DNA from: Arcobacter sp. LA11 | Lineage (GTDB): Bacteria > Campylobacterota > Campylobacteria > Campylobacterales > Arcobacteraceae | NCBI RefSeq assembly: GCF_001895145.1 | Contig: NZ_BDIR01000012.1 | Span: forward strand, 1-64,000 | Reading direction: 5' to 3' | DNA length: 64,000 bases | Shown here: positions 1-64,000 of the stretch, in pieces | Numbering within the stretch: the first letter of the stretch is position 1 | How the letters are laid out: each line of letters starts with the position of its first letter | Made by a program: the position numbers and the translations under genes | The notes under the pieces: model-generated | Seen by the model: the letters and a program-made list of their open reading frames with translations, nothing else | Told to the model about the DNA's origin: nothing | Database searches by the model: none

Positions 1-702
1 ACAGCTACTAATGCTTCTGGTTCAGCGGCGGCGGAGAATGTAGAATTATCTGGAGACCTAGGAACTATTACTGCTACTGGTGATGTAGCAACTATTTCTA
101 ATGCTGATGCTGAAACAAGAGAAGCTCTTGATTTAATTGCAGCTGCAACTACAGATCTTACGAAATCAGGTACAGGGGCATCTGCAACTTATCAAATTGC
201 GAGTGGTGCATCTCTTAATTTAGATGGACTGAATGTAGGAACTTTAGATCTTGCTTCAACTGCTACAGGTTCTATTTCTATTACTACTGATGAGCCAATT
301 GTAGTAAAAAATAATAATGCATCAACTACAACTGACGTATTAACGCTTACAGGTTCAGGTATTACAGGTGGTGATTTATTAAGTTCTATTGCTGCTTTAG
401 GTTCAGGAGAGTTAACTAAAACTAAAGCTTCTGAATTCCAAGATGTTGTAGATAATGCAATTACTGACCTAAATGGATATAGAGGGGATATAGGTTCGAC
501 TCAAAACCAAGTAGAATCTGCGGTTAGAAACTTAATGACTCAGTCTACTAATGTTAAGGCTGCTGAATCTATTATTAGAGATGTTGATTATGCTGCAGAA
601 TCTGCAAACTTCAACAAACAGAACATTATTTCTCAAGCTGGTTCTTATGCAATCAGTCAGGCGAATTCTGTTCAACAAAACGTTTTAAGATTATTACAAT
701 AA
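1..702 (+). CDS. flagellin, C-terminal part (5' end outside window)
   Basis: This frame is open from base 1 and reads 233 codons to TAA at 700-702. The product is the filament subunit of the polar flagellum. The first ~140 residues are rich in Thr, Ser, Ala and Gly and lack Cys, as expected for the surface-exposed variable domain that is the usual target of O-glycosylation. The last ~95 residues are the conserved flagellin D1/D0 helical region: a run with NLMTQSTNVKAAESIIRDVD, then FNKQNIISQAGSYAISQAN, ending NVLRLLQ, a classical flagellin C-terminus. The gene converges on the glycosylation operon, whose Maf transferase probably modifies it. The start codon and N-terminal D0 domain are not visible, so the paralogue (FlaA or FlaB type) cannot be decided. 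Confidence 0.95.
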   Translation, partial: TATNASGSAAAENVELSGDLGTITATGDVATISNADAETREALDLIAAATTDLTKSGTGASATYQIASGASLNLDGLNVGTLDLASTATGSISITTDEPIVVKNNNASTTTDVLTLTGSGITGGDLLSSIAALGSGELTKTKASEFQDVVDNAITDLNGYRGDIGSTQNQVESAVRNLMTQSTNVKAAESIIRDVDYAAESANFNKQNIISQAGSYAISQANSVQQNVLRLLQ

Positions 703-707
703 TCTTT

Positions 708-744
708 ATAAGAAGTAGTGAGTTTATTATTCACTACTTCTTAT
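708..744. terminator. bidirectional hairpin between flagellin and Maf genes
   Basis: A perfect 14-bp inverted repeat (arms 708-721 and 731-744, sequence ATAAGAAGTAGTGA and its complement) encloses a 9-nt loop. It begins 5 bases after the flagellin stop, and its right arm contains the Maf stop codon, so one hairpin can end both convergent transcripts. There is no long T tract on either side, so the efficiency is uncertain. Confidence 0.6.
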
Positions 745-2722
745 TATAAAACTCTATATATTCTTTTATAATATTTTCAATCTGAGTACAAAATGTTTTA
801 TTCAAATAATTAATATGCTTTTTAGGATTAGAAATATCTTTTGAATGAAAGAAGGTAAATACATGAGGCATATTATATTTAAAATAGTTTAATAAAACTT
901 TTTGTAAGTTTGTACATACTGATGGATTATAAATCACTTCATCAATTACCTTAAAATAAACACTTTTAAATTCTGAACTAGTTTTAAATTTTCTTAATTT
1001 CATATTTTTAAATATATCCAAATATAAATTTGCTTGTACTATTTTTTTATTTATAAATTTTTCTTCTAATTTATTAATTTCATTTGAACTACATGATAAA
1101 AATTCTTTATGCAATTCTTCATAAAGTAAAGCTTTATCAAGTTTTATTTTATTATTAACAATTTTATTAGAATGAAGAGGTATAGCATTATTAAGATATG
1201 CTCCATCAGATAAATTATAAACCTTTGTAAAGTTATTATCCATAAACATATCAGTAAAATGATTCATATGTTCTACCGATAATCTATAAACTTCTAGGGT
1301 GTCAACTATTTCTCTAAAGTTACCTTTAATTTGAAGAACGTTTCTTTTAAATTTAAAAGAAGATACGTCAGACTCTTTTTCAATATGATTTGCTAAACCA
1401 CTACAATGATCATCAATATGAGTCTTATCATCTGAACTTAATGCAAAATCAATTCCTATTAAATTAATAATCTTCGAACCAAATATAAGCATTAAAGCAT
1501 AAGTTATTTCTCCAATACTTGGACTTGTCAGCTCTCCAAATCCTTTTTTTACCTCAAACATTGTTTGAAATAAAAAAATATTCTCTTTTTTGAAAAAAGT
1601 TAATAATTTCTCATTTATACCAGTTGAAAATAAAAATATAGTTTTTTTAAAAAAATCACTATTCTTAATCTTTTTTGTTGTTCTTTCTTCATCTTGTTCA
1701 TCAAAATGAGTAACTATATCTGGAACAATTCCATTTTTTTCCAAATATGGTATTATTACAAAAATAGATACAATTATATATTTATCTCTATTTTTCTGTA
1801 AAAACTCTATATTTTTTTGTAAAGAGGGTCCTGCGGCCAAAATAATAACAGGTTTATTAAATGAAGATAAATATAATTTTTCTGATATATTTAAAATATT
1901 ATATCCATTATTGATTCTATGAATTGTTCTTCTTAAGTTTTTTAAAGACCTATTATAACTATATAGAAAATGGCTTTGACTAACAAAAAGACTTTGAATT
2001 TCATCAAAATATATCTTACAAGAATTACTAAATAAAGAAAACTTCATATATTGATTATAAAAAAAAGAAAGATGGAAGAAAGTATTAAAAGTTTTTTTAA
2101 AAGAACTTTTTTCTTCAGATACAGAAAATATATATTTTACATTTTTAGATAAATTATAGTATTTTGTTGTAAATAAGGATAACCTAAAAATCTCCAAAGA
2201 AGGTTCCACTATAAAATATATTTTTGAATTAACCTTATTCATTACTCTTTCCAAATGAAAACCTAATCCACATCCAAATATTATATATGAATAAATCTCA
2301 TTTAATTCAAATTTATCTTTTAAATTTGAATTTGTATAATGAACAATAGGAGCATTAGATATAATAGTATCTAATTTATAAAATGGGGTTTTCTTTTCGG
2401 TTTCTAGAAGTTCATCACTATATTTTAAAGAGTAGAAAGTTTTAAAACTATCTTCATTAGGGTTAGAATTTATTGAGCTTAAAATAGTTGTAGTTGATTG
2501 CTCATGATTTTTACCATATAAGTAGCTATTTGATAAATTATCTAAAAGATCAAATCCATAGTCTTTATATTCTAAAGTATATTGTTCCTTAATTTGATTT
2601 AATTCTATAGCAGTTTCATATATTTTAATTTTTTTATATAACTCATTATGATTTTTTTCAAAATACTCCATATTTTTAATATAGTTATTTACTACTTCTT
2701 GTTGTATCTCATTTTCTTCCAT
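734..2722 (-). CDS. maf: Maf-type flagellin nonulosonate glycosyltransferase
   Basis: The 662-residue protein belongs to the motility accessory factor family (MAF_flag10/DUF115), which transfers pseudaminic or legionaminic acid to Ser/Thr of flagellin in the cytoplasm before export. Two nucleotide-binding-like motifs are visible: FGCGLGFHLE at 149-158 and the family signature AAGPSL at 296-301, followed by a VPDIVTHFDEQDE stretch typical of the central domain. The length matches family members. A good ribosome site (AGGAAG) precedes the ATG. It is the last gene of the glycosylation operon, 9 bases after the GH57-like gene, and faces the flagellin gene tail to tail. The donor sugar cannot be read from the sequence; the upstream genes suggest a nonulosonic acid. 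Confidence 0.88.
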   Translation of the reverse strand: MEENEIQQEVVNNYIKNMEYFEKNHNELYKKIKIYETAIELNQIKEQYTLEYKDYGFDLLDNLSNSYLYGKNHEQSTTTILSSINSNPNEDSFKTFYSLKYSDELLETEKKTPFYKLDTIISNAPIVHYTNSNLKDKFELNEIYSYIIFGCGLGFHLERVMNKVNSKIYFIVEPSLEIFRLSLFTTKYYNLSKNVKYIFSVSEEKSSFKKTFNTFFHLSFFYNQYMKFSLFSNSCKIYFDEIQSLFVSQSHFLYSYNRSLKNLRRTIHRINNGYNILNISEKLYLSSFNKPVIILAAGPSLQKNIEFLQKNRDKYIIVSIFVIIPYLEKNGIVPDIVTHFDEQDEERTTKKIKNSDFFKKTIFLFSTGINEKLLTFFKKENIFLFQTMFEVKKGFGELTSPSIGEITYALMLIFGSKIINLIGIDFALSSDDKTHIDDHCSGLANHIEKESDVSSFKFKRNVLQIKGNFREIVDTLEVYRLSVEHMNHFTDMFMDNNFTKVYNLSDGAYLNNAIPLHSNKIVNNKIKLDKALLYEELHKEFLSCSSNEINKLEEKFINKKIVQANLYLDIFKNMKLRKFKTSSEFKSVYFKVIDEVIYNPSVCTNLQKVLLNYFKYNMPHVFTFFHSKDISNPKKHINYLNKTFCTQIENIIKEYIEFYNKK

Positions 2723-2731
2723 TAAGTCTTC

Positions 2732-4636
2732 CTATAGTTTTATTTGATACTGAATTCTAAACTCTTCTTGAAAAGCTTCTTTTAAAGTATCATCAAATTC
2801 CTGTACACTAAAATATACTCTTGTTAAATGCTTTTCGTGGTCATTACTATTTTGTAACATTATAAAAGGGTAAGAAACTTCTCTGTTGATTTTAATTTCT
2901 GATATGATAGTATCATTTATACCAAATCTTATTATACCGTCTGTTACACCTAAGCCACCACTACTACTCTGAATCAAAGATTTAGCTTGATAATGCCTAA
3001 TATTTGTTTTTTCATTTATATAATATCGTTCGTAATTCTTGCCGCCATTTTTACATTCGTACCAAAATTTACTATTTTTATTTTGAGGTAAAAGAGTAAA
3101 AGTTCCTAATCGAATACTTCCTTTAACAAACTCATTCATTTTAAGTTTTATATCTAAAGTTATTTCATTTTTATTAAAGTCAATTATCCAATTTTTATAT
3201 TCTATTGCAATTTCTTTCATATAAATAATTGAAGATAATTTATATAAATTGTTATCTATTTTTTCTAATGTAAAATCTTTGACATTATTTAAGTCTGCAA
3301 TTTTTCTTGTTTGAGCAGACTCTATAGTTGTTGTTCCTGTATAAAAGTCTGCTCCATGACTTATATAATCTAAATCACCATGTTTCACGCTTCCAAAGTT
3401 TAAAGACTGATTATTTTTATAAACCCGAGATAAAGACATACCTTTTAGTTTATTAAAAACTATTTTGTAATTATCCTTTTCTAAAATTAATTTATTATTA
3501 TCTTCTTTTAATTTAAGGTCACTAGAAATATCCAATTTTGAAGACTTCTCATTTATACAAATTATTTTTGACTTTAAATAGTTAAGAGCATTTTCCCATT
3601 TCTTTTCTGTAATATGAGTACGATAATCACTTCCCCAATATTTTAAAAGTTGTTTTTTATCAATATTTGTTTTTACATTTTTAAGAAATTTAAAACAAAG
3701 AGTATTTATATAGTTAGCCCCTCGACCACATGCTGACCAACGGCTTAATGAATATTTATTCTGCTTTTTAACCAAAACAGGAGTAGTGGATGAGGATAAA
3801 ACTAACGCAACTTTATCATCTAATGTTTTTCTTAGGACTTCTGAAGGTAATGCAAATTCACCCAAGCTTTTTAAATTATTCATTGCTTTAGAAATACATT
3901 TCCACTCATCTTCTTTTATAATTGCTTCTGTTTCAAATCTTCCTGGTCGATAATTAAATACTTCTAAATCTGAACTATAAATAGATAAAGCTTTATACCC
4001 AGAATTCAGATGATGTTTTATTATTGTTATATACTCTTCTAGGCTCATTTCTGAATGTGCCATTCGTTGAAATTGCTGAAAAACAATTGTGTCAGTCCAA
4101 ATTATTGGTAAACTAGATTCTATACCTTTCACAATAACAGGTTGATGAGAGTACGTTTTATCCCATTCTCCCTCAGGATGTAAGGAATATGCATTATTCC
4201 ATTCCATTACTATTGCAATATAACCTGCTTCTTCATAAACATCAACCATAGAACTAGAAAATACTTGTTCATTTATATAAGCAATCTTAGGTTTTATACC
4301 TAAAATATTTTGATAGACTTCTAATCCAATCTTTTGATTTTCATAATTTATTTCATAAGGGACAAGTGGTCCAATAAGCTGTATGTAACCACTTCCAATT
4401 AACTCTATTAAACCTTCTTCATATAATTTCTTAAACTTTTTAATCCAAAAAGGTCTTAACTCAAGGATTTTTTCTAAACTATATGCACTTAATTCTAAAC
4501 CAACTTTTAAATTATTATTTTGAACTAATTCTAATAAAGGAAAATATGTTTTATCTATAACTTCAGGTAAATTTTCTTCTTCAATAGCTGAAAAAGACAG
4601 ATTTCCATGGTATATTTTATAAAATAGCTTATTCAA
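2732..4636 (-). CDS. GH57-like glycosidase/deacetylase-fold protein
   Basis: The 634-residue protein resembles glycoside hydrolase family 57 in its N-terminal ~300 residues: an early His in YHGNLSFSAI (9-18), GLELSAYS near 46-53, IELIGSGYIQLIGPLVP near 78-93 and AYINEQVFSSSM near 119-130. The C-terminal ~250 residues look like a beta-rich domain, as in larger GH57 enzymes. GH57 members are alpha-amylases, branching enzymes and 4-alpha-glucanotransferases using a retaining mechanism. No signal peptide is seen, so it should act in the cytoplasm. It overlaps the ATP-grasp gene by 8 bases and precedes Maf by 9. An internal polysaccharide or a lipid- or protein-linked glycan precursor could be its substrate; this is inference. 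Catalytic residues were not confirmed. Confidence 0.65.
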   Translation of the reverse strand: MNKLFYKIYHGNLSFSAIEEENLPEVIDKTYFPLLELVQNNNLKVGLELSAYSLEKILELRPFWIKKFKKLYEEGLIELIGSGYIQLIGPLVPYEINYENQKIGLEVYQNILGIKPKIAYINEQVFSSSMVDVYEEAGYIAIVMEWNNAYSLHPEGEWDKTYSHQPVIVKGIESSLPIIWTDTIVFQQFQRMAHSEMSLEEYITIIKHHLNSGYKALSIYSSDLEVFNYRPGRFETEAIIKEDEWKCISKAMNNLKSLGEFALPSEVLRKTLDDKVALVLSSSTTPVLVKKQNKYSLSRWSACGRGANYINTLCFKFLKNVKTNIDKKQLLKYWGSDYRTHITEKKWENALNYLKSKIICINEKSSKLDISSDLKLKEDNNKLILEKDNYKIVFNKLKGMSLSRVYKNNQSLNFGSVKHGDLDYISHGADFYTGTTTIESAQTRKIADLNNVKDFTLEKIDNNLYKLSSIIYMKEIAIEYKNWIIDFNKNEITLDIKLKMNEFVKGSIRLGTFTLLPQNKNSKFWYECKNGGKNYERYYINEKTNIRHYQAKSLIQSSSGGLGVTDGIIRFGINDTIISEIKINREVSYPFIMLQNSNDHEKHLTRVYFSVQEFDDTLKEAFQEEFRIQYQIKL

Positions 4637-5846
4637 AAGTAATTTTCACTTTCTCTAAAAAGTTTTGTGCATTTAAAATTGCATCTTCTCTACTATCTCC
4701 TTTTGCCAATGCAAAACCTAATCTCTTAGAGTGATCTGTTGTTTTAGAATTCACTCTATCTCCTACTTTTGCGTGAAAAGTTGATAGTAATATATTTTTA
4801 TCATACTCTAAATTATCAATACTTCTAATTATACCACTATGATTTTTATCTACAAACCTATATCTTAAAGATATAAAATCATTTCGTTTATATTCTAATT
4901 CATCTTTAGTCACTTTCATATTCATATGAAGTTTTATAGCGATTTTTATAAAATCTATTCCTGTAGATTCAGGAATCTCTACAGTTGAAAAATTACCTCC
5001 TGAAAGTCTAAGAGCAAACTCTATAATATGAAGTTCATCCTCATAAATTACAATATCACCTTTTATTACACCATTTTTTATATTTAGTTTTTTAGCAATT
5101 AAAAAAAGATACTCTTTTAACTCTCTCTTATGATTCTCTTTCATATATAACGATGGTAAATCACCACCATTTTCTATGATATTAGGTAAAAAGTTTTCCA
5201 TGTCATCATAATTTCTATCAGAAAAGCCTATATTATATATTTCACCATCTATAACAAAAGATTCCGTACTAATCTGAGGGCCATTAAGATATTTTTCTAC
5301 TAAAACTTTTTTTTGATTACTAAACTCTAAAGCATAATCATAATACTTCTCAATATTTTCTAAATCTTGAATAAAACTAATACCTCTTGCGGCTGAATTA
5401 TCAACAGGTTTTAAAACAATAGGGAAACCATATACCTGAGTAAATTCTCTTATATCCTTAATACTTTTTACAAGCTTATATGAAGGGATAGCAATGCTAT
5501 TCTCTTTCATAAATTCTTTAGAGTCAAATTTATTTTCACTTAGTTTTGCACACTCCAAATCTATTGTATAGTTCACACCTAAAAATTCCGCAGTTTGAGC
5601 AATAATATATGGGATATCAACTCCAAAAGCAATTACACCATCTACTTTTTTTGAAAGTTTTGTCTCTATAAAACTTTTTATTTGTTCAATATGTTTAATA
5701 CTAACAACATAAAATTCATCAGAATAATCCTTTCCAGAAGCATTTTCATTTCCATCAAGAACAATAGTATATATTCCCATCTCTTTTGCTTTTAAGATTC
5801 CTGGAATTTGATCAGGTCCTGCTCCTAGAATAAGTAAAGTTTTCAT
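4629..5846 (-). CDS. ATP-grasp ligase (carbamoyl-phosphate synthase-like)
   Basis: The 405-residue protein has an N-terminal pre-ATP-grasp Rossmann region starting LLILGAGPDQIPGI (4-17), then an ATP-grasp fold: VLKPVDNSAARGIS near residues 146-159, VEKYLNGPQISTESFV near 184-199 and the metal-binding HIIEFALRLSGGN near 272-284. Such enzymes join a carboxylate, activated as acyl phosphate, to an amine or other nucleophile. PurK/CarB-like members in polysaccharide loci often add amino-acid or amide groups to sugars. The gene overlaps GH57 (8 bases) and the SDR (1 base), so it is translationally coupled. The substrate is unknown; a carboxyl on the nonulosonate or on an oxidised polyol is a plausible target. 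Confidence 0.75.
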   Translation of the reverse strand: MKTLLILGAGPDQIPGILKAKEMGIYTIVLDGNENASGKDYSDEFYVVSIKHIEQIKSFIETKLSKKVDGVIAFGVDIPYIIAQTAEFLGVNYTIDLECAKLSENKFDSKEFMKENSIAIPSYKLVKSIKDIREFTQVYGFPIVLKPVDNSAARGISFIQDLENIEKYYDYALEFSNQKKVLVEKYLNGPQISTESFVIDGEIYNIGFSDRNYDDMENFLPNIIENGGDLPSLYMKENHKRELKEYLFLIAKKLNIKNGVIKGDIVIYEDELHIIEFALRLSGGNFSTVEIPESTGIDFIKIAIKLHMNMKVTKDELEYKRNDFISLRYRFVDKNHSGIIRSIDNLEYDKNILLSTFHAKVGDRVNSKTTDHSKRLGFALAKGDSREDAILNAQNFLEKVKITFE

Positions 5847-6589
5847 TAAAAATATAATCCACCATTTACATTAATTACTTGTGCCGTAATATAACTACTT
5901 TCATCAGAGGCCAAAAACTTTACTACTTTTGCAACTTCATTTTGAGTTCCAAATCGTTTTAATAATATATTTTTCGATGCTTCTTTTACTACTTTAGATT
6001 GCATTCCACTTGCTGCCATTTCACTTTCAATAAGTCCAGCGGAAACAACATTACTTCTAATATTTTTAGGAGAAGCAAATCTAGCGATTACTTGAGATAA
6101 AGAGATTACTCCAGCTTTACTTGAAGCATAATGAGCAGTTCTAGGACCTCCATATTGTCCACTCACAGATCCTATATGAATAATACTTCCATTTTTTTTC
6201 ATATATTTTAAAACCTCTTTAGAACATAAAAAAGGTCCTGCTAAATTAACAGACATTATATTATTCCAATCTTCTAATTCTGTTTGATTAAAATCTGTAG
6301 GTTTGTTTATTCCAGCATTATTAACTAAAACTGTAATTTTTTTAAAATCATTATTTATCTCTTTAAATACTTTTTTAATAGATTTCTCATCTTTTACATC
6401 AAGTTTATAAAATTTACATTTTACTTTAAAATTTTTTTCTACATACTTTAAAATACTTTCTGCTTCTTCTTTTTGAGTATTATATGTAAAAGCAACATTA
6501 TAACCTGCACTTGCTAATTCAAGAACTATACTTTTTCCTATCCCTCTACTTCCACCTGTTATAATTGCAGTCTGTTTATTTAATTTCAT
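5846..6589 (-). CDS. short-chain dehydrogenase/reductase
   Basis: This classical SDR of 247 residues shows the NAD(P)-binding TGGSRGIG at 11-18, VNNAGIN in the middle, a catalytic Ser in IHIGSVSG and the YASSK active site, ending VINVNGGLYF as FabG-like proteins do. It would reduce a carbonyl to an alcohol, or the reverse, with NAD(P)H. Although FabG-like, it sits between a split transketolase (14-base overlap) and an ATP-grasp ligase (1-base overlap), so a sugar or keto-sugar phosphate is a more likely substrate than an acyl-ACP. In Haemophilus Bcs1 an SDR domain reduces ribulose 5-phosphate and is fused to an IspD-type cytidylyltransferase, which makes a polyol-forming role attractive here. 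Confidence 0.85.
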   Translation of the reverse strand: MKLNKQTAIITGGSRGIGKSIVLELASAGYNVAFTYNTQKEEAESILKYVEKNFKVKCKFYKLDVKDEKSIKKVFKEINNDFKKITVLVNNAGINKPTDFNQTELEDWNNIMSVNLAGPFLCSKEVLKYMKKNGSIIHIGSVSGQYGGPRTAHYASSKAGVISLSQVIARFASPKNIRSNVVSAGLIESEMAASGMQSKVVKEASKNILLKRFGTQNEVAKVVKFLASDESSYITAQVINVNGGLYF

Positions 6590-7475
6590 TTTTAATATCC
6601 TCTATTGATATATTATATGCTTTAGCTAAATCTTCTGGATCACCAGACATTCCAAACTGATCTTTTATCCCAATTCTTACTAATTTAGTATTAATAGCAT
6701 TTTCAGATAATACTTCTGCTACTGCACTTCCAAGTCCACCAATAATATTATGATCTTCACAAGTTATAACTTTTTCACTATTTTTAGTATATTTAATTAT
6801 TGCATCTTTATCAATAGGTTTTATTGTACTTACATTTATAACTATTGCATCAGTATCTTTTGCAGCTTCTAAAGCTCTATGTACCATAATTCCAGTAGCA
6901 AAAATTGTAGTTTTGCCTATTCCTTCTCTTAATAAAGTAGCTTTTCCTATTTCAAATTTATAATTTGATTTATTTACTGTTGGAACCGGACTTCTTCCTG
7001 AACGCATATATACAGGACCTTCATACTCTATCATTGCTTTTGTTGCTTCTAAAACTTCAATATCATCACAAGGAGATAGTACAAGTATATTAGGGATACT
7101 TCTCATAACTGCTAAGTCTTCTACTGCTTGATGAGTTGCACCATCTGGACCTACATCAAGACCAGGATGACTTGCTACAATTTTTACATTTGCTTTTGGA
7201 TATGCAATAGAGTTTCTTATTTGATCAAGAGGTCTAAGCGTTGCAAATACTCCATATGCCGTAGCAATAGGGATAACTCCTGTTTGTGCAATCCCACTTG
7301 CCACACTCATCATATTTTGCTCTGCTATTCCACACTGAATAAATCTATTAGAATATTTATCTTTAAAAAAATTCGTATTAGTTCCTCCAGCTACATCTGC
7401 ATCAAGTACTACAAAATTATACTCATCGGCTAATTTAACCAACGAATGTCCAAAAGCTTCTCTTAATGAAATCAT
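6576..7475 (-). CDS. transketolase, C-terminal (pyrimidine-binding) subunit
   Basis: The 299-residue protein corresponds to the central pyrimidine-binding and C-terminal domains of transketolase/DXS. The GIAEQNMMSVASG segment near residues 48-60 carries the Glu that activates thiamine diphosphate, followed by GVFATLRPLDQIRNS and GPDGATHQAVEDLAV, all typical of the family. It overlaps the N-terminal half by 4 bases, giving one enzyme in two chains, and overlaps the SDR by 14. Split transketolases in surface-glycan loci are usually dedicated to a special sugar rather than the pentose phosphate pathway. The complex would move a two-carbon ketol unit; donor and acceptor are not known. Confidence 0.88.
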   Translation of the reverse strand: MISLREAFGHSLVKLADEYNFVVLDADVAGGTNTNFFKDKYSNRFIQCGIAEQNMMSVASGIAQTGVIPIATAYGVFATLRPLDQIRNSIAYPKANVKIVASHPGLDVGPDGATHQAVEDLAVMRSIPNILVLSPCDDIEVLEATKAMIEYEGPVYMRSGRSPVPTVNKSNYKFEIGKATLLREGIGKTTIFATGIMVHRALEAAKDTDAIVINVSTIKPIDKDAIIKYTKNSEKVITCEDHNIIGGLGSAVAEVLSENAINTKLVRIGIKDQFGMSGDPEDLAKAYNISIEDIKNEIK

Positions 7476-8275
7476 ACTGTTCCTCCTAACTCTTTTATTG
7501 CAATATTTAGTTCTTCTTTATTAGGGGCTCTACTCCCATGCCATAAGGGATCATTTTCCATAAAAGAAACTCCTTTCCCTTTTATAGTATGAGCAATAAT
7601 TACACTAGGTTTAGCCTTAATCTTTGAACATCTATCAAATGCTTCTTCTATTTGAGATAAACTATGTCCATCAATTTCAATAACATTCCAACCAAAAGCT
7701 TTCCATTTGTCTGCTAAAGGTTCTAAAGCAGTTATATTTTCACAATTATCATCACTTTGAAGTTTATTATAATCAACAATTGCAACAAAATTATCAAGTT
7801 TATGGAAAGTTCCAAACATAGCACCTTCCCAAATTTGGCCCTCATTACATTCGCCATCACCTAATATTGCATATGTTCTAAAATCTAGATTCTGTAATTT
7901 TGCTCCTAAAGCCATTCCCAGAGCCTGAGAAAAACCAATTCCTAAAGGTCCAGATACAGCTTCAACACCAGGTATTTTTAATGTAGGATGGCCTTCACAT
8001 AATGAACCTGTTTGTCTAAGCTTTAAAAGTTCTTCCATTTCTAAAAATTCTTTTTCTACAAGCGCTGCATATAGTGCAGGAGCAGCATGTCCTTTAGACA
8101 AAATTATTCTATCTCTATTATTATCATTCATATTATCTTTATTTATATTCGCAACTTTAAAATATAAAATACCTAATATATCACTACAAGACAACGAACC
8201 ACCAGGATGACCACTACCCGCAAAATGAAGTCCTTTTAACAGGTTTATTCTAATATTTGATATCTTTTTTTTCAC
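7472..8275 (-). CDS. transketolase, N-terminal (ThDP-binding) subunit
   Basis: The 267-residue protein is the thiamine-diphosphate-binding half of a split transketolase. It has GSGHPGGSLSCSDIL near the N-terminus, LSKGHAAPALYAAL, and the GDG...N cofactor and metal motif (LGDGECNEGQIWEGA to DYNKLQ). The start is GTG at 8275. The stop overlaps the start of the C-terminal half by 4 bases, which should give stoichiometric translation. The preceding gene, 14 bases upstream, is the IspD-like cytidylyltransferase. A housekeeping transketolase is normally a single ~650-residue chain, so this pair is probably specific to the glycan pathway; that part is inference. Confidence 0.9.
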   Translation of the reverse strand: MKKKISNIRINLLKGLHFAGSGHPGGSLSCSDILGILYFKVANINKDNMNDNNRDRIILSKGHAAPALYAALVEKEFLEMEELLKLRQTGSLCEGHPTLKIPGVEAVSGPLGIGFSQALGMALGAKLQNLDFRTYAILGDGECNEGQIWEGAMFGTFHKLDNFVAIVDYNKLQSDDNCENITALEPLADKWKAFGWNVIEIDGHSLSQIEEAFDRCSKIKAKPSVIIAHTIKGKGVSFMENDPLWHGSRAPNKEELNIAIKELGGTV

Positions 8276-8289
8276 TTTTCCACCTATTT

Positions 8290-9003
8290 CTAATTTTGGT
8301 TTGGTCTACTTAGTTGACTTTTAATGGCAACTTCTTCAATAAACGTAGCATCTTCAGGATATGTTAATTTTGAACAAAGTAACTTAGCCTCAACTGTTTT
8401 TGGTTTTACTTTTTCATATAATGAATATTCTACAAGAGAAAGCAACTCTATTGGACTATTCTTTAACGCTTCATTAAGTAATTTAAACTGAATAAATTCA
8501 GGTGTAACAAATTCTACAAGTTTTGATTTATCTGGTACATCTACAATACATCCCATAGAATCTATTTGAGCTATACCATTAACTATAGGACGTATTGGAC
8601 AAGAGCAACCAGAGTGAACTGCGCTTTCATACAATTCTTCAATTTGTGAGACTGTAATAAATGGACGATTTGCATCAAATAATGATATTATTGTATTATC
8701 ATCAATTTCCTCTACTTCACCTAGCCCAGATAAAAATGATTTCATTCTTTCATCTGCACCTTTTACCACTTTAACAAAAGATAAACTATCTGAAAAATAG
8801 TTTTCTATAACCTTATTAGTTTCTTCTATATCACTTTCTCTAGTAACAACAGAGATAGATGTAAAGAGCTTTGATTCAAGAATAGTTCTTAACGTCCAAA
8901 TAAGAATTGGCACTTCTAGTATTGGAGTTAAATGTTTTGGTAAATTTGTTGCACCAAATCTTTGTCCTGAACCTGAAGCTAAAATTATGGCAACAGCATT
9001 CAT
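8290..9003 (-). CDS. IspD/TarI-like cytidylyltransferase
   Basis: The 237-residue protein has the fold and motifs of the IspD family: the CTP-binding ASGSGQRFG at 9-17 with Lys at 23 (LPKH), and SLFDANRPFIT near 103-113, equivalent to the HDAVRP motif. The family transfers CMP to a polyol or methylerythritol phosphate, as in IspD, TarI (ribitol 5-phosphate) and the N-terminal part of Bcs1. Placement inside a sugar operon, 4 bases overlapping a Nudix gene and 14 bases before a split transketolase, argues against the isoprenoid role. I infer a CDP-polyol product. Identity of the polyol (ribitol, glycerol or a branched alcohol) cannot be told. Confidence 0.8.
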   Translation of the reverse strand: MNAVAIILASGSGQRFGATNLPKHLTPILEVPILIWTLRTILESKLFTSISVVTRESDIEETNKVIENYFSDSLSFVKVVKGADERMKSFLSGLGEVEEIDDNTIISLFDANRPFITVSQIEELYESAVHSGCSCPIRPIVNGIAQIDSMGCIVDVPDKSKLVEFVTPEFIQFKLLNEALKNSPIELLSLVEYSLYEKVKPKTVEAKLLCSKLTYPEDATFIEEVAIKSQLSRPNQN

Positions 9004-9428
9004 TTATATCCTTTTTTTATTGCTTTAATATAAAGAGTCCATGCATCTTCTATGATTTTTTTATTGTCAAATGCTATATCTAGTTCTCTCCAGTTTTCAA
9101 CTAATTCAACAGAAGAAGCATCATCTCCAGCTTTTAAATTCTCTAAATTCGATTGACCAAGATAAGATATATTAACAGTATGTCTTAAAGGATCTCTATT
9201 AGGATTAGAATAAACACCAATAAGTTTTAAAGAGTCAAAATTAATAGTAAGAGATGTTTCTTCTTTCAATTCTCTAGAACATGCTTGTTCCACAGACTCA
9301 CCAATATCTACAAAACCTCCTGGCAAGGCTAAGCAGTTCTTATATGGTTCAAAAGCTCTACGAATCAAAAGAACAGCATTATCTCTAAAAATTACACAAG
9401 ACACACTTACTAAAGGTGTTTTAACCAT
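9000..9428 (-). CDS. Nudix hydrolase
   Basis: The 142-residue protein carries a complete Nudix box, GGFVDIGESVEQACSRELKE followed by ET, matching GX5EX7REUXEEXGU except that the final segment reads EETSL. It would hydrolyse a nucleoside diphosphate linked to another moiety, with Mg2+. The N-terminal VSVSCVIFRDNAVLLIRRA is the usual first strand pair. It overlaps the IspD-like gene by 4 bases. Co-location suggests it acts on a nucleotide sugar or CDP-polyol of this pathway, perhaps recycling excess activated donor or correcting a wrong one; that is inference from context. Confidence 0.85.
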   Translation of the reverse strand: MVKTPLVSVSCVIFRDNAVLLIRRAFEPYKNCLALPGGFVDIGESVEQACSRELKEETSLTINFDSLKLIGVYSNPNRDPLRHTVNISYLGQSNLENLKAGDDASSVELVENWRELDIAFDNKKIIEDAWTLYIKAIKKGYK

Positions 9429-9447
9429 TTATAAATTCCTTACTAAC

Positions 9448-10254
9448 TTATGATGATATCTCACCAGCATAATCTGAATATCCAAAATCAGGATTTGGAG
9501 TTGACCATGTTTCTCCATAAATCTTACTAAGATATTCAGCTGGAGGACTTGGTACATTCATTTGCTTACCATGAATCTCTATTTTTACACATTTACTAAA
9601 CATTGTAGTTGGCCACTTCCAACTATAATCTTCAAATCTATCAATATAAATTTCAGAACTAACATCAAAAAAATCAATAGAAAAAGGAATTGACATACCA
9701 TTATCAAGAAATAAAGTTGCCTTAATAGATTCTTGTTCGTATTCAGGTAGATATTTAAATTTTTCAAGAATACTAAAAATCTCATCTTTTGCATGAAGTG
9801 GAGCAAAAAAATCCATATCTATATCCCAAGTAATAAAATCTCCATCTCTAACAAAACCTAATGCTGTTCCACCTACTGATACTAAACTCTTATCATCTTT
9901 AAGCGCCAACATTAACTTATCCAACTTCTCCGCAGTCTCTTTTCTATTTTCTTCTGAAGAGAAAGGATGTAAGCCTAATAAAGCTTTTGGAGCAGGAGAG
10001 ACTTTTTCTTCATCTATTCCATAACTCAAGATCTGTGGATAAATATCTTTTACATAACCAGAAGTGATCACAACTTTCTTAATAGCTCTTGAAGATAAAA
10101 TATCTGGAGAACAAATCTCTTTCCCATTAATAAAACTTCCCCATTTCTTCGAATCATTATCAATAAAAAAATCTGGTAACTCTCCTGTATGTTGACAATA
10201 AGCTCTACCACCTCCTGCTGCTCCAAAAAAAACTACAATTTCTTTATTTTTCAT
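9448..10254 (-). CDS. LicD/fukutin-type nucleotidyltransferase-fold transferase with N-terminal Rossmann-like domain
   Basis: The 268-residue protein has two parts. Residues 1-95 form a Rossmann-like domain (VVFFGAAGGGRAYC 7-20, FIDNDSKKWGSFINGKEI 30-47, VVITSGY 61-67). Residues ~105-268 contain a LicD-type active site: GGTALGFVRDGDF at 128-140 followed by WDIDMD at 143-148, whose Asp residues bind metal. LicD enzymes transfer phosphocholine to glycans, and the related human FKTN and FKRP transfer ribitol phosphate from CDP-ribitol. With an IspD-like CTP transferase two genes downstream, a CDP-polyol phosphotransferase role is likely. The N-terminal domain resembles the C-terminus of the neighbouring methyltransferase. 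Confidence 0.75.
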   Translation of the reverse strand: MKNKEIVVFFGAAGGGRAYCQHTGELPDFFIDNDSKKWGSFINGKEICSPDILSSRAIKKVVITSGYVKDIYPQILSYGIDEEKVSPAPKALLGLHPFSSEENRKETAEKLDKLMLALKDDKSLVSVGGTALGFVRDGDFITWDIDMDFFAPLHAKDEIFSILEKFKYLPEYEQESIKATLFLDNGMSIPFSIDFFDVSSEIYIDRFEDYSWKWPTTMFSKCVKIEIHGKQMNVPSPPAEYLSKIYGETWSTPNPDFGYSDYAGEISS

Positions 10255-10287
10255 TATTCTACATCCTGATTTGAAAACTCAACAAAA

Positions 10288-11526
10288 CTAATATACTCTT
10301 GTTGTTTCATAAATTTTAACAATATTCTCAGAAGGAACACCTAATTTAAGTGCAGCTTCAAAAATAGCTTTTTGCCCACCATAACTTGATATCAACAATT
10401 TTGTTGAACTCCAATCTAAATCCATAATAACTGAAGGTTCATATATATTTATTCCTCTCCAAGATGTTCCATGCTTAATAGGATCAGAATCAATAATGAT
10501 AAATAGTGTCTTACAATGAGAGTGAAATAAAGATAAGACTTGATACATAAACTCAGTATGGGCTCCACCTCCCCAAATAACTATTTTTTTAGACTCTGTT
10601 AAGTCATAAATAAATTTTTCAACATCCTTAATAGACCTATACCAAAATGATAGACTTTCATTTAAACTAGTCCAATCTTTCGAATTATATTTAAGTTGAT
10701 AAGTTAAAGACAGATTATTTTTTATTGTTGCAAGAACACGATACCCATTATAATCTTCTGTTTCAAAACATAACTCTATATTCCAACCAGCTTGACTAAG
10801 ACAGTTAAATAAACTATTACGACTAAAATGTGTCATATGTTGAACACTGAAAAAACTATTTATATCATTAGTCTTACCTTTTTCCAAAATAGGCACTTCT
10901 ATAACTAGTTTTGTTGACTCATTTGAAATAGAATGCAATTTCTTTAAAGCTTCAATGGGTCTTGGTAAATGTTCTAAAAGATGAAACATTGTAATTGTAT
11001 TAGGAGATTCTCCCTCAAAAGAAAAATTTTCAAAATCACCATGAAAGAACTCTATTTTATGTTCTTTATATTTCTCACGTCCCCTTCTTATTGCTTGTTC
11101 ATCAATATCAACACCAAGCTTTATTACATTATCAGGTAATCTAGAAAGAAAATTTCCATCATAACAACCTACATCTAATACTCTAGCATTATCATCTAAA
11201 AGTTTATAATCATTCAGCCAATTTATTTGCTCTTGTGTATGTTTAAGAGAGGAACCATAACTTTGTCCAGCTTCTTCAAATAGTCTTTCAAACCCTATAT
11301 TTGAATAACATGGATTCATATATAGTGCTCCACACTCTCTACAGTGTTGTTGATTAATATCTACCTGTTTAGCTTTCCTAGAGTCAGAAAAAAATTGAAA
11401 ATTATTTAGTGTTATAATTGTTCTATAATCATTTGCATTACATATAGGACAGTTCCTATACTCTAACAATGTTTCATTATCTTTATTTACATAAGTATTA
11501 ATTTTATTCCACTCTATGTCACTCAT
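10288..11526 (-). CDS. three-domain SAM-dependent sugar C-methyltransferase-like protein
   Basis: The 412-residue protein has an N-terminal zinc-binding part with CPIC at 26-29 and CREC at 62-65, a class I SAM-binding domain (VLDVGCYDGNF at 116-126, then FHLLEHLPRP), and a C-terminal Rossmann-like domain (IVIWGGGAH at 315-323). This order matches sugar C-methyltransferases of the NovU/TylC3 type, which act on NDP-keto-sugars. A TTG five codons upstream (11541) is in frame, but GAAAGG at 11534-11539 lies 7 bases before ATG 11526, so I chose the ATG. It sits between the PseG-like and LicD-like genes. O-methylation is an alternative. The C-terminal domain recurs at the N-terminus of the LicD-like protein. 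Confidence 0.75.
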   Translation of the reverse strand: MSDIEWNKINTYVNKDNETLLEYRNCPICNANDYRTIITLNNFQFFSDSRKAKQVDINQQHCRECGALYMNPCYSNIGFERLFEEAGQSYGSSLKHTQEQINWLNDYKLLDDNARVLDVGCYDGNFLSRLPDNVIKLGVDIDEQAIRRGREKYKEHKIEFFHGDFENFSFEGESPNTITMFHLLEHLPRPIEALKKLHSISNESTKLVIEVPILEKGKTNDINSFFSVQHMTHFSRNSLFNCLSQAGWNIELCFETEDYNGYRVLATIKNNLSLTYQLKYNSKDWTSLNESLSFWYRSIKDVEKFIYDLTESKKIVIWGGGAHTEFMYQVLSLFHSHCKTLFIIIDSDPIKHGTSWRGINIYEPSVIMDLDWSSTKLLISSYGGQKAIFEAALKLGVPSENIVKIYETTRVY

Positions 11527-11533
11527 TAAATTA

Positions 11534-11539
11534 CCTTTC
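11534..11539 (-). promoter_or_regulatory. ribosome binding site deciding the methyltransferase start
   Basis: GAAAGG on the minus strand lies 7 bases before ATG 11526. It falls immediately inside the longer TTG-initiated reading, so the ATG is the better start. Confidence 0.6.
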
Positions 11540-11553
11540 AAAGCTTCATTTCA

Positions 11554-12495
11554 TCAAATCTTATAAGTAGATATTACTTCTGTAACTAAACATTTTGGAA
11601 ACAATTTTTTTACTTTAAAATCAAAGTTTAATTTTTTTATATTAATTTCATCTTTTCTTAAAATTAGATTTATCTTATCACTATTCATCTTACAACTTGC
11701 TTTATAATGTTCCTCATCTAAACATATATGAATAGCCGGTATATCCATAGCTAAAAGCTCATAAGCACTTACTCCAAAAGAGATTACTGCAAAATCAATC
11801 TTAGTTAAAAAACTAGCCATATTTTTTACATCAAAATAGATATTTATATTTTTTCCTAAATTTTTTATTCTCTTTCTATCCGGATGATTTTCTTTTATGA
11901 TTACAGAAATATTAATATTTTGTTCTATACTAATCAACTCTTCTACAACTTCAAATGTTAAATGATAAGGATCTGTTCCTCCCATCATTACTAAAACATT
12001 AGGGATATCATTCTTCTGTTTTTTACAATCTTGATAAAACTCATCTCGCAGTATCACATATTCAAACCCTTTATAGACTTTACCACTATAATCTTTTTCA
12101 TTAATTGTTGCATGAGGAGGATAAAAACATAAGTCACACTCTTTTGCATATTCACTTGGTTCATCAATTGCAATTGTTAGTATCTTTTTTTCTTTGAGTT
12201 TTTTTATTGTCTTAATGGGAAAATTATCTCTTACATCTCCAATAAAAATATTTATATTTTTATTATCAGTAATATTTTGAATCCAACTATCATAATTAAA
12301 ATTTTCTTCACTTGGAATTAGAATATTATATTTACTCTCTTTAATCTTTTTAATTCCAAGTTCATAGTTCTTTGTAGCAAAATAGATTTTATATCCCATT
12401 TTTTCTAAGTTTTTAGCTAAAACTAAACATCTTGTTATATGTCCTAATCCTATTTTTTCTGAAGCATCACATCTTATTAAAATATTTTTTTTCAT
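11554..12495 (-). CDS. pseG: PseG-like UDP-sugar hydrolase
   Basis: The 313-residue protein resembles PseG, which removes UDP from UDP-2,4-diacetamido-2,4,6-trideoxy-altrose, step four of pseudaminic acid synthesis. The N-terminal signature RCDASEKIGLGHITRC at 8-23 includes the catalytic His (H19) and phosphate-binding glycines of this GT-B-like fold; MGGTDPYHLTFEVV and VISFGVSAYELLAM further on are the UDP-binding half. It follows the NeuB-like gene by 34 bases. The length is close to the family's usual ~275-340. The exact substrate depends on whether an N-acetyltransferase (PseH), absent from this window, exists elsewhere. Confidence 0.82.
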   Translation of the reverse strand: MKKNILIRCDASEKIGLGHITRCLVLAKNLEKMGYKIYFATKNYELGIKKIKESKYNILIPSEENFNYDSWIQNITDNKNINIFIGDVRDNFPIKTIKKLKEKKILTIAIDEPSEYAKECDLCFYPPHATINEKDYSGKVYKGFEYVILRDEFYQDCKKQKNDIPNVLVMMGGTDPYHLTFEVVEELISIEQNINISVIIKENHPDRKRIKNLGKNINIYFDVKNMASFLTKIDFAVISFGVSAYELLAMDIPAIHICLDEEHYKASCKMNSDKINLILRKDEINIKKLNFDFKVKKLFPKCLVTEVISTYKI

Positions 12496-12529
12496 TACTG
12501 CCTCTATAACTAAATACTATAATTTCATT

Positions 12530-13390
12530 CTAAAAAGTTTCTCTAATCTTTTTTAGTGGTCTTAATCCATCACGAGGATCTGCTCTCCAATCCCTATCTG
12601 CAAATTCACTTGGCGCTGCTTTTTTTATACCATCACCATCAGCTATAATTCCTTCATTAACAAGATTTATTGTATTACATATCTGCTCTGGTAACCAGCA
12701 ATGGCCAGATGAAAACTCTTCTCCTTCACCTTCTAAATCTAAATGAAACTCTACCATTGTTGCATCATATTTGTATATAGCACGTAATAAAACAGCTGTT
12801 GATACAGAATGATCTGATAAACCTATATTACAATTAAATGCTTCTCGTAATGTTCTTATTGCCGATACATTCGCCTCTTTAACAGGTGTGGGATAACCAG
12901 ATATAGCATGAAGTAAAGTTAATTTGGCATCACTGTTTGCTCTAAAAACTTTTACGGCATGAGCTATTTCTTCTATAGTTGCCATACCTGTAGAAAGAAC
13001 CAATTCTTTACCTGTCTTTGCACATTCAATTATCAAATCATCCCATAATAATTCATACGAAGCTATCTTATAAAAATCAACATAAGGTTCTAATTCTCTA
13101 ACAGCCTTTAAATAAAATGGAGTACATGAGAACTTCATGCCCAATTCATGAGTATAAGAAGATAATTCAGGTAGAAATTCTATTGGTAATTCCCACTCTT
13201 TTCTTTTCACATGTTCTTTACTTTTTGCCAAAATTTCTGGAGCAAACAATTCATCTATCTTAAAAAGCTGGAATTTTACAGCACTACAACCAATTTGGGA
13301 AGATACTTTAATAAACTCTTTAGCTCTATCTAAATCTTTTCCATGATTACTTGATACCTCAGCTATAAACATAGGAAACTCTTGATTCAT
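12530..13390 (-). CDS. NeuB-family nonulosonate synthase lacking the SAF domain
   Basis: The 286-residue protein is a TIM-barrel PEP-condensing sugar acid synthase: MFIAEVSSNHGKDLDRAKEF at 7-26, AVKFQLFK, FSCTPFYLKAV, KIASYEL, ELVLSTGMAT and NIGLSDHS are the expected family blocks. Canonical NeuB/PseI enzymes have ~340 residues with a C-terminal antifreeze-like SAF domain that covers the partner active site. This protein ends about 60 residues earlier with DWRADPRDGLRPLKKI and has no SAF domain. There is no frameshift in sight and the next gene starts 34 bases on, so it appears to be a complete short subfamily rather than a truncation. It condenses PEP with an aldose to give a 2-keto acid; which aldose is uncertain. 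Confidence 0.82.
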   Translation of the reverse strand: MNQEFPMFIAEVSSNHGKDLDRAKEFIKVSSQIGCSAVKFQLFKIDELFAPEILAKSKEHVKRKEWELPIEFLPELSSYTHELGMKFSCTPFYLKAVRELEPYVDFYKIASYELLWDDLIIECAKTGKELVLSTGMATIEEIAHAVKVFRANSDAKLTLLHAISGYPTPVKEANVSAIRTLREAFNCNIGLSDHSVSTAVLLRAIYKYDATMVEFHLDLEGEGEEFSSGHCWLPEQICNTINLVNEGIIADGDGIKKAAPSEFADRDWRADPRDGLRPLKKIRETF

Positions 13391-13392
13391 TA

Positions 13393-14124
13393 CTAGCCTT
13401 TCTTTTGTTCTACATGAGAGTTTATCTCATAAATATATTTATTTTCTTCTAGCATTTGAATAAGTTCTTCATACGAAAAATCTATTCTATTATTTAATCT
13501 TAAATAAATTTCTTTAATTGCTATATAGTCATCTTCTTCATCTAATGTTAGTCTATATTTTGAATCATCATTTTTATTTTTTAAAAGACTTATCTCAATA
13601 TCATTTTTTATAGTCTTATACATATATGGAGTAACATGCTCTTTTTCAAAAAAAGTTGTCGCATTTAAATATGCTTTTTTCAATAATCCAAATCTAAAAA
13701 CTTCTGTATCTAATCCTCTAGGGAAACCTGTAGATTGATTAGCTGAACTATAATCACTATTATTCTTTCTAAAAAACTCTAAAGTTCTTCCAAGTATCTC
13801 TTGATCTATTAAAGGACAATCAGAAGTACACCTTATAATAATATCATTATCTCCAACTCCATACTTTAATGAAGCCTCGTAATACCTACTTAATACATTA
13901 CTAGTATCACCTTCATAATATTTAATACCTAGTTTTTTACATAATTCAACAATAGGCTTTTCGGTTCCATCATTCGTTGTTGCAATTATAATATTCTCTT
14001 TAAATTTTCTAAGCCTATCAATCATTATTTCTAAAACTGTTTTTCCACATAAAGGAAGCATTACTTTTGAAGGTAATCTTGTACTAGTCATTCGTGCTTG
14101 AATAATTATAAAAAATTTATCCAT
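13393..14124 (-). CDS. SpsF/PseF-like CMP-sugar acid cytidylyltransferase
   Basis: The 243-residue protein begins IIIQARMTSTRLPSKVMLPL (6-25), the nucleotide-binding signature of the SpsF/acylneuraminate cytidylyltransferase family, followed by IIRCTSDCPLID, the metal and ribose-binding stretch. It would activate the keto acid made by the NeuB-like enzyme as its CMP derivative for Maf. It overlaps pseC by 8 bases and precedes the NeuB-like gene by 2. SpsF-type enzymes in pse clusters often take the place of PseF. Whether the sugar is pseudaminic acid or another nonulosonate is not decided by this sequence. Confidence 0.82.
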   Translation of the reverse strand: MDKFFIIIQARMTSTRLPSKVMLPLCGKTVLEIMIDRLRKFKENIIIATTNDGTEKPIVELCKKLGIKYYEGDTSNVLSRYYEASLKYGVGDNDIIIRCTSDCPLIDQEILGRTLEFFRKNNSDYSSANQSTGFPRGLDTEVFRFGLLKKAYLNATTFFEKEHVTPYMYKTIKNDIEISLLKNKNDDSKYRLTLDEEDDYIAIKEIYLRLNNRIDFSYEELIQMLEENKYIYEINSHVEQKKG

Positions 14125-15247
14125 TTAAAACTTCTAGAAGAGTCTTAATTACATATTTTTGCTCTTTTATTGAAAGACTTGGATATATTGGTAAAGATAT
14201 TGCTTTTGCATAGTATTCATCCATTACAGGAGTATATTCCTTTCCATATCCTAACTTTTTATAAAAAGGCTGCTTATTAATTGGAATATAATGATATTGT
14301 ACTCCAATATTTTTTTCATGCATTTTAATAACAAATTCTTTTTTATTTATTTTTAATTTGTCAAAATCTATTTTTATTATATAAAGATGGTAAGAAGAGT
14401 TTCTAGTAAATTTATATAAAGACTTAATATTTTTAATTTTCTCAAATGCAAGATCATAATTTTTAGCTAAAAGATGTCTCTTCTCAATAAATTCATCTAA
14501 TTTTTTTAATTGAGATAGTCCTAAAGTACAAGATATATCAGTTAGTCTATAATTAAATCCTAATTCTTTCATATCATAATGCCATGGTGTTACACTACGA
14601 TCATTTTCCATTCCATGATTTCTAAGACTTAGAAGTCTTTTATATAATTTTTTTGAATTAGTAGTTATCGCTCCACCTTCTCCCGTTGTTATATGTTTTA
14701 CAGGATGAAATGAGAATATTGATAAGTCCGAATTTTTACAAGATCCAGCTTTGACATTTTTAAATTGTGCGCCTATAGAATGTGCACAATCTTCTAGTAT
14801 TTTAATACCGTATTTATCTTTTAATCTTTTAATCTTTTTCTGATTTAAAGGATTACCTGAAAAGTGAACTCCGTAAAGTGCTTTAATAGAGGTGTCATTT
14901 TTTAATACTTTTTCACATAAATCTAAGTCTATATTTCCATCTTCACCAATATCTACAAAAATAGGCTTTGCATTTGCATACAAAATACCATTTGACGTAG
15001 CTAAAAAAGAATTTGGAGTTGTTATAACTTTATCTTTTTCTTTTAAAAGAACTATAGAACTTAGATGTAACGCCGCTGTACCATTTGAAACTACTATACA
15101 GTATTTTGCCCCAGTATATTGACAAATTGCTTTTTCAAACTCTAAGACTTTAGAACCTGTAGTTAAGTAATCTGATTTTAAAGTTTCAATAACACTATTT
15201 ATATCATCTTCTGAAATAGTTTGTCTTCCATAAGGTATAAAATTCAA
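14117..15247 (-). CDS. pseC: PseC-type UDP-keto-sugar aminotransferase
   Basis: This PLP-dependent DegT/DnrJ/EryC1 aminotransferase has 376 residues. SNGTAALHLS at 54-63 binds the cofactor phosphate, LEDCAHSIGA at 151-160 holds the Asp contacting the pyridine nitrogen, and FSFHPVKHITTGEGGA places the Schiff-base Lys at 184. It would aminate C4 of UDP-2-acetamido-2,6-dideoxy-arabino-hexos-4-ulose made by PseB. It begins 2 bases after pseB and overlaps the cytidylyltransferase by 8. Length and motifs are normal for PseC. A related aminotransferase for another 4-amino-sugar is possible, but adjacency to pseB and the PseG-like gene favours PseC. Confidence 0.9.
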   Translation of the reverse strand: MNFIPYGRQTISEDDINSVIETLKSDYLTTGSKVLEFEKAICQYTGAKYCIVVSNGTAALHLSSIVLLKEKDKVITTPNSFLATSNGILYANAKPIFVDIGEDGNIDLDLCEKVLKNDTSIKALYGVHFSGNPLNQKKIKRLKDKYGIKILEDCAHSIGAQFKNVKAGSCKNSDLSIFSFHPVKHITTGEGGAITTNSKKLYKRLLSLRNHGMENDRSVTPWHYDMKELGFNYRLTDISCTLGLSQLKKLDEFIEKRHLLAKNYDLAFEKIKNIKSLYKFTRNSSYHLYIIKIDFDKLKINKKEFVIKMHEKNIGVQYHYIPINKQPFYKKLGYGKEYTPVMDEYYAKAISLPIYPSLSIKEQKYVIKTLLEVLNG

Positions 15248-15249
15248 GT

Positions 15250-16257
<1,008 letters not shown>

Positions 16258-16275
16258 CTAAGTAAAAGATTTGTT

Positions 16276-16282
16276 TATAATA
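16276..16282. promoter_or_regulatory. overlapping divergent -10 elements between pseB and the 70-residue ORF
   Basis: TATAATA reads as TATAAT (16276-16281) on + and TATTAT (16277-16282) on -. On the minus strand it would give a ~25-base leader before pseB. On + it would give a ~75-base leader before the small ORF. No clear -35 is seen, which is usual for sigma-70 promoters in Campylobacterota. Confidence 0.4.
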
Positions 16283-16363
16283 TAGTATCCAATAAATTAT
16301 TTAACTTTTATTTTAAGAGTATATATGCAATAATTTATTACAAATAAATTTATAGGTTTTTAA

Positions 16364-16576
16364 ATGGCAGATAATCCAATTCCAGAAGATATACTAAAAA
16401 TACAAAAAAAATTAGCAACTTATGAAAAAGGTTCTAGAAACTATAAGAAATATACAAAAATACTAGCTAAACATGTAAAAAGATTTACTATGAAAAAAAG
16501 AGTCTCTTCTCATATAAAAACAATTGAAACTGTAGAAAAAATATCTGAAGAAAAAATAGAATCTAAAAAATCTTAA
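16364..16576 (+). CDS. small lysine-rich hypothetical protein
   Basis: I do not recognise this 70-residue protein. It is highly basic, with about 18 Lys, no membrane segment and no Cys, and is predicted to be mostly helical with a charged C-terminal tail (KISEEKIESKKS). ATG follows a weak ribosome site (ATAGG) by seven bases. It sits alone between the divergent pseB operon and recA, about 90 bases before recA. Size and charge would suit an RNA- or DNA-binding or ribosome-associated protein, but nothing in the sequence proves this. It could also be non-coding, though the in-frame composition looks protein-like. Confidence 0.55.
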   Translation: MADNPIPEDILKIQKKLATYEKGSRNYKKYTKILAKHVKRFTMKKRVSSHIKTIETVEKISEEKIESKKS

Positions 16577-16584
16577 AATTTAAT

Positions 16585-16599
16585 ATTGCAATTTGCAAT
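16585..16599. repeat. 15-bp inverted repeat upstream of recA
   Basis: ATTGCA, three bases, TGCAAT. It lies 9 bases after the small ORF's stop and about 65 bases before recA, upstream of the candidate recA -10. It may be an operator or a weak terminator element; no T run follows. Confidence 0.35.
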
Positions 16600-16625
16600 A
16601 AAATCATTTACTTTAAAAAAAATCT

Positions 16626-16633
16626 GATAAAAT
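16626..16633 (+). promoter_or_regulatory. candidate recA promoter -10
   Basis: GATAAAAT within an A/T-rich stretch, about 33 bases before recA ATG, fits the extended AT-rich -10 of Campylobacterota. No canonical SOS box was seen nearby. Confidence 0.4.
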
Positions 16634-16665
16634 TCCAACATAAATAAAACATAGGACTAAAAATT

Positions 16666-17697
16666 ATGGATGATAATCAAAAAAAATCACTTGACTTAGC
16701 AATAAAACAAATAGATAAAACATTTGGAAAAGGTACTTTAATTAGACTTGGGGATAAAGAAGTTGTTCCAACAGAAGCAATTTCAACGGGTTCACTTGGA
16801 CTTGATTTAGCTCTTGGCGTTGGAGGACTTCCAAAAGGTAGAGTTATTGAAATATATGGACCTGAATCTTCTGGTAAAACTACATTAACTTTACATGCAA
16901 TTGCTGAATGTCAAAAAGCAGGTGGAGTTTGTGCATTTATTGATGCGGAGCATGCACTTGATGTTGTATATGCAAAAAACTTAGGTGTAGACACTGATAA
17001 CTTACTGGTTTCTCAACCAGACTTTGGAGAGCAAGCTTTAGAAATCCTTGAAACAGTTATTAGATCTGGTGCTGTTGATTTAGTAGTCGTGGATTCAGTT
17101 GCAGCACTTACTCCAAAAGTTGAAATTGATGGAGATATGGATGACATGCAAGTTGGTGTTCAAGCAAGACTTATGTCTAAAGCACTTAGAAAAATCACTG
17201 GTTTATTAAATAAAATGAATACAACGGTAATCTTTATTAACCAAATTAGAATGAAAATTGGTATGACTGGTTATGGATCTCCTGAAACAACTACTGGTGG
17301 AAATGCACTTAAATTCTACTCTTCTGTTAGACTTGATATTAGAAGAATTGCAACACTTAAACAAGCTGAAAATTCTATTGGTAATAGAGTAAAGGTAAAA
17401 GTAGTTAAAAATAAAGTTGCTGCACCATTTAAACAAGCAGAATTTGACATTATGTTTGGAGAAGGAATTTCTAAAACTGGTGAACTTATTGATTATGGTG
17501 TAAAACTTGATATTGTGGATAAAGCAGGAGCTTGGTTCTCTTACAATGATTCAAAAGTAGGACAAGGAAAAGAGAACTCAAAAGTATTCTTAAAAGAAAA
17601 TCCAGAAGTTGCACTTGAAATTGAAAACAAAATTTTAACTGCTATGGGTGTAAATGATGAAATCATTCAAGGTGAAGCAGAAAAAGACGATGAATAA
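16666..17697 (+). CDS. recA: recombinase RecA
   Basis: The 343-residue protein is the ATP-dependent strand-exchange recombinase for homologous recombination and DNA repair. The Walker A motif GPESSGKT lies near residues 65-72, VVVDSVAAL is Walker B, and the L2 DNA-binding loop region contains [18 protein letters not shown]. The C-terminus is acidic (QGEAEKDDE), as in other RecA proteins. The length is typical. It is followed by a strong hairpin and then eno on the same strand with its own promoter. Confidence 0.98.
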
Positions 17698-17699
17698 TA

Positions 17700-17725
17700 T
17701 TAAAAGAGGTACTCTCCTCTTTTAA
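17700..17725 (+). terminator. hairpin terminator after recA
   Basis: A perfect 10-bp stem (TTAAAAGAGG, 17700-17709, pairing with 17716-17725) encloses a 6-base loop, beginning 2 bases after the recA stop. The T run lies in the descending arm rather than after it. Confidence 0.6.
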
Positions 17726-17808
17726 TAAAAAACTACTCAATATTTTTTTATATCTTTCTAAATTATTTAAAAAAACCTAGTAAAAGCAATTACCAATGAA
17801 CTTTTTAG

Positions 17809-17814
17809 TATAAT
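17809..17814 (+). promoter_or_regulatory. eno promoter -10
   Basis: A perfect TATAAT, preceded by TTTTTAG and lying 33 bases before the GTG start of eno. The ribosome site ATAGGAGAG follows. Confidence 0.65.
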
Positions 17815-17838
17815 ATCCAAAATTTAAGCAAATTATAG

Positions 17839-19122
<1,284 letters not shown>

Positions 19123-19125
19123 TTT

Positions 19126-19368
19126 ATGAAAGAAAAATTTCATGAACTTAAGAAATTTTCGTTAATAGTAATAGTCTCTATTGCTATTACGATATTTCTT
19201 AGCTATCATGTTGCTAACGTTCTTTTTGGAGATACTTCTTTAGAAGTTTATAATTCTTTGAAACATAAAAAAGAGTACCTCCAAAATGAAATTAAAAGAT
19301 TGCAACAAGATAATGCGCATTTGCAAAAAGAGTATTTTGAATTAAAAAATTTGGAGCCTGAAGAATGA
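19126..19368 (+). CDS. FtsB/DivIC-like septum formation protein
   Basis: The 80-residue bitopic protein has a short cytoplasmic N-terminus, one membrane helix at about residues 12-33 (FSLIVIVSIAITIFLSYHV), and a periplasmic coiled coil (LKHKKEYLQNEIKRLQQDNA). This is the architecture of FtsB/DivIC, which links the divisome to septal peptidoglycan synthases. It starts 3 bases after enolase and overlaps the next gene by 4 bases. Sequence identity in this family is low, so the assignment rests on topology, size and the conserved eno neighbourhood. Confidence 0.78.
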   Translation: MKEKFHELKKFSLIVIVSIAITIFLSYHVANVLFGDTSLEVYNSLKHKKEYLQNEIKRLQQDNAHLQKEYFELKNLEPEE

Positions 19369-20078
19369 AAACTTTATTTACACTTTTACTAGTTTTATCT
19401 ACAAGTTTAATTGCTAGAGAAAACCCATTTGAGCCTACAAATGCTTATGAAGAAGAAGCAGCAAGAATGATAGAAATAAATGAGGTAGAACAAGATTATG
19501 ATGTAGAGTTTCAACAAGAACAACAATACATAAATACTATGTATGAGAAAATGACAAAACCTGTTGAAGAAAAAAAACCTATGATGGTTGAAAAACCAAA
19601 ACCTGCTCCTAAGCCTGCTTTAACTGAAGAAAAAGTAAAAAAACTTATTAAAAAAGCTCAAAAAGAAACAGAAGCAAAAACAAGAACAATTGTTAAAAAA
19701 GTTGTTGATAAGCCAAAAGAAATCAAGCAAGTTGTTTATGTAAAACCTAGACTTGATGTTACTATGGAAAAAGAGATTTTACCATTTGTTAAAATTGAAT
19801 ATGACAATGACAAAATTGATATTCATTCAAAATACAAAGTTACCAAAAAGCTTACTTTACCTGGTAAGAAAAAAATTATTTTAGATTATTCAGCAAAAGA
19901 AAATTTTTATACAAAAAGAGAAACTTTAGATTCTACAAGTTTTCCAAAAATTGCTGTAGGTAATCATAAAAAAGAAAAGTTTTTCAGAGTAGTAATTGAA
20001 CTTTCTGAACTACCAGAAAATTATGAAGTAACTTATGATGATATGAAAGTAAGCATTGTTAAACTGTATGAAATGTAA
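19365..20078 (+). CDS. AMIN-domain periplasmic protein
   Basis: The 237-residue protein starts with a signal peptide (MKTLFTLLLVLSTSLIARE). Next comes an acidic and then a Pro/Lys-rich linker (EKKPMMVEKPKPAPKPA, about 72-90), and the C-terminal ~100 residues (LPFVKIEYDNDKIDIHSK onward) resemble an AMIN domain, a periplasmic peptidoglycan- or pilus-targeting module. A counterpart downstream of eno occurs in Campylobacter. Coupling to the FtsB/DivIC-like gene by a 4-base overlap points to a role at the septum or cell wall. The linker suggests it spans part of the periplasm. Confidence 0.75.
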   Translation: MKTLFTLLLVLSTSLIARENPFEPTNAYEEEAARMIEINEVEQDYDVEFQQEQQYINTMYEKMTKPVEEKKPMMVEKPKPAPKPALTEEKVKKLIKKAQKETEAKTRTIVKKVVDKPKEIKQVVYVKPRLDVTMEKEILPFVKIEYDNDKIDIHSKYKVTKKLTLPGKKKIILDYSAKENFYTKRETLDSTSFPKIAVGNHKKEKFFRVVIELSELPENYEVTYDDMKVSIVKLYEM

Positions 20079-20092
20079 TACAGTTTAACAAT
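20055..20092. terminator. bidirectional hairpin after the AMIN-domain gene
   Basis: A perfect 15-bp stem (ATTGTTAAACTGTAT, 20055-20069, pairing with 20078-20092) encloses an 8-base loop and overlaps the last codons and stop of the gene. It faces the antiporter gene, which ends at 20122 on the other strand. Confidence 0.6.
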
Positions 20093-20121
20093 AAGCACTC
20101 TTTTACAAATCACTATAAATT

Positions 20122-21282
20122 TTATTCACTCTCTTTTAATTTTATAAAATTAGATAAAATTCTAATTGCAATCATTACAACAAGAACTTCAACTATTGCC
20201 GCTAAAATAAATGCATAATAATAAAACTGCGTAATCGAATGATTATGATAAGCCAATGTAGATACAGCAATTAAAAGTGTTAATGGCATAGAATGAGAAA
20301 GCCCTATCATAAAGAACTTATCCCATCCCATATCTTTAATAAACAGAGTTGAACCAATAAGTCTAATAATAATCATTGCAAAAGTAATCAATAATGCAGT
20401 ATAAATTAATCCATCATGAAAAAGTGATTCTAATTCAAAAGATGCCCCAACAGAGATAAAGAAAATAGGAACTAACCATCCAAAACCAAAGTGTTCCAAT
20501 TTGTGAGGTAGTTGTTTATTATGTTCTTCAAAAAATGTTGTAATAAAAGTTCCAGCAATAAATGCTCCAAAAGCAACCTCTAAGTGTAAGTAAATCATTA
20601 CAGTAATCATTAAAAAGAAAATAGTCATAGAGACTCTTATATCTTGTTCTTGGTGGTCAACTTCTGGCATCAAAAATGCTTTTATTTCTGGATACCACCA
20701 AATAAGATTATGAAATAACTTATAAACAAAAAGCATTGAGATAAGAAAAATAGTGAATAAAAACATTGTTTTATAAAACTCAAAATTTATCCCAAATTCT
20801 AGAGCAGCAGAAACAGTTGTAAGGGCAAAGATTGATACAATCTCACCAATTAGTCCAACCGTAATTGATAAACCAATCCACTCAACATCACCATACTCTT
20901 TTTTTAAAGCTGCTAATAATCCTATAGAAATAAGAGGTAAAATTACAATAAATATATATCCTAAATCTAGATAAAAAGTAATTATCGCAGCAAAAGAAAA
21001 GAGTATCACATTGTATATTAATGATTTTTTTAAAAGATTACTTGAAATATTTACAAGCTTTTTCAAGTCTACTTCAAGACCTGCTAAAAACATCAAATAA
21101 AGAAATCCAAGTTCTGCAACAAGTTCTAAAATAGAATGCTCAACTATAAAAGCAAAATATGCTGCAAGTGCTCCAAGCGTTATTTCTACAGTAATTGTAG
21201 GTAGTCTAAGTAACTTAGCAATTAAGGGTGAAGAAAATATGATTAATGATATTGATATGATTATTAGTATTTCTTCACTCAT
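20122..21282 (-). CDS. cation:proton antiporter (CPA2/Kef type, membrane domain only)
   Basis: The 386-residue inner-membrane protein has about 11-12 hydrophobic segments and is typical of CPA2 Na+/H+ or K+/H+ exchangers. Family stretches include LLRLPTITVEITLGALAAYF, LYLMFLAGLEVDL near residues 62-74, and FGAFIAGTFITTFF. Kef/KefB proteins usually carry a C-terminal RCK (TrkA-N) domain; this one ends right after the membrane part, so it lacks nucleotide gating. It is 15 bases from bioB on the same strand and may share its transcript. Ion specificity cannot be predicted. Confidence 0.82.
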   Translation of the reverse strand: MSEEILIIISISLIIFSSPLIAKLLRLPTITVEITLGALAAYFAFIVEHSILELVAELGFLYLMFLAGLEVDLKKLVNISSNLLKKSLIYNVILFSFAAIITFYLDLGYIFIVILPLISIGLLAALKKEYGDVEWIGLSITVGLIGEIVSIFALTTVSAALEFGINFEFYKTMFLFTIFLISMLFVYKLFHNLIWWYPEIKAFLMPEVDHQEQDIRVSMTIFFLMITVMIYLHLEVAFGAFIAGTFITTFFEEHNKQLPHKLEHFGFGWLVPIFFISVGASFELESLFHDGLIYTALLITFAMIIIRLIGSTLFIKDMGWDKFFMIGLSHSMPLTLLIAVSTLAYHNHSITQFYYYAFILAAIVEVLVVMIAIRILSNFIKLKESE

Positions 21283-21297
21283 TGATTTTCCTAAAAG

Positions 21298-22149
21298 TTA
21301 GTTTCTTTCTCTTATAACTTTAATACCTTGTTTCTCTAGCTCTTCTATATCCTCAGCTGGTGTTCTTCCCGCAGTAGTCAAATAGTCACCAATAACAAAG
21401 GCATTTGCACCTTTTTCAAAGATTTTATATTGTTCATCACCAAACATTAATTCTCTACCACCTGCAACCATAATTTTCATTGCATTTGGAATCATTTTTC
21501 TTGCTAATGTAATTAATTCAAAAGCTTCTTCTCTTGATACGCTATTTTCAACAATAGGTAAAGCTTCATTTGGATGAAAGAAGTTCAATGGCACATTCAT
21601 AGGATCTAAAGAAGCAATAGACTCAAGCATTGATACTCTTTGTTCTTGTGTTTCACCTAAACCAAAGATACCTCCACAAACAAGTCTCAGCCCAACTTCT
21701 TTTACATTTAAACAGGTCTGATATCTCTCTTCCCACGTATGAGTTGTAACAATCTGAGAATAGAAATCTTGTGCTGTTTCTAAATTGTGATTGTAAGCAT
21801 CAACACCAGCTTCTTTTAAAGTTTGAATTTGCTCAACAGATGCAGTTCCATTACAAGCAATTAAAATTAAACCAAGATCTTCTTTTTTTACTGCACGAGC
21901 AGCTTCACAAACAAAAGCAAGTCTTTTATCATCTAAGCCTTTTCCTGCTGTTACTAAACAAAAACCATTAGCACCATTTGTTCTTGCTCTTTTTGCCTCT
22001 TCTACTATTTGTTCTATTTCTTTTCTTTTATATCTATCTATATCTGCTTTATATTTTACACTTTGGGTACAAAATTTGCAATCTTCATTACATGTACCAC
22101 TTTCTATATTACAAATAGCACATAAAAAAATTTCTTTATTTTCGTTCAT
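21298..22149 (-). CDS. bioB: biotin synthase
   Basis: This radical-SAM enzyme inserts sulfur into dethiobiotin. The 283-residue protein shows the CNEDCKFC cluster (CX3CX2C) near residues 20-27 that binds the SAM-cleaving 4Fe-4S, then VTAGKGLDD, YNHNLETAQDFY and VCGGIFGLGETQEQR, all classic BioB blocks. It is shorter than E. coli BioB (346), as in other Campylobacterota. It overlaps the phosphoesterase gene by 14 bases, suggesting coupling. No BirA box was recognised upstream. Confidence 0.93.
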   Translation of the reverse strand: MNENKEIFLCAICNIESGTCNEDCKFCTQSVKYKADIDRYKRKEIEQIVEEAKRARTNGANGFCLVTAGKGLDDKRLAFVCEAARAVKKEDLGLILIACNGTASVEQIQTLKEAGVDAYNHNLETAQDFYSQIVTTHTWEERYQTCLNVKEVGLRLVCGGIFGLGETQEQRVSMLESIASLDPMNVPLNFFHPNEALPIVENSVSREEAFELITLARKMIPNAMKIMVAGGRELMFGDEQYKIFEKGANAFVIGDYLTTAGRTPAEDIEELEKQGIKVIRERN

Positions 22150-22651
22150 ATTTTATCTCTTTTTTTTCAAACTTCTTTTTGGTAATTTCCCTTGAGTAAT
22201 AATTAATTATATACTCATTTTCATTAATTTCTAACAACACACACTCGCACTTTGGTTTCTCCCTTGCACATACTTCACCAGGGTTTAAAAACAAAGTTCC
22301 TTCTTTATAATCTGTTTCAAAAATATGAGTATGACCATAAATCACCACATCACTATCACCATTTATATAATAAGGAAGATGCATAAGTTTAAATGTTGTA
22401 TCTTCTATCTTAAAATGATAAGGTTCTTGTTTGATAGTATATTTATTTTGTAGTGAGATTAAAGACATATCATTATTTCCAAAAACACTAACGTAAGTTA
22501 AATTTGATTCTTCTAAAAGTTTTAAATTATCTTCAACACATAAGTCTCCAGCATGGATTAAATACTGTGCTTTCTTAGATTTAAGAAGTTCAATAACTTC
22601 TCTTGTATAGTCAACCTTATGATGACTATCTGAAAAGACACCTATTTTCAT
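22136..22651 (-). CDS. YfcE/MJ0936-type metallophosphoesterase
   Basis: The 171-residue calcineurin-like phosphoesterase is of the small YfcE type. Metal ligands appear in the usual order: GVFSDSHHKVD near 4-14, LIHAGDLC near 35-42, VFGNNDMS near 57-64, and VIYGHTHIFETDY with LNPGEVC. These enzymes hydrolyse phosphodiesters with Mn2+; the physiological substrate is rarely known. It lies 3 bases after topA and overlaps bioB by 14, so the three are probably co-transcribed. Confidence 0.88.
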   Translation of the reverse strand: MKIGVFSDSHHKVDYTREVIELLKSKKAQYLIHAGDLCVEDNLKLLEESNLTYVSVFGNNDMSLISLQNKYTIKQEPYHFKIEDTTFKLMHLPYYINGDSDVVIYGHTHIFETDYKEGTLFLNPGEVCAREKPKCECVLLEINENEYIINYYSREITKKKFEKKEIKYERK

Positions 22652-22654
22652 AGA

Positions 22655-25036
22655 CTACTTATCAGTTTTTTTAGCTGCTGGCTTTTTTGTTGTAGTTTTC
22701 TTTGCCGTAGTTTTTTTAGCGGGTGCTTTCTTCTTGGCAGTTGTTCTTTTAGCTGGAGTCTTTCTTGCAGTTCCTTTAGATTTAGGGTCTTTAGCAATTA
22801 TTTCTAAAGTCTGTTCTAAAGTTAAATCTTCAGCTTCTACACCTTTTGGTATTTTAAAGTTTTTTCTTCCTTGTTTAATATAAGGACCATATTGACCAAT
22901 TAGAATTTGTATTTTCTCTTTTTCAAATACTTTTATTGTAGCTTTTTCTTTTGCTTCTGAAATCTCTTTTATAACCTCTAAAGCTCTTGGCAATTCAATT
23001 GTATAAGGGTCATCTGTTTTTAAAGAAAAATAAGTTGATTTTACTTGTAAATAAGGGCCAAATCTTCCAATGTTTGCTTTAATATCTTCACCACTTGAAT
23101 CTTGACCTACAACTCTAGGAAGAGTAAATAAAAATAGTGCCTCTTCAAGTGTAATTGTATCCATGTTTAAATGATCAGGAATAGCTACAAACTTTGGTTT
23201 TTCTTCATCGTCTTTTGTTCCGATTTGAACAAAAGGACCAAATCTACCAACTCTTGCACTCATTGGTTTTCCACTTTTAGGGTCAGTTCCAATTTCCCTA
23301 ATTTGAAGATAATCTTCTTTATTTACGCTCTCTTCTTTTTCATTAATAGTTTTTTTGAAATCACCATAAAACTCTTGCATAACTTGTTGCCATGCAATTT
23401 TTCCATCTGCAATTTCATCAAACTCTTCTTCTACTCTTGCAGTAAAACCTAAATCTACAATATGAGGGAAATGGTCAACTAAGAAACTATTAACAATCTC
23501 ACCAGTTGGTGTAGGGGCTAGTTTTTTATCTTCTGTTTTAACTACGTATTCTCTTGCTTGAATAGTTGAAATAGTTGGAGCATAAGTTGATGGTCTTCCA
23601 ATTCCTTCGCCTTCAAGTTTTTTAACTAAAGATGCTTCTGTATATCTTGCAGGTGGTTTTGTAAAATTTTGTTCTAAATCTAATTTTTCAAGATTTAAAA
23701 TAGTTCCAACTTTTATAGTTGGTAAAATCTTTTCAGTACTATCAAGTGCTGATTCTGGATTGTCACTACCTTCTGTATATGCTTTCATAAATCCAGCAAA
23801 TACAATTCTTTGTCCCTTAGTTTGGAATTCAAACTCTTTATCTTTTCCTGCATTGATTTTATATGTAGTATTTGCAATTTTTGCAGCTGCCATTTGAGTT
23901 GCAAGTGTTCTTTTCCAAATAAGAGAATAAAGCTTATATTGTGCATTATCTACAAAAGCCTTTATATCACTTGGTTTAAGGGCTAAATTAACAGGTCTGA
24001 TTGCTTCATGAGCTTCTTGTGCTCCTTTTGCTTTGGATTTATATACTCTTGGTTTATTTAATGAGTACTCTTTTCCATACTCAGCTTCAATAACCTCTTT
24101 TGCTGCACTAGTAGCAACTTTTGAAAGATTTAATGAGTCAGTTCTCATATAAGTGATTAAACCACCTGTATGCCCTGGAATATTTCCTACATTTCCTTCA
24201 TAAAGTTGTTGAGCGATAATCATTGTTTGTTTAACAGAATATCCAAGTTTTCTACTTGCTTCTTGTTGTAAAGTAGAAGTTGTAAATGGAGCAGCTGGGT
24301 TTCTATTTGAATCTTTTTCTTCTATATCAAATAACTCAAAGTTTCCTTGATTTATAGAAGCTTCAATTTCTTTTGCTTCGCCTTCATTTCTTACTTTTTT
24401 TGCTTTTCCATCAATTTTTGCAAGTTCTGATTTTAATTCTGGATTACTAAATTCTGATTTAATTTTCCAAAATTCTTCAGGGATAAATGCATTTATTTCA
24501 TTTTCTCTATCAACTATAATTCTTACTGCAACAGATTGAACTCTACCAGCACTTAGTCCATATCTAACCTTTTTCCATAATAATGGAGAAAGCTCATATC
24601 CAACTGCTCTATCTAAAATTCTTCTTGCTTGTTGTGCATCAACTAAGTGCTGATTTACTTCTCTTGGGTTATTAATTGCTTCTAAAATAGCATCTTTAGT
24701 AATTTCATGAAATACAATTCTTTTTAAAGGGTTTTTTTCAATTTTTAGTGCAGGAATTAGATGCCATGCAATAGCTTCTCCCTCTCTATCCTCATCGGCC
24801 GCGAGGTAAATAGTAGTATCTTTATTAATCTGTTTTTTTAAATCTGTTATTACTTTTTTCTTATCTGTTGAAATAAGATATTTTGGTTCAAAATTATTTT
24901 CTGGATCAAATCCAAGTTTTGATTTTGGTAAATCTCTTACATGACCCATTGAAGCCATTACTGTGTACTCTTTACCTAAGAATTTTGATATCGTTTTTGC
25001 TTTTGCTGGTGACTCTACTATTACTAAATTTTTCAC
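22655..25036 (-). CDS. topA: DNA topoisomerase I
   Basis: The type IA topoisomerase relaxes negative supercoils. In the 793-residue protein the TOPRIM domain has IVESPAKAKTI (5-15) and AADEDREGEA (79-88), and the active-site Tyr is Y296 in GGLITYMRTDS. Instead of C-terminal Cys4 zinc fingers it has three GRFGP-type repeats (GRFGPFVQIG, GRFGPYLQV, GQYGPYIKQG), and I find no cysteine in the whole chain. It ends with a ~40-residue Lys/Ala/Thr/Pro tail resembling histone H1, presumably extra DNA binding. It is probably co-transcribed with the phosphoesterase 3 bases downstream. Confidence 0.97.
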   Translation of the reverse strand: MKNLVIVESPAKAKTISKFLGKEYTVMASMGHVRDLPKSKLGFDPENNFEPKYLISTDKKKVITDLKKQINKDTTIYLAADEDREGEAIAWHLIPALKIEKNPLKRIVFHEITKDAILEAINNPREVNQHLVDAQQARRILDRAVGYELSPLLWKKVRYGLSAGRVQSVAVRIIVDRENEINAFIPEEFWKIKSEFSNPELKSELAKIDGKAKKVRNEGEAKEIEASINQGNFELFDIEEKDSNRNPAAPFTTSTLQQEASRKLGYSVKQTMIIAQQLYEGNVGNIPGHTGGLITYMRTDSLNLSKVATSAAKEVIEAEYGKEYSLNKPRVYKSKAKGAQEAHEAIRPVNLALKPSDIKAFVDNAQYKLYSLIWKRTLATQMAAAKIANTTYKINAGKDKEFEFQTKGQRIVFAGFMKAYTEGSDNPESALDSTEKILPTIKVGTILNLEKLDLEQNFTKPPARYTEASLVKKLEGEGIGRPSTYAPTISTIQAREYVVKTEDKKLAPTPTGEIVNSFLVDHFPHIVDLGFTARVEEEFDEIADGKIAWQQVMQEFYGDFKKTINEKEESVNKEDYLQIREIGTDPKSGKPMSARVGRFGPFVQIGTKDDEEKPKFVAIPDHLNMDTITLEEALFLFTLPRVVGQDSSGEDIKANIGRFGPYLQVKSTYFSLKTDDPYTIELPRALEVIKEISEAKEKATIKVFEKEKIQILIGQYGPYIKQGRKNFKIPKGVEAEDLTLEQTLEIIAKDPKSKGTARKTPAKRTTAKKKAPAKKTTAKKTTTKKPAAKKTDK

Positions 25037-25105
25037 TATTTACATACCCTGTATTTTTTTTACAATCCGAAATTCTATCATAAATAGATATAAAAGCAAT
25101 TAATA

Positions 25106-25879
25106 CTAATAAATTACTATTTCTTCCTCAAGTTCTATGTTAAATTTCTCTTTTATTTTACTCTTTGCAAGATCTATTAAATATATTGCATCTTCATATG
25201 TACCACTACCAAGATTTACTAAAAAATTTGAATGAATTTCACTAAATGCCATATCACCTTTTCTAAAACCTTTTAGTCCAACCTCTTCTATAAGTCGTCC
25301 CGCGAAATCCCCTTTTGGATTTTTAAAACATGAACCAGCGCTAGGAGTTTGAGGTTGATTATCTCTCATTTTATTAAACTCTTTTAACTTATCTTTACAA
25401 AAACCTTTTTCAATATCAAATACAACCTCATAAACAATCGTATCAATTTTAGTTTCTCTATATGAGTAAGTTACATCTTCTTTTTTTACATAACCATCTC
25501 TAGTTTTGATTTTATCTATATAATTAAATATTTCCCAAGATTTTAGACCTGCATTCATTTTAACAAGTCCACCAAGGTTTCCTGGAAGTTTTGCTAAAAA
25601 TTCTAAATTTGCAATATCATTTTTTCGTACATAAGTTAAAAGTTTTCCTGAAGTAGTAGCACATCCTACATAAAGTTTGTTATCTATAAGTTTTATATAA
25701 TCAAACTCTTCACCAAGAATAGCAAATTTTGGATGAGAAGAAGAAACTAGAAGATTGTTTGCTCTACCAATTATTTGATAATCATCATAGTCACCAATTT
25801 CATTGATTATTTTCACATCAGCTATTGGTCCAATTTTTATTGATGAATATCTTGAGAAGTCTATTGTTTTATAACTCAC
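25106..25879 (-). CDS. murB: UDP-N-acetylenolpyruvoylglucosamine reductase
   Basis: This FAD enzyme of peptidoglycan synthesis reduces enolpyruvyl-UDP-GlcNAc to UDP-MurNAc with NADPH. The 257-residue protein contains FSRYSSIKIGP near the start, LPGNLGGLVKMNAG for FAD binding, and AGSCFKNPKGDFAGRLIEE with the active-site Ser, plus SEIHSNFLVN. It is at the short end of the family, as in Helicobacter and Campylobacter. It overlaps the upstream mqnD-like gene by 4 bases. Confidence 0.95.
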   Translation of the reverse strand: MSYKTIDFSRYSSIKIGPIADVKIINEIGDYDDYQIIGRANNLLVSSSHPKFAILGEEFDYIKLIDNKLYVGCATTSGKLLTYVRKNDIANLEFLAKLPGNLGGLVKMNAGLKSWEIFNYIDKIKTRDGYVKKEDVTYSYRETKIDTIVYEVVFDIEKGFCKDKLKEFNKMRDNQPQTPSAGSCFKNPKGDFAGRLIEEVGLKGFRKGDMAFSEIHSNFLVNLGSGTYEDAIYLIDLAKSKIKEKFNIELEEEIVIY

Positions 25880-26739
25880 TTTGCTCTTAATTCCTCATAC
25901 TCTTCAGGAATTAAAAAATCTTTTGCTTTCACAAGATTTTCAAAATATCCATGTTTGTAACCTAACTCATACAGTTTATCTAATGCTTCATATTGAACTT
26001 CACTAAGCTTTACAGAATTATTATTTGCATAAAGATCTAAATATGTATCTAAAGTATCAGCATCGACTCTTATAAGCCCTTTTTCAAGAAGCATTGGGGC
26101 TAGTACTTTTCTGTTTTTGTTTGCTACATCAACTGCTTTGATTAAAGTATTCTCATAATCTATTGCACTATGAAGTGGAATAGAACGTCTTATACACATT
26201 CCACCTAAAGGTAAAGGTAAATCTCCTCCAGAAAGCTCAACCCAAATATCCCAAAGTTCACGTTCTACTTCAAGTTCTTCGTCAAATGTTAATATTGACT
26301 CATGAATTAAAACTCCAGCATCTACAGTTCCATCAAGTACTGCCTTTTCAATATCCAAGAAATTCATATAAGTAATTCTAGCTTCTGGATAAGCAATTTT
26401 AAAAAGTAAACCATTTGTAGTAAATTCACCACTAAGTGCTACTTTAAAATTTCTTTTTAATTTTGAACCTTTTTTCTTGATTAATTTTGGACCATAACCT
26501 TCTCCAAATGAAACTGCCGTTTTTAATAATGCATAATCATCTTTTACAAATGGATATAAAGCAAAAGAAATAGCACAAATATCGTACTCTCCAGCTAATG
26601 TAGCTTTATTTAGTGTTTCAATATCATCTGCTATATTTTCAAATTTGGCATCTTTTGGTGTAACCCAACCAAATTTAATTGCATAATACATAAAAATATC
26701 ATCTGCATCAGGAGAATGTGCAACGCTTATAGTCTTCAA
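25876..26739 (-). CDS. mqnD: menaquinone futalosine-pathway enzyme, MqnD-like
   Basis: The 287-residue periplasmic-binding-fold enzyme of the MqnA/MqnD group makes 1,4-dihydroxy-6-naphthoate from cyclic de-hypoxanthine futalosine. Family blocks are AHSPDADDIFMYYAI near 7-21, DICAISFALYPFV, VDAGVLIHESILTF and LPLPLGGMCIRRSI. It fits MqnD better than MqnA because of the SPDADD start and LPLGG block. The start is TTG with AAGGA upstream. Menaquinone is the expected quinone partner of the nuo complex encoded nearby. Confidence 0.82.
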   Translation of the reverse strand: MKTISVAHSPDADDIFMYYAIKFGWVTPKDAKFENIADDIETLNKATLAGEYDICAISFALYPFVKDDYALLKTAVSFGEGYGPKLIKKKGSKLKRNFKVALSGEFTTNGLLFKIAYPEARITYMNFLDIEKAVLDGTVDAGVLIHESILTFDEELEVERELWDIWVELSGGDLPLPLGGMCIRRSIPLHSAIDYENTLIKAVDVANKNRKVLAPMLLEKGLIRVDADTLDTYLDLYANNNSVKLSEVQYEALDKLYELGYKHGYFENLVKAKDFLIPEEYEELRAK

Positions 26740-26824
26740 AATAAGTCCTTAAAAGTTCTTTTAAATTTTTAATAATCGTGATTGTATCAAGTTATCTATT
26801 ACTTTTTGTTTATGTTTCCAAATT

Positions 26825-26840
26825 GTGACTTACACGTGAC
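26825..26840 (+). promoter_or_regulatory. paired GTGAC boxes upstream of the flavodoxin-fold gene
   Basis: GTGAC occurs at 26825-26829 and again at 26836-26840, 11 bases apart on the same face of the helix, ending 10 bases before the candidate -10. This is a possible operator of unknown regulator. Confidence 0.3.
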
Positions 26841-26849
26841 AAAATATCA

Positions 26850-26855
26850 TATAAA
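26850..26855 (+). promoter_or_regulatory. candidate -10 of the flavodoxin-fold gene
   Basis: TATAAA in CATATAAAATTC lies 53 bases before the ATG. The ribosome site TGAGGT precedes the start. Confidence 0.45.
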
Positions 26856-26907
26856 ATTCATATTCCTGTGTTAGTATATGAATATTCATTTATTATTGAG
26901 GTAAAAA

Positions 26908-27510
26908 ATGGTTATTAAATTTATAGATTGTACCGAAACCCATCATAACGATATGGACAAGATTGTAAGTTTTTTAAGTTCATATTTTGATACTCTAGGA
27001 GTTAAAAACTATACTCTTAAACTCAGTGAACTAAGAATCGTAAAATGTACCCAATGTCGTTGTTGTACACAAAAAAGTGGCATTGATCCTGTAAGATGTT
27101 TCATAAAAGATGAAATGGATACAGCAATTGATCAAATTGAAGAAGCAGATGCATATGTTATTTTAGCAGATAGAAATAATTTATTCTCTCAAAATGAAGT
27201 ACATAAAAAATTTGCTGAAAGACTTGTTGCTTATCACTACTGGCCATATGGACAAGTTCAATCAACTCCAAGAAAAATCACTTTAGAAAAGACATCTATA
27301 TTAATAAATTATAATACAACAAAATACTTTATGAATCATAGTTTCTATACTTCAAAAGTAAATATGGAAAGAACTTCTAGTTCAATTGGAGCAAAAGTTT
27401 TAGATTGGCAACCAATTACACCTAAAAAAGATTTACTTGCTACTTATGAGAAAAGATTGAAAGAGATGGCTGATAAACTATTAGCTTCTTTGCAAGAAAT
27501 TGCTTCTTAA
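26908..27510 (+). CDS. flavodoxin-fold FMN protein with Cys cluster
   Basis: The 200-residue protein resembles NAD(P)H-dependent FMN reductases of the iron-sulfur-flavoprotein and WrbA-like group. Residues ~44-70 hold a Cys-rich loop (CTQCRCCTQKSGIDPVRC), followed by IKDEMDTAIDQIEEADAYVI, which corresponds to the D-D/M-I-E-AD block of that family. Redox function is likely; whether the cysteines carry a cluster is uncertain because spacing is not canonical for 4Fe-4S. It is a single-gene unit with its own promoter, between the divergent mqnD gene and the nuo operon end. Confidence 0.7.
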   Translation: MVIKFIDCTETHHNDMDKIVSFLSSYFDTLGVKNYTLKLSELRIVKCTQCRCCTQKSGIDPVRCFIKDEMDTAIDQIEEADAYVILADRNNLFSQNEVHKKFAERLVAYHYWPYGQVQSTPRKITLEKTSILINYNTTKYFMNHSFYTSKVNMERTSSSIGAKVLDWQPITPKKDLLATYEKRLKEMADKLLASLQEIAS

Positions 27511-27593
27511 CTATAGATTTGTCTATTAAAACTTTCTCAGCATTTTTATTAAAATTAGAATATAAGAAAAAACTTCCATTTAATTTTTTAAGC

Positions 27594-27614
27594 TACTAGG
27601 AATAAATCCTAGTA
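27594..27614. terminator. hairpin at the end of the nuo operon
   Basis: Eight-bp arms TACTAGGA (27594-27601) and its complement (27607-27614) enclose a 5-base loop, overlapping the nuoN stop codon. There is no strong T run. Confidence 0.5.
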
Positions 27615-29099
27615 ACCCGATATTTGAACGTAGTAAGAGATTATCTCTATTAAAGGTTCAATCATAAAGATTGAAAGAATAGTTACAATCGCAGCAAAGC
27701 CAATAAGTACTTTTATTGGTGTTGTAGCATTTGTCATATATTTAGTATTTGCTCCTTCAATTGGATCTTTTAAGAACATAAATATAATTGGTTTTAAGTA
27801 GTAGTATCCAGCTATTGCAGAGTTAATTACCATGATTAGTGCTAATAAAACATATCCAGCATTTACTGCACTTCCAATTAAATACATTTTCCCCCAGAAT
27901 AGTGCAAAAGGAGGTATTCCTGCTAAAGACAATAAAAATAGTCCCATCATACTTGCAGTTATTGGAGCTGTTTTTACTAAGCCTGAGTATTTTTCTAAAG
28001 CATGATCAGAAGAGAAAGAGTTATAATCTTTACTTCTATTTAACCATAACATTGTAAATCCACCAAGATTTGTAACTAAGAACAGAATCCAATATAAGAA
28101 CATAGCACTTGTTGCTTGTGTAGTTCCAATTAAAATTGCAGCCATTGCAAAACCTGCATTAGAGATTGATGAGTAAGCTAACATTCTATTTATATCATTT
28201 TGAACTAAAGCTATAAGATTTGGTATAGTCATAGTTAATACAACTGTTACATAAAGAATTATTTCAACATAGATATCTCCACTTGAAATAAATATTTCGA
28301 AAAACCTTAAGGCAACTACAAATCCAGCCATTTTTGGAACAATAGACATAAACCCAGCTAATGCAGCAGTTGCACCTTCATATACATCTGCAACCCATGT
28401 ATGATAAGGAACTAAAGATAGTTTAAATCCAAGAGCACCTAACATAAAAATTACTCCAAGTAAAATTATTGGATAATTTTCAAAGTTTGAAGCTACTAAT
28501 ACTTCTGAAATTTGACCTAACTCAACTGTTCCTGTTAGTGCATAGAATATCATTGAACCAAAAGCAAAGAATCCAGTTGCAACTGCACCCATAGTAAAGT
28601 ACTTAATTGCAGCTTCTAAAGCATTGTTTCTATTATGCATTGCAATTAATGTATATAAACACATAGAAGCTGTCTCAAGTCCAACAAAAATTAAAATTAA
28701 TGAATCAGAACTGACCATAAACTGGAATCCTGCAATCATAAATAAATATAAAGCAAAGTATTCAGGATATCTGTACTCTTGGAATCTAAGTTTACTCATA
28801 GCAGTTATTACAAAGAGTAATGAAGCCACAACTATAACTCCTTGAGATAGTATAGCTATACCATCAACAAGCATCAAGTCAAAGAATCCTCTAACACTTC
28901 CAGAATAACCAATTAGAGCACCTAAATCTACTAAAAGAAAAAGTACTGTTAACATGATATATAAAGATTTATCAAGTTTTTTATTTATTAAATCAACACA
29001 TAAAATTACAAGTGCACCAACAATCGCAATAAGCATAGGTACAATTGTTCCAAAGTTTAAACTAGCAAACTCTATTGATACTGGTGGGATATTAATCAT
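27609..29099 (-). CDS. nuoN: proton-pumping complex I subunit NuoN
   Basis: The 496-residue antiporter-like membrane subunit has about 14 hydrophobic segments and is the last gene of nuo. Family features include FVGLETASMCLYTLIA (with the conserved TM5 Glu), PYHTWVADVYEGA and NDINRMLAYSSISNAGFA containing the proton-channel Lys region. It contributes one of three H+ channels in the membrane arm. It overlaps nuoM by 8 bases. Confidence 0.95.
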   Translation of the reverse strand: MINIPPVSIEFASLNFGTIVPMLIAIVGALVILCVDLINKKLDKSLYIMLTVLFLLVDLGALIGYSGSVRGFFDLMLVDGIAILSQGVIVVASLLFVITAMSKLRFQEYRYPEYFALYLFMIAGFQFMVSSDSLILIFVGLETASMCLYTLIAMHNRNNALEAAIKYFTMGAVATGFFAFGSMIFYALTGTVELGQISEVLVASNFENYPIILLGVIFMLGALGFKLSLVPYHTWVADVYEGATAALAGFMSIVPKMAGFVVALRFFEIFISSGDIYVEIILYVTVVLTMTIPNLIALVQNDINRMLAYSSISNAGFAMAAILIGTTQATSAMFLYWILFLVTNLGGFTMLWLNRSKDYNSFSSDHALEKYSGLVKTAPITASMMGLFLLSLAGIPPFALFWGKMYLIGSAVNAGYVLLALIMVINSAIAGYYYLKPIIFMFLKDPIEGANTKYMTNATTPIKVLIGFAAIVTILSIFMIEPLIEIISYYVQISGY

Positions 29100-30624
29100 G
29101 TTTCACCTCCCCAATACTGTTATACTCTAAAATTTTAGCCTTTGTAGAAGGTTCTATTGCTTTTAATTGCATTACCTCCACAAGCTGTGATACTGATTTA
29201 TTTACTGGTTCTAAAATTGGTTTTGGATAAATACCAAGAATCACAACTAAAGCTACAAGAGGGATTAAAGCTGCAAGTTCTCTTCCATTTACATCTTTTA
29301 ACTTTTTATTTTCTTCATGTACTACTGGTCCAAAGAAAGACTTTTTATACATTACTAACATATAAACTGCACCTAAAATAATTGTAAGTCCAGCTATTAA
29401 AGTTAACACAGGTGATACTTTAAAGAATCCAAGTAAAGATAAAAACTCACCTACAAATCCAATTGTAAGAGGAAGTCCAACAGAAGCCATCAACATAATA
29501 CCAAAGATAGTTGCATACTTAGGCATAACTGAAGCTAGACCACCAAAGTCTTTTATCATCTTAGTATGTCGTCTATCATATATGACTCCAACTAACATAA
29601 ACAGTGCTCCTGATACAATACCATGAGAAATCATTAAGAAAATTGAACCACCAATTCCTTCTACATTTAAAGCAAAGATACCAAGAATAATTACACCCAT
29701 ATGAGAAACAGATGAGTATGCAATTACTTGTTTCATGTCTTCTTGAGCATAAGCTACCATAGCAGTATAGACAATTGCAATAAGTGCTAATGCTGCCATA
29801 GGATAAGTAAAGTATACAGAAGCATCAGGAAACAGTGGTAATGAAAATCTTACAAAACCGTATGTACCCATTTTAAGTAAAACAGCAGCTAAGATAACAG
29901 AACCTATAGTTGGTGCCTGACCGTGAGCATAAGGAAGCCACGTATGGAATGGGAACATTGGAACTTTAATTGCAAAACCACAAAAGAATGCAACAAATAA
30001 CCATAATTGCATATCAAATGGCAATAACATCATATTCCAATCTAAGATACTAAAGCTCCAGTTTCCTGTTGTTTGAAAATATACATATCCAAGATATAAC
30101 ATACCTACAAGCATGATTAAAGAACCTATAAATGTATATAAGAAAAATTTAACAGCTGCATATAGTCTTAAATTTCCACCCCATGCTCCAACGATATATA
30201 ACATTGGTACAAGAGATAATTCCCAGAAAAGGTAGAAAATAATTGCATCTAAAGCTAAGAAAACACCAACCATTGTCATTTCTAAAAATAATACTGTGAT
30301 GATAAGATGTTTTAAATTTCTTTTTTCAGTTAATCCAATAATAGAAATCATCGTCATAAATGTTGTCATAATAACTAAGAATAAAGAGATACCATCTATT
30401 CCTACAAAATAGTTAATTCCATATGCACTTATCATAGGGATTACTTCTGTAAACTGCATACCTGCTATACTATTATCAAAATTTATCCAAAGAAAAATAC
30501 TTAGTACAAACTCAATAGCAGTTACTAAAATTGCATACATTCTAATAGAATCATCTTTTACAAGAAATCCTATTAATGCGGCAAATGCTGGAAAAAATAT
30601 TAAAATCGATAAAATGTGTTCCAT
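29092..30624 (-). CDS. nuoM: proton-pumping complex I subunit NuoM
   Basis: The 510-residue antiporter-like subunit shows GIDGISLFLVIMTTF near residue 75, YLFWELSLVPMLYIVG with the channel Glu, PMFPFHTWLPYAHGQAPT and QEDMKQVIAYSSVSHMG, all typical of NuoM/ND4. It follows nuoL by 12 bases and overlaps nuoN by 8. Length is normal. Confidence 0.96.
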   Translation of the reverse strand: MEHILSILIFFPAFAALIGFLVKDDSIRMYAILVTAIEFVLSIFLWINFDNSIAGMQFTEVIPMISAYGINYFVGIDGISLFLVIMTTFMTMISIIGLTEKRNLKHLIITVLFLEMTMVGVFLALDAIIFYLFWELSLVPMLYIVGAWGGNLRLYAAVKFFLYTFIGSLIMLVGMLYLGYVYFQTTGNWSFSILDWNMMLLPFDMQLWLFVAFFCGFAIKVPMFPFHTWLPYAHGQAPTIGSVILAAVLLKMGTYGFVRFSLPLFPDASVYFTYPMAALALIAIVYTAMVAYAQEDMKQVIAYSSVSHMGVIILGIFALNVEGIGGSIFLMISHGIVSGALFMLVGVIYDRRHTKMIKDFGGLASVMPKYATIFGIMLMASVGLPLTIGFVGEFLSLLGFFKVSPVLTLIAGLTIILGAVYMLVMYKKSFFGPVVHEENKKLKDVNGRELAALIPLVALVVILGIYPKPILEPVNKSVSQLVEVMQLKAIEPSTKAKILEYNSIGEVKHD

Positions 30625-30636
30625 CTAATTAACCCC

Positions 30637-32571
30637 TTACTTCGCGATGCCAAGTGCAACACTTAACACTAATAATATTGTGATACCAAATACCATCAAT
30701 CTCAATGAAGTTGATAAGTTACCTGATTGAATAACCCTACTTCCTTCACCACTTTTATAAATAACTTTTGCAACACCATCAACAATTGCATCAACAATTT
30801 TAAGGTCAATACTTTTCCAAGCAAATTTAGATAATGCTAAATATGGTTTTAAAATTACATTTTCAATAATATGTGGAATATAATATTGATTTGCTAACAA
30901 TTTATAAAATGATTTATCTTTAATCTTTTCACTAAAGTAAGTTCCATCTTTTCTATGTTTCCATACTGCAAAGGCAATACCTGCAAGTGCCATAGCTGAT
31001 GTTACTGCTATAAGTATATATACAGTTGAATGTGTTATATTATCTGCATGCCATGCAGGTAATAATTTAGTTGTAAATTCAAAGAAACTATGTTCACTCC
31101 ATCCAGAAACTACTGCTAAAATAGCCAATGGAGTCATTGCTGCAATTACAAATGGATAAGTTTCATGAGGATGATATCCTTTATCATGATACTTCTCTTC
31201 ACCATGGAATACATACATTACAAGTCTAAATGAATAAAACGCAGTTAATCCAGCAGTTATCCATAAAATAAACCATAAGAAATATGCTTCACCATTGAAA
31301 GCTGCTTCTAAAATTTTATCTTTTGAGAAGAAACCAGATAATGGGAAAATACCAGCAAGAGCAACAGAAGCAACTGTCATGATAATCGAAGTTGCTTTCA
31401 TATGTTTATGAAGTCCACCCATATTTTTAATATTAATCTCATCATCCATTGCATGCATAACATTTCCAGCACCTAAGAATAGAACTGATTTAAAGAATGC
31501 ATGTGTTCCTAAATGGAAAAGTGCAACCCAATAAGCTCCAAGCCCAGCAGCTACAAACATATACCCTAGTTGAGATAATGTTGAAAATGCGATGATTTTC
31601 TTTATATTTGTTGCAACAAGTGCCATAGATGCAGCACCAATAGCTACAAAAGCACCAAGACAAGCTATAAAGTATCCAACTTCTGGAACAATAGTAAAGA
31701 TTTCATTTGCACGAATAACTAAATAAACTCCAGCTGTTACCATCGTAGCTGCGTGAATAAGTGCAGATACTGGCGTTGGACCTTCCATTGCGTTTGCAAG
31801 CCATTGATTAAATGGAAACTGAGCTGATTTACCCATAGCTCCAATAAATAAGAAAATTGCAATTGCAACAATCAATCCAGAACTTAAGCTTCCAATTTCT
31901 GAAAATACTACATCATATTGTAAACTTCCAAGATTCCAATAAATTAAGAAAATACCAACTAACATTCCAAGGTCAGCAACTCTGTTTGTTATAAATGCTT
32001 CATTTGCAGCATAACCTGGGCTGATTGATGAAAATGGTGATAAAGTTGAAAATGGTGATTTGTAAACATCAGAAGTTAAAGCTTGGTCTTCTTTGTGATA
32101 CCAAAAACCGATTAATCCCCAAGAACAAAGACCAACACCTTCCCAACCTATAAATAAACCAGCAAAGTTATCACTCATAACTAAAATCATCATTGAGAAT
32201 ACGAAAGCTGATAACCATGCAAAAAATCTATTAAATGATTTATCATGAACCATATATCCAATTGAGTGAATATGTACCATTGTTGAAACTAAAGTAACAA
32301 CAACCATCATCGTAACACTCACTTGGTCAACTACAAATCCAAATGGGATATCAAGGTTTCCTATTACAATCCAATCCATTAGCTTCACATGAACAATTGC
32401 ATCTGTTGTAAATACATAATATAGTAAATTTAAAGATGCAATCATAGATACACCTAATAAAACAGAAGTTATAATTCCTGTAAAAAGTAACTTAGGTCTC
32501 ATAGAAAAACATGCTGCGATCAAAGAACCTAATAATGGAGCAAATAATGCTATATATAAATATTTTTCCAT
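30637..32571 (-). CDS. nuoL: proton-pumping complex I subunit NuoL
   Basis: The 644-residue protein is the distal antiporter-like subunit with the long lateral helix near its C-terminus. It shows FAGLFIGWEGVGLCSWGLIG, PFNQWLANAMEGPTPVSALIH and NIKKIIAFSTLSQLGYMF. A short Ser/Pro-rich insert (KSPFSTLSPFSSISPGY) follows the TM5 region and accounts for part of its extra length over E. coli NuoL (613). It starts 2 bases after nuoK. Confidence 0.96.
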   Translation of the reverse strand: MEKYLYIALFAPLLGSLIAACFSMRPKLLFTGIITSVLLGVSMIASLNLLYYVFTTDAIVHVKLMDWIVIGNLDIPFGFVVDQVSVTMMVVVTLVSTMVHIHSIGYMVHDKSFNRFFAWLSAFVFSMMILVMSDNFAGLFIGWEGVGLCSWGLIGFWYHKEDQALTSDVYKSPFSTLSPFSSISPGYAANEAFITNRVADLGMLVGIFLIYWNLGSLQYDVVFSEIGSLSSGLIVAIAIFLFIGAMGKSAQFPFNQWLANAMEGPTPVSALIHAATMVTAGVYLVIRANEIFTIVPEVGYFIACLGAFVAIGAASMALVATNIKKIIAFSTLSQLGYMFVAAGLGAYWVALFHLGTHAFFKSVLFLGAGNVMHAMDDEINIKNMGGLHKHMKATSIIMTVASVALAGIFPLSGFFSKDKILEAAFNGEAYFLWFILWITAGLTAFYSFRLVMYVFHGEEKYHDKGYHPHETYPFVIAAMTPLAILAVVSGWSEHSFFEFTTKLLPAWHADNITHSTVYILIAVTSAMALAGIAFAVWKHRKDGTYFSEKIKDKSFYKLLANQYYIPHIIENVILKPYLALSKFAWKSIDLKIVDAIVDGVAKVIYKSGEGSRVIQSGNLSTSLRLMVFGITILLVLSVALGIAK

Positions 32572-32573
32572 AA

Positions 32574-32873
32574 TTAGCCCTTCATACTTTGTAATGTATC
32601 TAAATCAATAGAGTTTTTCTTTTTAAACCAAAGAATCAGTAATCCTAATCCAATAGCAACCTCACTTGCAGCAATAGCAACAATGAAAAAAGCAAACATT
32701 TGACCAGTTAAATCCCCATAAAACTTAGAGATTGCAGCCATTCCAATATTTACAGCATTTAACATAATTTCAGTAGAGAAAAAAAGCATAAGTAAGTTTT
32801 TTCTTCTCATAACACCAACAAGTCCAATAACAAAAAGAACTGTTGATAAAATTAGATATGCATTTAAAGTCAT
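32574..32873 (-). CDS. nuoK: complex I subunit NuoK
   Basis: The 99-residue protein has three membrane helices and the two conserved membrane Glu residues of NuoK (FFSTEIMLNAVNIG and VAIAASEVAIGLGLL), part of the hydrophilic axis that couples electron transfer to pumping. It overlaps nuoJ by 4 bases. Confidence 0.96.
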   Translation of the reverse strand: MTLNAYLILSTVLFVIGLVGVMRRKNLLMLFFSTEIMLNAVNIGMAAISKFYGDLTGQMFAFFIVAIAASEVAIGLGLLILWFKKKNSIDLDTLQSMKG

Positions 32874-33445
32874 TTTTCATCCTTTGCAGAATCTTCTTTT
32901 TCTAAAGCATCAATCTCTTCTTCGCTTAGTTCAGAATAAGATACATCCATTTTCTTCCCTGCAAGAATAATTCCACCTATCATTGCTACAAGTAACATAA
33001 CTGCTGCAATTTCAAATGGAATTAGATACTTAGTAAATAAAACAATACCTACATCTTGTGTGTTACCCCACTCTGGATGAACTGGATATTGAGCTACTAT
33101 ATTTGAACCTATAATTGGTGAAATAAATATTATTACTATTATTAGAGCAGAGATTCCACTTAATAAAAATACCAATCTAGGATTTTTAATCTTTTCTTTT
33201 ACAGTTGATAAAGAGTCAAAGAACATCATACCAAAGGCATAAAGTGCCATAACTGCTCCTGTGTAAACTACAATTTGTACTGCGCCTAAGAAGTCAGCAT
33301 CAAGTAAGAAGAAGAAAGCTGATATGAAAATCATCCCCGCAGCCAATGCACTTAGTGCATATAGCGAATTATTTGTAAAGACTGTTATACAAAACATAAC
33401 GATTGTTAAGATTGAAAACAGATAAAAAGCTATTATTTCAAACAT
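32870..33445 (-). CDS. nuoJ: complex I subunit NuoJ
   Basis: The 191-residue membrane subunit has five hydrophobic segments. LGAVQIVVYTGAVMALYAFG is the diagnostic NuoJ/ND6 TM3 with its pi-bulge Gly/Tyr, important for coupling. The C-terminal ~25 residues are acidic. Between nuoI (9 bases) and nuoK (4-base overlap). Confidence 0.95.
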   Translation of the reverse strand: MFEIIAFYLFSILTIVMFCITVFTNNSLYALSALAAGMIFISAFFFLLDADFLGAVQIVVYTGAVMALYAFGMMFFDSLSTVKEKIKNPRLVFLLSGISALIIVIIFISPIIGSNIVAQYPVHPEWGNTQDVGIVLFTKYLIPFEIAAVMLLVAMIGGIILAGKKMDVSYSELSEEEIDALEKEDSAKDEK

Positions 33446-33454
33446 CTTCCCTCC

Positions 33455-34078
33455 TTAATATGACAATGGAGTTTTCTTGATTTTTTCATCTGCATCGGGA
33501 GATACAGCACCAAAACCAGGATACTCTTGTTGTTGTGCTAATTTATCAAGTGGAGTTAATAAATCTTCTTTTAGAACAAAGTGTGCTCTTTGTTCACTTG
33601 CATTTTCATATCTTCCACCATGTACAATTGCAAGCTCAGGACAAACCTCAGCACAATATCCACAGAAAATACATCTTCCCATATTAATCGTGTACTCTAA
33701 AACTTCTTTTCTAGAATTTTCATCAATCTTTGTATCCATTCTAATACAATCAGCGATACAAATTTTTTCACAAAGTCCACAACCAATACATCTATTTTCA
33801 CCAGATTCTAAAAGTCCTAATAACTTGTGAACGGCTCTATATCTTGGCCCTATTGGAAGTTTCTCTGCTGGATATTGAACTGTGTGCATCTCATTTTTAA
33901 ATAATGCACCCATCATCATCTTCATAACAATCTTCAATCCACCAAATAACTCACCTTTTGCAGATCTACGTGCTACTTGTTTGAATTGATCCCATCCAGT
34001 TTTAGGATAGTCATTTTCTAAAATATTGATATAGTCACCAACACCGATATTTCTGTTTTTTAATTCATCTAAACCCAT
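33455..34078 (-). CDS. nuoI: complex I subunit NuoI (two 4Fe-4S clusters)
   Basis: The 207-residue ferredoxin-like subunit carries two 4Fe-4S motifs, CIGCGLCEKIC and CIFCGYCAEVCP, corresponding to clusters N6a and N6b that lead electrons to NuoB. The first motif lacks the usual Pro after its last Cys (it reads CIADC). It lies in the peripheral arm at the membrane. Spaced 8 bases from nuoH. Confidence 0.95.
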   Translation of the reverse strand: MGLDELKNRNIGVGDYINILENDYPKTGWDQFKQVARRSAKGELFGGLKIVMKMMMGALFKNEMHTVQYPAEKLPIGPRYRAVHKLLGLLESGENRCIGCGLCEKICIADCIRMDTKIDENSRKEVLEYTINMGRCIFCGYCAEVCPELAIVHGGRYENASEQRAHFVLKEDLLTPLDKLAQQQEYPGFGAVSPDADEKIKKTPLSY

Positions 34079-34086
34079 ATCAACTC

Positions 34087-35076
34087 CTAAAACATCATCA
34101 CAAAGCCAGTAATTAAAACATTAATTACTGATAATGGCATTAAAATTTTCCAACATAACCACATCAATTGGTCAGGTCTAATATGTGGCCAAGAAGCTCT
34201 TGTCCATAAGAAAAAGAAAATTAACATCATAACTTTAAGTACAATTGCTAAACCACCAGGGATAAACCACATATCGTTAAATCCACCTAAGAAAATAAGT
34301 GAAATTAAAAAACAAACAGTAAAAAGGTTTGCATACTCACCAATAAAGAACATACCCCATCTCATACCTGAATACTCCGTTGCATAACCAGCAACAATTT
34401 CTGCTTCATGTTCAAGTAAATCAAAAGGTGTTCTATTTGTTTCAGCAAACCCTGCCATAACAAAAAGAACAAATGCTAATGGTTGATACACTACAAGCCA
34501 ATAATTTCCATCTGTTTGATAATTATTAATATCTATTAAAGATAAAGAACCAACCATCATAAGTGGAGCTAGAAGTGCAAGTCCTGAAACAACTTCATAA
34601 GATAATAATTGAATAGCTGTTCTAGCACCTCCAAGAAGTGACCATTTGTTTGCAGAACTCATACCAGCTAAAAGTGGTCCATATAATCCAACAGAGGCAA
34701 CACCTAGTACAAATAATACACCAACATTTACATCTGAAATAATTGGTCTTACTGTATAACCAAACAGTTCAAACTCTGGAAAGAAAGGAACTGCTGTCAT
34801 AGCAATAAATGCAGTAGCTGCTGTAATAATTGGAGCAATCATAAATATAGGTTTAGCTGCATTTTGTGGGATAAAATCCTCTTTTGTAAAAAGTTTAATA
34901 CCATCTGCTGCAAGTTGTAAAACCCCATGTGGTCCAACATGCATAGGCCCCCATCTTCTTTGCATAAATGCAAGAATCTTTCTTTCTATATATGTCGTGA
35001 AACCAGCTAAGGCTGAAAAAACTGCTAGTACAACAGCAGCTTTTACTATAGTTTCAATAATAAATCCTGTTTCCAT
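34087..35076 (-). CDS. nuoH: complex I subunit NuoH
   Basis: The 329-residue membrane subunit forms much of the quinone-access channel. The conserved loops are seen: ERKILAFMQRRWGPMHVGPHG near residue 32, FAETNRTPFDLLEHEAEIVA and RASWPHIRPDQLM. Starts 1 base after nuoG. Menaquinone is the likely electron acceptor given the mqnD-like gene nearby. Confidence 0.96.
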   Translation of the reverse strand: METGFIIETIVKAAVVLAVFSALAGFTTYIERKILAFMQRRWGPMHVGPHGVLQLAADGIKLFTKEDFIPQNAAKPIFMIAPIITAATAFIAMTAVPFFPEFELFGYTVRPIISDVNVGVLFVLGVASVGLYGPLLAGMSSANKWSLLGGARTAIQLLSYEVVSGLALLAPLMMVGSLSLIDINNYQTDGNYWLVVYQPLAFVLFVMAGFAETNRTPFDLLEHEAEIVAGYATEYSGMRWGMFFIGEYANLFTVCFLISLIFLGGFNDMWFIPGGLAIVLKVMMLIFFFLWTRASWPHIRPDQLMWLCWKILMPLSVINVLITGFVMMF

Positions 35077-35077
35077 A

Positions 35078-37549
35078 TTAAGCCTTTTTAATTACAGCTT
35101 TACTATATCTGTATGTATCAAATAAGTTTTGCGTATCTAAATCTTTTTGGAAAGTCGAAACATATGCAATATCTCCTGCAATTTGATTATCGCAGTAAAC
35201 ATCTAATTCCAGTTCAACACCATTTGAATTCACTTTAACTTTATTACCTTTTTCTAACTCTAACTTTTCAAATAAACTTTGTGAAACAAAAATACCTGAT
35301 TGTAAATCATCAACAAACTCATGAGAAATAGCTGTAAATTCATTAAATTGATTAATTGGATTTGCTCTATAGATTATTGTTTCATCTTCATTTGCTTCTA
35401 AAAGTTCTTCACATGCATTTTCAACTTCAGTTCTAATAGTAGTTTCAGAAGATGTGATATCGTACCCTCTATTTTCGCTTCTATCATTTCCAAAACTGTT
35501 TGGTAATTTATCAAACTCTAAAGCTTTAAATCCAGTTTCAGTTGGAAGTTGCTCTGTATATTCAATTGTATACTCAATATCATCTTCTAAGATTATATTT
35601 GCAATATCATTTAACACATATCCATTAAAAGAAAGAGCTGCATTTGTAGGTATCAATTTTTTATCAATATTTGTAAATGTTCCTTCTTGTTGATTAAGTG
35701 CAGGAACATCTAAATCTCCATCACCTAAAGCACTTAGTTGAAAGTCTGCTTTTTCATTGTATCCAACACTAAAACCTTCGGCATCAGCTTGAACATCACA
35801 AATCAAACTAACACCTAGTGTATTTGTAGAAGGAGGAATAATAACTACACTAAATTCAGTATACTTATCAACTAGTCCACAAAGTTTTGCTAGGTTTTCA
35901 CTATTTGGATGAGTAATTAAATCTTCTCCAACTATTAAAGAGTAAGTATCTTTTTTAGCTAAAAGAGTATCTATAGTATCAAGAAGTGTTTCATCTTGTC
36001 CAAGATTATCTAGTAGTTTTGTATATTCAAACTCTACTTCTGTTTTAACTTTTTTAGGAACAACTTTTTTAACTTCTTTTTCTTCACCCGTTTCTTCATC
36101 TTTCACAACTTCAACTACAGTCTCTTTTACAGTTTCTGTTACTGTTTTCGTTCTTGTCTCTTTTAAAAAATCAAGGTATGATTGAATATTTTCTGGTAAA
36201 TCTTTTCCAAACTTATTTAAAATAAGATATAAAATTGATTCTTCTGCTAATGGTTTATGATAAACAAACTCGGTAGTTTTACCTTTTTTACCAATTTTTT
36301 CCATAACTGGATCAGCTACTGGATGGAAGTACATTGCTGCACCTTTATTTGTAACCACAGAGTTATTTAAAGCATATCTTGCATTTGGTAAATCAGATTT
36401 TAAAAATGACCCTACAGAGATAACAAAGTTAGAATCATGTACATCTTTTAAAGTTGATGAATATAAAGACTGCCCTGAAGTAGAAGCATATGCTTCAAGG
36501 AATTTTTTATAATTATAAGCATCTTTATTTACTAATGTTGCTCCAGTTTTAGATGCAATCTTTTGTAAAATAAGTGCTTCTTCATTTGTAATATATGAAT
36601 TAAATTTAATAGCTTTTGCTTTTTTAAACGCTTCAACTGCATTGTTAAAAGCTTCTTCATTTTTAGATTCAACTTTGTTTTCAAAATCATATGCAAATCT
36701 AGCTGCACCATTTAAAGTTGAATAGTGATGTTCATTTGTAACTCTGTAGATTTTTGGACTCGCATCTTCAACTGAAGTATGTTTTGTTTCATAATACATA
36801 AATGCACAATCAGATGAATGAGGATTTGCTGCAGGAATTCTATTTAACTCCCAAGCATTTGATTTGTATTGGAAATCATGAGATACTAAGGCTCCAACTG
36901 GACAAACTGAAATACACTCACCACAATCTGTACAGGCATCTTCTTCAAATCCAATAAGTGATTTGTTAAGCTTATTCCACATTGCATAGGCATCTTTTGG
37001 CATTTCATCTTTGAAAGTCTTATCAATAGCATCAGCACCTCTTTTTACAGTACTCAATGCGCTTGACCCAACCATATCTTTACATACAGTTACACACTTC
37101 TCACAAACGATACATAAACCTGGGTCATAATTCATAACTCCCCAATGAGCAGTTGGTCTATTTACATCTTTAATAGAATAACTTTGAGAATCAACTTTCA
37201 TATATAAAGAATAGTTTTGAAGTTCACATTCACCACTTTGGTCACAAACTCCACACTGCAATGGATGGTTTACATCGTAAACTTCCATAATTGCACGTCT
37301 TTCTTTAACAATATTTTCAGTCTCAGTCGTAACTTCCATACCCTCTTTTGCTTTTGCATTACATGAGTATACTTGTTTTCCATCAGCTTCTACTAAACAA
37401 AGACGACAGGCCAATGTTGGAGAACATCTAGTTAGATAACAAATAGCTGGGACAAAAATATCATTTGCACGTGCTACATCTAAAATAACATCTCCATCTT
37501 TAGCTTGAACAGTCTTACCATTTATTGTTAATGTAATTAAATCACTCAT
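35078..37549 (-). CDS. nuoG: complex I subunit NuoG
   Basis: The 823-residue iron-sulfur subunit has an N-terminal 2Fe-2S domain (CYLTRCSPTLACRLC with a later Cys), a HPLQCGVCDQSGECELQ segment, and 4Fe-4S motifs CIVCEKCVTVC and CTDCGECISVCP. The rest is a divergent molybdopterin-oxidoreductase-like region without an obvious cofactor site. A charged low-complexity insert (about residues 445-490, many Lys, Glu, Val and Thr) interrupts it. Its C-terminal half resembles the 271-residue protein encoded just upstream. It overlaps that gene by 1 base. Confidence 0.93.
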   Translation of the reverse strand: MSDLITLTINGKTVQAKDGDVILDVARANDIFVPAICYLTRCSPTLACRLCLVEADGKQVYSCNAKAKEGMEVTTETENIVKERRAIMEVYDVNHPLQCGVCDQSGECELQNYSLYMKVDSQSYSIKDVNRPTAHWGVMNYDPGLCIVCEKCVTVCKDMVGSSALSTVKRGADAIDKTFKDEMPKDAYAMWNKLNKSLIGFEEDACTDCGECISVCPVGALVSHDFQYKSNAWELNRIPAANPHSSDCAFMYYETKHTSVEDASPKIYRVTNEHHYSTLNGAARFAYDFENKVESKNEEAFNNAVEAFKKAKAIKFNSYITNEEALILQKIASKTGATLVNKDAYNYKKFLEAYASTSGQSLYSSTLKDVHDSNFVISVGSFLKSDLPNARYALNNSVVTNKGAAMYFHPVADPVMEKIGKKGKTTEFVYHKPLAEESILYLILNKFGKDLPENIQSYLDFLKETRTKTVTETVKETVVEVVKDEETGEEKEVKKVVPKKVKTEVEFEYTKLLDNLGQDETLLDTIDTLLAKKDTYSLIVGEDLITHPNSENLAKLCGLVDKYTEFSVVIIPPSTNTLGVSLICDVQADAEGFSVGYNEKADFQLSALGDGDLDVPALNQQEGTFTNIDKKLIPTNAALSFNGYVLNDIANIILEDDIEYTIEYTEQLPTETGFKALEFDKLPNSFGNDRSENRGYDITSSETTIRTEVENACEELLEANEDETIIYRANPINQFNEFTAISHEFVDDLQSGIFVSQSLFEKLELEKGNKVKVNSNGVELELDVYCDNQIAGDIAYVSTFQKDLDTQNLFDTYRYSKAVIKKA

Positions 37550-38364
37550 TATGCATCAACCTTTTCAATCTTTACTTGTTTATAACGATATCCTTGAGAT
37601 AAACTACTTGAATCATCATTATTCATTGCACAAAGTGCAATAGTTCCATATAAATTTTTATCAACTATAAAAGACTTTTGTATTTTTTCACCAGCACAAT
37701 TAATAAAAACTTCATCTTTATCAGCTACTTTTGCAACTCTTGCAAAAGATTCACTTCCAACTAAAATATTTGTATCTTCTTCACCATATGTTCGATAAAC
37801 TACTGTTCCATTGTAAGAGTCTAGCTCTTCAACTTCATCTAAATTTTCATCTAAAATTTCATTTATAATATGCTGATACTCTTTATCTAAACAAACTACA
37901 GTTAAATCACTATATTTTCTAATCACTGATAATATTTTTGTAATATTCTCAACTCTTTCATGAGTAAAAATATCTCGTCCTAAAATTAATGTTTTTTCAG
38001 ACTTTTCTAAAGCTCTTTCATAAGCTTCTTCAAACTCTTCTTCTCCGGCACTACTCTCAGCAGAAATATATCCAATATCTAAATCATCAATATATGCTTG
38101 TACTTTTTCATCAGATTTTTTTACAAATGTATCTAAAAGTAAAGAAGCAATACCCTCTTCACTCCCAACTTCATATTTAATAAACTGTGAATAATAAACT
38201 TTTAAATCTACATTATCTATTGGATGCATATAAACAAACTCTGCTGTATTTTTAGCAATAGCTTGAATAATAGCTTCTTGAATCTCTACATTATCAGCAG
38301 CTAAAAAAGAACCAAAAGTGATGATATAATCACTCTTTGAAATAATCTCTTTAATATCTTGCAT
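37549..38364 (-). CDS. NuoG-C-terminus-like protein at the NuoF position
   Basis: The 271-residue protein occupies the nuoF slot but has no NADH-binding, FMN-binding or iron-sulfur motif and a single Cys pair only by chance. It aligns by eye with the C-terminal part of NuoG: YIITFGSFLAADN with FVISVGSFLKSDL, LILGRDIFTHERVENITKIL with LIVGEDLITHPNSENLAKLC, and YRYKQVKIEKVDA with YRYSKAVIKKA. A counterpart (Cj1574c) occurs in Campylobacter jejuni nuo, where flavodoxin is the proposed electron donor. It overlaps both neighbours by 1 base, so it is coupled. Confidence 0.85.
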   Translation of the reverse strand: MQDIKEIISKSDYIITFGSFLAADNVEIQEAIIQAIAKNTAEFVYMHPIDNVDLKVYYSQFIKYEVGSEEGIASLLLDTFVKKSDEKVQAYIDDLDIGYISAESSAGEEEFEEAYERALEKSEKTLILGRDIFTHERVENITKILSVIRKYSDLTVVCLDKEYQHIINEILDENLDEVEELDSYNGTVVYRTYGEEDTNILVGSESFARVAKVADKDEVFINCAGEKIQKSFIVDKNLYGTIALCAMNNDDSSSLSQGYRYKQVKIEKVDA

Positions 38365-38639
38365 TATTTCTCACCCTCTTCTTCAACAACTTCAACTTCT
38401 TTTGGTTCAGGTTTAACTTTTTTAACAACTATTGTCCAATCAACTTCATTAAACTTTATAGAATTCATCATAGTGTAACCTGCTTCATAAATTGCATCTG
38501 AAGATTTTTGAATAGCAGAAAAATCACCGATTTCAAAAAGGAAAATTGCATTTTCACCTTCAACAATGTCTTTATCCATAAGCTCTAACATTCTGTCATA
38601 GAAGTTATCTTTTAACGGTCTTAAATCATATCTTTTCAT
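38364..38639 (-). CDS. small protein at the NuoE position (Cj1575-like)
   Basis: The 91-residue protein replaces NuoE. It has no Cys, so it cannot hold the NuoE 2Fe-2S cluster. The sequence is mostly helix-strand (GENAIFLFEIGDFSAIQKS, WTIVVKKVKPEPKE) with an acidic C-terminal tail. Equivalent short proteins lie at this place in other Campylobacterota nuo operons. It probably helps dock an alternative electron donor to NuoG. It overlaps the next gene by 1 base. Confidence 0.82.
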   Translation of the reverse strand: MKRYDLRPLKDNFYDRMLELMDKDIVEGENAIFLFEIGDFSAIQKSSDAIYEAGYTMMNSIKFNEVDWTIVVKKVKPEPKEVEVVEEEGEK

Positions 38640-38650
38640 AACTTCTCCCC

Positions 38651-39880
38651 TTACCTATCAATCTCACCGAATACAACATTCAGATTACCAATAATTGCAA
38701 CAACATCAGCTAATTGATGACCAGGAAGCATATCTTCTAAAAGACCTGTGTGCCAAAAAGATGGAGCTCTTAATTTCATTTTATAAGCATATGGAGAACC
38801 ATCACTTACTATCATATATCCAAGTTCACCTTTTGGTGATTCAGTTGCAACATAGATTTCACCTTTTGGAGGTCTCATACCTTGTGTTACTAAAACAAAG
38901 TGTTGCATTAAAGAGTAGTTTTGAGTCATCACTTCTTCTTTTGGAGCTGAGATATATTCAGGAGCATGTGCCATAAGTTGTGACTCACTCTCTTTATACA
39001 TAGGAATAAGTTGTCTTAAAATCTTTGTACACTCTCGCATCTCTTGCATGTGACACTTGTATCTTCCATAACAATCACCAGTTGAAGCTACAGGTACATC
39101 AAAATCTAATTCTGGATAGATTCCATAAGGCATTTCACGTCTTAAATCCCATTTAACGCCCGAAGCTCTTAGAACAATTCCTGAACAGGCCCAATCTTTT
39201 GCCATCTTTTCATCAATCACACCAACATTTTCAAGTCTCATTCTCCAGATTCTATTTTCTGTTAAAAGACCTTCATATTTTTCAACTTCTGTTTCTAGTA
39301 TTCCACAGAATTTTTCTAAATCTTCACACCAACCTTCTGGTAAATCTAAAGGAACTCCTCCAATTCTAACTGCACTATGAGTAAGTCTTGCACCACAATA
39401 ATCTTCAATAAGATCCATTGCATATTCTCTTTCTCTAAAGGCATATAAAAATACTGACATTGCTCCTACATCAAGAGCGTGAGTTGCTAGCCAGAAAAGA
39501 TGTGACATAAGTCTATTTATTTCTAGAAGCATCGTTCTTATAATCTCAGCTCGTCTAGGTGCTTCAATTCCAAGTAGCTTCTCTACAGCTAAAGCAAAAC
39601 CATAGTTATTAGAAGTAGATGCGATATAATCCATTCTATCTGTTGTAGGTAAGAATTCATTATAAATCATATTCTCACCCATTTTTTCCATACCTCTATG
39701 TAAATAACCAACACCAGGTGTTGCTTTTACAATTTCCTCACCTTTAAGCTCTAACATAAGTCTCATTTGACCGTGAGCTGATGGATGTTGAGGCCCGAAG
39801 TTAACCATCATCGTGTTATCTTCTCTCTCAAAATTTATATTTTCAAAGAAAGGTTTTAATCTATTTACTGATTGTTGCAT
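38651..39880 (-). CDS. nuoD: complex I subunit NuoD
   Basis: The 409-residue 49-kDa-type subunit forms the quinone site with NuoB. Conserved blocks: [19 protein letters not shown] (the His-loop) near residue 27, [19 protein letters not shown] and [17 protein letters not shown], ending GEIDR. It is separate from NuoC, which starts 4 bases upstream, unlike the NuoCD fusion of E. coli. Confidence 0.97.
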
Positions 39881-39884
39881 ATTA

Positions 39885-40694
39885 TTACCTTCTCTCTTTT
39901 ATAGTTACAGAATCATCTTCATGAAGCTTTTTAATAATTGGGATTCCACCCTCTTCTTGATAAGCAAGAGGAGTATGCTCTGGTTCTTTACCATCAGTGA
40001 TATCAACACCTTTTGGTACTTCATGCCCAAGTCTAGAGAATCGTTCAGTATCATATCTATCAACATTTGCACAATCTCTAATTTCTGGACCAATTACATC
40101 TCTGTACTCTTTTCCAAAAATTTTATCTACTTCATACCAGTTTGCAGCCTCATCACCTGTTAAAGGATATGTTTTTCGTAATGGATGGTCATACCAATCA
40201 TCTGGCATAATAATTCTTTTCATATTTGGATGATTTAGTATTTTAACACCATACATATCATACATTTCTCTCTCAGCCCAAGAAGCCATTCTAAATACAT
40301 TATAAACTGATTCTATAGGTTGTTTTTGTCTAATAAAAGTTTTGATTCTAAGTCTTTTTCTTTTACTTAAAGATAACATTTCATAAAAAATCTCAAAGCC
40401 ACCACGATCAGCTATATAATCAATCGCCGAAAGTTCCATTAGTTGTTCATAGTTTAAAGCATCTCTTAAAAATGTTATTACATTAATATTATCTTCTGGA
40501 TTTATATAAATTACTAATTCTTCTACTTCAATATAATCATTTAAAATTTCAAACTTATCTCTTAATTGTTCAATATCTTTTGCATAGATTTCATCTTCAC
40601 TAGAGTCTCTTTTTGGAGTTTCTGGCGCTACAAAAAATCTATCATTGAAATATGATTTTGCTTGTACATCATTTTTAGGCGTATATTTTCTCAT
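39885..40694 (-). CDS. nuoC: complex I subunit NuoC
   Basis: The 269-residue 30-kDa-type subunit has the family signature [20 protein letters not shown] near residue 145 followed by [17 protein letters not shown]. It is longer than typical NuoC because of an N-terminal ~50-residue charged extension and a C-terminal tail ([20 protein letters not shown]). It overlaps nuoB by 1 base. Confidence 0.95.
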
Positions 40695-41203
40695 TACACT
40701 AACCTTTTTTTCTTGATTGATCTAAAGATAGATTCTCTTCTGATTTTCTTTTGAAGCATCATAAGTGCATATTGGAGAGTTTCAGGTCTTGGAGCACATC
40801 CTGGAAGATAAATATCAACAGGAACAACTCTATCCACCCCTTGAACCGTGGCATATGTATTAAACATTCCACCAGTATTTGCACATGACCCCATCGAAAT
40901 AACCCATTTTGGGTCAGGCATTTGGTCATATAATCTTCTCATAAATTCTGCATGTTTTTTAGTTAATGTTCCAGCAACTACAATTACATCTGCTTGTCTT
41001 GGAGATGCTCTAAAAATAGTTCCAAATCTATCGAAGTCATATCTTGAAGCACCTGTTGCCATCATCTCAATAGCACAACAGGCTAATCCATAAGTTAAAG
41101 GCCATAAAGAGTTAGACCTTCCCCAGTTTACTAATTTATCAACAGTAGTAAGAGCAATTGGCGCCCCACCATCTTGTAAATAATTTACTTTATGCTGTGC
41201 CAT
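40694..41203 (-). CDS. nuoB: complex I subunit NuoB
   Basis: The 169-residue subunit binds the terminal cluster N2, which reduces quinone. The tandem Cys pair is in [10 protein letters not shown], with the other ligands in [10 protein letters not shown] and [10 protein letters not shown]. It overlaps nuoA by 19 bases and nuoC by 1. Confidence 0.97.
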
Positions 41204-41574
41204 TCAAGAGCTCCTTTTTTCCATGCGTAAATAAATCCAATTGTCAGTAAAAGAATGAATAAAATCATCTCTACAAATCCAAACCAACCTAGGACTTTAA
41301 AGTCAACTGCCCATGGAAACATAAATATAATTTCTATATCAAATAAAATAAAAAGTAGTGCCATTAAATAGAATTGTACGGATACACTATTTGGCTGCTT
41401 TGTAACCTCTGGTCCACATTCGTATAGCGTAGCTTTTAACTTTTCAGTATCAAGTCGGGCTAATTTTCTACTAACAAAACGGGCGAGGAAAACTGTAGCG
41501 ATAAAAGCACCAAAAGTTAATATAAACATAACAAAGGCACCAAAGTACGGATGAGAGAACTCCATATGTGTCAT
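41185..41574 (-). CDS. nuoA: complex I subunit NuoA
   Basis: The 129-residue first gene product of nuo has three membrane helices, with the conserved YECGPEV loop between helix 1 and 2 (near residue 51) and [16 protein letters not shown] in helix 2. Of two nearby ATGs I keep the first (MTHMEF), which lies 7 bases after AAGGA. Confidence 0.96.
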
Positions 41575-41605
41575 CTTTTAATCCTTAATGATTATTATTA
41601 GCTAG

Positions 41606-41611
41606 ATAATA
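41606..41611 (-). promoter_or_regulatory. candidate nuo operon promoter -10
   Basis: TATTAT on the minus strand (within GGATATTATC) lies 31 bases before the nuoA ATG, giving a short leader that contains AAGGA. The region upstream to 41789 holds no gene. Confidence 0.45.
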
Positions 41612-41721
41612 TCCAATATCTTATAAAGCTAGTCTTATAATTAGGATACTAGTTCAAACTATTTTCTTTTCTATAACTAAAGGTATCAATTAAATAAAAA
41701 ATTTTAAGAATATTTTAATAT

Positions 41722-41765
41722 ATTAAAATGATATTAAAATGATATTAAGGTGATAATAAAATGAT
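41722..41765. repeat. four 11-bp direct repeats upstream of nuo
   Basis: Four head-to-tail copies of ATTAAAATGAT: two perfect (41722-41732, 41733-41743), then ATTAAGGTGAT and AATAAAATGAT. They are spaced by one helical turn and lie about 110-160 bases upstream of the candidate nuo -10. They could be regulator sites or phased bends. Confidence 0.85.
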
Positions 41766-41770
41766 ATTGA

Positions 41771-41806
41771 CAAAAAAGAGTGGAATTTTTTAAAAAAATC
41801 CCACTT
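41771..41806 (-). terminator. intrinsic terminator of the AAA ATPase gene
   Basis: On the minus strand AGTGGGATTTTTT pairs with AAAAAATTCCACT (one G-T wobble) and is followed by TCTTTTTTG. The stem starts within the last codons of the ATPase gene. It should separate that gene from the nuo promoter downstream. Confidence 0.75.
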
Positions 41807-43523
41807 TATTTTCAGAGTCAAAATTGCCTTTTAACTCTTTTTCAATTTGCTCTTCAAAAGATTTTATAGTAAAAACAGGATCTTCATCAAGTGCAATTTT
41901 AAATGCAGTGTTTTTGATAATCATTTCAATCTGTCCACCCGTTAATTCATTACTAGCAAGTTTTTCTAAATCGAAATCTTTTTCTAAAGGTAAAGCTTCA
42001 GGAAGAAGTTTTTCCCATAGTTCAACTCTTTGTTCTAAAGTTGGTTTTTTAAACTCGATTTTATAATTAAATCTTCTAGAAAATGCTTTATCTAAGGATT
42101 CTAAAAGATTTGTAGTTGCAATTAATATTCCATCAAATCTTTCAATTTGTTCTAAGAAAATATTTTGCATTTGATTATGCATTTTTTCACTTCCACTTGA
42201 ACTTGATGTTGTTCTTGAACTTAAAAACTGATCAGCCTCATTTAAAAGTAAAATAGGCTCTGATTTACTTTTATCTCGTAAATCATAATACTTATCAAAA
42301 ATTGCTCTAACATTTTTTTCACTCTCACCTACATACATAGAAAGAATTTTTGAACAATCAAAACTAAGAACCTGTTTTTTAAGAGATTTTGCAAGAGCTA
42401 ACGAAGTCAATGTTTTACCAGTTCCAGCAAAGCCATAAAATATAATCCTAGCTTCAATTCCTCTTTTTTTATCTTTTAATCCCCACTGTTTTAAACGATT
42501 GAAAACATTTTTATCCATCTGTTTTAAAAGAGCATTTAAGGTCTCTCTTGTTTTATCATTTAAAACTACATCATCTAAAGACTTTGTAGTAGAAACAAGT
42601 TCAAAAACATCTTGTTCTTTTATCAAAGAGTCTAGTTTTATTTTTCTACTTCTAGTCTTCTTTTTTGTAGGGTGTGAGATTTTATAAAGAATATCATCTG
42701 GAATATAAAAGTTTCTATTTATCCCACCAAATGGCGTTAAAACCTCATCATAATCCACAAGTCCATTTGATACTAAATTTGAGCCCTCTTCAAGTAAACT
42801 TCTATATTTTATCTTTTCATAATCATCAGAAGAAACCAAATCAATCAAAGAATTCATATCTCTAATTGTTCCATCTCCACCTGAATACTCTTCTTTTAAA
42901 AGTGCTAAAAACAACATCTGCTCTTGTTCATCTAAAGTATTGCTTTTGAAAAAGTCTTCAAGCATGATATCATTTGCAGTCTCTTTAACTCTATCTTTGA
43001 TTCTATTTTCAAGAAGAGTTAATTTTGATTTTAATCTATTGATATTTGGTGAGTTTTCATCAAAATTTCTTTTTACTAGATTTAACTGTTGAGCTAAATC
43101 TATTTTAAAAAATTGGTCTTGAAGGTACTCAAGATGATCTTCATACTTTTTTATCTCAGGTAAAACAAACTCCAAAGAGCCTTTTTCTAAAAGTTTTAAA
43201 TATGCAGGAGATAAAGTCACCGCTGAGTTTAAAAGTTCAAGTTGTGACATATCACTAAGTTTTATATGGTCAAAACTATTTTGTACCAACCAGCCAAATT
43301 CTAGTAAAGATTTGATAAGTTTTATATTTTCTAAATGTTCAAATTTTTTAATATCATAAAACTCACCTAAAATATCAATCACAACTAAAGTATCTCGTCC
43401 TAAGATATACTCTTTTGTGATATATTGTAAGATTATCGCTTCTTCTTTTGAACATTTCAGTTGCTTAAAAAAAGCAGATTTTTGTACTGTTTTTGCATTT
43501 ACAAAGTCTATTATTTCATTCAT
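41790..43523 (-). CDS. AAA ATPase of unknown function
   Basis: The 577-residue protein has an N-terminal helical region of ~300 residues without recognisable domain and a C-terminal AAA module: Walker A GFAGTGKT at 364-371, ILLLNEADQFL at 424-434, sensor-1 LIATTN at 467-472 and RR at 483-484 for the arginine finger. Walker B has Asn where Asp normally precedes Glu. The AAA part resembles FtsH/spastin-type ATPases that remodel or unfold proteins. There is no protease or nuclease domain and no membrane segment. It overlaps a small membrane protein gene by 4 bases; together they form a two-gene unit. Confidence 0.8.
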   Translation of the reverse strand: MNEIIDFVNAKTVQKSAFFKQLKCSKEEAIILQYITKEYILGRDTLVVIDILGEFYDIKKFEHLENIKLIKSLLEFGWLVQNSFDHIKLSDMSQLELLNSAVTLSPAYLKLLEKGSLEFVLPEIKKYEDHLEYLQDQFFKIDLAQQLNLVKRNFDENSPNINRLKSKLTLLENRIKDRVKETANDIMLEDFFKSNTLDEQEQMLFLALLKEEYSGGDGTIRDMNSLIDLVSSDDYEKIKYRSLLEEGSNLVSNGLVDYDEVLTPFGGINRNFYIPDDILYKISHPTKKKTRSRKIKLDSLIKEQDVFELVSTTKSLDDVVLNDKTRETLNALLKQMDKNVFNRLKQWGLKDKKRGIEARIIFYGFAGTGKTLTSLALAKSLKKQVLSFDCSKILSMYVGESEKNVRAIFDKYYDLRDKSKSEPILLLNEADQFLSSRTTSSSSGSEKMHNQMQNIFLEQIERFDGILIATTNLLESLDKAFSRRFNYKIEFKKPTLEQRVELWEKLLPEALPLEKDFDLEKLASNELTGGQIEMIIKNTAFKIALDEDPVFTIKSFEEQIEKELKGNFDSENKVGFF

Positions 43524-43873
43524 TTATTATGTTTTTCCTCTAAGCTTTTATAAAAAGCTTCTAAATTTTCTTTATCTTTAAATTCTATAGTATAATCATT
43601 ATTTATAATTATAGTTAAATTGTTTTTATCTATTTTATTTATTTTGTTTAGTTTAAACTTTCGTTCATCATTTTTTACATCAACACTAAAGCTATTATCA
43701 ACTTGTATAATCTCATCTTTACAAATACCTTTATAAGTACCCTTTGAGTAGATGATATTTTGACAACTACTAGCTTCAAAATGTTCTTTTATCTTTTCTA
43801 AGTTTGAGTTATCATATATATTTAAAGCTATTACAATCAAAGCAATAATTCCAAATAAAACCAAAAAAATCAT
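43520..43873 (-). CDS. small membrane-anchored hypothetical protein
   Basis: I do not recognise this 117-residue protein. The N-terminus is one membrane helix (IFLVLFGIIALIVIALNIY, 2-20), followed by a soluble part of ~95 residues with two Cys (C38 and C51, in SCQNII and GICKDE) and strand-like repeats (YTIEFKDKENLEAFYKS). It is coupled to the AAA ATPase by a 4-base overlap and comes first in the unit, so it could anchor or feed substrates to the ATPase. Confidence 0.7.
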   Translation of the reverse strand: MIFLVLFGIIALIVIALNIYDNSNLEKIKEHFEASSCQNIIYSKGTYKGICKDEIIQVDNSFSVDVKNDERKFKLNKINKIDKNNLTIIINNDYTIEFKDKENLEAFYKSLEEKHNK

Positions 43874-43940
43874 TATCTTTTAACTCCTTATAAAATATAA
43901 ATATATTACTATTACTTCTTTATTATAACAAAGGTTCACT

Positions 43941-45323
43941 ATGAAATATATATTATTTATTTTTTCTATTTTTCTATTCTTTACAGGATGTCAAAATAAC
44001 GATGTTGAGATTCCTAACTTGAAAACATACAATAGTTTTGATAAATTTAACTATACAAAAGAAGATATCACATTTTTTGAAAAAGAGTTTGAAAATATTT
44101 TAAGCATAGAAAATGTTGAAATTTTAAAACAATACGAGCAATTCTACAGTAAAAATTCAAACTATTTTTTAAATGGAAAACAAAAAGTACAAACTTTAAA
44201 ACAAAAGATAGAAAAACTAAAAAAAGACAAAGATTCTAACTCTGATTTATACCTTCTTCAAAAAGCTAAAAAGATTATAAAAGAGGACAAAAAAGAAACT
44301 ATTAAAATATATAAACAATTAGCAAAAAGAGGGAATATCAAAGCACAAAGAGAACTTGTAGAAATTTATAAAATCAATAATCCCTCTATAGCTCTAAAGT
44401 GGTTAGAAAAATTAGTTGAAAGTAATGATATAGCAAGTATGAAAGAATACGCAAGTGCAAATATTTATATGGTTAGACCTGTCATTGTTCAGGACTTAAA
44501 AAAAGCACTAGAGACATATGAAAAACTTGCAGAATTTGGCGAACTATCAAGTATCATGAGACTTGGCAATATATATGAATATGGATATCATAAAGAAGTA
44601 GCCCCTAAAGATAAAGAAAAATCTTTAGAATATTATGAATTAGCTGCTTCAAAAAACTACGAAATAGCACAAAAAAAACTATATGAAATATACTCTTGTA
44701 AAAAATGTAAACCAGATAGATACAATCCAGAAAAAGCAAAAGTATTGCAAAAAATCCTAGTTAAATATTTAGACAAAAAGATAATTGAAGAACTAGACAA
44801 AAAAGAAGAAAAAATCACATTAAAAATAAAACCAAAAGCTATAGAAAAAAAAGAAGTTGAGATTAAAAAAGTTGTTGAAAAACCAAAAACAGAAGAAATA
44901 AGTAAGAAAAAAATTGAAACTAAAGAGACTGTAGAAGCTCCTAAAGTAGAGGAAGCTAAAAAAGAAACAACAATAATTACTAAACAAGAAAAAAGTAAAA
45001 AAGAAATAGTCAAATGCTACGATATGGAAGTTGCAAGTGAAATGATCACTGATGATTGTAAAAACAAAATTCAGACTATATTGCAAAAGAAAAAATACAT
45101 CTCAAGAATCACGATACTTCCTGTGATAGATAAAAGTGATATAGCTTATTTTGAAAAAGAAGACTCAAAAAAGTCGCTTCTAGAGTCACTTGCTAAAAAT
45201 AGAGTTCTTGAGATAGAAAAATATCTAAAAGAAAATATAGAAAATACTCCTGATATAAAAAAATATGACTATCACGTGATATCTAAGAAGAAAAACAAAG
45301 GAGTGATTTTAAAATTTTACTAA
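43941..45323 (+). CDS. Sel1/TPR-repeat lipoprotein with OmpA-like C-terminus
   Basis: The 460-residue protein has a lipoprotein signal (FLFFTGC, Cys17) and so should be anchored in an envelope membrane. Residues ~100-265 are helical Sel1-like repeats (KIYKQLAKRGNIKAQRELVE, ALETYEKLAEFGELSSIMRL, SLEYYELAASKNYEIAQKKL). A Lys/Glu-rich linker (~275-355) follows. The last ~100 residues (ITILPVIDKSD, then SLAKNRVLEIEKYLKENI) look like a divergent OmpA-type peptidoglycan-binding domain. It ends tail to tail with the AEC transporter, overlapping by 4 bases. The function may be envelope scaffolding; no specific partner is known. Confidence 0.75.
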   Translation: MKYILFIFSIFLFFTGCQNNDVEIPNLKTYNSFDKFNYTKEDITFFEKEFENILSIENVEILKQYEQFYSKNSNYFLNGKQKVQTLKQKIEKLKKDKDSNSDLYLLQKAKKIIKEDKKETIKIYKQLAKRGNIKAQRELVEIYKINNPSIALKWLEKLVESNDIASMKEYASANIYMVRPVIVQDLKKALETYEKLAEFGELSSIMRLGNIYEYGYHKEVAPKDKEKSLEYYELAASKNYEIAQKKLYEIYSCKKCKPDRYNPEKAKVLQKILVKYLDKKIIEELDKKEEKITLKIKPKAIEKKEVEIKKVVEKPKTEEISKKKIETKETVEAPKVEEAKKETTIITKQEKSKKEIVKCYDMEVASEMITDDCKNKIQTILQKKKYISRITILPVIDKSDIAYFEKEDSKKSLLESLAKNRVLEIEKYLKENIENTPDIKKYDYHVISKKKNKGVILKFY

Positions 45324-46237
45324 GAAACGATAAATCCTAAAATCAAAGAAATAGTAAAAATTGAAACTATTGTTTGAAGTGTGATAATCGAAGCCATAAG
45401 TTTTATATCTCCACCTAATTGTCTTGCTAGTACAAAAGCAGAAGGTGCAGTTGGCATCGCTGCAAAAACAACTACAATACTCAAAAACAAAGTATCTAAA
45501 CCAAAATAAATACCAATACCATACATACAAATAGGCTTTATCAAAAGTTTTAAAATAGATGAAATCACCAACTCTGATTTTGCTTCTTTTATAGATTTTA
45601 AATCTAATGAAAAACCAACAGACAATAGTCCCATAGGTAAAGCAGAAGCACTTAATATTTTTAAAACATTTAAAGCAATAACAGGAATAGTAAAATCAAT
45701 ATAATTTATACTCCCACCAATCACACAAGCAACTATTAAAGGATTTGTCACAATTGACTTTATCATCCCACTAAAAGTTGCTTTTTGGTCATTTACATAA
45801 ATTGCAAAGATAGTAATACAAATCACATTTATCAAAGGAATCGCAAAAGTGATAAGAAGAGCAGCTAAAGCAATACCTTCATCACCAAACATTGAAGCGA
45901 TTAAAGCTAAGAAAACATAAGTGTTGAACCTAACTGTTCCTTGTACTACAGAGCTAAAAGGAGCACCAGTAGTTTTTGTTTTAAAGTTTATTAGTAAAGT
46001 TATTATTAGTATCGCAAAGATACCTAAGATACCTGTTAAAACAAAATCAAAAGCTTCTATGTTTTCAAGGTTTGCAGTTGAAAGTTTATATATAAGTAAA
46101 GAAGGCATAAGAACAAAATATGTCAATTTATCCGCACTAGCCCAAAAGTCATTTGAAGGAAACTTTATTCTTTTAAAATAGTATCCTATTAATATAAGTA
46201 AGAAAATTGGTATAAGGGCTGTAAAAATATGTTCCAT
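45320..46237 (-). CDS. AEC-family transporter
   Basis: The 305-residue inner-membrane protein has about ten hydrophobic helices and belongs to the auxin efflux carrier/malonate transporter family: HIFTALIPIFLLILIGYYFK at the start and AMPTAPSAFVLARQLGGD near residue 265 are family blocks. Substrates are usually small carboxylates, but none can be predicted here. It is a single-gene unit. Confidence 0.85.
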   Translation of the reverse strand: MEHIFTALIPIFLLILIGYYFKRIKFPSNDFWASADKLTYFVLMPSLLIYKLSTANLENIEAFDFVLTGILGIFAILIITLLINFKTKTTGAPFSSVVQGTVRFNTYVFLALIASMFGDEGIALAALLITFAIPLINVICITIFAIYVNDQKATFSGMIKSIVTNPLIVACVIGGSINYIDFTIPVIALNVLKILSASALPMGLLSVGFSLDLKSIKEAKSELVISSILKLLIKPICMYGIGIYFGLDTLFLSIVVVFAAMPTAPSAFVLARQLGGDIKLMASIITLQTIVSIFTISLILGFIVS

Positions 46238-46365
46238 ATTATCTCTGTATTAAATAAAGTAAAACCATTATATCTTGATTTTACTTGAAGACTTAGTTTT
46301 ATAATAAATCCAAAAATAAATTATTAAGTATACTTTTAATAAAATTCTTGTTTTAAAGGAAATCA

Positions 46366-47379
46366 ATGTACAAAAGAATAATAAACTCAACATTTTATCC
46401 AGTTTTCGAAAATAAATTTATTTTAATGAAGGCACTTTTTCTTCCACTTTTATCTATAATTGTATTGAGTGAATTAATATTGAAATATCATGAAAGTGGC
46501 TTTATTGTTATCTTTCTTTCTATTTTAACTTTTTTATTAAATATTACTATTGCTATTACTACTCATAGGATTCTTTTATTAGGTCAAGATAGTATTCCAC
46601 CATGGGGTCTTTTTAAATTTGGAGGAAGAGAATTTTCATTTTTAATTACATCTATAGCTATAGGACTTACTATAGGGGTTGTAGTATTATTTGGAGCTAT
46701 TCCAATGATGTTTATGCCAGAGTCAATAATTCCTCAAATAATATTAGTTATTGCAGTATTCTTTGCAACAGTATTCTTTAGTAGACTATCTTTGGCTTTA
46801 CCTTCAATTGCAATCAATAAAGAAATTTCAATTAGTGATGCATGGGATTATACTAAAAATTATAAGCTATTAACCTATTTTACGATAGTTATTTTCCCAA
46901 CTATTTTTACTATTATTTTAGGAATAGGCTATCAGTTAGCCATTGGGTTTTTAATTAAAGTTATTTCGCCAAAACTAAATATTTTGTATCCAGTTTTAGA
47001 TGTATTTATAACAGTATTCATAGTTAGTGCACTTTCTGCTACATATAAAGTAATAAAAGAAGATCATCCTGAGTACTTTGAAAAAATAACAAGACAAGAG
47101 AATGATGCTTTAATAATAAATAATAAAAATCGCATTTTAGTAGATACTAAAAAAACTCCCCTATCTTTTGAAATAATAAAAAATGAACTAATTAAACAAT
47201 ATGAAGAGTTAGGTTTTACTAATACAATTGTTGACAAAGAAGATTCATGGATGATAAAAAATCCTGAAATCAAAAATGCTTATGTCTCTTTATCTTTTAA
47301 TAAAAGTCAATATAAAGTCGAAGCATACAATATAAAAGAAGCAGATTTAAACTTATTTTCTAAAGAAAAAGAAGTCTAG
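46366..47379 (+). CDS. six-helix membrane protein of unknown function
   Basis: I do not recognise this 337-residue protein. It has six predicted membrane helices between about residues 20 and 225, with a hydrophobic repeat pattern (FSFLITSIAIGLTIGVVVLF, IILVIAVFFATVFFSRLSLA). A soluble C-terminal domain of ~100 residues follows (LSFEIIKNELIKQYEELGF onward). The ribosome site AAAGGA is good. It is transcribed alone, with TTAATAAAAT upstream as a weak -10. Its C-terminus faces the FMN reductase gene tail to tail. Confidence 0.75.
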   Translation: MYKRIINSTFYPVFENKFILMKALFLPLLSIIVLSELILKYHESGFIVIFLSILTFLLNITIAITTHRILLLGQDSIPPWGLFKFGGREFSFLITSIAIGLTIGVVVLFGAIPMMFMPESIIPQIILVIAVFFATVFFSRLSLALPSIAINKEISISDAWDYTKNYKLLTYFTIVIFPTIFTIILGIGYQLAIGFLIKVISPKLNILYPVLDVFITVFIVSALSATYKVIKEDHPEYFEKITRQENDALIINNKNRILVDTKKTPLSFEIIKNELIKQYEELGFTNTIVDKEDSWMIKNPEIKNAYVSLSFNKSQYKVEAYNIKEADLNLFSKEKEV

Positions 47380-47406
47380 TTTTAATTTATTCTTCTAGTG
47401 TCTTAC

Positions 47407-47913
47407 TTATTTAGATAAATTATCTAACTGAGTTATCATATTTCTAGCACTATCTTCGTTTAACGCTTTTTCATAAGATGTTAAAAGTTCTCTAGCTAAA
47501 ATATTTGCTCCTAAATGTTGAAACTGTATCCTCATAGCTTGAAGTACTTTTGTACCTCCACCACCACTATGAGTTGCCAGACCTACAACTTTTTCGTTGA
47601 AAGCATCTCTCCAGTTTTCTGTTGCTCTTGAAGTCCAAGACATAGCATTGTTTAAAACTGCTGGCATAACTCCATTGTACTCAGGAGCTACAACAATAAA
47701 AGCGTTTAAAGACAAAATCTTTTCGGCTAAATCTGTAGCACTTTTAGGAATACCATGTTTCTCTTCTTCTATTGTATTGTAAAGTGGTAAATCTAAATCA
47801 ACTAAATTTATAAGTTCTGTTTCTACATTTTGTTCACTTGCAATGCTTACAAGCTTTTGTCCTAGTTTCAAGTTGTTGTTTGAACTAGCGACTAAAATTC
47901 CTATTTTTGACAT
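47407..47913 (-). CDS. NADPH-dependent FMN reductase
   Basis: The 168-residue flavodoxin-like enzyme shows the phosphate loop GILVASSNNNLKLGQKL near 4-20, VVAPEYNGVMPAVLNNAMSW (72-95 region) and GGGGTKVLQAMR. It is close to YieF/AzoR-like chromate and quinone reductases, which reduce quinones, azo dyes or FMN with NAD(P)H and protect against oxidative stress. Single-gene unit; it marks the left border of the defence island. Confidence 0.88.
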   Translation of the reverse strand: MSKIGILVASSNNNLKLGQKLVSIASEQNVETELINLVDLDLPLYNTIEEEKHGIPKSATDLAEKILSLNAFIVVAPEYNGVMPAVLNNAMSWTSRATENWRDAFNEKVVGLATHSGGGGTKVLQAMRIQFQHLGANILARELLTSYEKALNEDSARNMITQLDNLSK

Positions 47914-47992
47914 GATAATCCTTGGTATTTATAATATTTATGGAATTCTATTCTCTTTTTATAAAAAGTCAATAAATTTTTTGAAATAAGTA

Positions 47993-48673
47993 TTAATTAT
48001 AAACTTGTTTTAGCCTATCGAGTAAAGAGTTTAATATCACTTCATCAATCTTAATATCAATTCTACTTGAAATAATAATTTGTAACTCTATAGTCTTATT
48101 AATATACTCAACTTGTTCATCTATAGAAAATCTTTTCCAGTTATTATTTGACTTTTGTCCATTATGGTACTTTGTTAAAAGTTGAAAGTTATCTGGATGA
48201 TGAACCCCTCTATTCTTTTTGTTTTTTAAAGCTTTTGCATGATCAACTTCAAAATGAATATTGTAAAACTCTTTAAACTCATCTCTTATTTTATAAAATT
48301 CATTAAGTCTATACTTATCAGAAGAATTCATGTTTTTTTCAGCTTCTTTTTTTGTAAGATTTATGTTTACATCTTCTAACTCTTCTTCTAACTCTTCTTT
48401 TGATTCTTCTTCTGTTATATATTTTACACGGCGAGGACGTTCACTATTATCTATCTTTATAAAACTATCAAAGCCACCAGTTGAAAGCCTAGAACTAATA
48501 CGAGCTGCTATTTCTCTTAAGCCCGTTGTATCATTCTTTTGATTCTGAGCTTCTTGGTTAGCTTTTTCTAAAACATCAGGATAAAGTTCTCCAACCTTTT
48601 CCGCCCATTGTGAAACAGTTATATAATCATCAAAACTTTTTAATGCTTCTAAATATTTTTCATGTATTTTCAT
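47993..48673 (-). CDS. HNH nuclease-like protein with N-terminal winged-helix-like domain
   Basis: The 226-residue protein (MKIHEKYLEALKS start) has an N-terminal ~90-residue domain resembling a DNA-binding winged helix (ITVSQWAEKVGELYPDVLEK, TTGLREIAARISSRL), an acidic linker, and an HNH site: VDHAKAL (DH 144-145), HHPDNFQLL (158-166) and YHNGQKSN (169-176). Its ATG (48673) is preceded by GGGAG four bases upstream, so I prefer it over an upstream TTG (48772). The same frame also runs on beyond 48673. The upstream 130 bases hold a fragment of another HNH gene. Likely a DNA-targeting nuclease of the defence island. Confidence 0.68.
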   Translation of the reverse strand: MKIHEKYLEALKSFDDYITVSQWAEKVGELYPDVLEKANQEAQNQKNDTTGLREIAARISSRLSTGGFDSFIKIDNSERPRRVKYITEEESKEELEEELEDVNINLTKKEAEKNMNSSDKYRLNEFYKIRDEFKEFYNIHFEVDHAKALKNKKNRGVHHPDNFQLLTKYHNGQKSNNNWKRFSIDEQVEYINKTIELQIIISSRIDIKIDEVILNSLLDRLKQVYN

Positions 48674-48677
48674 AAAA

Positions 48678-48682
48678 CTCCC
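48678..48682 (-). promoter_or_regulatory. ribosome binding site deciding the HNH start
   Basis: GGGAG on the minus strand, 4 bases before ATG 48673. It supports initiation inside the longer TTG-started frame. Confidence 0.5.
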
Positions 48683-48726
48683 TAAATCCAACTTTTCATA
48701 TTCTTCTTCAATATTATTTTCATCGA

Positions 48727-48804
48727 TTACGTTTTTTTGCATATTGCACAGCGACCTGCAAATTGTCCCCAAATTATATTTTTTGTTTTTGGTGTTACTG
48801 CCAT
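48727..48804 (-). pseudogene. truncated HNH N-terminal fragment
   Basis: A 25-codon frame starts at ATG 48804, 1 base after the RhuM-family stop, and reads MAVTPKTKN... FAGRCAICKKT before TAA. WGQFAGRCAICKK is typical of the first zinc-knuckle part of HNH nucleases, but the remainder is missing. The stop follows an A7 run on the minus strand; with eight A the frame would join the downstream HNH protein (270 residues in all). It is either a deletion remnant or a phase-variable or sequencing frameshift. Confidence 0.6.
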
Positions 48805-48805
48805 T

Positions 48806-49840
48806 TCATTTTCCCTCAATTTGATTAAGCAGTAAATCAAAATCAGATAAATATTTTTTATCTTGTATCACTCTATACTTTTCATATTCTGATTCTGCTT
48901 TTAGTTTAGCTTGAAGAGCAGATACTTTACCATTATCTAAAAGTATAGGATACATTGATAAATCCAAGAACTTATCTAAAAACTCTATCCAGTCTTTCAT
49001 ATTCATTACGATTCCACGATTCGCTCTATTATCTGCAAGATCAAGATATGCTGATACTATTTTTTCTAACTGTTTTATATGTTCACTATCAAGATAATTT
49101 TTTGCTGTACTTACATCTGATTTAAGTATCTTTCCATCTGGCGCATTTTTCCAAGTTTTAAGCCCCATATATATTTTAGTAGCATCAGCTTCACTATATA
49201 TTATCTCAGCAGCTGTTTTCCCACATATTGCCCAATGAAGTTTATTCTGAACAGTAGAATAAAACTGTTTTGTTAGATCATCATTTTTATCATAATCAGC
49301 ACTTAAAGCATATATATCTGTAATCTTTTGATAAAACCGTCTCTCACTAAGTCTTATTTCTCTTATACGCTCTAGTTGCTCTTCAAAGTAATCTATACCA
49401 AAATGTTGAAGATGTTTTAATCTTTCATCATCCATAGTAAAACCTTTGATGATATACTCATGTAAAATCTCACTTGCCCATTTTCTAAACTCTATAGCTC
49501 TATGAGAGTTTACTTTATAGCCTACGGCTGTGATTACTTTTAGATTGTAGTATTGAACTTCTTTAGTTTGAGTTTTTCCCTCTATTGCACCATGTTCTGT
49601 GGTATGTCGGAATTTCCGACATACCACTTTTTCATCTAATTCTTCATCATCAAATATCTTTTTAATATGCTCAGTGATAGTACTTCTACCCTTATCAAAA
49701 AGCTCTGCAATTTGCTTTTGAGTCAACCACAAAGTTTCATCATGGAAAAACACATTGATATTTACTTTTGCATCATCTATTTTAAATATCACAAAGTTTG
49801 AAAACTTTTGAGGAGTATTTATTGAGATTTGTTTATCCAT
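48806..49840 (-). CDS. RhuM-family protein
   Basis: The 344-residue protein is typical of the RhuM family (first described from Salmonella SPI-3). An N-terminal helix-turn-helix-like segment (WLTQKQIAELFDKGRSTITE, 33-52) precedes a central Bro/KilA-like region (YYNLKVITAVGYKVNSHRAI), then a helical C-terminus with LHWAICGKTAAEIIYSEAD. The function is unproven; the family is often near restriction and toxin genes. It lies 73 bases after the HNH nuclease gene of the hsd operon and 1 base before the HNH fragment. Confidence 0.85.
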   Translation of the reverse strand: MDKQISINTPQKFSNFVIFKIDDAKVNINVFFHDETLWLTQKQIAELFDKGRSTITEHIKKIFDDEELDEKVVCRKFRHTTEHGAIEGKTQTKEVQYYNLKVITAVGYKVNSHRAIEFRKWASEILHEYIIKGFTMDDERLKHLQHFGIDYFEEQLERIREIRLSERRFYQKITDIYALSADYDKNDDLTKQFYSTVQNKLHWAICGKTAAEIIYSEADATKIYMGLKTWKNAPDGKILKSDVSTAKNYLDSEHIKQLEKIVSAYLDLADNRANRGIVMNMKDWIEFLDKFLDLSMYPILLDNGKVSALQAKLKAESEYEKYRVIQDKKYLSDFDLLLNQIEGK

Positions 49841-49913
49841 ATTTTAGCCTATATTTTTATTTTATCTTATCAAAAAAAATTCTTTTTATTTAAAAACCTG
49901 TCATATTGCAATA

Positions 49914-50990
49914 TCAAATTATATCTACCTCTTGTAAATCCCTCAATATCCCTTTTCTCTTACACTCTTTAATAAAAGGAACTTCCCATAAGTAATCTTT
50001 ACTCAAAGGATTGCTTTTTTGATTCTCTTCTAAAAGTTCAATATATTCATCTATAGTATAAGGATTATCTTTTCTATTGATAGCAGTATTTACCTCATCC
50101 AACCAAGCTTTAGCTCCTAGTTTACTTGATACTTTTTGCTTATATCTATCTTTTATTCTAAATACCCTATCCCAGCTTTCAACTTCCTCTTTATATTTTA
50201 AAGTTTTTAGCTCTACATTGACATCTTTTTGAGATAAGGTTTCAATCTTTTTTGTTTGTAGGCTTACATCTACCCCTATATCAATATCATTTCCCCCATA
50301 AGGATAAAATGCCTTTACTCTTTTACCATTTTTTGCTATTGGATTTTTCTTAAGTTTATAAGAGGAATTACATCTATTACACATTGGAGCAAGATTTTTT
50401 AAATTGATCGAAGTAAAAGGGAAATCTCCTTTTGATAAAAAATGATCATAAGCCTCTTTTGGTAAGTTTCCCCCAAACTCTAAAAGATGCAACCCACAAA
50501 AAGGGCAAAGCTCTGTATTTTTTTTAATAAACTTTTTATAATGCCTATCCATACTACTATTAAGTATATCTTTTACATCTTTTAAATGGATCACATCGGT
50601 ATAGATACTTTCAAAGAACTTATGTATCTCTTTTGATAAATCCTCATCTATTTTTTTTAGATCATTAAAATCCATATAGATACGACTCTTATCTTCAAAA
50701 AGTTCTTGAATACTATTATTCATATCAAAAAACTGTGCAATTGTATTTTTTTGTATCTCACTAAGTTGTGCAAATTTTTCATAGATAGATTTTATAGGAG
50801 CATAAAGATGATCTTTTTTAACCTGTGGATTATTATATAACCGTATAATCATATCTTTAAGCTTATCATCTGTGATCAAATCCACATCAAAATCACCACT
50901 AGCATTACACCAAAAATCTTTTACAAGATATTTCATACACTCGTGCATAAGCTTTACATTATCATCTACATACTCATATTGAAATAACAT
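49914..50990 (-). CDS. HNH nuclease, PtuB-like
   Basis: The 358-residue protein has a helical N-terminal ~150 residues and an HNH site with zinc knuckles: CPFC at 162-165, YDHFLSKGDF (DH 182-183), NLAPMCNRCN (CxxC 204-207), then NPI. It starts 2 bases after the ATPase gene and so is coupled to it. A RecF/ABC-like ATPase beside an HNH nuclease is the arrangement of Septu (PtuA/PtuB), and ATPase-HNH pairs are also known beside type I restriction genes. The pair probably forms a nuclease complex; the trigger is unknown. Confidence 0.8.
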   Translation of the reverse strand: MLFQYEYVDDNVKLMHECMKYLVKDFWCNASGDFDVDLITDDKLKDMIIRLYNNPQVKKDHLYAPIKSIYEKFAQLSEIQKNTIAQFFDMNNSIQELFEDKSRIYMDFNDLKKIDEDLSKEIHKFFESIYTDVIHLKDVKDILNSSMDRHYKKFIKKNTELCPFCGLHLLEFGGNLPKEAYDHFLSKGDFPFTSINLKNLAPMCNRCNSSYKLKKNPIAKNGKRVKAFYPYGGNDIDIGVDVSLQTKKIETLSQKDVNVELKTLKYKEEVESWDRVFRIKDRYKQKVSSKLGAKAWLDEVNTAINRKDNPYTIDEYIELLEENQKSNPLSKDYLWEVPFIKECKRKGILRDLQEVDII

Positions 50991-50992
50991 AA

Positions 50993-52723
50993 CTACTTTT
51001 TAAAAAACTCCATTGTTTCTATAGACCTACCTATAATACTCTCTAACTCTTCAAGCACCTCTTTTTTATTTTTTGATTTTCGTAGTTTTTTCTTATACTC
51101 TTTTAATACCTCTTGTGCAAACTTACCTATTGTATTTGTCTCATCAAAAATATTCATTGTGATAAGATTTACAGAAGTTCCAAGGGTATTAAACTCAGGT
51201 CGCTTACAATCTACACTTCCATCTTCCAAATCCTTAGAAAAAATAAGCACCTTTTCTCTTCTAGTATCAGACACAATAAAAGGTGAATGGGAAGTTATCA
51301 AAAATTCTGCTTTTGCATAAGCTTTTTCATCTTCTTTTGAAGAAAAACATTTTCTTAATACACTCATATACTCCGCTCTCCAAGATGGGTTAAAGTGGGT
51401 CTCTGGTTCATCTAGTAAAAAGAGTGATTGGGTATCCCTATAGATTAGTGCTAGTCCTATGGAGTGTAAAAACTGATACTCTCCATCTGAGAGGGATTTA
51501 CTATATACTGGCTCATCAAGCCCTTTTTTCTTTAGCATAAAATTTTTAAAGGTGAAAAATCTTTTATTCCATGAGGCTTGGGGTAAGTAGCCTTTAGCAA
51601 AGAGGCTTTTTGATTCATAGAGTTTCTTTTTTGTCTCCACATCCACATGATAATAGTTTAAGTTTATAAGGGTTTGAAAGGTTTGAAAAAGGGTAAGTCT
51701 TCCCTCTTTTCCTATTCCAAACTGTAAAGTAAAAGCCTCTTTTAAATTATCATCTAAATAATAATCCAGAGAAAGATCCTTTGTTTTTTCATTTCTATAG
51801 TCCATAGTAGCACAGCTTTTTAGCTTTTCTATTTGCTCTGCAATTTGATCTTTTAAAAACCTTGATCTCTCTTTTAGCTGTGTTCCTTTTTTCCCTTTCT
51901 CTTTTACCTCAACTACCACTCTTGTATCTATATCATCTTTTATCACTATTCTAAAAGACTCCACAGATTTCACCCCTATAGTCTCTTTAAATACTTTATT
52001 CACCTTTTCATCCCCATAGATAAAATTAGTGATAAATATGGCTTGGGAAAAAACATCATCAAGGTAGATCATCCTAGATTCAGGGTTTTTAAAACGTATA
52101 TCTTTTGCTAAATAATCATCTAAATACTCATCATGTTGAATAAGTCTCATTTTATAAAAAGGTAAGCTTAGTATCTCATTTTGCCCTGATGAATACCCTA
52201 AAATATAAGAGGGTAAATACTCTTTTACATCATCCGCTAAAAGATATAGGGATTGTCCAGTATTATCTTCTATAGAAACCATAATATCTTTTTTTGGTTT
52301 TCGCTCAATTGTAACTAATATTTCATCGTTATTTTGATTGGTTATATAATATTGAAGTTTATACTTTTCTGGTTTTATTTTATACTTAGAGTTTTTAGTA
52401 AACTCTTGAAATATCTTTAGCTCTTTATATTCTCTATTATCTACATATTCATGCTCTTTATTTGAGATATATTTTTGCTTTTTATTATCCACATAAGGAG
52501 GATCAATCTCTTTTGGTAAAAAGTTAAGATGTTGTATCTCTACTTGATAAAATATAGCAGATAAAAGCTCCAAAATATTGGACTTACCACTTCCATTTCT
52601 CCCCACCACACAATATGGCTCTATAGCAGAGTTATCCCTTGGTGGCTCTTTTATAAAATCAAGACTAAATCCACTTTTTAAACTTCCAAAATCATCATGG
52701 AGTTCTATACGCTTAAGTCGCAT
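50993..52723 (-). CDS. RecF/ABC-type ATPase associated with the restriction system, PtuA-like
   Basis: The 576-residue ATPase has Walker A GRNGSGKS at 41-48, an ABC-like signature LSDGEYQ at 411-417, Walker B LFLLDEPETHF at 434-444 and the switch-region TSHSP at 477-481. A helical insertion of ~300 residues lies between the halves. This is the SMC/OLD-like layout of PtuA and of restriction-associated AAA proteins. ATG 52723 lies 7 bases after GGAG and inside the end of hsdS (19-base overlap), indicating translational coupling. Confidence 0.85.
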   Translation of the reverse strand: MRLKRIELHDDFGSLKSGFSLDFIKEPPRDNSAIEPYCVVGRNGSGKSNILELLSAIFYQVEIQHLNFLPKEIDPPYVDNKKQKYISNKEHEYVDNREYKELKIFQEFTKNSKYKIKPEKYKLQYYITNQNNDEILVTIERKPKKDIMVSIEDNTGQSLYLLADDVKEYLPSYILGYSSGQNEILSLPFYKMRLIQHDEYLDDYLAKDIRFKNPESRMIYLDDVFSQAIFITNFIYGDEKVNKVFKETIGVKSVESFRIVIKDDIDTRVVVEVKEKGKKGTQLKERSRFLKDQIAEQIEKLKSCATMDYRNEKTKDLSLDYYLDDNLKEAFTLQFGIGKEGRLTLFQTFQTLINLNYYHVDVETKKKLYESKSLFAKGYLPQASWNKRFFTFKNFMLKKKGLDEPVYSKSLSDGEYQFLHSIGLALIYRDTQSLFLLDEPETHFNPSWRAEYMSVLRKCFSSKEDEKAYAKAEFLITSHSPFIVSDTRREKVLIFSKDLEDGSVDCKRPEFNTLGTSVNLITMNIFDETNTIGKFAQEVLKEYKKKLRKSKNKKEVLEELESIIGRSIETMEFFKK

Positions 52724-54249
52724 TTTTTCACTCCTAGTAGTATCTGTTTTGTTTCCCTATCAAAGATTTGAAAAAGTTTTTCCTCTTTTAAAAGCTGAAA
52801 AATAGTATCTTTAAAAGTAAAAGGTTTTTCATTTTTATTTTGATCTTCATCATAGGGAATATCAAAGCCATATTTATCTGTAAATAGTTTATAAAGTTCT
52901 GTAAAAGTACTCTCTTTTTCTAGTAGCTCTTTAAGGATTTTTTGAAAGTATTTATCATCTTCTATAGTAAGAGTATGTATATACTCCTCTTTTCCTATCT
53001 CTGTAAAAGCATGTATAGAGCTTTCTTGAAGTATCTTTTCTGCTTTAGAACTACTAGGTTTATTTTTTATATATAGTGTTGAAACTTCTGATTTATCATA
53101 AGATGGACTTGTTTCTAAGAGTTCTGGTTTTACATCTATAAGCTCTTCTAAGCTATTTAAATCAAGCTCCCCTTTAAAAGCTTTTTGGGATACTGAAGCA
53201 AAAAGTTGATTTAGTTCATCAAGGCTTTTTTGATAGGTTTTTTTTGTGGTTTCTATTTTTTTTACTATATTTGAGAATTTATCTTGTAGGTCTTTATCAA
53301 CTACATATATTTTTTCTTTATGTACAATATTTCTATTTAAAGTGGGAACTCCAGCACCTCTTACAAATCTATTTAATTTAAAGAATTTAACTAAATAAGT
53401 TAAATAAATAAGATTATTTCCAAATGTATTAATACTAAATAAAGTTGTATTCAAAGGCCAAAAAGGTTTTTCTGAATAATATACTTCTCCAATTGTACCA
53501 GACCGCCCTGTTACAATACCATATTCACATCTATATTCATTATGATTAGTTAGTATTCCATTTGACCCATAAACATTAAAGTCACCATTTTCCTCTCTAT
53601 CTTTTTTAGGTAAATCATAGCCTCTTTGAAGCTTCACTACATTTTCAAATAAATCTATGGGTCTATTTTGACTATTAGTAATAGGATCACCAAATATATC
53701 CAAAAATGTACTTTTTACTAATTTATCAAGAAGCTCTATAGTTTTTTCCCTTTTTAAGATCAGGATTTCTATTTGGGATAATAGATTTGCTATTTTTTTC
53801 TGCTCTTCTATTGTATTTGGTAAAGGTATTTTAATTTTTGCTAGTGTTTTTTGATTAAGGGTTTTTCCTTTTACCGCTATTTTTGCATCATTTAATAATG
53901 GTACAAATTTTAAAGCATAATACAAATAATCTTTAGATAATTCCACATCTTCTTTTATATTTAAAGCGGCAATTGCTTCATTTGTATATAGATCACAATC
54001 TGTAAAAGCAAGTTTTCCTATACTTAGTTTAAAACTCATTAAAAGAGTACCTTTTTTTACAAGCCTACAGTTTTTTTCTTCCACTGCTTTTTGAGTTATT
54101 TGCTCTTTTGTTTTACATACTGTTTTTTCTTTTAAATCACTTATAGTAACCCAAGGATAACCTTTTCCCCAATATGTTTCTGTTTTTCTATCAGGTGTTT
54201 TACCTATTTGGATATTACATAGTTTTGAAAGCTCTACTAATTTATACAT
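52705..54249 (-). CDS. hsdS: type I restriction-modification specificity subunit HsdS with extra C-terminal domain
   Basis: The 514-residue subunit recognises the DNA target. Two target recognition domains (about 1-145 and 195-320) are each followed by a conserved helix (IEEQKKIANLLSQIEILILK, 147-166, and LQDKFSNIVKKIETTKKTYQ, 321-340). HsdS usually ends after the second helix region, near 400; here ~140 extra residues follow, including LYKLFTDKYGFDIPYDEDQN and a helix-rich tail. The extension abuts the ATPase gene start and may dock the ATPase; that is inference. Confidence 0.9.
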   Translation of the reverse strand: MYKLVELSKLCNIQIGKTPDRKTETYWGKGYPWVTISDLKEKTVCKTKEQITQKAVEEKNCRLVKKGTLLMSFKLSIGKLAFTDCDLYTNEAIAALNIKEDVELSKDYLYYALKFVPLLNDAKIAVKGKTLNQKTLAKIKIPLPNTIEEQKKIANLLSQIEILILKREKTIELLDKLVKSTFLDIFGDPITNSQNRPIDLFENVVKLQRGYDLPKKDREENGDFNVYGSNGILTNHNEYRCEYGIVTGRSGTIGEVYYSEKPFWPLNTTLFSINTFGNNLIYLTYLVKFFKLNRFVRGAGVPTLNRNIVHKEKIYVVDKDLQDKFSNIVKKIETTKKTYQKSLDELNQLFASVSQKAFKGELDLNSLEELIDVKPELLETSPSYDKSEVSTLYIKNKPSSSKAEKILQESSIHAFTEIGKEEYIHTLTIEDDKYFQKILKELLEKESTFTELYKLFTDKYGFDIPYDEDQNKNEKPFTFKDTIFQLLKEEKLFQIFDRETKQILLGVKKCDLSV

Positions 54250-54250
54250 T

Positions 54251-55882
54251 TTAGAATAAACTCTTTAAATCTTTAAGCTCACTTTGTATCTCATCTTCTA
54301 AACTTATAAGCTCATCTAAAATATCCTTTGGCGCATCATAAACTTCTTCTTCATAAGTAATTTCTTGGTAGCTTCCAAAGCTAAGGTCATAGCCGTTTTC
54401 TTTGATCTCTTTTTTAGGTACTAAGAAGTATTTTACTTTTCTATCATTTTGCTCTTTTAGACTGGCTCTTTCTTTATACTTTTTTATAATATCTTGTAAA
54501 TCACCATAGTCACGAGTCCCATCCTCTTTATATCTAGGTTTTCTTTTATCATCTAAATCGTATCCATCACTTTGCATATCATAGAAAAACACCTCATCAG
54601 TATCTCCACCTTTAGTAAAGATCAGTATAGCTGTAGCTACTCCTGCGTAGGGTTTAAATACCCCACTTGGCATAGTGATCACTGCTTTTAGTTCAGACTC
54701 TTCTATCATAAGTGCTCTAGCCTCTTTAAAAGCTTTGGCACTTCCAAAAAGCACCCCTTGAGGGATGATGATACCAGCTGTTCCACCTACCTTTAAAAGG
54801 GTATGAATCCTATCGATAAAAAGAAGCTCTGTTTTTGTAGTACCTAGTCTTAGTTTATCGTCCATCTCCCCTTTATTTAGGTTTCCTGTAAAGGGTGGAT
54901 TTGCTAAAACCACATCATAAGAGTTTAGCTCACCTTCATATTTTTGAAAACTTTTACTTAGGGTATCGGTGTATTCTATATTTGGGTTGGTGATACCGTG
55001 CATCATAAGGTTCATAAGACCAAGCCTTACCATGGTCACATCTATATCGTAGCCTTTTAGGCTAGTGTCTAGGGTCTTTTTTACCTCTTCTTTTAGTATA
55101 GCACTTGTACTACTTCTAGTAAAACCATTTTCATCTACTTTGTGGTGTTTACCCTCTGTATCCAGTGAAGTGGTGATATACTGATAGGCTCCTAGTAAAA
55201 ACCCTGCACTACCACAAGCTGGATCGGTAATCTTATTGCCATATTTTGGCTCTACAAGATCAACTAGTAGATTGATAATCTGCCGTGGGGTTCTAAACTG
55301 TCCATTTTTCCCTGCACTTGCGATCTCACTTAGAAGCATCTCATATACATCACCTTGGATATCTTGGTGGGCTTGTCCATTCTCCAAAGCATCTTTTTCT
55401 ATCTCTTTAAAAATATCTTCGATGATATACATAGCCTCATGTAAAAGAGATGCACTAGGTATCACAAATACGGCGTTTTTCATATATTTTGTAAAGTGGG
55501 AGTTTTCTCCGCCTATCTCTTTGATAAAAGGAAATACATATTGGGTGATATGCTCTAGTCTCTCTTCTGAGCTTAGATGGGTAAAGATACTCCATTTGAA
55601 TTCTGTTTTAGGAAAATCTTCAGGTTCTTCTTTTTCTTTACCTGTTTTTTTATCTATCTTTTTTACAAGTTTTGTATAAGTTCCCTCAAAAATAGAATCG
55701 TACTTTTCTCCAGTAAATTCAGCATTTTCTATATTTTTTATATCAAGATCATCAAGCTTTTTTATAAAAAGAAGATAAGTTATCTGCTCTATAGCTGTAA
55801 GTGGATTTGAGATACCTCCACTCCAAAATTTATTCCATAGTTTATCTATAAGGCTCTCTAGGTTTTTATTTAAATGCAACAT
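54251..55882 (-). CDS. hsdM: type I restriction-modification methyltransferase HsdM
   Basis: The 543-residue N6-adenine methyltransferase has the SAM-binding motif DPACGSAGF at 220-228 and the catalytic NPPF at 328-331, with an N-terminal helical HsdM domain that contacts HsdS. It starts at the last base of hsdR and ends 1 base before hsdS. Length is normal. It protects host DNA and is required for restriction. Confidence 0.96.
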   Translation of the reverse strand: MLHLNKNLESLIDKLWNKFWSGGISNPLTAIEQITYLLFIKKLDDLDIKNIENAEFTGEKYDSIFEGTYTKLVKKIDKKTGKEKEEPEDFPKTEFKWSIFTHLSSEERLEHITQYVFPFIKEIGGENSHFTKYMKNAVFVIPSASLLHEAMYIIEDIFKEIEKDALENGQAHQDIQGDVYEMLLSEIASAGKNGQFRTPRQIINLLVDLVEPKYGNKITDPACGSAGFLLGAYQYITTSLDTEGKHHKVDENGFTRSSTSAILKEEVKKTLDTSLKGYDIDVTMVRLGLMNLMMHGITNPNIEYTDTLSKSFQKYEGELNSYDVVLANPPFTGNLNKGEMDDKLRLGTTKTELLFIDRIHTLLKVGGTAGIIIPQGVLFGSAKAFKEARALMIEESELKAVITMPSGVFKPYAGVATAILIFTKGGDTDEVFFYDMQSDGYDLDDKRKPRYKEDGTRDYGDLQDIIKKYKERASLKEQNDRKVKYFLVPKKEIKENGYDLSFGSYQEITYEEEVYDAPKDILDELISLEDEIQSELKDLKSLF

Positions 55883-58665
55883 TATGCTACTAACTCCTGT
55901 GTAATATTTAGTATTTCATCTATCTCTGTTTTAGTAAATACTCCTCGTATACCAGAGGGATGTATCACTGTAAAAGGTGCAGATATTAGATCTTTTTTGC
56001 TTAAGCTCTCATTATCTATGATAAACCCTTTTAATAAATCCAAAAATTTTAACTGTGTAGTGGTAAGTGTAGGATGCTCTTTGATAAACTTATCAAAAGA
56101 TTCACTTACCGTATCTGGGAAGTTTTTAAGCTCTTCAAGTCCTAAGATATGCTTGATAAACTTTAAAAAAGGTGCTTTTTTATTCATATACACCCTACGC
56201 AAAAGATCAAGGGTGATAAAAGGGTCTTGCTCGTGTAGAGTGTGAGCTAACTCTTCTATCTCTTTTTCACTTAGACTTTTGCCCTCTTTTAGCTTTTGTA
56301 GGATTTTATTTTGATTTAAAAGCTCTTTGATCTTATCTTCTACCATTTGTTTGTATTTTGAGATACTCACAGACTCCCTATCTGCACCAAACTCCACATA
56401 CTCTTTTTTCTTGATATAATCTTTAAAATCAAAGATAGGAGTATCATCATCCTCAAGCTTTGATTCTGCCCTATATTTCATAAGCGGAGCAAGGGCTTTT
56501 ACTAAAATATCAAGATCACTATCTTTTAGATGGTTCCAGTATTTTACTTCTTTGGCTTTTGTGATAAGATTCTCTTCTTTGGCGACTATATTTACACTTA
56601 AAAGTAAGTTTTCTATTAAAGCTATAAGGGTATCTCTTTTTTTTACCCTATTTTCTTCGTCATTTTCAAGTAGATATATAGAGTACTCCAACACATCTTT
56701 TTCAAATCGCATCGCCTTATAATCCACCCCTACAATAGATTTGGCTAAGGGTTTTATGTAAGTATCTAAAAACTCTAAATTCTCCTTAGATAGAGTTCTA
56801 TAAAAGATAGAATCTAATTTATCAAGATGATTTTTCCCATCTTGTATGGTTGTAGAGTTTTTAGGGAAAAGCTCTATAAACTCTTGAAGCTTTTGTATCT
56901 CTTTTTTAGCTATCTCAATATCAAGCTTTAAAGCACTTTCTATCTTTTGAAGTCTAAGCTCAAAAAACCTTATGGGAAGTGGAGTATTTGGGATAAGACT
57001 TTTTCCTTGCGGTTCAAGTTTAAAATACTTAAAATTATCCCAACAATCCATAATAAGAAATTTCTCTTTTTCTTTACACCACGGTTTTAAGTTTTGCGGA
57101 TCAAGCAGTCTTGTACCCCGCCCTATCATCTGCCAAAACTTAGTATAAGAGTAAATAGGCTTTGCAAATACTAGGTTTGATACCTCTTTTATATCCACCC
57201 CCGTATCAAGCATACCCACACTTATGGCAATACGCGGCATATCTTGGGTTTTAAACTGATCTAAAAGCCCACCTTTTCCGTAAGCCCTACTATCATCAGA
57301 TACTATTACTTTGGCTAGTTCCCCATTATATTCAGGATATAAAGAGTTAAAAAGCTCTTCCACTCTTCTAGCATGGGCTTTTGTCATACAAAAGAAGATA
57401 CTCTTTGTGGGTATCACCCCATCACTATCTTTGATAGACTCTTCCATAAACTCTTTTACGATGATTCGATTTGTATCTTTATTTATCACATCTCTTTCTA
57501 GCTGAGTTCCTTCATAATTTATCTCTTCAATCTCTTTACCTTCTAAAATCATATTCTTTTGATCTTCTAAAGAAATAGTTCTTTTATTTAGTCCATCATC
57601 TTGAAACTTTGTCTGAATCTTTAGCACCTCAAAATCACAAAGATAAGGTGGAATATGATCCAACGCCTCCTCATAAGAATAAGCAAATGAAGGCAACCCA
57701 TCCTCACAAGAAAAAAGCTCAAAAGTGTTATGATCTATCACATTGGTTGGAGTTGCAGTAAGCCCAAGCTTTAAAGCATCAAAATACTCTAAAATCTCCC
57801 CATAAGTATTATAAATAGACCTATGAGATTCATCTATCACGATCAGATCAAAAAAGTGTGAAGATAAAGTTTGCTCCTCATCTCGTATAATATTTAACAT
57901 AGTTGGGTAAGTGGATACATAAATACGCCTATCTTTAGAAATACTACTCTCCCCAAACTTTGGCCAAATAGGCTCACTTGGAATATACTCTTTAAAAGCC
58001 TCTATAGCCTGCTCCCTTAAAGCCACCCTATCCACTAAAAAAAGAGTATTTTTAATATACCCAGCCCTTAAAAGAGCATCCACTAAAGCAATAGTAGTAC
58101 GAGTCTTCCCCGTACCAGTAGCCATCACCAGTAAAAAATCTCTTCTTTTTTTATCTATCAGTTCCATCACTGATCTTATAGCACTTACTTGATAATCCCT
58201 CCCTGCTATATGGGTATCAATAAACTCATGGGAAAGGGACTTTTTATAGTTTTGTATATGACGAAGACGCTCTAAATCCTCCCTAGTAGGATAAGCATAG
58301 ATTTTTCTAGGAGGGTAGTTTTCTATATCCCAAAAATATATGTCGTTGCCATTTGTATAAAAGCAAAAAGGAAGATCGATATTATGTTCAGCTTTTAGAT
58401 TGTAACAATACTGCTTAGCCTGTTCCTGCCCAACCCTGGGATCTCGTGAGCTTTTTTTAGCCTCAACTACAGCCAAAGGCTTCCCCTCACGACCTAGAAG
58501 AACATAATCACAAAACTGCTTTTTACCATAGCTAGGCTTTACATCAGATACAAAAGAAGTGTTTGAAAACTCTTGCCTTACTTGGGCATAGTTAGTTACA
58601 TCCCAGCCAGATAGGAGTAGTTTAGTATCAATAAGTTCTTGTCGTGTCTGTGTTTCGTTTTGCAA
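55882..58665 (-). CDS. hsdR: type I restriction endonuclease subunit HsdR
   Basis: The 927-residue motor and nuclease subunit has an N-terminal PD-(D/E)xK nuclease site (CDYVLL with D53; VVEAKK with E68 and K70), an SF2 helicase core with MATGTGKTRT at 181-190, IDESHRSIYN, GMLDTGVDI and QMIGRGTRL. It resembles the EcoEI HsdR type. The start is TTG at 58665: an in-frame stop lies 6 bases upstream, and the next in-frame Met is far downstream. Its first-gene position suggests the operon promoter lies within 58666-58801, where I see no convincing -10. Confidence 0.95.
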   Translation of the reverse strand: MQNETQTRQELIDTKLLLSGWDVTNYAQVRQEFSNTSFVSDVKPSYGKKQFCDYVLLGREGKPLAVVEAKKSSRDPRVGQEQAKQYCYNLKAEHNIDLPFCFYTNGNDIYFWDIENYPPRKIYAYPTREDLERLRHIQNYKKSLSHEFIDTHIAGRDYQVSAIRSVMELIDKKRRDFLLVMATGTGKTRTTIALVDALLRAGYIKNTLFLVDRVALREQAIEAFKEYIPSEPIWPKFGESSISKDRRIYVSTYPTMLNIIRDEEQTLSSHFFDLIVIDESHRSIYNTYGEILEYFDALKLGLTATPTNVIDHNTFELFSCEDGLPSFAYSYEEALDHIPPYLCDFEVLKIQTKFQDDGLNKRTISLEDQKNMILEGKEIEEINYEGTQLERDVINKDTNRIIVKEFMEESIKDSDGVIPTKSIFFCMTKAHARRVEELFNSLYPEYNGELAKVIVSDDSRAYGKGGLLDQFKTQDMPRIAISVGMLDTGVDIKEVSNLVFAKPIYSYTKFWQMIGRGTRLLDPQNLKPWCKEKEKFLIMDCWDNFKYFKLEPQGKSLIPNTPLPIRFFELRLQKIESALKLDIEIAKKEIQKLQEFIELFPKNSTTIQDGKNHLDKLDSIFYRTLSKENLEFLDTYIKPLAKSIVGVDYKAMRFEKDVLEYSIYLLENDEENRVKKRDTLIALIENLLLSVNIVAKEENLITKAKEVKYWNHLKDSDLDILVKALAPLMKYRAESKLEDDDTPIFDFKDYIKKKEYVEFGADRESVSISKYKQMVEDKIKELLNQNKILQKLKEGKSLSEKEIEELAHTLHEQDPFITLDLLRRVYMNKKAPFLKFIKHILGLEELKNFPDTVSESFDKFIKEHPTLTTTQLKFLDLLKGFIIDNESLSKKDLISAPFTVIHPSGIRGVFTKTEIDEILNITQELVA

Positions 58666-58801
58666 GCTCTACTCATTTTATAATTTTATAGAAGATATTT
58701 TATCTTTTTATCTATTATATTATACTTGTGTCACAATCCACATCATAAGAAAAATATTTTGAAGAATTAAAAAAAAGAAAGAACTCTAGCAAAGAAGTAA
58801 A

Positions 58802-59647
58802 TTACTTCTCCACTAAATCATAAAGCCCTTGAATCTCTTCAGCCCAAATCTCTTCATTGATAGTTTCAAGTACCATTGGAATATCATCCATTCTATCATC
58901 ATTCATGATAAATTTAAAAGCATCCCATCCAATTTTCCCAACACCTAAAGAATCGTGTCTATCTACTCTACTTCCTAGTTCTGGCTTTGAGTCATTTAAG
59001 TGCATTCCCATAAGATATTCACGTCCTACTATATCATCAAACTCTTTCCAAGTTTTATCATAGGCTTCTCTTGTTCTGATATCATACCCAGCAGTAAACA
59101 TGTGACAGGTATCTATACATACACCTACTCTGCTTTTATCTTCTATTTTATCTATTATATGTGCTAGGTGTTCGAACTTGTATCCTAAGTTTGAGCCTTG
59201 TCCTGCTGTGTTTTCTATTACTAGTTTCACATCATTTGTAGCATCAATTGCTTGATTCATAGAAAGTGCAATTCTATCTAGACATTCCTCTTCTGATATT
59301 TTTCTCAAGTGTGAACCTGGGTGGAAATTTAGTCTATCTAGTTTTAGTATTTCACATCTTTCTAATTCATGGATAAAACCATTTAAAGATTTTTCTCTTT
59401 TTTCTTCTTCTGGGTGTCCAAGATTTATAAGATATGAGTCATGAGGTAAGATGTGTTTAGCTTCAATTCCACATTTTTCTAACTCTTCAAACCATTTATC
59501 AAGTACTTTTGCTTCTAAAGGTTTTGCAGCCCATTGTCTTTGATTTTTTGTAAATAGAGCAAAAGCTTTTGCTCCGATTGCAGTTGCGTTTATTGGTGCA
59601 TTAAAAACTCCACCACTCGCACTAACATGTGCTCCAACGTATTTCAT
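58802..59647 (-). CDS. nfo: endonuclease IV
   Basis: The 281-residue AP endonuclease repairs abasic sites. It is a TIM barrel with three Zn sites; ligands appear in [27 protein letters not shown] and [20 protein letters not shown], and the N-terminal GAHVSASGG is diagnostic. The length is typical. It flanks the defence island and looks native. Confidence 0.95.
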
Positions 59648-59747
59648 TATTATTCCTATATGATTTTTTATTTAATTTAGTTTTTCATCATACAAAAATG
59701 CATCTTTAAAGCCAATATGTTTTTATAATTTGTTTAGTTCTTTTACT

Positions 59748-59781
59748 AAAACATAAAGATACAAAAATATCTTTATGTTTT
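59748..59781 (-). terminator. terminator of the AraC-family gene
   Basis: A perfect 14-bp inverted repeat (AAAACATAAAGATA, 59748-59761, with 59768-59781) encloses a 6-base loop just beyond the AraC stop; the minus-strand exit reads GTTTTAG. Confidence 0.65.
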
Positions 59782-59784
59782 TTT

Positions 59785-60588
59785 CTATTTAATAGGTACT
59801 AAAATTAGTGTTCTTAAATCTTCAGGAGCTACATCAAAAGTAAGATACTGTTCGATAGGAGGAGCATCTCTTAACTCTATTTCATTATCTTTAATCCAAG
59901 AACCGTAAATAGACGTATAAGTATCTGATAACTTATCGTACGAACCGTTATGCGCAAAGACTGCATATTTACCACCAGAGATTTGGTCTTTTTCTACCTT
60001 CCCTGCTAGTTCATCATCTTGTACTCTTGTAATGCACGCATCATATCTTAGCTTATCAATAGCTACGATATTTGGGTCATCGTAACTTATTCCATAAAAC
60101 TTTGTATCTGCTTTTAATAGACTATTATTTCCTGCTATTTCTAACAGTTCATTCCACGCAGTTTCACATTTAAAATAGTCACCAACATGTCTTACTTTAT
60201 ACACATCAATTATTTCAATTGATTCTATTCTTAGAGGCTCAATCATTTTGATTTCCTTTTTTATATTAATATTTTGTATAAATTTTGAAGGAGAACAATT
60301 AAACATCTCTTTAAAAGCTTTATTATAAGCAGAAGGAGTGTTATACCCTGCTTCTAAAGCTATAGTAGTTATATTGCCTTGATTACACTGCAATTTATTT
60401 ACAGAGGTTTCAAGTCTTATTCTTCTGATATACTTTTTTAAACTCTCACCTGTATACCCTAGAAATATACGATGAAAGTGATAGTACGAGTAACCAGAGA
60501 TAGCTATTAAATCTTGTATATCAACGTATTCTAAATTTTTTTCTATTTCATTTAGAACTTTTTGCATACTTTTTTCATATTGATTCAA
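59785..60588 (-). CDS. AraC-family regulator with GyrI-like effector domain
   Basis: The 267-residue transcription regulator has an N-terminal double helix-turn-helix of AraC type (residues ~5-105; IQDLIAISGYSYYHFHRIFL, then ITTIALEAGYNTPSAYNKAF) and a C-terminal GyrI-like/SOUL-fold domain (from PLRIESIEIIDVYKVRHVG, ending LRTLILVPIK) that binds hydrophobic drugs in Rob and BmrR relatives. Its target genes are unknown; none adjacent looks like an efflux pump. Confidence 0.9.
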   Translation of the reverse strand: MNQYEKSMQKVLNEIEKNLEYVDIQDLIAISGYSYYHFHRIFLGYTGESLKKYIRRIRLETSVNKLQCNQGNITTIALEAGYNTPSAYNKAFKEMFNCSPSKFIQNINIKKEIKMIEPLRIESIEIIDVYKVRHVGDYFKCETAWNELLEIAGNNSLLKADTKFYGISYDDPNIVAIDKLRYDACITRVQDDELAGKVEKDQISGGKYAVFAHNGSYDKLSDTYTSIYGSWIKDNEIELRDAPPIEQYLTFDVAPEDLRTLILVPIK

Positions 60589-60663
60589 AACTGTCTCTCC
60601 TTAAAATTCATAAAAAGATTCTAACAGTAAATGAAAATCAAAACTTTTCCAAAATTGCTATAT

Positions 60664-61047
60664 TTAATCTTTTTTGATTTTTATTAAAATTTTATTTTTT
60701 TTATCTCGGTGAGTAATCTCTTTTTCTTCTTTCTCAAAAAGTTCTTTTAGAAATTGTTTATCATAATTTCTATCTAAGAACTCTGCATTAAAAGATTCTA
60801 AACTTTGGCACTCAAAAGTATCTTGACAGATTCTATCTTCATATATTTGTAAACTCAAAACAGAAGTTCCAGCAGAGAGTATTTCTACTTTTGTATAGTC
60901 GTTAAACTTTGTGATAAAACCTTTATCATAAAATTTTAGCTTAGGTGTTTTTATCAAAATAGTCGCCGTTTGGGTTAAAATTGGCTGCTTTTGTGCACAT
61001 CCTACAAAAAGTAAAAGAAATGTTAAAAAAAGAACTATATTTTTAAT
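60664..61047 (-). CDS. small lipoprotein, apparent ATT start
   Basis: This 127-residue protein is unrecognised. From 60957 a TTG start gives only 97 residues, but the open frame runs further upstream and reads a lipoprotein signal: a KNIVLFLTFLLLFVGC stretch with a lipobox Cys at residue 17, then AQKQP. The only possible initiator between it and an in-frame TAA is ATT at 61045-61047, preceded at 6 bases by AAAGGA. The mature part is charged with many Lys and Asp (RNYDKQFLKELFEKEEKE). An ATT start is rare and I give it moderate certainty. The gene is divergent from queH. Confidence 0.65.
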   Translation of the reverse strand: MKNIVLFLTFLLLFVGCAQKQPILTQTATILIKTPKLKFYDKGFITKFNDYTKVEILSAGTSVLSLQIYEDRICQDTFECQSLESFNAEFLDRNYDKQFLKELFEKEEKEITHRDKKNKILIKIKKD

Positions 61048-61053
61048 CTCTTA

Positions 61054-61059
61054 TCCTTT
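61054..61059 (-). promoter_or_regulatory. ribosome binding site before an ATT start
   Basis: AAAGGA on the minus strand, 6 bases before ATT 61047. Position is optimal for that codon and supports translation starting there. Confidence 0.5.
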
Positions 61060-61076
61060 GTTTTAAAAATTTTCAC

Positions 61077-61083
61077 TATAATA
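61077..61083. promoter_or_regulatory. overlapping divergent -10 elements for queH and the lipoprotein gene
   Basis: TATAAT at 61077-61082 on + and TATTAT at 61078-61083 on - overlap by 5 bases. The first lies 38 bases before the queH TTG. The second lies ~30 bases before the ATT start. Confidence 0.5.
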
Positions 61084-61120
61084 CTGTAATATTGATAAAT
61101 TATAAAATCGAAGGTTATTT

Positions 61121-62194
61121 TTGTTAGTTCATATCTGTTGCGCTGTTGACTCCCACTATTTTTTAGAAAAAATTCAAGAAGAATTTCCAAATGAAGAGAT
61201 CATTGGATTTTTTTATGACCCAAATATTCACCCATACAATGAGTACCGATTAAGATATCTTGATGTTGATTACTCATGTAAAAAACTAGGTATAAGACTT
61301 ATTGAAGGACCTTACAATCTAGAAGAATGGTTAAAAAAAGTAAAAGGTTTAGAGAATGAACCAGAAAAAGGCGATAGATGTACGGTTTGTTTTGATGATA
61401 GACTTGAAACAACTGTAAAAAAAGCTATAGAATTAGGACATGACAAATTTACATCAACTCTATTAATTTCTCCAAAAAAATCACAAGATAAACTAGAAAA
61501 AATTGGAGCAGAATTAACATCTAAATATGACTGTGAGTTTATATTTAGAGACTATAGAAGTGGCAAAGGTTCACAAGAGCAAGGTCTAGTTGTAAAAGAA
61601 AATTCTCTTTATAGACAAAACTATTGTGGTTGTCTTTTTGGTTTATCAGCCCAAAGAGAACATCAAGATAAAGTTATGGATGAAATGTTTAATCCTATCT
61701 CAAACCAAATACTTCCAGAATCTATAGAGAGTAGACTTGAACTTTATAAAAAAAGAGATGATTTAGAAGAAAAAAATATTCCGTATAAGATTATCAAGCA
61801 GAGGTTTTTAAACTATAGACTAATGAGCGGTATTACAAAGATTGATAAAAAGATTATCCCTTCATATTTTCTATGTTATTCAACACTAAACAGAAACAGT
61901 ATGAATGGTAGAATCGAATATGAAAAGGATGAAATCGCATATCTAAATAGAGATGAAGTAAAAGTTCTAAGTCTAAAAAGTTTTAATGAAATAGGAAATA
62001 GTACATATCAGACAGTAAAAGACTTGATGTTCAATCCTCCTACCTTTGAATCAGAACTAAATATTAGAAATAAAGTTACAAATAACCCTTATGGTTTGTC
62101 AACTATTTTAGTTGTTGATGAGCTAATCGATGGAAAATATGAGATAGAACTAAATGCCCTAATCTATGAAGATGTAAAAGAAGTTATTATATGA
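61121..62194 (+). CDS. queH: epoxyqueuosine reductase QueH
   Basis: QueH performs the last step of queuosine tRNA modification, reducing epoxyqueuosine. The 357-residue protein has the tandem Cys pair in LVHICCAVDS (CC 5-6), GDRCTVCFDDRL and YCGCLFGLSAQ, the ligands for 4Fe-4S and the adjacent iron. It is longer than many QueH proteins (~200) because of a C-terminal extension from about residue 200, as in Helicobacter homologues. The start is TTG at 61121, six bases after GAAGG. It overlaps lpxB by 4 bases. Confidence 0.9.
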   Translation: MLVHICCAVDSHYFLEKIQEEFPNEEIIGFFYDPNIHPYNEYRLRYLDVDYSCKKLGIRLIEGPYNLEEWLKKVKGLENEPEKGDRCTVCFDDRLETTVKKAIELGHDKFTSTLLISPKKSQDKLEKIGAELTSKYDCEFIFRDYRSGKGSQEQGLVVKENSLYRQNYCGCLFGLSAQREHQDKVMDEMFNPISNQILPESIESRLELYKKRDDLEEKNIPYKIIKQRFLNYRLMSGITKIDKKIIPSYFLCYSTLNRNSMNGRIEYEKDEIAYLNRDEVKVLSLKSFNEIGNSTYQTVKDLMFNPPTFESELNIRNKVTNNPYGLSTILVVDELIDGKYEIELNALIYEDVKEVII

Positions 62195-63234
62195 AACTTT
62201 TAGTTTGTGCGATGGAAACATCATCAAATGTTCATCTAAAAGAATTAAAAAAATATCTAAACGACGAGGTAGAACTATTAGGAGTTTTTGATAAAGAGCT
62301 TGGAACCCCTCTATATGATTTAACTCACCTTGCAATCATGGGTTTTATAGATGCGATAAAAAAACTTCGATTCTTTTTTAAACTTAGGGATGAACTTGTA
62401 GATTTAGCACAAGATTGTGACAAAGTTTTATTGATGGATTCATCAGGATTCAATCTTCCTCTTGCAAAAAAACTAAAGCAAAGATATCCAGATAAAGAGA
62501 TAATCTACTATATCCTTCCACAAGCTTGGGCATGGAAGAAAAAAAGAGTTATAAAGCTTGAAAAATTCTGTACAAAACTATGTTCTATTATTCCTTTTGA
62601 AAGTGAAATATACAATGACAAAGAAAAAATTACTTACGTAGGTCATCCACTTTTAGATGAGATAACAGAATATAAAACTAGCCTAGAAAAAACAGATAAA
62701 ATCATCTATATGCCAGGTAGTAGAAAAACTGAAATTATAAATCACATGGGTGTTTTTAGAGAACTTACAAAACAGATAAAAGACAAAGAGCATATTTTGA
62801 TTATTCCTTCAAAATTTAATGAAGAATATATTAAAAAAACTTATGGAGATATATCAAATTTTACAATTTCAAATGATGCTCATAGCATATTAAAAGAAGC
62901 AGAATTTGGATTTATTTGTTCTGGTACGGCTACACTTGAAGCTTCTATAATAGGGACACCATTTGTTATGTCTTATGTGGCAAAAAAGCTTGACTATTTT
63001 ATTGGCAGACAGTTTGTAAAACTACCTTTTATTGGACTTGCGAATATCTTTTTCCATAAAATGGGTAAAGAGCCTATTCATAAAGAATATTTCCAAGAAG
63101 AAGTAAATGTAGAAAACTTATTAAACGAATATAAAAACATGAATCGAGACAACTATTTAAAAAACTCTCAAGAGCTTAGAGACTACTTACAATTTGGTAG
63201 TTCTAAAAATGTTGCTAAAATAATTCAAAACTAA
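62191..63234 (+). CDS. lpxB: lipid-A-disaccharide synthase
   Basis: The 347-residue GT-B enzyme condenses UDP-diacylglucosamine with lipid X in lipid A synthesis. MDSSGFNLPLAKKL, YYILPQAWAWKKKR, YVGHPLLDE and LPGSRKTEI-like YMPGSRKTEI blocks are visible, and the C-terminal FICSGTATLEASIIGTPFVM binds UDP. It overlaps queH by 4 bases. Lipid A genes fabZ and lpxA follow. Confidence 0.94.
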   Translation: MKLLVCAMETSSNVHLKELKKYLNDEVELLGVFDKELGTPLYDLTHLAIMGFIDAIKKLRFFFKLRDELVDLAQDCDKVLLMDSSGFNLPLAKKLKQRYPDKEIIYYILPQAWAWKKKRVIKLEKFCTKLCSIIPFESEIYNDKEKITYVGHPLLDEITEYKTSLEKTDKIIYMPGSRKTEIINHMGVFRELTKQIKDKEHILIIPSKFNEEYIKKTYGDISNFTISNDAHSILKEAEFGFICSGTATLEASIIGTPFVMSYVAKKLDYFIGRQFVKLPFIGLANIFFHKMGKEPIHKEYFQEEVNVENLLNEYKNMNRDNYLKNSQELRDYLQFGSSKNVAKIIQN

Positions 63235-63246
63235 TTTTTTTTTCGC

Positions 63247-63252
63247 TAAAAT
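63247..63252 (+). promoter_or_regulatory. candidate fabZ-lpxA promoter -10
   Basis: TAAAAT in CGCTAAAATATATG, 41 bases before fabZ and directly after a run of T. Weak evidence. Confidence 0.35.
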
Positions 63253-63292
63253 ATATGACTTTTTAAAACATACAAACATATAGGATACAAGA

Positions 63293-63736
63293 ATGTTAGA
63301 CATCATGGAAATTCAAGAAATTTTACCACATAGATACCCGCTTTTATTAGTAGATAGAATTACTGATATGGAAAAAGCTAAAAGTATCACAGGGTATAAA
63401 AATATCTCTATTAGTGAACCTGCTTTTCAAGGTCACTTTCCAGGGCACCCAATTTACCCAGGAGTTATGATTCTTGAAGGAATGGCACAAGCAGGTGGAG
63501 TTCTTGCACTTAAAAGCAACGATTTAACAAATGAAGAGCTAAAAAACAAAGTTATTTACTTCATGAGTATTGACAAAGCAAAATTTAGAACACCCGTAAG
63601 ACCTGGTGATAAATTAGAATATAAAATCGAAGTTAAAAAATTAAGAGGAAATCTAATCGTACTTGATGGAAAAGCTTTTGTTGATGATTCTTTAGTTGCT
63701 GAAGCAGAGCTAAAAGCTATGATAGTTGATAAGTAA
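63293..63736 (+). CDS. fabZ: 3-hydroxyacyl-ACP dehydratase FabZ
   Basis: The 147-residue hot-dog-fold dehydratase of fatty acid elongation has the active-site [20 protein letters not shown] (His in FPGHP, Glu in LEGMAQ) and an N-terminal [14 protein letters not shown] block. It is followed by lpxA 19 bases on, a common fabZ-lpxA pairing that balances lipid A and fatty acid synthesis. Confidence 0.97.
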
Positions 63737-63755
63737 TAAACAAAATAGGTAAAGA

Positions 63756-64000
63756 ATGAATAATATTCATAAAACTGCAATAATTGAAGATGGAGCCCAA
63801 CTAGGTGATAATATAACTGTTGGAGCATTTACAATTATTGGTAAAGATGTAAAAATAGGTAATGGTACAACTATTGCTTCTCATACAGTTATCGAAGGAA
63901 AAACTACAATTGGTGAAAACAATCAAATTTTTTCACATGCTGCAATTGGAACTATTCCTCAAGACTTAAAATTTGATGGTGAAGATGTTGAGCTAATTAT
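63756..64000 (+). CDS. lpxA: UDP-N-acetylglucosamine acyltransferase LpxA, N-terminal part
   Basis: An ATG at 63756 opens a frame that runs off the window. The 81 visible residues show hexapeptide-repeat sequence (IHKTAIIEDGAQLGDNITVG, then VKIGNGTTIASHTVIEG) and IGTIPQDLKFDGED, typical of LpxA, which acylates UDP-GlcNAc in the first step of lipid A synthesis. The ribosome site is a modest TAGGTAAAGA. The 3' end lies outside. Confidence 0.92.
   Translation, partial: MNNIHKTAIIEDGAQLGDNITVGAFTIIGKDVKIGNGTTIASHTVIEGKTTIGENNQIFSHAAIGTIPQDLKFDGEDVELI

What the first reader, a model, noticed from the sequence alone, without database searches (positions are those of the whole stretch)
49914..58665. 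Type I restriction operon carrying a Septu-like ATPase-HNH pair
hsdR, hsdM, hsdS, a RecF/ABC-type ATPase and an HNH nuclease are in one operon with overlaps of 1-19 bases or gaps of 1-2. Septu (PtuA/PtuB) is normally independent of restriction genes, while restriction-associated ATPases are known without a settled role. Fixed coupling suggests one machine or a backup acting when HsdR is inhibited.
Basis: partly seen in the sequence, partly recalled or inferred. Interest (0 to 1): 0.65.

Follow-up and report, generated by a model that had tools for sequence, protein, structure and literature searches.

The report
Restriction operon with built-in Septu-type effector
A bacterial DNA restriction operon carries, as a fixed part, a two-protein nuclease related to the Septu anti-phage system; related operons in at least five phyla keep that pair next to the DNA-recognition gene even where the usual cutting subunit is gone, which suggests one coupled defence machine rather than two neighbours.

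Summary
The five-gene operon is real. The ATPase is a full-length member of NCBIfam TIGR04435 ('restriction system-associated AAA family ATPase', no known function). The fifth protein has no Pfam family and is PtuB-like. In 34 related loci from at least five phyla the ATPase is always followed by this HNH protein and, wherever the contig allows a check, preceded by hsdS (33 of 33). Among 28 weaker ATPase relatives from the same phylum, 25 pair with an HNH gene and none lies beside hsdS.

HsdS in these operons has an extra C-terminal domain not detected in 30 ordinary HsdS proteins, a candidate docking site. hsdR is missing from seven intact loci, and four of these, from two phyla, form a well-supported clade. 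The core is therefore hsdM, hsdS, ATPase and HNH. A pure 'backup when HsdR is inhibited' role cannot hold for the whole family.

Best reading: a latent PtuAB-type effector held and triggered by the HsdM-HsdS complex, as PrrC is by EcoprrI and PtuAB by a retron. Coupling rests on synteny and domain evidence; trigger and target are inferred. New variant of a known kind.

The parts
55882..58665 (-). hsdR, type I restriction subunit (927 aa, TTG start)
   Evidence: Pfam ResIII, EcoEI_R_C, HSDR_N; EAK, GTGKT and DESH motifs
54251..55882 (-). hsdM, N6-adenine methyltransferase subunit (543 aa)
   Evidence: Pfam N6_Mtase and HsdM_N; NPPF and DPACGSAG
52705..54249 (-). hsdS, specificity subunit (514 aa) with extra C-terminal domain
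   Evidence: Pfam Methylase_S, two stretches; length and tail analysis
52705..53163 (-). C-terminal extension of HsdS after the usual AFKGEL end (residues 363-514), proposed docking domain
   Evidence: leave-one-out profile 22 bits for this protein; maximum 4.2 bits in 30 ordinary HsdS
50993..52723 (-). ABC/SMC-type ATPase, PtuA-like, TIGR04435 (576 aa)
   Evidence: TIGR04435 552 bits; PADLOC PtuA1 3e-59; fold match to retron/Septu PtuA, Z 18.2
52580..52603 (-). Walker A GRNGSGKS (residues 41-48)
   Evidence: GxNGSGKS invariant in A1; G41, N43, G46, K47 invariant in A3
51401..51493 (-). LSDGE signature and Walker B LFLLDEPE region (residues 411-441)
   Evidence: invariant columns S412, G414, D438, E439, P440
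49914..50990 (-). HNH nuclease, PtuB-like (358 aa), no Pfam family
   Evidence: PADLOC PDC-M62B/PDC-M01B/PtuB; structural match to retron-Eco7 chain 9vhl_F, Z 8.8 over 188 residues
50367..50507 (-). HNH catalytic segment: C162/C165, D182-H183, N199, C204/C207, N208
   Evidence: invariant or nearly invariant columns; H-to-N spacing 16
58785..58817 (-). terminator-like hairpin between nfo and hsdR, setting the operon's 5' limit
   Evidence: consensus match only

Best explanation
This is a type I restriction-modification operon with a built-in PtuAB-type effector. HsdM and HsdS form the sequence-specific DNA-binding methyltransferase. The ATPase and the HNH protein form a Septu-like complex that is held inactive on HsdM-HsdS, probably through the extra C-terminal domain of HsdS. 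When that complex meets unmethylated foreign DNA, or is bound or broken by a phage anti-restriction protein, the ATPase changes state and licenses the HNH nuclease, which cuts either the invading DNA or a host RNA such as a tRNA. HsdR, where present, adds ordinary type I cleavage but is not needed for the effector. Shown here: operon, family membership, fixed synteny, HsdS extension, hsdR-less lineage, PtuA/PtuB folds (predicted models). Inferred: physical contact, latency, trigger and target.
For: hsdS directly upstream in 33 of 33 and HNH directly downstream in 34 of 34 loci of this ATPase clade, versus hsdS beside 0 of 28 and HNH beside 25 of 28 weaker relatives in the same phylum. The tree separates the hsd-linked ATPases from 11 standalone pairs with 100/100 support. 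HsdS of these operons carries a C-terminal domain: leave-one-out median 26 bits in 29 proteins versus at most 4.2 bits in 30 ordinary HsdS, with partial recognition across two restriction backbones whose HsdM share about 26%. hsdR is absent from seven intact loci, four of which form a starred clade (99/99) over two phyla. Distances of HsdM, ATPase and HNH correlate (Mantel p 0.001). Folds match PtuA and PtuB. Precedents: PtuAB is toxic and neutralised by the retron RT plus msr-msd, and depletes tRNA-Tyr (PMC11555353, PMC13096335); PrrC is held latent by EcoprrI (PMC3874165).
Against: No physical or functional data. Correlated distances and synteny also follow from co-transfer of a mobile cassette. 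About six of the 29 HsdS tails score no better or hardly better than controls (L036, L039, L041, L045, L109 and marginally L038), and L087 was left out because its extension is short, so docking through this domain is not universal. The cross-backbone match of the tail is modest. The HNH protein is much more variable than its neighbours (37-39% where HsdM is 85-93%), which is unexpected for a tightly held subunit, although its ends are conserved.
Confidence: 0.55

Rival explanations
1. Two independent systems in one transcript: an ordinary type I enzyme and a Septu pair that share a promoter and travel together, complementary but without contact (as TgvAB inside the Vibrio type I operon protects on its own).
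For: Precedent: TgvAB embedded in a type I operon gives protection without HsdR restriction activity (PMC11411939). The locus sits in a chromosomal site that swaps defence cargo.
Against: Strict hsdS-ATPase-HNH adjacency across at least five phyla and two restriction backbones, a dedicated HsdS domain, and no member of the clade seen away from hsdS. Ordinary neighbours would be expected to separate sometimes.
Confidence: 0.22
2. PrrC-like guard of the whole restriction enzyme: the pair is a backup that fires only when the HsdR-containing complex is inhibited by phage.
For: EcoprrI-PrrC is the classic case (PMC3874165, PMC12707154). Of the 28 loci where hsdR could be scored, 21 have hsdR or a part of it adjacent.
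Against: hsdR is missing from seven intact loci, including a supported clade over two phyla. A guard of HsdM-HsdS (for example against Ocr- or ArdA-like proteins) remains possible and is included in the best explanation.
Confidence: 0.15
3. The pair is an alternative restriction nuclease: ATPase-HNH is recruited to unmethylated sites by HsdM-HsdS and cuts foreign DNA, replacing HsdR in the hsdR-less operons. (This is one specific form of the best explanation, so the confidences overlap.)
For: The hsdR-less clade keeps NPPF-bearing HsdM and HsdS; one Septu PtuAB is reported to cut nicked DNA (cited in PMC11555353).
Against: Other PtuAB complexes cut tRNA-Tyr. Most operons keep hsdR as well. No DNA-cleavage data.
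Confidence: 0.3

Closest known systems
Septu (PtuA/PtuB)
   Same: ABC/SMC-type ATPase followed by an HNH nuclease; PtuA and PtuB folds; H-to-N spacing of 16 as between the PtuB residues H75 and N91 tested in Septu EcB88
   Different: Always beside hsdS; separate ATPase clade; HNH mostly longer, with catalytic His at 145-204 against 112-154 in 22 of 25 standalone pairs; not a self-contained two-gene operon
Retron I-A (Ec78/Eco7), PtuAB with RT and msDNA
   Same: PtuAB-type effector attached to a partner module that could restrain and trigger it
   Different: Partner is a type I methyltransferase; no reverse transcriptase gene in the operon and no Rfam match
PrrC-EcoprrI
   Same: Effector gene fixed in a type I operon; proposed latency on the Hsd complex
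   Different: Two-protein ATPase plus HNH instead of the single PrrC protein; hsdR can be absent
TIGR04435 restrict_AAA_1
   Same: The ATPase is a full member (552 bits, cut-off 300)
   Different: A named family without a described function; the held library has no paper naming it; the name covers neither the HNH partner nor the HsdS domain
MADS (methylation-associated defence system)
   Same: Type I-like methyltransferase and specificity genes with an AAA ATPase
   Different: ATPase reaches only 23.6 bits against MAD3 (cut-off 420) and HsdM 115 against MAD2 (cut-off 720)

Membership tests
TIGR04435 restriction system-associated ATPase | score above the curated cut-off of 300 bits over the full model | tested here: met
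   552 bits, model positions 1-561 of 568
Type I restriction-modification | hsdR, hsdM and hsdS with catalytic and nucleotide-binding motifs | tested here: met
Septu (PtuAB) | PtuA-type ABC ATPase with Walker A, signature and Walker B | tested here: met
   PADLOC PtuA1 3.2e-59; invariant motif columns; fold Z 18.2 over 319 residues at 4.3 A, with Rad50/SMC heads close behind at about 16
Septu (PtuAB) | adjacent PtuB-type HNH nuclease | tested here: met
   weak sequence match 6e-6; only structural match above Z 5 is retron-Eco7 chain 9vhl_F, Z 8.8, 188 residues, 5.2 A
Septu (PtuAB) | self-contained two-gene operon | tested here: not met
   part of a five-gene hsd operon; never seen away from hsdS in this clade
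Septu (PtuAB) | anti-phage activity needing both proteins | not testable with these tools
   needs phage assays
Retron I-A | reverse transcriptase and msr-msd RNA | tested here: not met
   no such gene in the operon; no Rfam match in the window; NCBIfam retron PtuA 49.7 of 500 bits
PrrC anticodon nuclease | single PrrC protein with ATPase and nuclease parts inside an hsd operon | tested here: not met
   no PrrC-type family among the listed hits of either protein; the nuclease is a separate HNH protein
MADS | MAD2 and MAD3 above curated cut-offs | tested here: not met
   115 of 720 and 23.6 of 420 bits

The most novel reading that the evidence does not exclude
The hsdR-less lineage is a distinct kind of restriction system in which an HsdM-HsdS complex, through a dedicated HsdS C-terminal domain, commands a PtuAB-type ATPase-HNH effector in place of HsdR; operons that also keep hsdR, like this one, carry two effectors on one recognition complex.
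Probability: 0.3. Interest if true: 0.8.

Novelty: new variant of a known kind. Interest (0 to 1): 0.62.

Why it matters
PtuAB is already known to be wired to a retron, which neutralises it until phage infection. A second wiring, to a type I methyltransferase, would show that PtuAB is a general effector plugged into different sensors. It would give the unexplained TIGR04435 ATPase a role, offer a natural case of a type I system working without HsdR, and make the question 'does the methyltransferase core itself sense phage?' directly testable with one operon and single-gene deletions.

Tried and rejected
Backup for inhibited HsdR as the general function: rejected for the family because of the hsdR-less clade. 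Retron: no reverse transcriptase, no Rfam hit. MADS: below cut-offs. Chance adjacency: rejected by 33 of 33 synteny. Structure search of the HNH model with Foldseek alone gave no match with E below 0.001; only the second aligner found PtuB. Sequence-profile search of the HNH family against the PDB found nothing relevant. The HsdS tail profile has no significant PDB match; the best, E 0.017 to a 25-residue stretch of SMC1A, is treated as chance. Phage genome records hold no match. A Schlafen group 3 (DUF2075) helicase lies upstream of hsdM in two hsdR-less loci (L035, L047) but was not seen in the others, so it is not taken as a substitute for HsdR. Possible circularity of TIGR04435 (curated as restriction-associated) was addressed by looking at sub-threshold relatives; flanks there were only about 1.5 kb.

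Full report
What is there. The five reading frames are at the stated places on the minus strand, with overlaps or gaps of 1, 1, 19 and 2 bases. HsdR, HsdM and HsdS are ordinary by Pfam and carry intact motifs. The ATPase is a full-length TIGR04435 protein, 552 bits against a cut-off of 300, and PADLOC places it with PtuA1 at 3e-59. The last protein has no Pfam or NCBIfam family above cut-off; PADLOC candidates PDC-M62B and PDC-M01B and weakly PtuB match it. A hairpin with a T-run follows the upstream nfo gene, which sets the 5' limit of the operon.

Fold. AlphaFold models reach mean pLDDT 79.5 (ATPase) and 82.7 (HNH). The ATPase model matches retron and Septu PtuA chains first (Z 18.2, 319 residues, 4.3 A) with Rad50 and SMC heads close behind at about 16; the PtuA matches run to the C-terminus of the model, the Rad50 and SMC ones do not. 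Foldseek found nothing for the HNH model; the second aligner gave one clear match, chain F of the retron-Eco7 complex 9vhl, at Z 8.8 over 188 residues, the next being 3.8. The distance from catalytic His to Asn is 16 residues (H183, N199), the same as H75 to N91 in the PtuB of Septu EcB88.

Survey. TIGR04435 members above cut-off are rare: 2 of 298 genomes drawn from the window's own phylum (that this is Campylobacterota is my inference from gene content, not stated by the tools), 8 of 395 in the phylum of a Flavobacterium genome, 2 of 398 in the phylum of a Ramlibacter genome. With plasmid, genome and viral-collection loci I assembled 34 loci, from the window's phylum, Bacteroidota, Pseudomonadota, Bacillota and Cyanobacteriota. 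Profile annotation shows the HNH gene directly after the ATPase in all 34 and hsdS directly before it in all 33 where the contig reaches. hsdM usually comes before hsdS but follows the HNH gene in L108 and L086. Two loci (L048, L086) have frame-broken genes.

Control for circularity. TIGR04435 was curated as restriction-associated, so I looked at 28 sub-threshold relatives in the window's own phylum: 25 have an HNH gene beside them and none has hsdS within the roughly 1.5 kb held. The tree of 48 ATPases separates 11 standalone pairs from all hsd-linked ones with 100/100 support. Linkage to hsd is thus a property of this side of the tree, next to a much larger pool of ordinary Septu-like pairs. 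The 28 TIGR04435-type rows group together with only 84/96 support, short of a starred branch.

HsdR is optional. Seven intact loci with enough flank have no hsdR (L035 Priestia plasmid, L036 Hymenobacter plasmid, L038, L039, L047 Alistipes, L083, L084); L046 is unclear because insertion-element genes lie upstream. In 21 loci hsdR, or in L053 and L109 a part of it, is adjacent. Four hsdR-less loci (L038, L047, L083, L084) form one starred clade, 99/99, spanning two phyla, so this is a stable arrangement and not only recent loss. The window's HsdR finds no relative at 1e-15 in the genomes of L038, L047, L083 and L084. Other HsdR-type genes exist elsewhere in three of these four genomes, so supply in trans is not excluded. 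L039 is in the same genus as the window and at the same site, with hsdM 65% identical, and hsdM starts about 70 bases after nfo with no hsdR in between.

HsdS has an extra domain. HsdS in these operons measures 463-570 aa in 27 proteins; ordinary HsdS in the same bacterial family has a median open frame of 406 aa in 69 genes that I picked by hand from the search table as one value per gene. The extra part follows the usual AFKGEL-type end (residue 362 here). A profile of the last 75 residues, scored leave-one-out, gives a median of 26 bits in 29 proteins and at most 4.2 bits in 30 ordinary HsdS fetched as controls, which mostly stop at the usual end. A profile from one restriction backbone recognises some HsdS of another whose HsdM shares about 26% (L052 21.6 bits, L046 15.4), with controls at most 4.5. 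About six members score like controls, so the domain is either divergent or absent there. I read it as a docking domain; that is inference.

Evolution of the parts. Pairwise identities of all five proteins correlate, as expected from co-inheritance. Within close operons the HNH protein is far more variable than the rest: L043 and L085 share 93% (HsdR), 89% (HsdM), 69% (ATPase) and 37% (HNH); L078 and L080 share 93%, 84% and 39% for HsdM, ATPase and HNH, in the second pair with conserved HNH ends around a diverged middle. This looks like allelic replacement of the effector and resembles what HsdS does; the number of pairs is small.

Setting. In the genus, the site between nfo and an NADPH-reductase gene holds different cargo: empty in G299 (about 113 bases), another type I system in G302, CRISPR-Cas genes in G298 and G306, small HTH modules or a transposase elsewhere. 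It behaves as a defence hotspot.

How it most likely works. PtuAB of retron-Eco7 is toxic, is neutralised by its retron partner and depletes tRNA-Tyr; Septu EcB88 cuts the same tRNA; another PtuAB is reported to cut nicked DNA (PMC11555353, PMC13096335). PrrC is held latent on a type I enzyme and released when phage T4 infects (PMC3874165). The simplest fit to fixed synteny with hsdS, an HsdS-specific domain and dispensable hsdR is a PtuAB-type effector held on HsdM-HsdS. Whether the trigger is unmethylated DNA or an anti-restriction protein, and whether the target is DNA or tRNA, is open. Independent coexistence, as for TgvAB (PMC11411939), is the main rival.

Novelty. The ATPase family has a name, PADLOC would call the ATPase PtuA, and type I operons with extra genes are well known. 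In the held library no paper names TIGR04435 or, as far as the searches showed, describes this pairing; unheld literature may. The HsdS domain, the hsdR-less clade and the HNH variability are, as far as I could check, undescribed.

Noticed in passing
window 47407-59647: The interval between nfo (58802-59647) and an NADPH-reductase gene (47407-47913) is a variable defence hotspot in the genus: empty in G299, another type I system in G302, CRISPR-Cas in G298 and G306.
   Followed up: partly
window 47993-49840: Downstream of the operon lie a RhuM-family gene (48806-49840, PADLOC candidate PDC-S05) and a second HNH-like ORF (47993-48772) without a known family; at the same site in L039 a RhuM gene again sits beside a different HNH gene (PF13391).
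   Followed up: partly
L043/L085, L078/L080, L050/L085: The HNH protein is hypervariable (37-39% identity) in operons whose HsdR, HsdM and ATPase are 69-93% identical.
   Followed up: partly
L054-L059, L071, L088, L049, L061: Other, more distant ATPase clades also sit directly after hsdS or inside hsd operons, mostly without a detected HNH gene; they may be further type I-coupled effectors.
   Followed up: no
L037 6710-8427: In Sphingobium plasmid pKN1 an unknown gene and a GIY-YIG nuclease gene lie between hsdM and hsdS of a TIGR04435 operon.
   Followed up: no
L035 4129-6012, L047 4206-5978: A Schlafen group 3 (DUF2075) helicase gene lies upstream of hsdM in two of the hsdR-less loci, in opposite orientations.
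   Followed up: partly
L048 and L086: Two loci of the family have frame-broken genes in or around the ATPase, so the cassette decays in some hosts.
   Followed up: no

What the first reader, a model, noticed from the sequence alone, without database searches (positions are those of the whole stretch)
52705..53170. HsdS with a ~140-residue C-terminal extension abutting the ATPase gene
After the second conserved helix (near residue 360) HsdS normally ends within ~40 residues. Here the chain continues to 514 with a helix-rich segment, and its gene overlaps the ATPase start by 19 bases. The extension could recruit the ATPase-HNH pair to methylation sites.
Basis: partly seen in the sequence, partly recalled or inferred. 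Interest (0 to 1): 0.5.

Follow-up and report, generated by a model that had tools for sequence, protein, structure and literature searches.

The report
Restriction specificity subunit with docking domain
The DNA-recognition subunit of this restriction system carries an extra acidic winged-helix domain that appears together with a neighbouring ATPase and nuclease gene pair, which suggests that it fastens a second, possibly suicidal, anti-phage weapon onto the restriction enzyme.

Summary
HsdS (514 aa) has two target-recognition domains and two spacer helices, the second ending at residue 358. It continues with a poorly predicted linker (359-427) and a confidently predicted winged helix (about 428-510). 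Its gene overlaps the ATPase start by 19 nt. The ATPase is NCBIfam TIGR04435 (552 bits, cut-off 300); the next gene is a PtuB-like HNH nuclease.

All 81 readable HsdS genes beside this ATPase (83 loci) carry 81-341 extra residues. An extension profile run over whole genomes found 5 HsdS genes not used to build it; all 5 adjoin ATPase and HNH. Its two other new matches are not HsdS. 30 control HsdS loci gave none. In E. coli the extension DNA occurs in 85 of 5,426 genomes, the ATPase allele also in 85.

The winged helix is acidic (75 of 81 net negative) while the recognition domains are basic, and its divergence tracks the ATPase (partial r 0.31), not the HNH. I conclude it is probably a docking domain for a Septu-like ATPase-nuclease pair, as PrrC sits on EcoprrI. 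Contact, and what the nuclease cuts, are inferred. The operon association was already known; the domain was not found in print in the searches made.

The parts
55882..58665 (-). hsdR, type I restriction subunit (EcoAI/EcoEI-like), 927 aa
   Evidence: Pfam HSDR_N, ResIII, EcoEI_R_C
54251..55882 (-). hsdM, N6-adenine methyltransferase, 543 aa
   Evidence: Pfam N6_Mtase 9.7e-57, HsdM_N
52705..54249 (-). hsdS, specificity subunit, 514 aa
   Evidence: Pfam Methylase_S, 2 stretches; fold match 1yf2 Z 28.6 over 1-366
53176..53295 (-). hsdS second conserved spacer helix (residues 319-358), where ordinary HsdS proteins end
   Evidence: AlphaFold2 model
52969..53175 (-). hsdS linker (residues 359-427), mostly low confidence, probably flexible
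   Evidence: pLDDT; length varies among relatives
52720..52968 (-). hsdS C-terminal winged helix (about residues 428-510), proposed ATPase-docking domain
   Evidence: net negative in 75 of 81 HsdS genes
52705..52723 (-). 19-nt overlap of hsdS and ATPase genes
50993..52723 (-). ABC-type ATPase, TIGR04435 restrict_AAA_1 (PtuA-like), 576 aa
   Evidence: TIGR04435 552 bits, cut-off 300; PADLOC PtuA1 3.2e-59
49914..50990 (-). HNH nuclease (PtuB-like), 358 aa, CxxC..DH..N..CxxCN motif present
   Evidence: PADLOC PDC-M62B 5e-14, PtuB 6e-6; motif

Best explanation
The extension is a flexible linker plus an acidic winged helix that probably docks the neighbouring PtuA-like ATPase, and through it the HNH nuclease, onto the HsdM2S (or HsdR2M2S) complex. 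Shown: the domain (as a confident model), its association with the ATPase-HNH pair, its acidity across the family, and co-divergence with the ATPase. Inferred: physical contact; that the restriction enzyme then acts as sensor and holding platform; and that the pair is released or activated when the enzyme meets unmodified DNA or is neutralised by a phage anti-restriction factor, so that the HNH cuts tRNA or DNA. This would be the same logic as PrrC on EcoprrI, reached with other parts. Docking as such (this reading plus the first rival) I put at about 0.8.
For: Extension in 81 of 81 readable HsdS genes beside the ATPase; HNH in 83 of 83 loci. Converse: 5 of 5 HsdS genes with the extension that were neither in the profile nor fetched through the ATPase adjoin ATPase and HNH (G490, G709, G714, G801, G829); the only matches outside HsdS were SecA (G258) and a 126-aa protein (G009) at E 1.5e-4 and 8.2e-4. 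E. coli: extension DNA in 85 of 5,426 genomes, one place each; ATPase DNA at >=99% in 85. 27 more distant ATPases of the family, 15 of them with an HNH neighbour, have no HsdS within about 1.5 kb, so the pair also lives without HsdS. Charge: winged helix net negative in 75 of 81 (median -6) against TRD1 net positive in 75 of 79 and TRD2 in 80 of 81. Co-divergence over 58 complete loci, holding HsdR and HsdM constant: winged helix-ATPase r 0.31 (p 0.001); CR1 -0.02, CR2 -0.09; winged helix-HNH -0.03 once the ATPase is held constant too; the spacer helices instead track HsdM (0.66, 0.51), as expected of true contacts. ATPase and HNH motifs are intact in nearly all (Walker A 79 of 81, DEPE 80 of 81, HNH core 81 of 81). 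PrrC precedent: passages of PMC2610378 and PMC3874165.
Against: No contact was measured or modelled. Winged helix, ATPase and HNH are one block of DNA, so recombination inside hsdS could raise co-divergence through linkage alone; the poor correlation of the nearby CR2 and of HNH argues against this but does not exclude it. The partial correlation is modest (0.31; 0.28 on 46 less redundant loci). The winged helix also tracks HsdM and HsdR a little (0.15 and 0.20). The window's own winged helix is only weakly acidic (15 basic, 19 acidic residues over 425-514). Winged helices usually bind nucleic acid. hsdR is missing from 4 of 67 loci with at least 7 kb upstream, so a guard on the whole HsdR-containing enzyme cannot be the only arrangement.
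Confidence: 0.55

Rival explanations
1. The docked ATPase-HNH pair is a direct second restriction nuclease: HsdM2S finds an unmodified site, the winged helix brings in the ATPase, and the HNH cuts DNA there, with or without HsdR.
For: hsdR is absent from 4 of 67 loci with enough flank (L049, L056, L073, L183) while HsdS and HNH are kept in 67 of 67; the genome of L056 (G885), and that of L146 (G829, whose fetched flank shows no hsdR), have no match to this HsdR. The Septu pair of E. coli ATCC 25922 was reported to act on nicked DNA (passage of PMC11555353).
Against: 63 of 67 loci keep HsdR. Other PtuAB pairs deplete or cut tRNA-Tyr (passages). E. coli JS316 (L183) may have lost hsdR by recent recombination; it was not searched for elsewhere in that genome. 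Two of the five hsdR-less genomes searched, G401 (L049) and G801, do have partial HsdR-like matches elsewhere.
Confidence: 0.25
2. The winged helix is a DNA-binding add-on of HsdS: it widens the grip on DNA or represses the operon's own promoter, and has no partner in the ATPase.
For: Winged-helix fold with PadR, MarR and SarX-type regulators among the structural neighbours. A winged helix after an HsdS-like spacer in type 1 BrxX was read as DNA-binding (passages of PMC12839542).
Against: Net negative in 75 of 81; found in HsdS only beside this ATPase in the genomes searched.
Confidence: 0.12
3. Linkage without function: an old HsdS lineage with a longer tail happens to sit in an operon with the ATPase pair.
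For: All genes are in one operon block; ATPase distances correlate with those of HsdR and HsdM at 0.83.
Against: The end domain is kept in all 81 although its sequence is about as diverged as the hypervariable recognition domains (mean distance 0.77 against 0.80-0.81), and the linker varies widely in length while the end domain stays.
Confidence: 0.08

Closest known systems
NCBIfam TIGR04435 restrict_AAA_1, 'restriction system-associated AAA family ATPase'
   Same: The neighbour is a clear member (552 bits, cut-off 300); the name shows that the association with restriction genes was already noticed.
   Different: The name says nothing of the HsdS extension. The search for the accession in the paper library gave no paper.
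PrrC-EcoprrI
   Same: An ABC-type ATPase with a nuclease, embedded in and held by a type I restriction enzyme, released on anti-restriction (passages).
   Different: PrrC is one chain with an anticodon nuclease; here ATPase and HNH are two genes and HsdS carries the extra domain.
Septu PtuA/PtuB and retron-Eco7 effectors
   Same: ABC ATPase gene followed by HNH gene; sequence relatives.
   Different: Below the NCBIfam PtuA and PtuB cut-offs (49.7 of 500 bits; 15 of 150); the sensor here would be a restriction enzyme, not a retron.
Type 1 BREX BrxX methyltransferase
   Same: Target-recognition domain, HsdS-like spacer, then a winged helix (passage of PMC12839542).
   Different: One chain with the methyltransferase; the winged helix was read there as DNA-binding.
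PARIS AriA/AriB
   Same: OLD-type ABC ATPase that senses the anti-restriction protein Ocr and unleashes a tRNA-cutting nuclease (passage of PMC12839542).
   Different: TOPRIM nuclease; no HsdS docking domain is mentioned in the passages read.

Membership tests
Type I HsdS | Two Methylase_S target-recognition domains with conserved spacer helices | tested here: met
   Pfam two stretches; solved HsdS folds matched over 1-366
TIGR04435 restrict_AAA_1 | Curated score cut-off 300 bits | tested here: met
   552.4 bits
Septu (NCBIfam PtuA, PtuB) | Curated cut-offs 500 and 150 bits | tested here: not met
   49.7 and 15 bits; PADLOC PtuA1 and PtuB models do match
PrrC-EcoprrI | ATPase and anticodon nuclease in one chain | tested here: not met
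   Separate ATPase and HNH genes
PrrC-EcoprrI | Nuclease silenced by the restriction enzyme and released by anti-restriction | not testable with these tools
   needs experiment
MADS | MAD2 methyltransferase curated cut-off 720 bits | tested here: not met
   115 bits
Winged-helix fold | H1-H2-H3 and two-stranded wing | tested here: met
   AlphaFold2; best Z 9.8 to an Nse1/3/4 chain (7ymd_C) and 9.5 to a putative transcriptional regulator (3elk_B). A predicted fold, not a function

The most novel reading that the evidence does not exclude
A widespread class of type I enzymes uses an HsdS winged helix to hold a PtuAB-like ATPase-nuclease pair in check on the restriction complex, a convergent counterpart of PrrC-EcoprrI; in hsdR-less versions the docked pair has become the only effector, so a methyltransferase serves as the self/non-self sensor for a suicide nuclease.
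Probability: 0.35. Interest if true: 0.75.

Novelty: new variant of a known kind. Interest (0 to 1): 0.55.

Why it matters
Type I enzymes are treated as three-subunit machines with PrrC as the classic latent passenger. A dedicated docking domain in HsdS that marks one broad subclass would make 'restriction enzyme as guard platform' a general principle, give a sequence signature for finding such systems, and offer a tractable E. coli version (96 of 5,426 complete genomes carry the ATPase).

Tried and rejected
Pfam Tox-MPTase4 over residues 340-460 (8.2e-5, 23 bits, below its 25-bit cut-off) is taken as spurious: 1 of 74 extensions matches it. The extension profile has no convincing sequence match in the PDB (best E 0.07), and Foldseek gave no match at E 0.001 or better; the winged-helix call rests on the model's topology and the second-look Z scores, whose level (under 10) the tool warns is middling. 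The absence of HsdS beside 27 sub-threshold ATPases was judged on flanks of about 1.5 kb only. The two extension matches not in HsdS are chance-level. Structures of the ATPase and of the HsdS-ATPase complex were not predicted (two jobs only, both used on HsdS). The ATPase windows with the highest co-divergence (residues about 241-340 and 1-60) come from an exploratory scan of 14 windows without correction. No match to the ATPase was found in the phage collection (E 1e-20) and 2 of 72,556 plasmid records matched; of those two, Priestia has an S gene annotated just before the ATPase and Kovacikia shows only an unannotated gap and a hypothetical gene there. Krishnan et al. 2020 on ABC-ATPase systems was not held; it is known only from its citation in PMC12839542, so the operon-level association may be described there.

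Rows dropped: of 83 ATPase loci, L036 (contig end) and L085 (broken hsdS) have no readable HsdS, leaving 81; 7 of these 81 were left out of profile A3 and 13 out of A4; 58 loci with all genes long enough entered the co-divergence test.

Full report
What is there. On the minus strand the window reads hsdR (55882-58665), hsdM (54251-55882), hsdS (52705-54249), ATPase (50993-52723), HNH (49914-50990), then rhuM and a second small HNH-like gene. Pfam, PADLOC and NCBIfam name the first three as an ordinary type I system, the ATPase as TIGR04435 'restriction system-associated AAA family ATPase', and the HNH as a distant PtuB/PDC-M62B relative. hsdS and ATPase overlap by 19 nt, with an AGGAG-like sequence before the ATPase start (read by eye). 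The genome is G000, 3.1 Mb, and the search of it with this HsdS returned this one place.

The extension. Structure prediction with 68 aligned relatives gives a canonical HsdS up to residue 358, a poorly predicted linker and a winged helix at about 428-510; the extension predicted alone gives the same winged helix. Second-look structural alignment places it with an Nse1/3/4 chain (7ymd_C, Z 9.8, 80 residues, 2.7 A) and with PadR-type and other regulators (3elk_B, Z 9.5, 76 residues, 2.4 A). These are fold neighbours, not evidence of function; that winged helices also serve as protein-docking modules on ATPases (kleisins on SMC heads) is recalled, not tested.

Does it go with the ATPase? A scan of species genomes with the ATPase alignment found 317 relatives, of which the best 80 were kept; with two Campylobacterota loci and the window this makes 83. 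HNH was found in 83 of 83 and HsdS in 82. In 74 of 79 loci with a called HsdS just upstream, the gap to the ATPase lies between -26 and +15 nt (counted from the list). Of 83 loci 81 gave a readable HsdS end; all 81 continue 81-341 residues (median 136) beyond the usual end. In the broken-hsdS locus L085 the extension sequence still lies directly before the ATPase.

Does it occur without the ATPase? The extension profile A3 was run over 394 Campylobacterota genomes (5 with a match), 229 genomes of the class of G397 (2), 247 of the phylum of G405 (8), 210 of the class of G404 (2; the handles shown are largely those of G397's set) and 200 of the class of G406 (1). Apart from the window, search centres and loci already in the profile, 5 HsdS matches are new and all 5 adjoin ATPase and HNH (G490's HsdS confirmed by Pfam). 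The two remaining matches are SecA and a short protein. Any Methylase_S domain is found in 175 of the 247 Bacteroidota genomes; HsdS frames from 30 of these loci show no extension match even at E 1 and no such ATPase in the short stretch held. Most of the 30 end shortly after the second helix by eye; L152 and L180 are longer, different chains, and a few are cut. In E. coli the extension DNA occurs in 85 of 5,426 genomes and the ATPase at 99% or more in 85, plus 11 at about 70% whose extension is not seen at this sensitivity; the one of these 11 that was opened, strain 504239, has hsdM, hsdS (517 aa by its annotated length), ATPase and HNH, with a helicase gene in the hsdR position.

Docking or DNA binding? 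The winged helix is net negative in 75 of 81 (median -6) whereas both recognition domains are net positive in nearly all. Distances over 58 loci show it tracks the ATPase beyond what HsdR and HsdM explain (partial r 0.31, permutation p 0.001; bootstrap difference from CR2 0.13-0.64), and not HNH once the ATPase is held constant. The spacer helices behave as a positive control, tracking HsdM. This is what a docking domain should do, but linkage remains possible.

Mechanism. Motifs of ATPase and HNH are intact across the family, so the pair is probably active. Relatives PtuAB arrest growth and deplete tRNA-Tyr in retron-Eco7, cut tRNA-Tyr in one Septu, and were reported to act on nicked DNA in another (passages). 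PrrC gives the precedent for a nuclease held latent on a type I enzyme (passages). I therefore favour a latent effector held by HsdS. The hsdR-less loci (4 of 67) show the rest can be kept without HsdR and leave room for a direct-restriction role.

Novelty. The operon association is known at least as an NCBIfam family name, and coupling of ABC ATPases to nucleases in restriction-like systems is cited in print. For the HsdS winged helix I found no paper with the searches (listings seen; passages read of the papers named); most subscription papers are not in that library. Verdict: new variant of a known kind.

Noticed in passing
window 49599-49627 (inside rhuM, 48806-49840 -): The rhuM coding sequence holds a perfect 29-nt palindrome (14-bp arms). 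14 of 19 rhuM frames examined (several near-identical) have perfect arms of 10-14 bp at about codons 58-82, with different arm sequences but mostly a shared GGAAATTCC-like core, so the arms seem to co-vary; the longest arm in 40 codon shuffles of each gene was 7-12. Could be an operator or target site inside the gene.
   Followed up: partly
L049, L056, L073, L183; also L145, L146: Loci that keep HsdS, ATPase and HNH without hsdR nearby: SIR2-domain gene upstream in L049, YhcG-type PD-(D/E)XK gene between hsdM and hsdS in L056, no hsdM either in L073.
   Followed up: partly
L183 (E. coli JS316): The E. coli version lacks hsdR and lies beside an ArdC-family gene and conjugation genes, probably an integrative conjugative element; 85 nearly identical ATPase copies among 5,426 genomes.
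   Followed up: no
L034:6969-8006, window 48806-49840: rhuM lies between hsdS and the ATPase in L034 but after the HNH in the window.
   Followed up: no
window 47993-48772 (-): A second small HNH-like gene after rhuM, weak PtuB match (6.5e-4), found in only 2 loci.
   Followed up: no
L043:7812-10001, L069:7860-10001: HsdS of 730 and 714 aa with a long insert between the second spacer helix and the C-terminal domain, consistent with a tether of free length.
   Followed up: no
L141: Rearranged version: hsdR-hsdS-ATPase-HNH followed by hsdM-like genes of 501 and 324 aa downstream.
   Followed up: no
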